The position numbers and the translations under genes are program-made. DNA of 33,017 nucleotides, taken from Pedosphaera sp. Lineage in GTDB: Bacteria > Verrucomicrobiota > Verrucomicrobiia > Limisphaerales > UBA1100. Of the stretch, positions 1 to 33,017 are shown piece by piece. Below the pieces are notes generated by a model, which did no database searches, had not been told where the DNA came from, and saw only the letters and a program-made list of their open reading frames with translations. Numbering within the stretch: the stretch's first letter is position 1; every line of letters begins with the position of its first letter. Where the stretch lies: contig SIAW01000023.1 in the NCBI GenBank assembly GCA_009695465.1, forward strand, positions 1 to 33,017. The letters are read 5' to 3'.

Positions 1-148
1 ACTCGCCGCCATCCAAGACTACCTCACCCATTACAACCAACGGCCCACACCCTTCGTTTGGACCGCCAAAGCCTGCGACATTCTGGCCAAAGTCCAGCGC
101 GCCCGCGCCTCCCTCCATTCGTTACACCATTAGCCGCGCACTACACTA
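1..148. mobile_element. Right end of an IS630-type insertion sequence (boundary approximate)
   Basis: The transposase fragment implies that an IS ends between its stop codon (133) and the VOC gene. IS630 is known to insert at the TA of CTAG targets. A CTAG occurs at 146-149, and its CTA half is the stop codon of the VOC gene on the minus strand, so this is the best candidate junction. The left end is outside the window, so terminal repeats and the target duplication cannot be compared. The exact boundary is inference. Confidence 0.4.
2..133 (+). CDS. IS630-family transposase, C-terminal fragment (5' end outside window)
   Basis: An open frame enters from the left edge and stops at TAG 131-133, giving 43 residues. 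They read like the extreme C-terminus of IS630/Tc1-mariner DDE transposases, in which an RDYL-type helix, an N-R-P-x-PFVW segment and a final A-C-D-I-L-A-K-V helix close the protein; here YLTHYNQRPTPFVW and ACDILAKV are seen. The catalytic DDE residues would lie upstream, outside the window. The frame is intact in the part visible, so nothing shows whether the element is active. Family assignment rests on this short tail only, but the PFVWT-K-A-x-x-IL-x-K pattern is distinctive. It converges on the VOC gene, whose stop codon lies 13 bases further on. Confidence 0.72.
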   Translation, partial: LAAIQDYLTHYNQRPTPFVWTAKACDILAKVQRARASLHSLHH

Positions 149-640
149 GTGGGTGTGAGCGGCGGAACGACGTTTCAGTTCGTCCTCCGGCACATCTTCT
201 TTGTGCGTCGCCACCGCCCACGAATGCCCGAAGGGATCCACCACGATACCAGAACGATCACCGTAAAACTGGTCTTGCACCGGCCGGATCAGTGTTGCGC
301 CCGCCTTCACCGCGCCCGCGACAACCGCATCCACGTCCTCCACGTACAACATCAGGAAGATGGGCGAGCCGCCCAGCGTCAGCGGCCCGCGCGCGCCCAT
401 CTCCGGGCATTCGTCGGCCATCATGATGCGCGAGTTGCCGATCCGCATCTCGCCGTGCTTGATGACGCCATCCGGACTGGCCATGCGCATCAACTCCACC
501 GCGCCGAAGGCCAGCTTGTAAAAATCCATCGCCTTCGCGGCGTCCTTGATCACCATGTACGGCGTGGCGGTGTGATAACCTTCGGGGATGTAATGGGCGG
601 CGATAAAATCAACGGGTTGTTTGCCCTGATAGGGAAACAC
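146..640 (-). CDS. VOC-superfamily (glyoxalase/PhnB-like) protein
   Basis: A 164-residue protein of the vicinal-oxygen-chelate fold, nearest in style to PhnB-like VOC proteins. The N-terminal part contains IPEGYHTATPYMVIKDAAKA followed by FYKLAFGA, the classic first beta-alpha-beta unit in which an active-site loop follows the 'A-x-x-FY-x-x-AFGA' helix. The second module has MLYVEDVDAVV, then GDRSGIVVDPFGHSWAVATH, the usual closing strand. VOC proteins bind a divalent metal or substrate at the module interface; the substrate cannot be read from sequence. The only start codons in the frame are non-ATG: GTG at 640 is chosen, with no clear ribosome-binding site. The frame is open back to the stop codon of the upstream dehydrogenase gene, so the two are probably co-transcribed. 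The C-terminus looks complete despite the adjacent IS. Confidence 0.85.
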   Translation of the reverse strand: MFPYQGKQPVDFIAAHYIPEGYHTATPYMVIKDAAKAMDFYKLAFGAVELMRMASPDGVIKHGEMRIGNSRIMMADECPEMGARGPLTLGGSPIFLMLYVEDVDAVVAGAVKAGATLIRPVQDQFYGDRSGIVVDPFGHSWAVATHKEDVPEDELKRRSAAHTH

Positions 641-679
641 AGCCGGCCCGTGCGGCCAATGGAAATCAGCGCGCGCCCA

Positions 680-1462
680 TCACTTGGCGATCACGCGATG
701 AATCTTGTGCACCGCCGCCTGTGCCGTGCACTTCATCAGCACCTCATCAATGCAGACATGCGGCGGGCGCGAGGCCATCCACACCATCGTGTCGGCGATG
801 TCCTCCGCCGTGAGCGCCTGGATGCCCTCGTAAACTTTCGCAGCCTTCACCGAGTCGCCCTTGAAACGCACCAGCGCAAATTCCGTTTCGGCCAGTCCGG
901 GATCGAGCGTGCACACGCGCACCCCGACCGTACACAGCTCCAGTCGCAACGCGCGCGTCACCTGCAGCGCCGCCGCTTTTACACCGCAATACGCCGCGCC
1001 GCCTTCGTAAGCGACGTGCCCGGCGATGGATCCCACATTCAGGATGAGACTGCCGGGCTGGCCCGTCATGAGCGGCAGCGCCGCGCGCGTCACACGCAGC
1101 ACGCCGATGAAATTGGACTGCACCATCGCCTCCCAATCCGCGTCCTTGCCGTCAGCCACGGTGTCCACGCCATGCGCGCCACCGGCGTTGTTGATCAGCA
1201 CATCCAGTCGCGGCGTGAGGTTGCGCAGCCAACTCACGCACGCTTCCACACTCGCCGTGCTGGCGACATCCAACGCGTGATAATGCGCGGAGGCCGCGCC
1301 GGCGGCTGTGCATTCATCAGCCACTTGCTGCAGCCGTTCCGTGCGTCGCGCGGCGATGACCACGTGCGCGCCCTCGGCGGCAAAGGCCTTCGCGCCCGCC
1401 GCGCCAAATCCGCTGGAGCCGCCCGTGATGAACACCCATTTGCCTTTCAGATCCGCTTTCAT
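680..1462 (-). CDS. Short-chain dehydrogenase/reductase (YdfG-like)
   Basis: A 260-residue classical SDR oxidoreductase, soluble and NAD(P)H-dependent. The cofactor loop TGGSSGFG lies at residues 13-20, a Rossmann Asp at about 65, NNAG at 91-94, catalytic Ser145, and the YxxxK pair Tyr158-Lys162. The C-terminal half (PGLAETEF, VRFKGD, ALTAEDIADT, PPHVCIDEV) follows the pattern of E. coli YdfG, an NADP-dependent 3-hydroxy acid (serine/allo-threonine) dehydrogenase, so a role on small hydroxy acids is likely but not proven. The frame extends 13 residues further upstream, but the ATG at 1462 places MKADLKGKWVFITGG directly at the start of the first strand and is the better start. It is followed by the VOC gene on the same strand and is divergent from the DUF1028 gene 79 bases away. 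Confidence 0.92.
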   Translation of the reverse strand: MKADLKGKWVFITGGSSGFGAAGAKAFAAEGAHVVIAARRTERLQQVADECTAAGAASAHYHALDVASTASVEACVSWLRNLTPRLDVLINNAGGAHGVDTVADGKDADWEAMVQSNFIGVLRVTRAALPLMTGQPGSLILNVGSIAGHVAYEGGAAYCGVKAAALQVTRALRLELCTVGVRVCTLDPGLAETEFALVRFKGDSVKAAKVYEGIQALTAEDIADTMVWMASRPPHVCIDEVLMKCTAQAAVHKIHRVIAK

Positions 1463-1507
1463 GTGTGCGCAGGTTGTACTCCGCCGCTGGCGGCGCGGCA
1501 AAGTTCC

Positions 1508-1535
1508 TTTTCAAGCCGCCGCAGCAAGCTACACT
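1508..1535 (+). promoter_or_regulatory. Candidate promoter of the DUF1028 gene
   Basis: TTTTCA (1508-1513) and TACACT (1530-1535) are separated by 16 bases. The -10-like hexamer ends 6 bases before the ATG at 1542, so transcription would begin at or next to the A of the start codon (leaderless). Recognised by eye only; the match to the sigma-70 consensus is partial. Confidence 0.35.
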
Positions 1536-1541
1536 TTGGCC

Positions 1542-2303
1542 ATGCACCGCATCACCACTCTTCTCGCTGTTGCCTTTTGCCTTGCGGATCACGCCGCTGC
1601 CGCCGAGTTGCCCGTGGCCACCTATTCCATCGTCGCGTTTGACCCCGTCACGGGCGATCTGGGCGTGGCGGTGCAGAGCAAATTTTTTGGCGTGGGTTCC
1701 GTCGTGCCTTTCGCCCGCGCCGGCGTGGGCGCTGTGGCCACGCAATCGTGGGCCAACGTCACGTACGGTCCGGAGGGACTGCGTTTGCTGGAACAGGGCA
1801 AGTCGCCGGAGGAAACGTTGAAGCTCTTGACCGACGCCGATGAGAGCCGCGATCTGCGGCAGGTGGGCATCGTGGATGGCAAAGGCCGGGCCGCCAGTTT
1901 CACCGGCACCAAATGCAACGCGTGGGCCGGCCACAAGGTGGGCCAGCATTACGCCGCGCAAGGCAACATCCTCGCCAGCGAAGCGGTGGTGAAAGACATG
2001 GCCGCCGCGTTCGAGAAAGCGCGCGCCAAGCCCGACTCGCAATTAGGCGACTGGCTCATGGCGGCACTGGCTGCGGCCGAGGCCGCTGGCGGTGATAAAC
2101 GCGGGCGCCAATCTGCGGCGCTCTTGGTGGTGCGCGACAAGGCCGGCTACGGACGGGCGAGCGACCGCTTCATTGATCTGCGCGTGGAAGATCACAAGGA
2201 CCCGGTGGAAGAACTGGCGCGGCTGTTGGAGCTGCACAAGAAATTCTATCCCACCAACCATCGCCTCAAGCCCGTGCGCCCCGCCCCGCCCGCGAGCAAG
2301 TGA
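1542..2303 (+). CDS. Secreted DUF1028 family protein (Ntn-hydrolase-like)
   Basis: A 253-residue protein with a Sec signal peptide (residues 1 to about 21, ending in a run of alanines) followed by the DUF1028 core. The mature N-terminus has ATYSIVAFDPVTGDLGVAVQ, then SKFFGVGSVVPFARAGVGAV and ATQSWANVTYGPEGLRLL, the hallmark blocks of this family, and later NILASEAVV and DLRVEDHKDPVEELARLLELH. DUF1028 is related to N-terminal-nucleophile hydrolases; its substrate is not established, and peptide or acyl-amide cleavage is only a family-level inference. The longest frame begins at 1308, antisense to the dehydrogenase gene, but the signal peptide and candidate promoter fix the start at ATG 1542. 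It converges on the sialidase-like gene, with 13 bases between the stops. Confidence 0.92.
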   Translation: MHRITTLLAVAFCLADHAAAAELPVATYSIVAFDPVTGDLGVAVQSKFFGVGSVVPFARAGVGAVATQSWANVTYGPEGLRLLEQGKSPEETLKLLTDADESRDLRQVGIVDGKGRAASFTGTKCNAWAGHKVGQHYAAQGNILASEAVVKDMAAAFEKARAKPDSQLGDWLMAALAAAEAAGGDKRGRQSAALLVVRDKAGYGRASDRFIDLRVEDHKDPVEELARLLELHKKFYPTNHRLKPVRPAPPASK

Positions 2304-2316
2304 GCGCACGCGGCCG

Positions 2317-3501
2317 TCAGCTTTTTAATTTCCAGCGCGCTTGGCGCAGCACCGCCAGTGCGTTGCCCGCCAGCACCTCGTACCACGCGGTGAGCAGCGA
2401 GCCATCTTCCAACTCCACGGTGGAGGGATAACCCAGATCGCCCCCGAGGCCGTCGGCAGAAAGGGTCAGCGGCTCGCTCCACGTCTTGCCGTGATCGGCG
2501 CTCACGCGCGCTTGATTGCCGAACGGCTTGCGGCGATGCCCGTAGCTCATCAGCAGCCGCCCGTCTTTGAGTCGCAGCAAATGCGAGGGCAATCCCCACA
2601 CGCCGATGGCGCGCGGCTCGGTCCATGTTTTACCGCCGTCCACAGACTCGCTCTGCAACGTCTCGCGCGCATCGGTGGCGTTGTGATTGCGCAGATGCAC
2701 GATGAGCCTGCCGTCGGCGGCCTGCACGCCGTGCAGCTCGTGGTAGTCGGCGGCTTTATCACCTCGCCGCGTGGGGATGGGCGCGAGCTTGCGCCATGTC
2801 TGCCCGTCATCCACGGACTCGCAGACGCCGTTCCAGTCGCCCGTTTTCCAGAGATCTTTGCCGGCGTACAGCATGCGGCCGTCGGCTGCAGCGAAAGGGC
2901 CGTGCGGACTGTTGACGATGCAATCGTAACGCGGCGACCACGTGACACCGCCGTCGGTGGAGCGCAGCATCCACGTGCCCAGCTCGCGCTTGCGCGTGGC
3001 CGCATCGTGACGTGCATGCACCCCGCGCCATGCGTCCAGTTTCTCCGCAGGCCACGCGGTGGCGGTGCCGATGGCTTTCTCGGCACGCTCCAAAATCGGT
3101 TCGTAGGCCAGCGATGTAAACGTGGTCGCCAACAGCGTGCCCTTGGCGGTCTCCACCACGCCCGCATCGCGGTCATCAATCGGCCCATCCAACAACACGC
3201 GCGGGAATGTCCACGTCGCGCCGCCGTCGCGTGACTGCATCAATTCCACCTGGCCAAACGGGCAGACATGCGCTTGGCGTCCGCCCGAACACACCAGCAA
3301 CAGCTCGCCATTCTTGCGCTGCGCCAGCGTGGGCCAGCCGTGATAATGGCGCGCGCACTGGCTGATGACACGCGTCTGCAACACCTCCGCGCGCGGGGCG
3401 GCGGCGCGGACGATCCATGCCGCGCCCAAACTGGTGCCGGCGCCCAATACAGCTGCACGTTGCAGTAAACGACGCCGGGAGATTGGGGAAGACGTGGTCA
3501 T
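2317..3501 (-). CDS. Tat-exported sialidase-like (BNR/Asp-box) protein
   Basis: A 394-residue beta-propeller protein. The N-terminus carries a twin-arginine signal (SRRRLLQRAAVLG, residues 8-20) with a hydrophobic stretch to about residue 35. Five Asp-box motifs of the form S-x-D-x-G-x-T-W are visible at about 90-97, 181-188, 229-236, 286-293 and 334-341, the signature of six-bladed sialidase propellers. GYPSTVELEDGSLLTAWYE near residues 358-374 resembles the strand carrying the nucleophilic Tyr in GH33-type enzymes. The usual N-terminal FRIP arginine motif is not obvious (HYHGWPTLAQ takes its place), so sialic acid specificity is uncertain; related Verrucomicrobial and Planctomycetal proteins are often annotated exo-alpha-sialidase. 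ATG 3501 is chosen because it starts the Tat signal; an upstream start would add 31 residues. Divergent from the G8 gene. Confidence 0.88.
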   Translation of the reverse strand: MTTSSPISRRRLLQRAAVLGAGTSLGAAWIVRAAAPRAEVLQTRVISQCARHYHGWPTLAQRKNGELLLVCSGGRQAHVCPFGQVELMQSRDGGATWTFPRVLLDGPIDDRDAGVVETAKGTLLATTFTSLAYEPILERAEKAIGTATAWPAEKLDAWRGVHARHDAATRKRELGTWMLRSTDGGVTWSPRYDCIVNSPHGPFAAADGRMLYAGKDLWKTGDWNGVCESVDDGQTWRKLAPIPTRRGDKAADYHELHGVQAADGRLIVHLRNHNATDARETLQSESVDGGKTWTEPRAIGVWGLPSHLLRLKDGRLLMSYGHRRKPFGNQARVSADHGKTWSEPLTLSADGLGGDLGYPSTVELEDGSLLTAWYEVLAGNALAVLRQARWKLKS

Positions 3502-3507
3502 GACCGC

Positions 3508-3535
3508 AGTGTGGCAGGGCGCGGTGTCGTGGCAA
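3508..3535 (-). promoter_or_regulatory. Candidate promoter of the sialidase-like gene
   Basis: Reading the minus strand, TTGCCA (3535-3530) and CACACT (3513-3508) are 16 bases apart. The second hexamer ends 6 bases before ATG 3501, the same geometry as at the DUF1028 gene. The -35 matches five of six consensus positions; the -10 matches only three. Confidence 0.25.
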
Positions 3536-3642
3536 GTCCGCAAGTCTGAAAATCCACCGTGCGCCGTACGGACAATGGCCGCTCGAATTTCCATTGCGCC
3601 CCGCCGTCAAAATCAGCGCTGTCCATCCAACGCATCCACTTT

Positions 3643-6009
3643 ATGAAACACCTCCTGTGCCTGTTGCTGCTGTCGCTGTCCTTCGCCGCGCGGGCGGACG
3701 CCCCGGCACTGACCTTTGCCGTGCGCTCGGCCAAAAACGGCGCGTGGTCGGATCCCAAAACTTGGCAGCCGGCTCGCGTGCCGCAGGCGGGCGACCGCGT
3801 GTTGATCAGTCGCGGCACTCGTGTGAGCTATGACGTGAAAAGCGCGGCTGTCCTGCGGTTGGTGCAGGTGGCCGGCGCGTTGGTCTTTGCGCGCGACTGC
3901 GATACGGAGTTGAACGCCGCGATCATCAAAGTGCAGGACAGCGAGCATTGCGCGGAGCACGGGTTTGCCTGCGATGCGCACGGGGCGGCGTTGATTCCGG
4001 ACGCCGCGACGCCGCGTCCGGCCAAGGACATGGCCACGCTGGAAGTCGGCACGCTCAACGCGCCCATCCCCGCCGCGCACACCGCGCGCATCCGCCTGCA
4101 TTATCTGGAGGAACTTGCGAAGGACGACGCGCCGGCGCTGGTCTGCTGCGCGGGCCGCATGGATTTGCACGGCGCACCGATGAACCGCACGTGGGTGAAG
4201 CTGGGCAAGACCGTGGCGGCGGGCGACAGTCGCGTGACGCTCGCGGAAGCCGTCACCGGCTGGCGCGTGGGCGATCAGGTGATTGTCACCGCGACCAAAA
4301 AGGGCGATCACCGCCGTTCATTCCGCAAAGAACCCGACTCGGTCTCCACGGAGGAGCGCACCATCAGGCGCATTGAAGGGAACGTGCTGGAATTGGACAG
4401 CCCGCTTAAACACGCGCATGCGGGTGAGGGCGACTTCCGCGGCGAGATCGCCAATCTCTCGCGCAATGTGATCGTCGAGAGCGCCGATCCCGACGGGCAT
4501 CGCGGGCACACGATTTATCACCGGCACAGCCGCGGCGGCATCAGCTACGCGCGCTTCGCGCATCTGGGCAAAGAAGGGTTGCTGGGCCGTTACGCCATCC
4601 ACTTCCATCTGGTCGGCGACACGATGCGCGGCTCGGCGGTGTTGGGCGCGGCCATCGTGGACTCGCACAACCGCTGGGTGACCGTCCACGGCACGCAGCA
4701 GTTGATGGTGCGCGATTGCGTGGGCTACCGCAGCGTGGGGCACGGTTATTTTTTGGAGGACGCCACGGAGATGTACAATCTGTTCGATCGCAATCTGGGC
4801 GTGCAAGCCTTCCGCGGCAAGCGGCTGCCCGAGCAGGTGCTGCCGTTTGACCCCAATGACGGCGCGGCGTTCTGGTGGTCCAATGGGCGCAACACCTTTG
4901 TGCGAAATGTCGCGGTGGAGAACGACGAGTACGGCTACCGTTTTGACATCCAGAAACGCAGCAACTTCGACAGCCGCCTCTCGGTGCTGATGCCCGACGG
5001 CCGCAAGCAGGTGGTGGACGTGCGCACGCTGGCGATCAGCCGGTTTGAGGCCAACGAATCGCACAGCGAAGGTCTCTATTCAATCGCACTGGCCGGCACC
5101 GACGGCGTGGGGCCGGACACGCGGCACCCGCACCTGTTGCGCGGGCTTAAATTGTGGGAGACGCATTACGCGTTTCGCGCCGAACTGCCCACCATGCTGG
5201 CCGAGGACGTGCGCATCCACCGCGCGGCGTACGGCATCTATCGTCCGTGGTTCGATCATCACGTGTATCGCAACCTGCACATCAGCCGCACGGGCACCGA
5301 GCCGTTCAATCGCGGGATGGATGATGACAGCCGCCAGCACGGGCCGATCGCGGTGGACGGGTTGACCTTCAGCGAGTTGACGTACGGCGGGCAGATGCCG
5401 CTCCTGCAGATCAGCGACAATAATCATGACGGCAGCGCCATCACGCATCTGCGCAACGTGCGCGTGCAGGGTCGCACGCATGACAATCGTTGGCCGCTGG
5501 TGAACCTCGGCGGCGGGCCGCGCCCGCAACCCACCACCGCCACGGGCGTGCCGGTGATTGTGCATGATCATTACGGGCCGGGCCGCCACGCCAAAGTGGC
5601 CAGCGTGAAGGCCAAGGATATTCTCAGCGACGGCAACACTTATTCAGCCAAGCCCCCGCTCACGGGCGATGAGTCTGTCGCGGCGGAAGTCACCAATGTC
5701 GCTTTCCCGAAGCTGCTCGATCCGGTGGATGATCTGCCGCCCACCACGTTCATCACGCGCGTGGCGCGGCAGGGCAGTCAGATGATTCTGAGCGGCGTCA
5801 GCCACGACAACGGGGTCATCAAGGAAATCAAAGTCAACGGGCAGCCTGCGAAGATCATCACGCAGGCGCACGGCGTCGCGGATTGGCAGATCACCTTGCC
5901 GATCCCCGCCGATGGACGGTTCACCGGCGGCGCCACCGACGATGCCGGCAATGCCGAGCTGACCCCGCATCGTCTTGCGTTGAGTGACCTGCCGAACTTT
6001 GCGCCGTGA
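3643..6009 (+). CDS. Secreted G8-domain / parallel beta-helix protein (CEMIP-like)
   Basis: A 788-residue exported protein. The signal peptide is MKHLLCLLLLSLSFAARA (cleavage near residue 18). A G8 domain follows at about residues 30-150: GAWSDPKTWQPARVPQAGD and VLISRGTRVSYDV give the conserved W-x-D-P-x-x-W and G-D-x-V-x-I pattern. A long right-handed beta-helix then runs to about residue 640, with IHFHLVGD, VTVHGTQQLMVRDCVGY and GHGYFLEDATEMYN, matching the repeated blocks of the vertebrate hyaluronan-degrading proteins CEMIP/TMEM2. The last 90 residues form an Ig-like or carbohydrate-binding beta region ending in DDAGNAELTPHRLAL. A polysaccharide target is therefore likely, but which one and whether it is cleaved are unknown. 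ATG 3643 is preferred to the longer frame from 3559 because it begins the signal peptide. The gap to the PhoX-like gene is 71 bases. Confidence 0.9.
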   Translation: MKHLLCLLLLSLSFAARADAPALTFAVRSAKNGAWSDPKTWQPARVPQAGDRVLISRGTRVSYDVKSAAVLRLVQVAGALVFARDCDTELNAAIIKVQDSEHCAEHGFACDAHGAALIPDAATPRPAKDMATLEVGTLNAPIPAAHTARIRLHYLEELAKDDAPALVCCAGRMDLHGAPMNRTWVKLGKTVAAGDSRVTLAEAVTGWRVGDQVIVTATKKGDHRRSFRKEPDSVSTEERTIRRIEGNVLELDSPLKHAHAGEGDFRGEIANLSRNVIVESADPDGHRGHTIYHRHSRGGISYARFAHLGKEGLLGRYAIHFHLVGDTMRGSAVLGAAIVDSHNRWVTVHGTQQLMVRDCVGYRSVGHGYFLEDATEMYNLFDRNLGVQAFRGKRLPEQVLPFDPNDGAAFWWSNGRNTFVRNVAVENDEYGYRFDIQKRSNFDSRLSVLMPDGRKQVVDVRTLAISRFEANESHSEGLYSIALAGTDGVGPDTRHPHLLRGLKLWETHYAFRAELPTMLAEDVRIHRAAYGIYRPWFDHHVYRNLHISRTGTEPFNRGMDDDSRQHGPIAVDGLTFSELTYGGQMPLLQISDNNHDGSAITHLRNVRVQGRTHDNRWPLVNLGGGPRPQPTTATGVPVIVHDHYGPGRHAKVASVKAKDILSDGNTYSAKPPLTGDESVAAEVTNVAFPKLLDPVDDLPPTTFITRVARQGSQMILSGVSHDNGVIKEIKVNGQPAKIITQAHGVADWQITLPIPADGRFTGGATDDAGNAELTPHRLALSDLPNFAP

Positions 6010-6046
6010 TTACACCCACGCGCACGAGCGGCGGCACCTTGTCGCA

Positions 6047-6073
6047 TTGACTTTGGGCCGCTGCCTGTAACAT
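6047..6073 (+). promoter_or_regulatory. Candidate promoter of the PhoX-like gene
   Basis: TTGACT (6047-6052) matches five of six -35 positions, and TAACAT (6068-6073) is a fair -10, though the spacer of 15 bases is short. The GTG start at 6081 lies 7 bases beyond the -10, so a leaderless or near-leaderless transcript is implied. Confidence 0.4.
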
Positions 6074-6080
6074 TTCGCGT

Positions 6081-7535
6081 GTGTCAAATTCTCGACGCCA
6101 CTTCCTCAAGCAAGCAGCCGTGGTCACTGGTGCCTTTGCAGGACTGCGCCACTTTACCGCGTGCCAGACCTCAGTGCCCACAGTGCCGATACCGCCACCG
6201 GCTTCGACGTTGCCGCCACCGGATGTGTCGTTGCTGACATCGGGCCTCGGGCCACTCATCACCGATCCCCAAAAGATCCTCAACTTGCCCGCAGGATTTT
6301 CCTACCAAGTCATCAGCAAGAGCGGCGTGAAGATGTCTGATGGTCTGCGCATGCCCTCGGCACCGGACGGCATGGCCGCGTTTCCCGGACCGGACGGATT
6401 GACGTTGGTGGTGCGCAACCATGAAATCTCGCTGCGCACCCGGCCCACGTCATCGCCGTTGGTGCCCTCAACGTCAGGCGGCTTTGGCGATCAGTTCGAA
6501 TTGCTCAAGCCCGCGCTGCGGTCGCGCCTGTACGATGACGGCGGGGAAAGCGATCGCCCGTGCATGGGCGGCACCACCACGCTGGTGTATGACACCCGCA
6601 AGCAAACGGTCGTGCGCGAGTTCATGAGCTTGGCGGGCACACTGCGCAACTGTGCCGGCGGCCTCACGCCGTGGAACAGTTGGATCACCTGCGAAGAGAC
6701 CGTGGATCGGAAGGGCAAGTACTGCGCGCAGGATCACGGCTACTGCTTTGAAGTGCCCGCGACGGCGGAGCCGGGCTTGACGCAGCCGATCCCGCTCAAG
6801 GCGATGGGCCGGTTTAATCACGAAGCCATCGCGGTGGATCCGCGAACGGGCCACGTGTACGAGACCGAAGATCGCATGGACGGCCTTCTCTATCGCTTCA
6901 CTCCTGATCAGCCCGGCAAGTTGGCTGCGGGCGGGCGGCTACAGGCGATGGCGTTGTGGAATAATCCCAAGCGCGATCTGCGCAACGGCAGCGTCATCCC
7001 CGTGCTGCCGGTGGGCGGCCGCGTGCCGGTGCGCTGGATTGATTTGGACAACGTGGAGTCGCCCAAAGACGACCTGCGCACGCGCGGATACAAGGCCGGC
7101 GCGCTGCGGTTCGCGCGCGGCGAAGGCATGTGGTACGGCAACGGCATGATCTATTTTGCGTGCACTGCGGGCGGGCGGGCGTTGCGCGGCCAGATCTGGC
7201 GCTATCATCCCAGCAGCGAGGCGGGGACGGGTGAGTTGGAATTGTTCATCGAGCCCAATCACCCTCAGCTCGTTGACATGTGCGACAACATCACGTTGGC
7301 GCCGTGGGGCGATTTGATTTTGTGCGAAGACGGGACCGGCGACCAATTTCTCGTGGGCGTGACGGCGGAAGGAAAGCTGTACCCGCTGGCGAAGAACGCG
7401 CAGGGCAAGTCGGAATTCGCAGGGGCGACTTTCTCACCGGACGGCTCCACGTTGTTTGTGAACATCCAAAGTCCCGGATGGACGTTGGCCGTCACTGGGC
7501 CGTGGCCCAAAAGTCCGGTGACAGTCCAGTCGTGA
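6081..7535 (+). CDS. PhoX-family (DUF839) protein, Tat-exported
   Basis: A 484-residue protein with a Tat signal (SRRHFLKQAAVVTGAFAG, residues 4-21) and a nearby FTAC that could act as a lipobox, so it may be a lipoprotein. The body is the PhoX/DUF839 beta-propeller: LRMPSAPDGMAAFPGPDG, LVVRNHEIS, TPWNSWITCEET, GRFNHEAIAVDPRTGHVYETED, LYRFTP and NITLAPWGDLILCEDG. In PhoX itself, glutamates and backbone groups in this fold bind calcium and iron for alkaline phosphatase activity. The conserved CEET and ETED acidic blocks are present here, so a metal-dependent phosphatase is plausible, although many DUF839 proteins remain uncharacterised. The GTG start is chosen because it places the twin arginines close to the N-terminus. 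It stops 24 bases before the convergent adaptor gene. Confidence 0.88.
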   Translation: MSNSRRHFLKQAAVVTGAFAGLRHFTACQTSVPTVPIPPPASTLPPPDVSLLTSGLGPLITDPQKILNLPAGFSYQVISKSGVKMSDGLRMPSAPDGMAAFPGPDGLTLVVRNHEISLRTRPTSSPLVPSTSGGFGDQFELLKPALRSRLYDDGGESDRPCMGGTTTLVYDTRKQTVVREFMSLAGTLRNCAGGLTPWNSWITCEETVDRKGKYCAQDHGYCFEVPATAEPGLTQPIPLKAMGRFNHEAIAVDPRTGHVYETEDRMDGLLYRFTPDQPGKLAAGGRLQAMALWNNPKRDLRNGSVIPVLPVGGRVPVRWIDLDNVESPKDDLRTRGYKAGALRFARGEGMWYGNGMIYFACTAGGRALRGQIWRYHPSSEAGTGELELFIEPNHPQLVDMCDNITLAPWGDLILCEDGTGDQFLVGVTAEGKLYPLAKNAQGKSEFAGATFSPDGSTLFVNIQSPGWTLAVTGPWPKSPVTVQS

Positions 7536-7537
7536 TG

Positions 7538-7551
7538 GCCCCCGCAGGGGC
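7538..7551. terminator. Short GC hairpin between convergent genes
   Basis: Five-base arms GCCCC (7538-7542) and GGGGC (7547-7551) enclose the loop CGCA, placed between the convergent PhoX-like and adaptor genes. No T-run follows on either strand, so an intrinsic terminator is only a weak suggestion. Confidence 0.22.
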
Positions 7552-7559
7552 GCGCCGCG

Positions 7560-8357
7560 TTACTTCGCCTTGGTGGCGTTGAGGTCGGGAGCTTTGGGCG
7601 CACCGGTAGCGTTCGCGTTAGTCGCATTCGCATTGGTGGCATTGCCACTCGGCACTTCCGGAGGCGTTGCTTTTGTCGCCGCAGGCACGGGGGCCATGCC
7701 GCTCTGGAAAGTCACATCCACCAATTCACCGGGCAGCAGCTCCAACCCGTCGGGCAAAGAAATCATCACGGGCAACCCCAGTTCGTTGCGGTCGTGCGTG
7801 GGGGGCAAAAGACTTCTGCGGATGGGCAAGAGCTCGCTGCCGACCTGCAGCACGCGGCCGTTCCCCTGCTTCTGCCCCAGCGACCGCGCGCGGACGAGCG
7901 CCACCTGATTGGTGGTGACTTTCACCGAGAGCGGCTGGCGCAGAAAACAGATGATGCGATCGCCACGCGGCGCGGCCACCGTGACCAGGTTTTGTCCGGC
8001 GACCACCGCTTCGCCGGGGTTCACCGTCACCAATCCTGCGCGTCCGGCGAGGGGCGATTTGAATTCGACAATCGTTTTCGGTTCGCCCGTCAACATGCGC
8101 CCGAGGATTTCGCCCGCCTGCACTGTCTGCAGATCGCGCACGTTGATCTCAAGGATGATGCCCGCGGCGGGCGCGGCGATACTCACCCGCACGGCATCCA
8201 CCTCGCCGGGCAGCGTGTCCGGTCCCATGCGGTTGCTCCACATGCGAACAACGAACAACAGAACGCCGAGGAACAGCAGCGGCGGAAGGATGCGCGCGGT
8301 CAATTCCTGAACGCGACGCGGCCAAGGGGTGGGAATGATTTCCATTGTTGAGGGCAT
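7560..8357 (-). CDS. HlyD-like membrane-anchored adaptor (biotinyl-lipoyl-like domain)
   Basis: A 265-residue protein with one N-terminal transmembrane helix (LPPLLFLGVLLFVVRMW, about residues 24-41). The extracytoplasmic part starts AVRVSIAAPAAGIILEINVRDLQTVQAGEIL, the half-motif of barrel-sandwich hybrid (HlyD/RND adaptor) domains, and SPLAGRAGLVTVNPGEAVVAGQNLVTVA provides the second half. There is hardly any coiled-coil hairpin between the halves, so this is a minimal adaptor. A beta-barrel segment follows, then a low-complexity tail of Asn-Ala-Thr repeats. No inner-membrane pump is adjacent; the divergent neighbour is the VTC/DUF4956/CotH operon, so a link to that system is possible. Starts at ATG 8357 (MPSTMEII); a TTG start 10 residues upstream and a second ATG 4 residues downstream are alternatives. 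Confidence 0.75.
   Translation of the reverse strand: MPSTMEIIPTPWPRRVQELTARILPPLLFLGVLLFVVRMWSNRMGPDTLPGEVDAVRVSIAAPAAGIILEINVRDLQTVQAGEILGRMLTGEPKTIVEFKSPLAGRAGLVTVNPGEAVVAGQNLVTVAAPRGDRIICFLRQPLSVKVTTNQVALVRARSLGQKQGNGRVLQVGSELLPIRRSLLPPTHDRNELGLPVMISLPDGLELLPGELVDVTFQSGMAPVPAATKATPPEVPSGNATNANATNANATGAPKAPDLNATKAK
7606..7646 (-). repeat. 15-bp tandem repeat encoding Asn-Ala-Thr-rich tail
   Basis: Two near-identical 15-base units (7606-7620 and 7621-7635, GTxGCxTTCGCxTTx on the plus strand) and a third partial unit (7636-7646) encode the NATNA repeats at the C-terminus of the adaptor. The units differ only at silent positions, as expected from slipped replication followed by drift. Confidence 0.75.
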
Positions 8358-8482
8358 CTGACAGCGGCGACTGTAAGTGTCATTCAACTGGGAACAAGAA
8401 ATAATTACTGCACAGCGCGGCGGCTGCTTTACTTTGTGGGCGCACGTGTCAGATTTCCGCCGCCGAAATTCAGTGCCAAGTG

Positions 8483-9292
8483 ATGAAGAGCCATTGGGAT
8501 CGATTGCAGACGCAGCGTTTCGAGATCAAGTATCTCGTAAATGCGACGACTGCGTGGCGCGTGCGCGACAGTCTGGCGACGCATCTGCTCTTGGACGAAT
8601 ACAGTCAGGCGCAGCCCCATCACGCCTATCCGGTGTACAGTCTGTATCTGGATTCGGACGCGCGGCAGCTTTACTGGGACACCATCAACGGCAACCGCAA
8701 CCGCTACAAGTTGCGCGTGCGCTACTACGACACCGCGCCGGAAGCGCCGCTGTTTCTGGAGATTAAAAGCCGGCTCAACGACGCCATCCTGAAAAAGCGC
8801 GCCATTGTTTCGCAGGCGGCGCTGGCGGACATTCTGGCCGGCCGCATGCCCGATGAATCGCTGGTGAAACACCAAAACGGAAACGGCTCATCCGGGCTGG
8901 AAGATTTTGTCATGCGCATCCGCCATCTCGTCGCGCGCCCGGCGGCATTGGTCACCTATCATCGCGAGGCGTGGTGCCACCCAGAAAATAATTCCCTGCG
9001 CATCACCATCGACAACGCCGTGAACTATCAGCCGATGGAAGACGTGAGCTGGCCGCCGATCACCGGGGATGCGGTGCCGGTCTTTGGCGAGTGGTCCGTG
9101 TTGGAAATCAAATTCACCAGCCGCTATCCCAACTGGGTGGGCGATCTCATCCGCGAGTTTGACCTCCGGCAATGTTCGGCGGCAAAGTACGCGGACGGCG
9201 CCACGCGCGCGGGCGGGTTGGCCCCAGCGGACGTGGCCATGCGGCGGCTGGACGCCGGCGCGTTGGCCTGCCGGAAATCTTTTTCACTATGA
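8483..9292 (+). CDS. VTC-domain polyphosphate polymerase-like protein
   Basis: A 269-residue, apparently cytoplasmic protein of the VTC domain, the triphosphate-tunnel fold that makes polyphosphate from ATP in yeast Vtc4. Charged strands lining such a tunnel are all present: RFEIKYLV (Glu14, Lys16), RNRYKLRVRYYD (Arg74, Lys76, Arg78, Arg80), LFLEIKSR (Glu93, Lys95, Arg97), KKRAIV (Lys104-Arg106), SLRITIDNAV (Arg173, Asp177) and VLEIKFTSRYPNWV (Glu208, Lys210). The conserved set suggests an active metal-dependent enzyme; polyphosphate as product is family-level inference. GTG at 8480 directly precedes the ATG at 8483; ATG is preferred. The stop overlaps the next start by 4 bases (ATGA at 9289-9292), implying translational coupling. 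Confidence 0.9.
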   Translation: MKSHWDRLQTQRFEIKYLVNATTAWRVRDSLATHLLLDEYSQAQPHHAYPVYSLYLDSDARQLYWDTINGNRNRYKLRVRYYDTAPEAPLFLEIKSRLNDAILKKRAIVSQAALADILAGRMPDESLVKHQNGNGSSGLEDFVMRIRHLVARPAALVTYHREAWCHPENNSLRITIDNAVNYQPMEDVSWPPITGDAVPVFGEWSVLEIKFTSRYPNWVGDLIREFDLRQCSAAKYADGATRAGGLAPADVAMRRLDAGALACRKSFSL

Positions 9293-9984
9293 ACGACTCA
9301 TTCTCATTCCTCCTGCGCGGCGACCAAAGCTTGGCGCCGGTGAACTTCGACGCACTCCTGCTGGGCATGCTGCTGGCGTTTCTGCTGAGCCAATCGCTTG
9401 CGTGGGTTTACATGGCCACGCACAGCGGCGTCTCCTACTCGCGCTCGTTCGTGCGATCGCTGGTGGTGACGCCGATGATCGTCACCGCCGTGATGGTGGT
9501 GCTGGCGCACAACCTCGTCACCGCCTTCGGGTTGCTGGCGGTGTTTGCCATCGTGCGTTTCCGCAACATCCTGCGCGACACGCTGGACACGGCGTACGTG
9601 CTGATGGGCATCGTCATCGGCATGGCGTGCGGCACGCAGCGTTTTTCCACGGCGGCCATCGCGAGCGTGGTCGTGGCCTTGGTGCTGCTCTATTTGTGGA
9701 TCAGCAATTTTGGCACGCGCCATCGTTACGATCTCATCCTGAATTTCCAGTGGCAGGGCGGCTTGGACAATGTGGGCTCGCTCAAATCCATGCTGGCGCG
9801 CCACGGCCGCCATGTGCAACTGGCCAACCAACGCGTGCAGGAAGGCTGGGGCGTGACGGACTTGTCGTTCCGCCTGCTGATGCGCGATCCGGATCGGCTG
9901 CAGGAGTTGGTGGCGGAATTGAGCGGGGTTGAGGGCGTGCAAAAAGTGCAGACGCTCTTTGCCGCGGACGAATCTGAATCATGA
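9289..9984 (+). CDS. DUF4956 membrane protein
   Basis: A 231-residue inner-membrane protein. Helices are visible at about residues 21-42 (FDALLLGMLLAFLLSQSLAW), 58-78 (VTPMIVTAVMVVLAHNLV), 80-88 (FGLLAVFAIV), 102-112 and 118-140 (AAIASVVVALVLLYLW). The family block FAIVRFRNILRDTLDTAYVL is intact, including the R-F-R-N stretch. The C-terminal 90 residues are soluble and resemble a small alpha-beta domain. DUF4956 has no assigned biochemical role, but it is often found beside VTC-domain genes, as here, so it may anchor or export the product of the polymerase. The start overlaps the VTC stop by 4 bases, and its own stop overlaps the CotH start by 4 bases (ATGA at 9981-9984). The longer frame from 9172 is discarded because it runs through the VTC gene. 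Confidence 0.88.
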   Translation: MNDSFSFLLRGDQSLAPVNFDALLLGMLLAFLLSQSLAWVYMATHSGVSYSRSFVRSLVVTPMIVTAVMVVLAHNLVTAFGLLAVFAIVRFRNILRDTLDTAYVLMGIVIGMACGTQRFSTAAIASVVVALVLLYLWISNFGTRHRYDLILNFQWQGGLDNVGSLKSMLARHGRHVQLANQRVQEGWGVTDLSFRLLMRDPDRLQELVAELSGVEGVQKVQTLFAADESES

Positions 9985-11615
9985 ACCTGCGCCGCTCCAT
10001 CCCACGGCTCGTGACTGCGGCGTTCGTTGGCGCGCTGGGGTGGATGCTGACCTCACCGCTGCTGGCAGGGCCAGCGCCAGTGGTGCCGTTGCCCGAACCC
10101 ACCGTGCCGCTTTTCCCGCGCGGCGCCGCACAGGCGGTGGCGGACACGAGCGACGCATTCTTTTTGAGCGCGCACATCCCGCGCATCAAAATCGAGATCA
10201 CGCAGAAGGAGTTGGACGAACTCAATAAAGATCCGCGCAAGTACGCCAAGGCCACCATCCGCGAGGATGACAAGGTGATTTACGAAGCGGTGGGCGTGCA
10301 TCTCAAAGGGGCGGCGGGCAGTTACCGCGGCATCAATGACCGGCCTGCGCTGACGCTCAACTTCGACAAGTTTCTCAAGAAGCAGACCTTTCACGGCATG
10401 GACAAAGTGCACCTGAACAACTCCGTGCAGGACGGCACGTACATGCACGAGATCATTTCGCGCGGGATGTTTCAGGACGCCGGCGTGCCCACAGGCCGCG
10501 CCTCGCACGCGTTGGTGAGCCTCAACGGTCGCGACCTCGGGCTGTACGTGGTGGTGGAGGGTTTTGACCGCAACTTCCTGCGGCGGCATTACGATAATCC
10601 CAACGGCAATCTCTACGACGGCGGGTTCTGCCAGGATTTGGATGTGCAAAAAAAAGCGCTCTCCGACAAGACCCCGGCGGGACAGGAGGATCTCAAGGCC
10701 GTCTGGGCTGCGATCAATCTGCCCGACCTCGTCGTGCGCCATGAGCGACTGCAGAAGGTGGTGGATGTGGATCGGTTCCTCACCTTCACGGCGATGGAGT
10801 TGATCACCTGCCACTGGGACGGCTACAACGGCAACCGCAACAACTACCGCCTGTACGTGGAGTCGCGCACGGGCAAGTTGCATTTCATGGCATCGGGCGT
10901 TGATCAGGTTTTTGGAGACCCCAACTACAATCTCTTTGGCGGCGTGGCGGGCACCCTGGGCAATGTGTTGATGGGATATCCGCAGAACAAGGAGCGTTAC
11001 CGCACGATGGTGGGGCAGGCTTACACCAACGCCTTCAAGATGGACGTGCTGGATGCGCGCGTGAATTTCTTGGCCGCCAAGCTGCGTCCCGTGGGTGATT
11101 TCAATGGCCACGCCGCCGGCTTAAAACAACGCATGCGCCAGCGCGCCGCCGTGGTGGCGACGCAACTGGGCATCCCGCCGCCCACCGCGTTGCCCTTCGC
11201 TGGCGACGGCATCGCCAAACTCGACGCCCAATGGGAAAGCAAAGTGGAGCAGGGCAATGCGGTGCTCAACAAGGTGACGACGGAGGGGCTGAACTTTCTC
11301 TACATCAAAGCTACCGGCCCTTCCACCGCGTCGTGGCGCAAGACGGTGCATCTGCCGCCGGGCAATTATGAATTTGAAGGCATGCTCAAGGTCGCCAACG
11401 TGGCGGCGGGCGGCGAGCCTTTCGTGGCGGCGGGACTGCGGCTCTCCGGTGGTGTGCGCGCGCAAAAATTGGACGGCACCTCGGATTGGAAAAAGTTGGC
11501 GTTCCCCTTCACCGTGCCCGCCCTGCAAGATGTCACCCTGGTGGCCGAGCTGCGTGCCAATCAAGGCGAGGTGTGGTTTGACCTCAGCACGCTGCTCATC
11601 CGCCGCAAGCCCTAG
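9981..11615 (+). CDS. CotH-family atypical kinase with C-terminal jelly-roll domain, exported
   Basis: A 544-residue protein with an N-terminal signal sequence (hydrophobic to about residue 29, LLAGPAP). The CotH kinase-like core spans about 60-400: IPRIKIEITQKELDEL, VHLKGAAGSYRG, KPALTL-type LTLNFDKFL, GMDKVHLNNSVQDGTYMHEII, AGVPTGRASHALVSLNGRDLGLYVVVEGFD and GNLYDGG. HWDGYNGNRNNYRLY (about 278-292) and GVDQVFGDPNYNL (about 305-317) match the metal/ATP-site blocks of CotH, a secreted-type protein kinase of spore coats. Residues from about 430 on form a CBM-like jelly roll (SWRKTVHLPPGNYEFEG, VWFDLSTLLI). It is coupled to the DUF4956 gene by a 4-base overlap. Substrate unknown; a role in phosphotransfer to an envelope protein or glycan is inference. 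Confidence 0.88.
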   Translation: MNLRRSIPRLVTAAFVGALGWMLTSPLLAGPAPVVPLPEPTVPLFPRGAAQAVADTSDAFFLSAHIPRIKIEITQKELDELNKDPRKYAKATIREDDKVIYEAVGVHLKGAAGSYRGINDRPALTLNFDKFLKKQTFHGMDKVHLNNSVQDGTYMHEIISRGMFQDAGVPTGRASHALVSLNGRDLGLYVVVEGFDRNFLRRHYDNPNGNLYDGGFCQDLDVQKKALSDKTPAGQEDLKAVWAAINLPDLVVRHERLQKVVDVDRFLTFTAMELITCHWDGYNGNRNNYRLYVESRTGKLHFMASGVDQVFGDPNYNLFGGVAGTLGNVLMGYPQNKERYRTMVGQAYTNAFKMDVLDARVNFLAAKLRPVGDFNGHAAGLKQRMRQRAAVVATQLGIPPPTALPFAGDGIAKLDAQWESKVEQGNAVLNKVTTEGLNFLYIKATGPSTASWRKTVHLPPGNYEFEGMLKVANVAAGGEPFVAAGLRLSGGVRAQKLDGTSDWKKLAFPFTVPALQDVTLVAELRANQGEVWFDLSTLLIRRKP

Positions 11616-11688
11616 CGGGGCGTTACAGATTTTTCTTTGCCGTCCCGTCTACTTGGGGAACCATCCCGCACATCAACCCACGCTTGCC

Positions 11689-13272
11689 ATGAAACGTCTG
11701 TTCACGTCCCTCTTGTTTCTCCTGTGCGCTGCGGCATCGGCGCAGGAAAAACGCCCGAACATCCTCTTCATCTTCGCCGATGATCACGCGTACCAAGCCA
11801 TCAGCGCGTATCAGCATCCGCTGAAGCTGATCCAGACGCCGCACATCGATCGGCTCGCGAAAGAGGGGATGCTCTTCACGCGCGCGATGGTGCCCAACTC
11901 CATCTGCGGCCCCAGCCGCGCCACGGTGTTGACGGGAAAATACAATCACCTCAACGGCTTCTACAACAACACCAACAGCCGCTTCGATCCCGCGCAGCAG
12001 ACGTTCGTCAAACTCCTGCGCGCCGCCGGTTATCAGACCGCGCTCGTGGGCAAGTGGCATCTCATCAGCGATCCGGTGGGCTTCGATCACTGGCACATCC
12101 TTCCCGGTCAAGGCATCTACTACAACCCGCCGATGATCAAGAACGGCGAGCGCATGAAGCACGAAGGATACGTCACCGACATCACCACCGATCTGGCGAT
12201 TGACTGGATCAAGCAGCGCGACAAAACCAAACCGTTCATGTTGATGGCGCAGCACAAAGCGCCGCATCGCGAGTGGGCGCCGGCGTTGCGTCATCTCGGC
12301 TGGGACAAGGACAAGCCGCATCCCGAACCGGAAACACTCTTCGATGATTACGCCAATCGCGGACTGGCCGTGCGCGATCAGGACATGACGCTGGAAAAAA
12401 CGTTTACCCCGACCGACGCCAAGCTCACTGCGCCCCCCAGCCTCAACGCCGAGCAGCGCAAAGTTTGGGACGCCTACTACGGCCCGCGCAACGAGAAGTT
12501 CCGCGCGGCCAATCTCACCGGCAAAGATCTCGTGCGCTGGCGCTATCAGCGCTACATGCACGATTACCTCGGCTGCATCAAATCGGTGGACGAAAGCGTC
12601 GGCCGCCTGCTCGATCATCTCAAGGCCGAGGGACTCGACAAAAACACGCTCGTCGTTTATGCCGCCGATCAGGGCTTCTACCTCGGCGAACACGGCTGGT
12701 TCGATAAGCGCTGGATCTTCGAGGAATCGCTGCGCACGCCGCTACTCATCCGCTGGCCCGGCGTTGCCCAACCCGCCGGTGTGAATCACGACATCGTTTC
12801 CAATCTGGATTTCGCAGAAACCTTTCTCGACGCCGCCGGTCTGCCCGTCCCTGCGGACATGCAGGGACGCAGCTTGCGCCCGCTGCTCGCCGGCCGCACG
12901 CCCGCCGACTGGCGCAAGAGTTTTTACTACCACTACTATGAGTATCCCACGCCGCACCGCGTGCGCCCGCACGAAGGCGTCGTCACCGCCCAGTACAAAC
13001 TCGTCCACTTCTACAAACCCGATGTGGATTACTGGGAACTTTACGACCGCCAGAAAGACCCGCAGGAGCTGCGCGATTTCTACAACGACCCTGCCTACGC
13101 AAAGATCGTGGCCGAGCTGAAACTGGAACTGGCGCGATTGAAGGCTGAACTCAAAGTCCCCACCGCTCCGCCGCGCGAGGCGTTCGGCAACCAACCCTTC
13201 GACACCGAGCCGCGCCCCAAGCAACCGCCCGCAAAAAAGAAGGGCGGCAAATCCAGCGGGACCAATCCGTGA
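11689..13272 (+). CDS. Secreted family-S1 sulfatase
   Basis: A 527-residue arylsulfatase-type enzyme that hydrolyses sulfate esters, probably on glycans. Signal peptide residues 1-19 (ending AAASAQ). Metal ligands are in the N-terminal RPNILFIFADDHAY block (Asp31, Asp32). The sulfatase signature SICGPSRATVLTGK gives the formylglycine cysteine Cys73 and Arg77, so maturation by an FGE-type enzyme is expected; none lies in the window. VGKWHL, GEHGWFDKRW and FEESLRTPLLIRWPG complete the family pattern, with HYYEYP and YELY-type blocks near the end. The C-terminus is Pro/Lys-rich. Start ATG 11689 is chosen for the signal peptide; the longer frame from 11368 runs through the CotH gene. The stop overlaps the epimerase start (GTGA). 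Close in style to N-acetylglucosamine-6- or choline-type sulfatases; substrate not decided. Confidence 0.95.
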   Translation: MKRLFTSLLFLLCAAASAQEKRPNILFIFADDHAYQAISAYQHPLKLIQTPHIDRLAKEGMLFTRAMVPNSICGPSRATVLTGKYNHLNGFYNNTNSRFDPAQQTFVKLLRAAGYQTALVGKWHLISDPVGFDHWHILPGQGIYYNPPMIKNGERMKHEGYVTDITTDLAIDWIKQRDKTKPFMLMAQHKAPHREWAPALRHLGWDKDKPHPEPETLFDDYANRGLAVRDQDMTLEKTFTPTDAKLTAPPSLNAEQRKVWDAYYGPRNEKFRAANLTGKDLVRWRYQRYMHDYLGCIKSVDESVGRLLDHLKAEGLDKNTLVVYAADQGFYLGEHGWFDKRWIFEESLRTPLLIRWPGVAQPAGVNHDIVSNLDFAETFLDAAGLPVPADMQGRSLRPLLAGRTPADWRKSFYYHYYEYPTPHRVRPHEGVVTAQYKLVHFYKPDVDYWELYDRQKDPQELRDFYNDPAYAKIVAELKLELARLKAELKVPTAPPREAFGNQPFDTEPRPKQPPAKKKGGKSSGTNP

Positions 13273-14051
13273 GCCAGCCGCCGGACTCTGTGAAAACGGT
13301 GTTGGTCACCGGCTCTGCCGGTCGCATCGGACAGGCCGTGGCGCAGGCGCTGATGCAGCGCGGCCATCGCGTCCATGGTTTTGATCTGCACCCGTCACCG
13401 CATGCCCACAGCGATTTCGTGGCGGACCTCAACGACACCCGCACATTGACCACGGCCATGACCGGCGTGGAATCGCTCGTGCATCTGGCCGCGACACCCG
13501 ATGACGTGGACGATCCAGCGCGCGATCTTTTCCCCGCCAACATCACCGGCCTTTATCACGTGCTGGAGACTGCGCGGCACGCGGGTGTCCAGCGACTGGT
13601 GCTGGCCAGCAGCGGTCAAGTGAACTGGCACCGCAACCATTCCGGCCCGTGGCCGATTGGCGCCGAGGATGCCGTCTCGCCGCGCTCGTGGTACGCCGCG
13701 ACAAAGATGTTCCTCGAATCCATCGGCAGCAGTTTTGCCGCGCAGCACGGCATGAGTGTCATCATCGCGCGGCTGGGCTGGTGCCCGCGCACGGCGGAGC
13801 AGGTCGCGGAGATTTCGCAGTCGCAGTTGTACCAAGATCTTTATCTCAGCCCCAACGACGCCGCACAGTTTTTTGTCTGCGCTGCGGAAGCACCGCTCTC
13901 CATCACCTGCGCCACGCTCTACGCCACCAGTCGGCCCGTCGCGCAGGCGCGATATGATCTGGCGCCAGCAAAAGCACTCATCGGTTTTGAACCCGCGCAG
14001 CAATGGCCTGAAGGCACGGAGATCGTGCTGGGGCAGCGTTTCGCGCGTTAG
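13269..14051 (+). CDS. NAD-dependent epimerase/dehydratase family protein
   Basis: A 260-residue extended-SDR protein. The dinucleotide-binding loop VTGSAGRIGQAV (residues 13-24, G-x-x-G-x-x-G), HLAATPDDV, the catalytic-type VLASSGQVN, and YAATK (Tyr and Lys of YxxxK) are all present. The family covers sugar-nucleotide epimerases and uronate dehydrogenases; the compact size and the HLAATPDDVDDP block resemble uronate-dehydrogenase-like members, but this is a weak hint. It starts at GTG 13269 inside the sulfatase stop (GTGA, 4-base overlap), so both are made from one mRNA and it likely acts on a sugar released by, or linked to, the sulfatase pathway. It converges on the spermidine-synthase-like gene with only 5 bases between stops. 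Confidence 0.88.
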   Translation: MSQPPDSVKTVLVTGSAGRIGQAVAQALMQRGHRVHGFDLHPSPHAHSDFVADLNDTRTLTTAMTGVESLVHLAATPDDVDDPARDLFPANITGLYHVLETARHAGVQRLVLASSGQVNWHRNHSGPWPIGAEDAVSPRSWYAATKMFLESIGSSFAAQHGMSVIIARLGWCPRTAEQVAEISQSQLYQDLYLSPNDAAQFFVCAAEAPLSITCATLYATSRPVAQARYDLAPAKALIGFEPAQQWPEGTEIVLGQRFAR

Positions 14052-14056
14052 CCAAA

Positions 14057-16165
14057 TTATCTGAGAATGCGGAAGAGGCTGGCGTAGTCGTCCGTCCACA
14101 GAGGGATGTCGGGCATGTCCTTGCGTGGCGCGATCGTGCCCTTGAACTCTTCTTTATCAAACCAACCCGCGTTGCTGCGCCGAGTCAGCAACACATACAC
14201 GGTGGACGAAAGCCACGCGCCATCCGGGTTGTGATCCACAATGCGGATGGCGTAATCGCGCTTCACCGCCATCTTGGCCACCACCGGCTCCAAGTCCAGA
14301 TAGCGATTGGTGATGTTGATCACGATCACGCCCGTCGGTGCCAAGTGCTCCTCGTAAATCTTGAACGCTTCGTTGCTGAGCAGATGCACCGGCACCGAAT
14401 CGCTGCTGAAGGCGTCCATCGAGAGCACATCAAACCGCTGCGGCTCTTTCTCCGCCTCCAACATCAACCGCCCGTCGCCCAGCACCACCGACACCTTGGC
14501 GCCGCGCGTGCGGCCGCCCGCCAGATAAGTGAAGACATTTTCGGCCACGTGCTCCACCGCCGGGTTGATCTCGTAAAACCGGTACACATCGCCGCGCTGC
14601 GCGTACGAAGCCACGCTGCCCACGCCCAATCCCAGCACGCCCACGCGCTTGGGCTTGCCCACGTTGTCCAGCGCCAAGCCGATGCCCGAGTCCGGACTGA
14701 AATACGACACCGGCCGCTGCGCCACATCATCGTCCTCAAACTGCGTGCCATGCGTGATGCGCCCGTGCACCAAGTAGCGGATCCGCCGCTGATCATCATT
14801 GCCCTCCTCATACGTGGAGGTGCTCTCCGTCACCTTCAGCAACCCGTAAAAATTGCGCGAGGCAAACACCGGCTTGGCCTGCTGCCCTTTGACATGCTTG
14901 CCCAACCCGTAAGTCAACGCGCCCGTCAACCCCGCCAGCAGCAGCGTCAGTTGGATGCCCGCACCCAGACCAAACCGATACGCGCCCGCCAACCACACCC
15001 CGCAGCCCAAGACTGCGCACAACACGAGTGCCAAATGAAATTCCCAGTAGAACGTGGCGAAGAGCGCTGGCGCCCCGAGTGACACGAATATCCCGCCCAG
15101 CGCGCCGCCACCGGCGATGCACAGAAAGTACGCCGTCAATCCACCCATCGCCGGGCGCACGCGAAAAAGTTCGCCGTGACATACCATGCAGCCGGCGAAG
15201 AGCGTCGCCGAGTAGATGCCGATCTGTTTGCCGATGGACAGATCCACGCCCTGCAACAACGCCCACGCGCTCGCGCCTGCCGCCACGAAAAAGCCCACCG
15301 CGAACAGCGGGCGCAGATACCAACGCGGACTGTCAAACGCGATGATGAACGTCACCAAGTACAGCCCCAGCGGCAGCACCCACAGAAAGGGGATCACCGC
15401 GATCTCCTGACAGATCAAGTTGGTGGCCGACATCAGCAGCATCGTGCCGCACGCCGGCAACGCCAACCACAGCAGCCAGCGGCCCGCGCCCGCAGCGGGA
15501 GCAGTGGGGACAGTGGCGGGCACAGGCTGCCCCTCGTGCTGGCCCACCTTGCGGACTTGCCACGCCAACCCCGCGTATAACACCAAGTACAGCGCGCCTG
15601 CGATGGACCAGCCCACGACCTGTTGCGAGCGCGTCGTCGCCGGTTCAAACAGGAATGGAAAGCTCACCAATGCCAGCAGCGAGCCTACGTTGGAAAGCGC
15701 GTAGAGTCGGTACGGCGACCGCCCTTCATGCGCGCGAGAAAACCACGCCTGCACCAGTGGTCCTGTGCTCGATAGCACCAGATACGGCAGGCCCACCGAG
15801 ACCAGCAGCAACATGAGGATGCGCTGCACGGGCGCAACTTCACCGGGCTGCGGCTTCCACGATTCTGCCGGCGTGATCGGCAGCATGCACAGCGCCAGCA
15901 CCACCAACACCAGATGCACCGTGACCTGCCGCGAGAGGGTGAACGTGTGGCTGAGCCAGTGCGCATACGCGTAGCCCGCGAAGAGCATGCACTGGAAAAA
16001 AAGCAGGCACGTCGTCCACACGCCCGGCCCGCCGCCAAACCACGGCAGGATGTATTTGCCGATCAACGGCTGGATTTGGAAGAGCAGGAACGCGCCTGAA
16101 AAGATCGTCAGCCCAAAGATCCACAAGGGCGGCGGCGTGGCCTTCGCGAGGGGGTCGTGTTGCAC
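14057..16165 (-). CDS. Membrane-fused spermidine-synthase-like protein
   Basis: A 702-residue protein. The first ~440 residues are multi-pass membrane segments, starting IFGLTIFSGAFLLFQIQPL and IGKYILPWFGGGPGVWTTCLLFFQCMLFAGYAYAHW (split here for reading), with many later helices. The soluble C-terminal part is a Rossmann methyltransferase-like domain of the spermidine synthase superfamily: VLGLGVGSVASYAQRGD at about 500-516, YEINPAVEHVAEN, VVLGDGRLMLE and MDAFSSDSVPVHLLS at about 570-590. The fold binds decarboxylated or ordinary AdoMet; polyamine synthesis is not assured because these fusions are functionally uncharacterised. The frame is open for 155 more codons upstream through the DUF2851 gene, but GTG 16165 directly precedes the first helix and has a candidate promoter, so it is taken as the start. 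Confidence 0.85.
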   Translation of the reverse strand: MQHDPLAKATPPPLWIFGLTIFSGAFLLFQIQPLIGKYILPWFGGGPGVWTTCLLFFQCMLFAGYAYAHWLSHTFTLSRQVTVHLVLVVLALCMLPITPAESWKPQPGEVAPVQRILMLLLVSVGLPYLVLSSTGPLVQAWFSRAHEGRSPYRLYALSNVGSLLALVSFPFLFEPATTRSQQVVGWSIAGALYLVLYAGLAWQVRKVGQHEGQPVPATVPTAPAAGAGRWLLWLALPACGTMLLMSATNLICQEIAVIPFLWVLPLGLYLVTFIIAFDSPRWYLRPLFAVGFFVAAGASAWALLQGVDLSIGKQIGIYSATLFAGCMVCHGELFRVRPAMGGLTAYFLCIAGGGALGGIFVSLGAPALFATFYWEFHLALVLCAVLGCGVWLAGAYRFGLGAGIQLTLLLAGLTGALTYGLGKHVKGQQAKPVFASRNFYGLLKVTESTSTYEEGNDDQRRIRYLVHGRITHGTQFEDDDVAQRPVSYFSPDSGIGLALDNVGKPKRVGVLGLGVGSVASYAQRGDVYRFYEINPAVEHVAENVFTYLAGGRTRGAKVSVVLGDGRLMLEAEKEPQRFDVLSMDAFSSDSVPVHLLSNEAFKIYEEHLAPTGVIVINITNRYLDLEPVVAKMAVKRDYAIRIVDHNPDGAWLSSTVYVLLTRRSNAGWFDKEEFKGTIAPRKDMPDIPLWTDDYASLFRILR

Positions 16166-16171
16166 GCGGTG

Positions 16172-16201
16172 TTTGTAATGGAATGCGCACGGGCACGGCA
16201 A
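16172..16201 (-). promoter_or_regulatory. Candidate promoter of the spermidine-synthase-like gene
   Basis: On the minus strand TTGCCG (16201-16196) and TACAAA (16177-16172) are 18 bases apart, and the -10 ends 6 bases before the GTG at 16165. The geometry repeats that of the DUF1028 and sialidase-like genes and supports the chosen start. Each hexamer matches four of six consensus positions. Confidence 0.3.
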
Positions 16202-16215
16202 GCGTTGTCCGCAGG

Positions 16216-17640
16216 CTAGGAATCGCTGGCAGCCGTGGGTGATGCGGCAAAATCCCGTACCAGATCGGGAAACCGACAGGCATCGCAAGTGGCCGGTGCG
16301 TGCTGGCAGAAGTCGCGGGCGATCTGCAAAATACCCTGCTGGCCCGCTGCGCTGCGCAACACGGATGGGCGCCGTCCGGCAAACAGGCGCTGGCTGGCCA
16401 GCCGCGTCACCGAGTTCTGCTGCGTGGCTGGCCATGCGAGGAAACATTCGCGCACGCGTTGCTGCCGTGATGGGGAATCCGCAGCGCGCGCCCACAGCCA
16501 AGGCAGGATGACGTTCACCGCCAGATCGCCCACGCGCTGTTTGCCCAGCAACGCGCAGGGCGCAGGTTGCCGTGGGCCGGACAACGTCCAGTGCCAGCAC
16601 CAATAATCGTCCGCGCTGCCGCGCAGGCATTGTTCCAGCGTGCCGGGCATTTGCGGCAGTGGCAGTGAGGTGTCAAACCACTGTTCCAGTCGTCGCGGCA
16701 AATCGTCCAGCGCGCACCACTGTGCGAGCAACGCCACGCGGCGTTGCGGGTGATTTGCCGGACGACAGCCGCGCAGTTGCCAGATGCCGGCGGGCAACTG
16801 GTGCTCGCGCAACCGATCGCGTTCGCGCCACCAGATATCCCACAACGATTGGAGCAACGCCCGGTCCGCTCCCGTCGTGTTGTCCAGCGACGGCAACAAG
16901 CCCGCCGCGCCCAACAATAATGCCTGCCAATGGAGCGGGTCGCCGCGCGCAACATTGCGCAGGATGGGCAGCCGGTCGGCGAGGGACTGCATGGGCCACG
17001 TGTTGTGCTGATAGCCCAGTGCCCGCGCGAGTCCGCACCACAGTGCATGATCCCAATCCGCATGCCGCGCCACTGCGGCCAAGTGCGCGGCTTTCTGTTG
17101 GAGCCGCACCCACGCGGCTTGTTGCAGCAACGTGGTGATGGATGACTCCGGCAACTCTGCGAGCGGCGCGCGACAGCGGCCGGTGAATTCGATGGGCAGA
17201 TCACTGATGGCCGCGCTGGTGCTCCATTGTTCGAGTTCAATCAGCGGCGCATCACAGAATGGTTCCAGCAACAGGGCGGGTGCGGGCGCGCTGCCGCTAG
17301 TCGCGCGCCAGATGACATGCAGGATGACGCGCGCATATTCCGGGTTGTCCGCGTGGCGATGCCGATGCCAGTCGGCGGAGGTGAGATCAATCTCCACATC
17401 GCCGGTCTGCGGTGCGTCATCATCCAACTGCACGACGGCGTTGCGGAAATCCGGGCCAGCACCGCGATTCCAAAAGCCCGGATGCCAGACGCGGACACGC
17501 CGGCCATCCACGGTCGTCAGCTTATCGCGGCGCACGCGTTGGTGCCGCCAGATGGCCTGCAGGAGGCGCTCGGTGGGTGCGAAGCCGGTGTCTTCGCGCA
17601 GCAGTTGCGGGGCTTGCCGCCACTGGGAATAAAAGTTCAT
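16216..17640 (-). CDS. DUF2851 family protein
   Basis: A 474-residue soluble protein of the DUF2851 family, of unknown function. The N-terminal third shows the conserved blocks ERLLQAIWRHQRV, VWHPGFWNRGAGPDFRNAVV and TGDVEIDLTSADWHRHRHAD followed by YARVILHVIW. Histidines and aspartates in that stretch could form a metal or nuclease-like site, since the fold resembles a restriction-endonuclease-like core in outline, but I cannot establish catalysis. The C-terminal part is Trp- and Leu-rich helices, ending in QGILQIARDFC and CDACRFPDLVRDF. The start ATG 17640 has a good ribosome-binding site, GAGGA at 17651-17647, 6 bases upstream; a longer frame from 17769 is therefore dropped. The spermidine-synthase-like gene follows 50 bases downstream on the same strand. 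Confidence 0.85.
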   Translation of the reverse strand: MNFYSQWRQAPQLLREDTGFAPTERLLQAIWRHQRVRRDKLTTVDGRRVRVWHPGFWNRGAGPDFRNAVVQLDDDAPQTGDVEIDLTSADWHRHRHADNPEYARVILHVIWRATSGSAPAPALLLEPFCDAPLIELEQWSTSAAISDLPIEFTGRCRAPLAELPESSITTLLQQAAWVRLQQKAAHLAAVARHADWDHALWCGLARALGYQHNTWPMQSLADRLPILRNVARGDPLHWQALLLGAAGLLPSLDNTTGADRALLQSLWDIWWRERDRLREHQLPAGIWQLRGCRPANHPQRRVALLAQWCALDDLPRRLEQWFDTSLPLPQMPGTLEQCLRGSADDYWCWHWTLSGPRQPAPCALLGKQRVGDLAVNVILPWLWARAADSPSRQQRVRECFLAWPATQQNSVTRLASQRLFAGRRPSVLRSAAGQQGILQIARDFCQHAPATCDACRFPDLVRDFAASPTAASDS

Positions 17641-17696
17641 GTCATTTCCTCGCGCTTGCCATTGCGCGGGCTGGAGGTTTTTGCCAAGGTGACCAC

Positions 17697-17720
17697 ACCC
17701 ACGGTGGGTTTCCGGGAAAC
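17697..17720. promoter_or_regulatory. Two adjoining perfect palindromes in a divergent intergenic region
   Basis: ACCCAC-G-GTGGGT (17697-17709) and GTTTCC-G-GGAAAC (17708-17720) each have 6-base arms and a 1-base centre, and they share two bases. They sit in the 174-base gap between the DUF2851 gene and the ABC ATPase gene, where an operator for one or both is plausible. The loops are too small for RNA hairpins, so a protein-binding DNA site is the better reading. No regulator is identified. Confidence 0.4.
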
Positions 17721-17814
17721 GATTTTGCAGGTACAAGATGAAGGCTTCCAGAATGCGAACGGGCGTCAATCGCCAAGTCGCGGCGCCGTGGACACCGGCT
17801 TAGCACAGGCTCGA

Positions 17815-18789
17815 ATGGCCGACCCTAAAACACCCATCATCGAGGTCATCGGCCTCTCCAAGGAATACGGCGGCCGCCCGGCCATCCGCGACCTGTCGTT
17901 CACGGTCGAGGCTGGCGAGATTGTCGGTCTGCTCGGCCCCAATGGCGCGGGCAAAAGCACCACCATGCGCATCCTCGCGGGCTACCTCGCCGCCACCGAT
18001 GGCATCGCGCGCGTGGCGGGGTTTGATGTGCTCGATGATTCCTACGAAGTGCGGCGGCGCGTGGGCTACATGCCCGAGACGGTGCCGTTGCCCGATGAGA
18101 TGCGCGTTCGTGAATACCTGAAATTCCGCGCGCGGTTGAAGGGGCTGAGCCGGACCGCCACGCGCGAACGCACCGACACGGTGATCACGCGATTTGGTTT
18201 GCAGGAAGTGCACGGCAAGATGATCGGCCACCTCTCCAAAGGTTTTCGCCAGCGCGTGGGATTGGCCGATGCGTTGGTGCACGAGCCAGCGCTGCTCATC
18301 CTCGACGAACCCACCATCGGACTGGATCCGCACCAGATTGTGGCCGTGCGCGAGATCATCAAGACGCTCGCGCGCGACCACACGGTGGTGATCTCCTCGC
18401 ACATCCTGCCGGAGATCGAGGTCACCTGCAGTCGGCTGATGATTTTCCATCGCGGCCGGATTGTCGCGGCGGACACGCGCGATAACCTGCAGCAACGCGT
18501 CGGCTCGCAATCGCGCGTGACCATTGATTTGGCCGCGCCGGAAGAGGACCTGCGCGCGGTGTGGGAAGAGATGGCTGAGGTGCAGCATTTCCACGTGTCG
18601 CCCGTGCAACAGGGTTATCGGCGCAGCGTGCTGGCGGTGCGCGATGGCCAGCGATTCCGCGAACAGGTGGCCACGCTGGCGCGCAATCGCGGATGGGCGC
18701 TGCGCGAATTGGCGGAGTCGCGCCCGACGCTCGAGGACATCTTCGTGCAGCTCACCAATCCCGACGAGGACGCGGAGGATCGTCTCTGA
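17815..18789 (+). CDS. ABC transporter ATP-binding protein (GldA-like)
   Basis: A 324-residue ATPase. Walker A GPNGAGKST is at 41-49, the ABC signature LSKGFRQRV at 140-148 (S-K-G in place of S-G-G), Walker B LLILDEP at 160-166, and the switch His at about 196 (SSHILPE). The Q-loop reads VGYMPE, as in ABC-2 and Gld-type exporters. After the nucleotide domain (to about 225) a C-terminal extension of about 95 residues resembles the DUF4162-like tail of this class. It works with the next three genes: permease, GldG-like protein and DUF4340 protein. In Bacteroidetes GldA/F/G support gliding, but this quartet is also common in non-gliding PVC bacteria, so the substrate is unknown. ATG 17815 is chosen because it begins the conserved N-terminal strand; weak RBS. 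Confidence 0.93.
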   Translation: MADPKTPIIEVIGLSKEYGGRPAIRDLSFTVEAGEIVGLLGPNGAGKSTTMRILAGYLAATDGIARVAGFDVLDDSYEVRRRVGYMPETVPLPDEMRVREYLKFRARLKGLSRTATRERTDTVITRFGLQEVHGKMIGHLSKGFRQRVGLADALVHEPALLILDEPTIGLDPHQIVAVREIIKTLARDHTVVISSHILPEIEVTCSRLMIFHRGRIVAADTRDNLQQRVGSQSRVTIDLAAPEEDLRAVWEEMAEVQHFHVSPVQQGYRRSVLAVRDGQRFREQVATLARNRGWALRELAESRPTLEDIFVQLTNPDEDAEDRL

Positions 18790-19541
18790 TGCAGGCGTAT
18801 CTCACCTTGGTGCGGCGAGAATTGGCGGGGCATTTCCTCTCGCTGCGCGGCTACGTGATCATGGCCGGCGTGCAGTTCCTGCTCGGCGCCAGCCTGTGCA
18901 TCACCTTGGAAGCGCTGAACCAAAAACCTTTTGACATGCCCATCACCGAGAAGATGCCCAACACGGGTTTCTTCTGGCTAATCCTGCTGCTCGTCGCGCC
19001 GGTGATCACGATGCGCACCTTCGCGCATGAGCGCGCCATCGGCACATTTGAAACACTGCTCACCACGCCCATCAGCGACTGGGCGGTGGTGCTGGCCAAA
19101 TTCACCGGCGCGCTCGCGTTCTTCCTGCTCACCTGGCTGCCGGCGCTGGCGTATCCATTCATCCTCACGCGATACGTGTCGGGCATGGGCGCGGTGGATC
19201 TAGGCCCGCTGGCCAGTTTGATAATCGGCATCACCATGCTCGGCAGTTTCATGATGGCCGTGGGTTGTTTCGCTTCCGCACTGACCAAGAGCCAGATCAT
19301 CGCGGCGATGACCAGCTTCGCCATCTGCACGGGCGTATTCCTGCTGGGCTTCATCTCCGTCATCCGCCCGCCGTGGATCGGCAGCCGCTCCGAACTCTTC
19401 TCGCACCTGTCGATGCTCGAACACATGGGCGACTTCGCCAGCGGCGTCGTGGACACGCGCCACGTGGTGTTTTACGCCAGCCTGACGGCCTTGTTCCTGT
19501 TTTTCACGCAGAAGACAATCAGCCTGCGCCGTTGGCGCTGA
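18789..19541 (+). CDS. ABC transporter permease (GldF / ABC-2 type)
   Basis: A 250-residue inner-membrane protein with six hydrophobic segments, at about residues 19-40, 57-74, 104-124, 140-160, 170-190 and 220-240. The cytoplasmic block TMRTFAHERAIGTFETLLTTPISDWAVVLAKF is the family hallmark of ABC-2 permeases; its E-R-x-x-G-T-x-E-x-L-L-T-x-P pattern is intact (residues about 76-92). It pairs with the preceding ATPase: its ATG shares the A of the ATPase stop codon (TGATG), so translation is coupled. It is followed 3 bases later by the GldG-like gene. A transported substrate cannot be read from the sequence. Confidence 0.93.
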   Translation: MQAYLTLVRRELAGHFLSLRGYVIMAGVQFLLGASLCITLEALNQKPFDMPITEKMPNTGFFWLILLLVAPVITMRTFAHERAIGTFETLLTTPISDWAVVLAKFTGALAFFLLTWLPALAYPFILTRYVSGMGAVDLGPLASLIIGITMLGSFMMAVGCFASALTKSQIIAAMTSFAICTGVFLLGFISVIRPPWIGSRSELFSHLSMLEHMGDFASGVVDTRHVVFYASLTALFLFFTQKTISLRRWR

Positions 19542-19544
19542 CCA

Positions 19545-21023
19545 ATGCCCACTGAACCCACAGCCGGATTTTCCGCGCGCCGCCGATGGAGCGGCTGGGT
19601 CAACCTGTTTCTGGGCGTCGCCGCGATGCTGGCACTGGCTGCCATGGCCAACTACCTTTCGCACCGTCACTATTCCCGCTGGCAATGGGCCAAGCGACTG
19701 GACTCGCGCCTCTCCCAGCTCACCCAGTTGACCCTCGCCGAAATTTCCAAGCCCGTGACCGTCGTGATTTTCTACGACCGCCGCGAATCGCTCTATCGGC
19801 CCATCTTGGAATTGCTGCGCCGCTACGGCGAACTGGCGCCCAGCCTGCACATCGAGACGGTGGACTACGAACTGGAGCCTGCGCGCGCCACGCAAATCCA
19901 GAATCGCTACAAGCTCCCACCCAATGTGCACGATCTGGTGCTGTTCCATTCCAACGAACGCACTGAGGTGGTGCCGCATAGCGCGCTCTCGCAGGTCAGC
20001 CCCACCGGCCAGACGCCCGATGGGCGCATTGTTTTTGAGCGCACCCATTTCAATGGCGAACGGCTCTTCACCTCGGCGCTCGCGGCGGTGTCAGACACCA
20101 ATCGGCACCGCGCCTATTTTCTGGCCGGGCGCGGCACGCATTCCTTCACCAACACCACGAGCTGGGACGGCTACGGCAGCCTCGGACAGCGGCTGCGGCA
20201 GATGAACCTCGATCTGCAACCCGCCACGTTGAGCGCGACGCAGCCGGTGCCCAAAGACTGTCGGCTGCTGATCGTGGCTGGGCCAAGGACAGAACTGGAC
20301 GCGCAAGAGATCCAGCGACTGCGCGAGTATCTGTCGGCAGGCGGCCGGCTTTGGATGCTGTTCCATCGCGCCACCCGCGCGGGGTTGGAGCATCTGATGG
20401 CCGAGCAAGGCGTGCTGGTCGGCGATGATCTGGTGAACGATCCGGGCAACGGCTTTGGCGATGGTTCCATCAAGTTCAGTGCGTTTGCTGATCCGCAACA
20501 CGGCATCCATCCCGCAGTGCGCGCGCTGGCGGCGCAGGATGTTTCGCTGCGCTTGGGTGCGCCTCGTTCCATCAGCCCGCTGCCCGGACGTGCACCGGTG
20601 AAATGCACGCAGTTGATCGCGACCAGTGCGCAGGGACTGGCTTATCGCCAACCCGCACCGGGTGCCACCAACGCCGTGCTGACGGTGGATCGGCGCGGCG
20701 CCATTTCCGTGGGGGTGGCGGCGGAGAAGGCCGCCCCCGGGCAGGATGCCCATCTTGCACCGCGCCTGTTGGTGCTGGGCGACTCGGATTGTTTTAATAA
20801 CACGCTGCTCGACAAGGAGGGCAACTCGGACTTGGCGTGGAACATGTCCAACTGGCTGCTGGACCGTTCGCATCTGCTGGCGATTGGGCCGCGGCCGATC
20901 CAGCGCCACGTCTTTTCCATCACGGAGCGCGAGCGCTGGGAGTTGATGGGCTGGTTGCTGGGAATTATTCCCGCTGGCATTTTGGCCGTGGGCAGTCTGG
21001 TGTGGCTGCGGCGGCGTCATTGA
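19545..21023 (+). CDS. GldG-like ABC transporter auxiliary protein
   Basis: A 492-residue protein with a transmembrane helix near each end (about 18-38 and 466-487) and a long extracytoplasmic or loop region between. The N-terminal third has the GldG/ABC-auxiliary pattern DSRLSQLTQLTLAEISKPVTVVIFYD, with ILELLRRYGE and VDYELEPARATQIQNRY. The middle contains FTSALAAVSDTNRHRAYFLAGRGTHSF and CRLLIVAGPRTELDAQEIQRLREYLSAGGRLWML, which are typical of the DUF4350/ABC_transp_aux fold. The C-terminus carries RLLVLGDSDCFNN and NMSNWLLDR before the last helix. It lies between the permease and the DUF4340 gene with gaps of 3 and 6 bases, so all four genes probably form one operon. Confidence 0.88.
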   Translation: MPTEPTAGFSARRRWSGWVNLFLGVAAMLALAAMANYLSHRHYSRWQWAKRLDSRLSQLTQLTLAEISKPVTVVIFYDRRESLYRPILELLRRYGELAPSLHIETVDYELEPARATQIQNRYKLPPNVHDLVLFHSNERTEVVPHSALSQVSPTGQTPDGRIVFERTHFNGERLFTSALAAVSDTNRHRAYFLAGRGTHSFTNTTSWDGYGSLGQRLRQMNLDLQPATLSATQPVPKDCRLLIVAGPRTELDAQEIQRLREYLSAGGRLWMLFHRATRAGLEHLMAEQGVLVGDDLVNDPGNGFGDGSIKFSAFADPQHGIHPAVRALAAQDVSLRLGAPRSISPLPGRAPVKCTQLIATSAQGLAYRQPAPGATNAVLTVDRRGAISVGVAAEKAAPGQDAHLAPRLLVLGDSDCFNNTLLDKEGNSDLAWNMSNWLLDRSHLLAIGPRPIQRHVFSITERERWELMGWLLGIIPAGILAVGSLVWLRRRH

Positions 21024-21029
21024 GGCGAC

Positions 21030-22862
21030 ATGATCACACGCTCAACTAAAACGATGCTGGCCGCAGCAGTGGTGCTGTTGCTGCTGATCCTGGCTTTTGA
21101 GCAGCACCGGCAAAAGGTGGCCCCACATAAAACCATCGCGCTGCCCAAGCTCGATGCTGGGCACCTGCGCGCACTGGAACTGGAAGTCGCCGGCTCCACG
21201 CTGCGGCTGGAGCGCAGCGACAACGGCTGGCTCATCGTCCAGCCCTTCCGCTATCCCGCACTGGAAAGTCTGACGCGCACGTTGCTGGAGGATTTGTCCC
21301 TGCTACAGGCCGTCAACTTCATGCCCCATGTCGCCGACCACGAGCTGGAGCAGTTCGGGCTGCGCCCGCCGCAGTTGACGCTGCGGCTGGAAGGCTACGC
21401 GAGCAATCAAGTGTTGCGCTTCGGTTCTTTGACACCCATCCCCAACAATGTGTACCTGCGCGTGGACAATCAGCTCGGTGTGTACGTCGTGCCCAACGAG
21501 CTGTGGTACCGGTTGCCGCGCGATGTGGAGCAGTGGAACGACTGGCGCGACCGCCGGCTGGCACACGCCGGCACCGCGTGGGAGAAGATTGACACCATCG
21601 CCGCGCACACCGACATCCAGCCGCTGTTTGTCCTCCAGAAAAATCCGACCAACCAACTATGGCGCTTGGTGCAGCCCGCGCCCGCCAAGCGCGCGGACAG
21701 CGAACGCATCCAGCATTTTTTGGGAATCGCGCAAAGCTGGGAGGCGGCCCAGTTCATCACGGGCACCCATCTCCCCGCGCAACAGGTGCTGGGGTTGGAG
21801 CCTGCCTTGTTGAAGTTGCGATTGGCGCAAGGCACCAATCAGCATGTGGCCATTGATTTCGGCGCGCCGCACACCAACGCGCCGGCTTTGGTTTACGCGC
21901 GGGACATGATTTTCAACACGCTGCTGGCCGTCGCGCAGACCAACACGGTGGATCTGCTCAAGATCAACCCGTGGGAACTCTTCGGCGATCATCGCTTGGT
22001 GGATCCGATGATCACCAATCAGATCGAGCGCATCGAAATCAAGTCGGGCACTGAACGCACTGTGCTGCTGCATTCGCCCACCAATGGCACTTGGCAGTTG
22101 ACTGAGCCGATCCAAGCCGAGGCCGACACGGAGTTGGTGAATGGCCTGCTGCGCCAACTGCAGGGATTGGAGGCCACGGCGTTGGAGAAAGATGTCGTCA
22201 CAGATTTTGCGCCGTATCAACTGTCCGACCCGCCGCTGTCTTACACCGTGTGGCGGCAGAAACCGCCGGGCGCCGCCACCAACACCCTCATGGCGGGCGT
22301 GGATTTTGGCCGGTCCATTCTGGAGTCGGGACTCACCTTCACTCGCCGGCACGACGAGGACATGGTGTACCTCGCGCCGACGGTGTTGCCCAGTCGCTTG
22401 CCCAGCCGGTTCTTTCAACTGCGCGACCGCCGCCTGTGGGATTTCACCTCCAGCGACGTCGCCAAGATCACGTTGCAGCTTGGCGATAAAACCACCGAGT
22501 TGGCGCGCAACGTGCGCAACATCTGGAGCGGCCCCAGCGGCCAGTTGAATCTGGAGCAAAACACCGAGGCGAACACGGCACTGGCATCGCTGGGCCGCTT
22601 CCGCGCGACGCGCTGGGTGGTCCGCGGCAACGACAAGTTTGGCGACGCCACTTATGAGTTCGCGAAGACCGCGGAGAAAATCACCTTCCACATCCGCCGC
22701 GGTGCCGCGACGGAGACCCACTCGTTGGTGTTCGGGAAAGTCTCGCTGGAAGGCGAACGCTACGCTGCCGCACAAGCGCCGCCGGACAACGAACACGTGA
22801 TCTTCATTTTCCCGGAGACCACGTACGGGAAGGTGCTGCAACTGTTCCGCGCGGCCAAATAG
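21030..22862 (+). CDS. DUF4340 domain-containing protein
   Basis: A 610-residue protein with a single N-terminal membrane anchor (AAAVVLLLLILAFEQHRQK, residues 11-29) and a large outer region containing repeated DUF4340 units. Blocks include LRALELEVAGSTLRLERSDNGWLIVQPFRYPA, EQFGLRPPQLTLRLEG, WNDWRDRRLAH, RFFQLRDRRLWDFTSSDVAKITLQLG and RWVVRGNDKFGDATYEFAKTAEKI (quoted in short pieces for orientation only). The two W-x-x-x-R-D-R-R-L / L-R-D-R-R-L-W motifs mark repeats of the domain. DUF4340 genes regularly follow GldG-like genes, and here GAGG overlapping the GldG stop (TGA at 21021-21023) is a good ribosome-binding site 5 bases before ATG 21030. The function is unknown; an accessory periplasmic component of the ABC system is likely. 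It converges on atpC. Confidence 0.85.
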   Translation: MITRSTKTMLAAAVVLLLLILAFEQHRQKVAPHKTIALPKLDAGHLRALELEVAGSTLRLERSDNGWLIVQPFRYPALESLTRTLLEDLSLLQAVNFMPHVADHELEQFGLRPPQLTLRLEGYASNQVLRFGSLTPIPNNVYLRVDNQLGVYVVPNELWYRLPRDVEQWNDWRDRRLAHAGTAWEKIDTIAAHTDIQPLFVLQKNPTNQLWRLVQPAPAKRADSERIQHFLGIAQSWEAAQFITGTHLPAQQVLGLEPALLKLRLAQGTNQHVAIDFGAPHTNAPALVYARDMIFNTLLAVAQTNTVDLLKINPWELFGDHRLVDPMITNQIERIEIKSGTERTVLLHSPTNGTWQLTEPIQAEADTELVNGLLRQLQGLEATALEKDVVTDFAPYQLSDPPLSYTVWRQKPPGAATNTLMAGVDFGRSILESGLTFTRRHDEDMVYLAPTVLPSRLPSRFFQLRDRRLWDFTSSDVAKITLQLGDKTTELARNVRNIWSGPSGQLNLEQNTEANTALASLGRFRATRWVVRGNDKFGDATYEFAKTAEKITFHIRRGAATETHSLVFGKVSLEGERYAAAQAPPDNEHVIFIFPETTYGKVLQLFRAAK

Positions 22863-22874
22863 CGGAGAGGGAAA

Positions 22875-23288
22875 CTAGCGCCGCGGATGACGGCGCTTGA
22901 CCTTGAGCTGCGCCAGCGACTGCGCCAGCGCGGCGCGCACGGAGGCGTCCTCTTCGTCAGAGAGTTTCTCGGAGAGCCGCGACTCGGCGCGTTTGCGCGC
23001 TTCCTCGACCTTCATCTCGTCAATGTCGTCGGCCTTCATGGCCATGTCCGTCATCACCGAGACGCGCTCGCCGGTGATCTCCACAAAGCCGTCACCGACC
23101 GCGAGGAAAAACTCCTGCCCGCCTTTGCGCGCAATCAACTCGCCGGACGTCACCTCCGTCATCAGCGGCACGTGCTGTGGATAAATCCCCAGCTCGCCCT
23201 CGATGCCCGGGATCGTGACCATGTCCACATCCTCGGAGTAAACCCGCGCCTCCGGCGTGACGATCTCCAGTTTTAACGTCGCAGCCAT
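22875..23288 (-). CDS. atpC: F1Fo ATP synthase epsilon subunit
   Basis: A 137-residue central-stalk subunit that links gamma to the c ring and can inhibit ATP hydrolysis. The beta-sandwich domain shows LEIVTPEARVYSEDVDMVTIPG, EGELGIYPQHVPLMTEV and FFLAVGDGFVEITGERVSVMTD, all typical. The C-terminal helical pair (IDEMKVEEARKRAESRLSEK and SVRAALAQSLAQLKVKRR) is complete. It is the last gene of the atp operon, 6 bases after atpD, and its stop faces the DUF4340 stop across 12 bases. No strong terminator is visible in that gap. Confidence 0.96.
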   Translation of the reverse strand: MAATLKLEIVTPEARVYSEDVDMVTIPGIEGELGIYPQHVPLMTEVTSGELIARKGGQEFFLAVGDGFVEITGERVSVMTDMAMKADDIDEMKVEEARKRAESRLSEKLSDEEDASVRAALAQSLAQLKVKRRHPRR

Positions 23289-23294
23289 GTCAGT

Positions 23295-25639
<2,345 letters not shown>

Positions 25640-25642
25640 CGT

Positions 25643-27175
25643 TTACCTGTAGGTAAGCTTGAATTCAGTGATGGCCGCCTTGAGGTCCGCAGCGAGCGCG
25701 TCGCTGATGGCCTTCTCCTTGCGGAGCTTCGCCACCAGATCGGCTTTGCGCGTGGCCAAATAGTCCGCCATCTTGTGCTGGAAATCCTTGATCTTGTCCA
25801 CGGCCACATCGTCGAACAGATTGTTCTGCATGGCCCACAGCACCGCGGCCTGAATCTCCACCGGCGTCGGGTGATACTGGTTCTGTTTGAACAATTCCAC
25901 GATGCGCTTGCCGCGCTCCAGTTGCGCCTGCGTCTTGGCGTCGAGGTCGCTGCCGAATTGCGCGAAGGCCGCCAGCTCGCGGTACTGCGCCAGCTCCAGC
26001 TTGACCTTGCCCGCGACCTGTTTCATCGCCTTGATCTGCGCCGCCGATCCCACGCGGGACACCGACAGACCCACCGAGATGGCCGGGCGTACGCCTTGAT
26101 AGAACAGATCGGTCTCCAGATAAATCTGGCCGTCCGTGATCGAGATGACGTTGGTGGGGATGTACGCGGACACGTCGCCGGCCTGCGTCTCGATGATCGG
26201 CAACGCGGTGAGCGAGCCGTTGCCGTACTTCTCGCCGACGCGCGCGCTGCGTTCGAGCAAGCGGCTGTGCAGATAGAACACGTCGCCCGGATACGCCTCG
26301 CGGCCGGAGGGACGCTTCAACACCAGCGACACTTGCCGGTACGCCACGGCGTGCTTGGAGAGGTCATCAAAAATGATGAGCGCATCCATGCCGTTGTCCA
26401 TGAACCATTCGCCCATCGCCGCGCCGGAGAAGGGCGCCAAAAATTGGTTGGTGGCACTGTCCGACGCCGACGCCGCCACAATGATCGTGTAAGGCATCGC
26501 CCCGGTGCGTTCCAAGTCCGCAATCACGCGCGCGATGTTGGACTGCTTCTGCCCGATCGCCACGTAGATGGAATAGAGCGGGCGGAAATCCTTGTCGCCA
26601 ACCGTCTCATTTTCTTTGTTGAGGCGGGCGTTGTTGATCATCGTGTCAATGCCGATGGTCGTCTTGCCCGTCGCACGGTCGCCGATGATCAACTCGCGCT
26701 GGCCGCGGCCGATCGGGATCATCGCGTCCACTGCCATGATGCCTGTCTGTACCGGCTGATTCACCGGCCGGCGCCGGATGATGCCCGGCGCAATCTTTTC
26801 CACCGGATAAAATTCGGTTGCGACAATCGGCCCTTTGCCATCCAGCGGATGACCCAGCGTGTTGACCACGCGCCCGAGCAGCGACTTGCCCACCGGCACC
26901 TGCAAGAGCTTGCCGGTCGTACGCACCTCTTGACCTTCGCGCACGGAAAGGTAGTCGCCCAGAATGACGGCGCCGACCTCCGTCTCTTCCAAGTTCAACG
27001 CCAGACCCGTCACGCCATTGCCAAAGTCGAGCATCTCATTGGCCATGCAATCGGAGAGGCCCTCGATCTTCGCCACGCCATCGGCGATCTCGCGGACGAC
27101 GCCCACGTTGTGCCGCTGCGCCGTCGTCTTCGCGCCGGTGATCTGTGCTTCGATTTCTTGAAGGAGGTTGCTCAT
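25643..27175 (-). CDS. atpA: F1Fo ATP synthase alpha subunit
   Basis: A 510-residue non-catalytic nucleotide-binding subunit. Walker A is GDRATGKT at 165-172, with Ala where most alphas have Gln (GDRQTGKT). The N-terminal block [28 protein letters not shown] and the arginine-finger region [14 protein letters not shown] are intact. The C-terminal helical domain is of full length. It follows atpH by 21 bases and precedes atpG by 3. Within the complex it alternates with beta, and its N-terminus binds the delta subunit, which is short here. Confidence 0.98.
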
Positions 27176-27196
27176 AGTCTTGGAAATTCTTTTTTG

Positions 27197-27595
27197 CTAC
27201 ACATCAAAGGCTCCGGCCAGCGCATCCAGTCGCGCCCGCACCGAGCCATCCACCACATCACTGCCCACCTGCACGCGCAAGCCGCCCAGCAGCGCTGCGT
27301 CTTGCCGGAACTCCACGCGCAGATCATCCCCGCGCCATTGCCGCAGTCGCGCGGACAAGCCCTGCTGCTGCGCCGTGTCCAGCGCGACAGCACTGGCCAC
27401 GCGGGCCGTGCGACGATTCAACTCCAGCCGCACCAACCGGCGGAAATGCCCCAGCAACACCGTGTAACCGCGCGGCTTCTTCGCCAGCACCAGCGTCACC
27501 ACTTGGCGCACGCGCTGTTCATCCAGCAACCCGCCTTCCACGCACGCGTGGAAAAGCGATTTGGCGTCGTGCCGCGTTTGCTTGTTGCCCTTCAT
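27197..27595 (-). CDS. atpH: F1Fo ATP synthase delta subunit, short form
   Basis: A 132-residue delta/OSCP-type subunit, compared with about 175-185 in most bacteria. The C-terminal part LGGLRVQVGSDVVDGSVRARLDAL matches the conserved end of delta subunits, which contacts the b dimer. The N-terminal six-helix bundle that caps the alpha subunits appears reduced to about 75 residues beginning MKGNKQTRHDAKSLF, CVEGGLLDEQRVRQVV and GYTVLLGHFRRLVRLEL. Similar short delta subunits are known to me from Verrucomicrobial genomes, so this is probably a lineage trait rather than a truncation. The frame has no stop or frameshift, and it sits in its usual place between atpF and atpA. Confidence 0.85.
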   Translation of the reverse strand: MKGNKQTRHDAKSLFHACVEGGLLDEQRVRQVVTLVLAKKPRGYTVLLGHFRRLVRLELNRRTARVASAVALDTAQQQGLSARLRQWRGDDLRVEFRQDAALLGGLRVQVGSDVVDGSVRARLDALAGAFDV

Positions 27596-27614
27596 CGCAA
27601 TGCCGACAACGGCC

Positions 27615-28181
27615 TCAGGCCGCTAATTCCTTGTTGGTCTCTTCGATCAACCGGCGCTGGTCTTCGGCGGTCAACACCTTGCCGGTGACCTTCACGGTGG
27701 TCTCCACCACGAGCCGACCGACTTCCTTCTTGAGCTCCGCCATCATCTTGGCGCGCTCAGCGGCGGCGGCCTCGTGCGCCTTTCGGATAATCTCCACGGC
27801 ATCGGCCTTGGCGCGCTCGATCTGCTCTTCGCGTGCGCGGTCGGCGTGTCCGCGCGCCTCTTCGATGAGTTTGCCCGCCTGCGTGCTCGCCTGTGTGATG
27901 ACTTCCACGTGCGCCTTCTGCGTCTCGGTCAACTGCTCCTGCATGCGCTGCGCGTGGTGCAAGCCCTCGGCGATGCGCGTCTTGCGATCGTGCAACGTCT
28001 GCAACACCTTGTCGTAGGCCAGCTTCTTCATCGCATAAGCGACGATGACAAACAGGATGACCTGCGAGAGGAACAGGCGCGGCTCCCAGCCAAACTGTTT
28101 GGCCAAGGCTTGAACCGGATTATCGCCGCTGGCGGTCGCGTTGCCCGCAGCCGCAGCCAGCATGTACACGTGCGCAATCAT
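27615..28181 (-). CDS. atpF: F1Fo ATP synthase b subunit
   Basis: A 188-residue peripheral-stalk subunit. One membrane helix is at about 37-56 (LFLSQVILFVIVAYAMKKL), preceded by an unusually long N-terminal stretch (AAAAGNATASGDNPVQALA). A long charged, Ala-rich coiled coil follows from about 60 to 165 (HDRKTRIAEGLHHAQR, KLIEEARGHADRAREEQIERA), ending in VTGKVLTAEDQRRLIEETNKEL. There is no Shine-Dalgarno; instead a perfect 9-bp hairpin ends 11 bases upstream of the ATG, which probably limits its expression relative to atpE. Confidence 0.95.
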   Translation of the reverse strand: MIAHVYMLAAAAGNATASGDNPVQALAKQFGWEPRLFLSQVILFVIVAYAMKKLAYDKVLQTLHDRKTRIAEGLHHAQRMQEQLTETQKAHVEVITQASTQAGKLIEEARGHADRAREEQIERAKADAVEIIRKAHEAAAAERAKMMAELKKEVGRLVVETTVKVTGKVLTAEDQRRLIEETNKELAA

Positions 28182-28192
28182 TGTAAAAGGGA

Positions 28193-28215
28193 GACGGGCG
28201 CATCACGCGCCCGTC
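28193..28215 (-). terminator. Perfect GC-rich hairpin between atpE and atpF
   Basis: The arms GACGGGCGC (28193-28201) and GCGCCCGTC (28207-28215) pair over 9 bases around a 5-base loop. In the transcribed minus direction a short T-containing stretch, CTCCCTTTTAC, follows. It lies in the 50-base gap between the atpE stop and the atpF start, so it can act as a partial terminator or as an mRNA-stabilising end that favours c-subunit production, as known for atp operons that need many c subunits. Confidence 0.62.
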
Positions 28216-28231
28216 GTGGTTGTTATGGTTG

Positions 28232-28441
28232 TTATTTTGGGGCTATGAAGATCGCGAAGAACACCACGCCTTCAGCCAATGCGGCGAAGATGATGGCCAT
28301 GTTTCGGATCTCACCAGCGGCACCGGGATTACGCCCGGTAGCCTCGGCGGCTTTCATGCCGATGAGGCCCACGCCAATCGCGGAGCCTAATGCGGCCAAA
28401 CCGATGTGCAAGCTGCCACCTAGCTCAGTTACTGCAAACAT
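28232..28441 (-). CDS. atpE: F1Fo ATP synthase c subunit
   Basis: A 69-residue hairpin of two membrane helices that forms the rotor ring. Helix 1 has the glycine-rich GLAALGSAIGVGLIGMKAAEA, the loop is TGRNPGAAGEIRN, and helix 2 has IIFAALAEGVVFFAIFIA. The ion-carrying carboxylate is Glu57. At the positions of the sodium ligands of I. tartaricus (Gln32, Ser66) this protein has Val24 and Gly58, so a proton-driven ring is expected. The strong GAAAGG ribosome-binding site lies 8 bases before ATG 28441, the best in the operon. A longer reading of this frame to 29275 is an out-of-frame artefact over atpB. Confidence 0.97.
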   Translation of the reverse strand: MFAVTELGGSLHIGLAALGSAIGVGLIGMKAAEATGRNPGAAGEIRNMAIIFAALAEGVVFFAIFIAPK

Positions 28442-28503
28442 ATCTCGTACCTTTCGTTGTATCCGACGCCCCCGCGTGTGCCACGGTCTGACGCCGAAAG
28501 TGT

Positions 28504-29388
28504 TTAGTGCTTGGCGTGCGCGCCCGCGCCTTCGCCTTCCGCAGGGTGGCCTTGGCCGACCATCAGCGAGGTGAACACCGCCGTCAACAGCGTGAACACC
28601 AGCGCCTGCACCAGCCCCACCAGTAATTCCAAAAAGTAAAACGGCAGCGGCAACAGCCAGCCCAGCCACGGATGTTGCAGCATGGATTCCAGAATGTTCT
28701 CGCCCGCGAACACGTTGCCGTAAAGCCGGAAGCTCAACGACACCGGGCGGAACGCGATGGAGATGACCTCGATCAGGCCCACGAAGAAAAAGATGGCCAC
28801 GAAAAACACCCGCATCGCGCCCGTGCCGCCTTGCCCGCCAAAGATGTGCGCCAGAAAACCGCCCACGCCCAGCGCGCGCAGAGACCAGAAGAGCCACAGC
28901 GCGAAGAAGAGCAACGCCATCGCCGAGGTCATGTTGAGGTCGGCATTGCCGCCGCGCATCAACGGCTCGGTGAGATGGAAGTGCCCATTCTCCACCACGC
29001 CCCAGCCCACCGTGCCCACGCCGGGCACCAGCCCAAACCAGTTGGTGAACAGGATGAACAGGAAGAGCGACGCAAAAAACCAGAACGTGCCTTTGATCAG
29101 ATGCGCGCCCAGCAGTCCCTCCAGAAAAAGATGCAGCTCTTCGATGAGCCACTCCCAGAAATTCTGCAGGCCGGTGGGAACGGCGTGGTTGCGGCTCATC
29201 GCCACCTGCGTCACCAAGATCAACAGCGCCGCCACCGTCCACGTCACCACCATGGAATTGGAGATGGCAAACCAATCGTTCTGCCAGAGGATGGTGGCCT
29301 TGGGAGAGAGTTCATGCGACTTGCCATCGGCAGCCGTCGCCAAAGGCGCGCCCACCAATAAAATCCAAAGGATGGCCAACAGTCTCAT
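28504..29388 (-). CDS. atpB: F1Fo ATP synthase a subunit
   Basis: A 294-residue multi-pass membrane subunit that forms the two half-channels. The essential arginine is Arg221 in SFRLYGNVFAGENIL. Helices around GTFWFFASLFLFILFTNWFGLVPG, MALLFFALWLFWSL and LPLPFYFLELLVGLVQALVFTLLTAVF are as expected (segments quoted in part). The N-terminus MRLLAILWILLVGAPLATAADG looks like a cleavable signal peptide, longer than in E. coli; this occurs in several PVC and Bacteroidetes a subunits. The start ATG 29388 is chosen for that reason; a frame extension to 29424 would add 12 residues without a sensible signal. It is the first gene of the operon; no atpI is seen upstream. Confidence 0.96.
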   Translation of the reverse strand: MRLLAILWILLVGAPLATAADGKSHELSPKATILWQNDWFAISNSMVVTWTVAALLILVTQVAMSRNHAVPTGLQNFWEWLIEELHLFLEGLLGAHLIKGTFWFFASLFLFILFTNWFGLVPGVGTVGWGVVENGHFHLTEPLMRGGNADLNMTSAMALLFFALWLFWSLRALGVGGFLAHIFGGQGGTGAMRVFFVAIFFFVGLIEVISIAFRPVSLSFRLYGNVFAGENILESMLQHPWLGWLLPLPFYFLELLVGLVQALVFTLLTAVFTSLMVGQGHPAEGEGAGAHAKH

Positions 29389-29434
29389 GCTTGTCGGGTC
29401 AGCAGTGCCGCGCGTTCTGCACAAAGAAACGCGT

Positions 29435-29464
29435 CCGCACCGCGGAAATCACCAAACGGTGCGG
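29435..29464. promoter_or_regulatory. Inverted repeat in the atp operon leader
   Basis: CCGCACCG (29435-29442) and CGGTGCGG (29457-29464) pair perfectly over 8 bases with a 14-base loop, between the candidate promoter and atpB. The predicted transcription start (about 29460) falls inside one arm, so it may be a DNA site or a slightly different start may put it in the mRNA leader. Confidence 0.4.
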
Positions 29465-29466
29465 GG

Positions 29467-29494
29467 AAAATAGGGGACGTGAAACTTTTCACAA
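29467..29494 (-). promoter_or_regulatory. Candidate promoter of the atp operon with overlapping palindrome
   Basis: On the minus strand TTGTGA (29494-29489) and TATTTT (29472-29467) are 16 bases apart. A palindrome GTGAAA-AG-TTTCAC (29479-29492) overlaps the -35 and spacer and could be an operator. The leader to ATG 29388 would be about 72 bases. The interval 29389-29581 contains no other gene that I can support. Confidence 0.42.
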
Positions 29495-29581
29495 GCATTT
29501 TTTGGAGGCGCACACCAAATAATCTCGGCGCGCACGCAGAGACCGTGTTGAGCCTGCGCACCACTCGTTTTAGCCGGCGGC

Positions 29582-30433
29582 TTAGCCCAGCATCTTGGCC
29601 AACTCATCAGCCTTTGAGCCGCACGCGGCGATGATTTCCTTGATGCGTTCTTCGCTCATGTTGGGATGTTTGCTCTTCACGATTTGAGTGAAATGCTCGT
29701 TCCATGATTCCGGTTGGGCATCGCAAAGCGAGGCGACATAGCTGGCCGGCGCTGGGCAGAGCGCGCTGTCGGGCACGTTCTGGTACATGATGGCACCGGC
29801 CAGATCCTCGGGCAGGTCCCATTCCGAACACACCATCGTGCCCAACTCGGCGTGGTCCCAACCAAAGACTTCCTTTTCCAACGTGTGCAGATCGCCTTCA
29901 CCTTTGGTGCTGGCGGTGTACACGATGCTGTACGCGTCGCCTTTGGAAGCGGCGATGAGCGGCACACTGAGGTCCTGCAAAAATCCAGCGCTGAAACTCA
30001 GGTTGGCCTTGGCGGGCGCGGTGGCCTCGGCGATCTCCTTGGCGAGCACGGCGCGTTTGCCAGCGGTCTTCCAAAATTCCTTGAGCACCATGTACTGCGG
30101 CACTTTGGAGGGCATGGCGGCGCGCGCGCCGATGACCATCACGATGCGTTCCAGCGCGGAATTGCCCATCATGGCGATGGCGTGATCCAGCGAGGTGATG
30201 GGGCAACGCGGCGCGTAAGCGGTGGAGTTGACGGTGCGCATCACGCGTGAGACCAGATCGGCGTCGGTGGACATCACCTGACCGATCTGGTTGTTGGAAC
30301 TGTCGGGATCGCGCAGGCGGCGCAGCGTCTCGAAGATCGCCTTGCGGAATCGCGGCAGCTCGAAGTTGCCCAAGATTTCGCTGAGCCGCGCCTTGGCGTC
30401 GGTGTCGCCGAGGAAAGAGAATTTAGTGGCCAT
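29582..30433 (-). CDS. HDOD-domain signalling protein
   Basis: A 283-residue protein with one HDOD domain, a non-catalytic relative of HD phosphohydrolases used in bacterial signalling. Blocks are FELPRFRKAIFETLRRLRDPDSSNNQIGQVMSTDADLVSRVMRTVNSTAY (quoted in parts), ITSLDHAIAMMGNSALERIVM and FSAGFLQDLSVPLI. The pattern I-x-x-D-x-x-L-x-x-x-V-x-R-x-x-N-S-x-x-Y matches HDOD. The paired His-Asp is replaced by Gln-Asp (LQDLSVP), so no phosphodiesterase is expected. EKEVFGWDHAELGTMVC keeps the later helix. The ATG at 30433 has a good AAGGA ribosome-binding site. It follows the channel gene by 18 bases on the same strand, so the two may be co-transcribed. Confidence 0.88.
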   Translation of the reverse strand: MATKFSFLGDTDAKARLSEILGNFELPRFRKAIFETLRRLRDPDSSNNQIGQVMSTDADLVSRVMRTVNSTAYAPRCPITSLDHAIAMMGNSALERIVMVIGARAAMPSKVPQYMVLKEFWKTAGKRAVLAKEIAEATAPAKANLSFSAGFLQDLSVPLIAASKGDAYSIVYTASTKGEGDLHTLEKEVFGWDHAELGTMVCSEWDLPEDLAGAIMYQNVPDSALCPAPASYVASLCDAQPESWNEHFTQIVKSKHPNMSEERIKEIIAACGSKADELAKMLG

Positions 30434-30451
30434 ACGATCCTTATCAATTCC

Positions 30452-31840
30452 TTATTCGCCGCGACGTCCCAGCAGGTTGCCCAAGATGGTCATCAGACCG
30501 CCCAAGCCGAAATAACCAAAGATGGTCAGCAGGTTGGTCAGGATTTGCGCGCGCGTGGACTTGGGCAGCACGTCGCCAAAACCCAGCGTGGTGGCCGCCA
30601 CCACTGCATAGTAATGCGGCGTGTACCAAGTGCGCACGAGGTCTGGGGGGATGGCGAAGTCTTGATTGATGTTGCTCACGCGCAAGTCCACGCCGTCCCA
30701 GTATTTACTGCTCACGTCGGAGGGCGCGTCCAGTCGCGCTGCGCTGATGAAGTTAACCGTGCCGCTGGGCGCATCGCCCACTTTTTCAAAAGTGGCATTG
30801 CCGGTCTTCTGTACCACGTCGGTCTTTGCCTCGTAGCTGATCGCCACTTTGCCGCCCGAGATGGCTTTCACCTTCGCAGCCACGTCGGCGAAAGTGTCCT
30901 TCTCCACATCGATCTGCACTTCCTTGCCGTTCACGGTGAAGGAATTGGTGGCGGGCGCGAGACCAAAGCCCGCATCCTTGAGCGCAACATCGGTCTTGAT
31001 GCCCGCAGGCTCGCCGTCCATGTGCCAGAAGATGCAGCCGAAGATCGCCACCACGCCCGCCTGCAACATCGCCCAGCGGAAAAGACTGCGGCCGCAGTCG
31101 GAGCTTAGCCACCAGATTTTGTACAAGTAGAAGTGATAGGTGCTCTGCTTCTGGAATTCCTCCAGATAATTCTCGTCCACAATGTGGCGGCGCACGAGGT
31201 ACGCCCCAGCGAAGTCCACGTCGCGGATGTCCGCGCCGATCCAGTGCGCGGTGGCGTAGTTGCGCACGCCGCGCATCTGCACGGCCACCATCGTGGTCTT
31301 GTTGAAGGTGGCGTGATCCAGATTGCACTCGCGCATGTCGCACCCGGTCATGTCCGCCTGCGAGGCGTGCAGATGGCTCAAGTCCGCCTCGAGGAATCGC
31401 GCCTTCTGCAGCTTGGCCAACGAAACATCCGCATGGGCCAGCACAGCGTTGCCGAATGTCGCGCCGGGCAAGCTCGCGCGACGAAGGGTGGCGCGGTTGA
31501 ACTTGGTCTGCCCCAACCCCGCGTTCTTGCCGGAGCACTCGTCCAGATTGGCCTCAATGAAACTCGCGCCCAAAAACTCGCCGTCATCGAGCTTGGCTTG
31601 GAAGAGCGTGGCCTTGTCGAAGATCGCATTCTGGCAAATAGCACCGGCGAAGATGCTGCGGCTCATCTCGCAGCCGGTGAAATCCATCCCCGTCAATTCC
31701 AGATTGGAAAAATCCCTGTTCAGAAAATTAAGCCCACGGGCATTCTTGTAGGAATCCTCCATCGGCTCGCCCGTCTCGATGAACTTCTGCATCGCCGCAA
31801 AAATCTCGTCGGCCGTGTGTTTCGGGGGTTCGGTGCTCAT
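30452..31840 (-). CDS. Pentapeptide-repeat/2TM potassium-channel-like protein with FliD-like insert
   Basis: A 462-residue fusion. Residues 30-215 are pentapeptide repeats (A-D/N-L/F-x-x, for example GMDFTGCEMSRSIFAG, NAIFDKATLFQAKLDD and GASFIEANLDEC), a right-handed quadrilateral helix expected in the cytoplasm. TM1 lies at about 252-274 (LFRWAMLQAGVVAIFGCIFW). The pore helix and filter read YYAVVAATTLGFGD (409-423), with TLGFGD in the place of TVGYGD; TM2 is at 433-456. Between TM1 and the pore is a 135-residue loop, far longer than usual. Its part 300-371 (FTVNGKEVQIDVEKDTFADV, VAISYEAKTDVV, GTVNFISAARLD) resembles the FliD/flagellin-hook IN motif. K+ selectivity is likely but not certain. 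ATG 31840 is preferred; a TTG lies 5 codons upstream. Confidence 0.82.
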   Translation of the reverse strand: MSTEPPKHTADEIFAAMQKFIETGEPMEDSYKNARGLNFLNRDFSNLELTGMDFTGCEMSRSIFAGAICQNAIFDKATLFQAKLDDGEFLGASFIEANLDECSGKNAGLGQTKFNRATLRRASLPGATFGNAVLAHADVSLAKLQKARFLEADLSHLHASQADMTGCDMRECNLDHATFNKTTMVAVQMRGVRNYATAHWIGADIRDVDFAGAYLVRRHIVDENYLEEFQKQSTYHFYLYKIWWLSSDCGRSLFRWAMLQAGVVAIFGCIFWHMDGEPAGIKTDVALKDAGFGLAPATNSFTVNGKEVQIDVEKDTFADVAAKVKAISGGKVAISYEAKTDVVQKTGNATFEKVGDAPSGTVNFISAARLDAPSDVSSKYWDGVDLRVSNINQDFAIPPDLVRTWYTPHYYAVVAATTLGFGDVLPKSTRAQILTNLLTIFGYFGLGGLMTILGNLLGRRGE

Positions 31841-31864
31841 GATGTCCGGTGTCAAATAATGCTA

Positions 31865-31877
31865 TTGCCGCAGGCAA
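31865..31877. promoter_or_regulatory. Inverted repeat resembling an MntR-type operator
   Basis: TTGCC-GCA-GGCAA (31865-31877) lies in the 156-base gap between the channel gene and mntR. Known MntR boxes are built on a TTTGCC half-site with an inverted partner, so this is a candidate MntR site, placed 24 bases upstream of the channel start. A second, imperfect 7-bp stem (31888-31894 with 31900-31906) lies next to it. Confidence 0.42.
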
Positions 31878-31955
31878 AACAGGATGTAGATGCCTAGCCG
31901 GTATCTGCGGCTGACGCAACCCTTTTGTCGGCGACCCGCACGCCCTTCCGCATCC

Positions 31956-31984
31956 TTGCCAGCCCGTGCCGCGCGTTGTATCAA
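31956..31984 (+). promoter_or_regulatory. Candidate promoter of mntR
   Basis: TTGCCA (31956-31961, five of six -35 matches) and TATCAA (31979-31984) have the optimal 17-base spacer. The predicted start is about 6 bases before ATG 31997, another very short leader. Confidence 0.42.
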
Positions 31985-31996
31985 TCCGCCAGCCGC

Positions 31997-32425
31997 ATGC
32001 CGCCACGCCCCAGCCAGAGTGCCGAGGATTATCTGGAGCGCATCCACGAATTGATGGAGGCCAAAGGCTACGCGCGCGTCATCGACATCGCCCACTCGCT
32101 CAAGGTGCGGCAGGCGTCCGTCACCAGCATGGTGCAAAAGCTGGCCGATGCCGGTTATCTGAAGTACGAGAAATACCGCGGCCTGCTGCTCACTGATGAA
32201 GGTCGCGTCGTGGCCGAGAAAATCCGCCAGCGCCACGCCACGCTCAAACGGTTCTTCACGCTGCTCGATCTGGATCCGCAAACGCAGGACATCGACATCG
32301 AAGGCATCGAGCATCATCTCTCGCCCGCCACGGTGGATTGCCTGGCTGATCTGGCGTCGTATTTCGAGGCGCACCCCGCTGCCCTGAAACAATTCCAACG
32401 CTCACGCCGCAAAGTCCCGCGGTAA
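31997..32425 (+). CDS. mntR: Manganese-dependent transcriptional regulator MntR
   Basis: A 142-residue DtxR/MntR-type repressor, exactly the length of Bacillus subtilis MntR. The winged helix runs from 8 to about 70 (SAEDYLERIHELMEAKGYARV, SVTSMVQKLADAGYLKYEKYRGLLLT) and the dimerisation helices follow. All manganese ligands of B. subtilis MntR (Asp8, Glu11, His77, Glu99, Glu102, His103) have counterparts at Asp11, Glu14, His80, Glu102, Glu105 and His106, a constant offset of 3; IEGIEHHL is identical in style. There is no SH3-like domain, in line with MntR rather than DtxR. ATG 31997 removes 24 unsupported residues of the longer frame. No Mn transporter gene is visible nearby; the divergent channel gene is the closest possible target. 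Confidence 0.92.
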   Translation: MPPRPSQSAEDYLERIHELMEAKGYARVIDIAHSLKVRQASVTSMVQKLADAGYLKYEKYRGLLLTDEGRVVAEKIRQRHATLKRFFTLLDLDPQTQDIDIEGIEHHLSPATVDCLADLASYFEAHPAALKQFQRSRRKVPR

Positions 32426-32434
32426 TTTCCAATC

Positions 32435-32824
32435 ATGTCCCCGCTTGAGATGCCTTCGTGGTCCCGGTTGCTGGCTATCGCCCAAGCCGAGGTCGCCGCC
32501 ACGCTGCGCGCCCTGCCGCCGGATCTGCGCGCGCGCGCGAAAGATTTGCCCGTCACTTACGAGCCGATCCCCAACGAGGATGTGGCGGAGGACGAAGACG
32601 GATCAGATTTGCTCGGGCTTTTTGTCGGTGAAGAAATGGCCGCGACCGGCACCTCGCTCAACCCCATCCCCGCGCAGATTCTGCTCTTCCTCGAAAATAT
32701 CTGGGACTACGCCGACGGCGACGAAGAGTTGTATCGCGAAGAAGTGCGCGCGACTTACCTGCACGAGCTGGGCCACTACCTCGGGCTGGACGAGGACGAC
32801 CTCGACGCACGCGGGCTGGGCTGA
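32435..32824 (+). CDS. Small zincin-like metallopeptidase family protein
   Basis: A 129-residue protein. The zinc motif YLHELGHYLGLDEDDL gives HExxH at 110-114 followed by Gly117 and acidic residues at 119-122, the pattern of the short 'metallopeptidase family' (DUF1025-like, minimal zincin) proteins. The N-terminal half shows LPVTYEPIPNED and LLGLFVG, and SLNPIPAQILLFLENIWDYADGDEEL is the characteristic middle. Substrate and true proteolytic activity are unknown. It starts 9 bases after the mntR stop on the same strand, so the two are probably co-transcribed. Its 3' end overlaps the convergent partial gene below by 49 bases if that is real. Confidence 0.87.
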   Translation: MSPLEMPSWSRLLAIAQAEVAATLRALPPDLRARAKDLPVTYEPIPNEDVAEDEDGSDLLGLFVGEEMAATGTSLNPIPAQILLFLENIWDYADGDEELYREEVRATYLHELGHYLGLDEDDLDARGLG

Positions 32825-33017
32825 GCGGCGGGGTCCACCGCCTTGCGCTGCAAAATCAGATCGTACGTCGGGCGCGTACGACCGTCTTTGAACGTCACTC
32901 CCTCCGCTGACCATGCCACGACCGAGGACTTTTTCCCTGCCGACGCACGGCAGGAAATTGCCGTGATGCCGTGCTCGCCCACGGGCCGCACTTCGCCGGC
33001 GTCGCTCACGCCGTTGC
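32776..33017 (-). CDS. Unrecognised protein, C-terminal part (5' end outside window)
   Basis: An open frame on the minus strand enters at the right edge and stops at 32776, giving 79 visible residues. The first 55 (GITAISCRASAGKKSSVV, GVTFKDGRTRPTYDLIL) look like ordinary protein, perhaps the last beta strands of a secreted or metal-binding protein, but I do not recognise a family. The last 20 residues are Ser/Arg/Pro-rich and overlap the metallopeptidase gene antisense, which could mean that the stop is read late or that the frame is only partly real. The space would otherwise be an empty 190-base stretch at the window edge. Confidence 0.42.
   Translation of the reverse strand, partial: NGVSDAGEVRPVGEHGITAISCRASAGKKSSVVAWSAEGVTFKDGRTRPTYDLILQRKAVDPAAQPSPRASRSSSSSPR

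What the first reader, a model, noticed from the sequence alone, without database searches (positions are those of the whole stretch)
30452..31840. Potassium-channel-like protein with pentapeptide scaffold and a FliD/flagellin-hook-like domain in the outer loop
The loop between TM1 and the pore helix is about 135 residues, where simple 2TM channels have about 30. Its residues 300-371 read FTVNGKEVQIDVEKDTFADV, then VAISYEAKTDVV, then SGTVNFISAARLD. The same order of blocks (F-T-I-N-G-x-x-I-x-V-D, D-T-L-x-D-V-x-x-K-I-N, V-x-A-S-Y-D-x-x-T-D, T-x-N-F-L-x-A-x-x-L) is seen in FliD/flagellin-hook IN motifs. A filament-type adhesion or self-association fold in the gate-proximal outer loop of a channel that also has a cytoplasmic pentapeptide beta-helix is, to my knowledge, not described. 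It could sense or bind something outside the membrane and gate ion flow.
Basis: partly seen in the sequence, partly recalled or inferred. Interest (0 to 1): 0.75.

Follow-up and report, generated by a model that had tools for sequence, protein, structure and literature searches.

The report
Potassium channel wearing flagellar-cap domain
A bacterial potassium-channel gene has, in the loop that sits over the outer mouth of its pore, a domain descended from a repeat of the flagellar cap protein FliD, so a piece of the swimming machinery has been reused as an outer cap on an ion channel.

Summary
The gene at 30452-31840(-) encodes a 462-aa protein: a cytoplasmic pentapeptide-repeat helix, TM1, a loop of about 130 residues, a K+-type pore (TTLGFGD) and TM2. 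The loop is homologous to the first head repeat of Verrucomicrobiota FliD. A FliD-repeat HMM hits all 15 insert-bearing channels (E 7e-13 to 5e-8), none of 12 insert-less channels and none of 1,050 shuffles. Profile-profile E is 2e-17. In the reverse direction, all 39 non-channel loci checked that carry a hit encode FliD. Related channels with an ordinary short loop exist, in family f1 at the same locus (dtxR / channel-HDOD / atpB). Insert-bearers form one clade (89/85) next to an insert-less channel, so the domain was most likely captured once. It is under purifying selection and is kept in two near-complete genomes with no FliF or FliD found, so it does not need a flagellum. The gene is always followed by an HDOD signalling gene, except in the most distant homologue. 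The function (outer cap or sensor on a channel paired with HDOD) is inferred. New variant of a known kind.

The parts
30452..31840 (-). Channel gene, 462 aa: pentapeptide / TM1 / FliD-repeat insert / K+ pore / TM2
   Evidence: orthologues L002-L004
31181..31735 (-). Pentapeptide-repeat beta-helix, about residues 36-220, predicted cytoplasmic
   Evidence: PF00805 1.6e-23; pentapeptide proteins of the PDB, best 2.7e-13
31019..31084 (-). TM1, about residues 253-274
   Evidence: hydropathy peak
30629..31015 (-). Whole extracytoplasmic loop, residues ~276-404, absent or short in related channels
   Evidence: alignment A1
30662..30988 (-). FliD-homologous domain, residues ~285-393 (HMM-aligned core 285-372), corresponding to one whole FliD head repeat R1
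   Evidence: HMM E 7.4e-12 for this protein; hhalign 2e-17, 2.7e-15
30569..30628 (-). Pore helix and selectivity filter TTLGFGD, residues ~405-424
   Evidence: PF07885; position of TTLGFGD
30473..30541 (-). TM2, about residues 434-456
   Evidence: hydropathy
29582..30433 (-). HDOD-domain protein (283 aa), starting 18 bp after the channel's stop; partner gene, next to the channel also in insert-less relatives
   Evidence: PF08668 6.1e-39; pair conserved in all but the most distant homologue

Best explanation
It is a two-TM K+-type channel subunit, probably tetrameric. The N-terminal pentapeptide beta-helix lies in the cytoplasm. The turret between TM1 and the pore helix has been replaced by one complete head repeat (hook-IN-type unit) taken from FliD. 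SHOWN: architecture, homology of the insert to FliD repeat R1, related channels with and without the insert, purifying selection on the insert, fixed pairing with a downstream HDOD gene. BEST-SUPPORTED BUT NOT PROVEN: a single capture inside one clade of the family. INFERRED: four copies of the domain stand as a crown over the outer mouth in the periplasm, in the same position as the extracellular cap of animal K2P channels. There they shield the pore entrance and read out something in the envelope, while the pentapeptide helix docks the HDOD partner in the cytoplasm. Channel opening would then set membrane potential or K+ flux and signal through HDOD. My split: architecture and homology about 0.93, single capture about 0.8, cap-type role tied to HDOD signalling about 0.35.
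For: Domains. Homology to FliD: direct hits in seven genomes; HMM on all 15 insert channels, 0 of 12 insert-less, 0 of 1,050 shuffles; hhalign 2e-17 and 2.7e-15; the insert profile finds FliD widely in the class, including the organism's own FliD at 4.4e-7; 39 of 39 checked non-channel loci with a hit are FliD. Capture: insert-less relatives; in family f1 with and without the insert in the same dtxR/HDOD/atpB setting; channel tree with insert columns removed puts insert-bearers in one clade, 89/85 or 86/82, with insert-less G544 as sister; inserts are one clade (91/88). Constraint: dN below dS in every pair, e.g. dN 0.05 against dS 0.46, and 0.14 against 0.44 in the pair without flagellar markers. 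Partner: channel-HDOD adjacency in every family examined except the most distant homologue G138.
Against: No confident structure: pLDDT 46.7 (insert) and 31.4 (full length), Foldseek E >= 0.4. Pfam's Flagellin_IN (PF07196) is not reported for the insert at E up to 10, although it finds FliD's second repeat in the same genome. No ion conduction, tetramer or HDOD contact has been measured. Gene tree and family labels disagree, so loss or transfer must be added to the simple gain story.
Confidence: 0.6

Rival explanations
1. The insert is an adhesion or self-association module that binds an external ligand and gates the pore directly.
For: FliD-type repeats are exported surface domains; a Verrucomicrobiota protein of at least 2,270 aa carries eight of them after a glycine-rich region, which looks surface-exposed.
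Against: The FliD head region alone is a monomer at pH 8 (PMC5072837). In a diderm the loop faces the periplasm, not the outside of the cell. No ligand evidence.
Confidence: 0.2
2. The insert works with the flagellum: the channel sits near the flagellar export gate or senses its assembly.
For: In genus g313 the channel-HDOD pair lies right next to flhB-flhA, with fliF about 20 kb and fliD about 28 kb away on the same contig. HDOD proteins regulate flagella in Pseudomonas and Xanthomonas (PMC6543031).
Against: Insert-bearing channels persist, under purifying selection, in G026 (94% complete) and G538 (91%), which have no FliF or FliD match; G702 (79% complete) also lacks both. In f1 and f8 the neighbours are dtxR and atpB, not flagellar genes.
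Confidence: 0.12
3. The insert did not come from FliD itself; FliD repeats and the insert both descend from a general secreted module that spread into several proteins.
For: Eight such repeats in a non-FliD protein in G757. In a smaller tree the inserts lie outside both FliD repeat clades.
Against: With wider sampling the inserts fall among FliD R1 units, SH-aLRT 84-88; every other checked hit is FliD.
Confidence: 0.15
4. A passive insertion, tolerated in the turret and without function.
For: The insert evolves faster than the rest in the window's lineage (dN 0.58 against 0.11). Turret loops tolerate insertions (general knowledge).
Against: dN well below dS in every pair; conserved from f1/f8 to f7; not lost in genomes without flagellar markers.
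Confidence: 0.1

Closest known systems
Two-TM K+ channels (Pfam Ion_trans_2, PF07885)
   Same: TM1, pore helix, T-L-G-F-G-D filter, TM2
   Different: Turret of about 130 residues holding a FliD-type domain; cytoplasmic N-terminal pentapeptide helix in place of RCK or cNMP domains
Pentapeptide plus Ion_trans_2 proteins of the same lineage (L005-L014, L114, L070), not named in any library used
   Same: Same order of parts, same HDOD partner; same dtxR/atpB locus in family f1
   Different: They have an ordinary short turret
FliD (flagellar cap) head repeat R1 and Pfam Flagellin_IN (PF07196)
   Same: Sequence homology across one whole repeat unit, boundaries included
   Different: One repeat, no FliD_N or FliD_C, sits in a membrane channel; below Pfam detection
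K2P channel extracellular cap (from general knowledge)
   Same: A domain inserted between TM1 and the first pore helix, standing over the outer mouth
   Different: Helical, eukaryotic, unrelated in sequence; comparison by position only

Membership tests
Two-TM K+ channel (Ion_trans_2) | Pfam Ion_trans_2 over the curated cut-off | tested here: met
   28.2 bits against 22.5
Two-TM K+ channel (Ion_trans_2) | T-x-G-[YF]-G-D filter between two TM segments | tested here: met
   TTLGFGD 417-423; hydrophobic peaks 253-274 and 433-458
Two-TM K+ channel (Ion_trans_2) | Tetramer that conducts K+ | not testable with these tools
   needs electrophysiology or cryo-EM
Pentapeptide-repeat proteins | Tandem A(D/N)LXX repeats, PF00805 over the cut-off | tested here: met
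   1.6e-23, four stretches; similar to designed and natural pentapeptide proteins of the PDB
FliD head repeat / hook-IN superfamily | Significant sequence homology to FliD repeat units | tested here: met
FliD head repeat / hook-IN superfamily | Match to Pfam Flagellin_IN PF07196 | tested here: not met
   no PF07196 hit for the insert or its orthologues at E up to 10; FliD's own second repeat does match
FliD head repeat / hook-IN superfamily | FliD head-domain fold | tested here: inconclusive
   low-confidence model (pLDDT 46.7), Foldseek not significant
FliD protein | FliD_N and FliD_C domains | tested here: not met
   absent from the channel; present in the true FliD proteins L019 and L023

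The most novel reading that the evidence does not exclude
A FliD-derived crown over a K+ channel that, through the pentapeptide helix and the HDOD partner, forms a trans-envelope signalling unit reading the periplasm or cell surface and controlling motility or surface life by ion flux: a sensory ion channel assembled from flagellar parts.
Probability: 0.13. Interest if true: 0.85.

Novelty: new variant of a known kind. Interest (0 to 1): 0.6.

Why it matters
It documents a domain of an exported flagellar protein captured by an ion channel, with related channels before and after the capture still present in living lineages. That makes the effect of a turret domain on channel behaviour directly testable by comparing natural with- and without-insert versions. 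It also defines a conserved pentapeptide-channel plus HDOD gene pair for which no description was found in the papers searched, and shows that FliD head repeats are used outside flagella in Verrucomicrobiota.

Tried and rejected
Foldseek on that model: no hit below E 0.4, uninformative. PDB sequence searches with the insert profile and with a FliD head profile: nothing meaningful; own FliD matches PDB FliD mainly outside the head region. Pfam Flagellin_IN on the insert: no hit. An early hhalign run contained one mis-cut sequence (L107) and was repeated with the correct cut. Donor FliD: not settled; the tree leans to FliD R1 of the order's common type, near f27 and f7, rather than the host's own FliD, with weak support. 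Strictly vertical descent of the channel: a clade of f1 plus f8 is rejected (AU p 0.005) but the HDOD tree does not reject it (p 0.40), so insert loss versus operon transfer is open. Chance or composition: rejected by shuffles. Papers: no description of a FliD domain in an ion channel or of this channel-HDOD pair was found in the library searched.

Full report
WHAT IS THERE. The gene 30452-31840 (minus strand) encodes 462 aa. Residues ~36-220 are a pentapeptide-repeat beta-helix (PF00805 1.6e-23), residues 405-457 match Ion_trans_2 (1.8e-6, over cut-off). Hydropathy gives TM1 at 253-274 and TM2 at about 434-456, with the filter TTLGFGD at 417-423. The charges DCGRSLFRW before TM1 and GRRGE after TM2 place both ends in the cytoplasm, so the long loop is extracytoplasmic (inference, positive-inside rule). 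The loop of ~130 residues holds no cysteine and has net charge -4.

THE LOOP IS HOMOLOGOUS TO FliD. Without any profile, residues ~279-375 hit proteins of 466-608-aa open frames in seven genomes of the same order at 2.6e-8 to 2.6e-6. Representatives are true FliD with FliD_N and FliD_C. FliD of this group has two head repeats, R1 and R2, between FliD_N and FliD_C; R2 matches Pfam Flagellin_IN in the host's own FliD. An HMM of R1 hits all 15 insert-bearing channels (7e-13 to 5e-8), none of 12 insert-less channels and none of 1,050 shuffled inserts. R2 hits fewer and more weakly. Profile-profile comparison gives 2e-17 for R1 and 5e-14 for R2, and 2.7e-15 in an independent build. The match runs over a whole unit, e.g. 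insert ALKDAGFGLAPATNSFTVNGKEVQIDV against FliD ALKDAPFSTAVSAGSFSVNGKQVTIAT. Searching 384 genomes of the class with the insert profile gives matches in 73 genomes, including the host's own FliD at 4.4e-7. All 39 non-channel loci checked are FliD.

HOW IT GOT THERE. Insert-bearing channels were found in 15 genomes of the order: f1 genera g1 and g2, f8 g12, f7 g313 and g315. Related channels of 351-379 aa without insert occur in f1 genera g3-g5, in f138 (G544, 348 aa) and, further away, in G186 and G138. In f1 and f8 the neighbours are the same with or without the insert: dtxR divergent upstream, HDOD and then atpB downstream. With the insert columns left out, the channel tree puts insert-bearers in one clade (89/85; 86/82 without the most distant row), and insert-less G544 is their sister (95/97 or 99/98). 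The inserts are also one clade (91/88). One capture is the simplest reading; support is good but not decisive. The gene tree conflicts with family labels: insert-less f1 channels fall outside, and an f1+f8 clade is rejected with p 0.005, though not by HDOD (p 0.40). Secondary loss or operon transfer must therefore be added. A wider unit tree nests the inserts among R1 units (SH-aLRT 84-88), near FliD of f27 and the second FliD of f7, not near the host's own FliD; the donor is not settled.

IS IT FUNCTIONAL. dN is below dS in every pair for the insert (e.g. 0.05 against 0.46; 0.059 against 0.81), so it is under purifying selection, although in the window's lineage it changes faster than the rest (dN 0.58 against 0.11 to G001). 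G026 (94% complete) and G538 (91%) have no FliF and no FliD match, yet keep the insert, with dN 0.14 against dS 0.44 between them. The insert does not depend on a flagellum. Caution: G538's channel is split by a frame change near TM1.

THE PARTNER. The channel is followed 18 bp later by an HDOD protein (PF08668 6.1e-39). The pair is kept in f1, f7, f8, f138 and in distant G186, but not seen beside the tandem channels of G138. In f7 g313 the pair sits convergent to flhB-flhA. HDOD proteins SadB and GsmR affect motility or flagellar genes in other bacteria (PMC6543031). This suggests, but does not show, signalling from the channel through HDOD.

MECHANISM. Shown: parts, homology, variation between relatives, constraint, pairing. 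Inferred: tetramer; a crown of four FliD-type domains over the outer mouth in the periplasm; pentapeptide helix as the docking surface for HDOD. Self-association by the domain is not favoured, because the FliD head region alone is a monomer at pH 8 (PMC5072837). A structural cap or sensor role is my best guess (about 0.35); the exact signal is unknown.

LIMITS. The fold is not confirmed: models were made from two sequences only and are low-confidence. The PDB searches found no solved relative of the insert. Genomes are mostly metagenome assemblies, so absences are provisional. Literature was searched only in an open-access library.

Noticed in passing
L161:2169-8981 (G757:C56, minus strand): A protein of at least 2,270 aa (open frame 2,499) with a long glycine-rich region followed by eight FliD-type head repeats (R1,R1,R1,R2-like, twice); FliD repeats reused in what looks like a surface protein.
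   Followed up: partly
window 29582-31840 and L157, L167, L174: Pentapeptide channel plus HDOD gene pair conserved across families of the phylum in different neighbourhoods (dtxR/atpB, flhB-flhA, or near a kinase/cyclase protein in G544).
   Followed up: yes
L173:8885-10311 (G538): Channel reading frame broken near TM1 (N- and C-parts in different frames): assembly error or decay.
   Followed up: no
L071 (G138): Two tandem insert-less pentapeptide channels of 333-360 aa side by side.
   Followed up: no
L032 (own FliD, G000:C108): FliD of family f1 carries an extra segment of about 80 residues between repeat R2 and FliD_C (from about AAEAITTAEAHKFKTGEAIKIFSPGT), absent from FliD of most other families sampled.
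   Followed up: no
genus g313 genomes (e.g. G687, G684): Two FliD and two FliF genes in several genomes, hinting at two flagellar systems.
   Followed up: no
window 25643-29424 (-): F-type ATP synthase genes (atpB, atpA and others) directly downstream of the channel-HDOD pair; same order in related genomes.
   Followed up: partly
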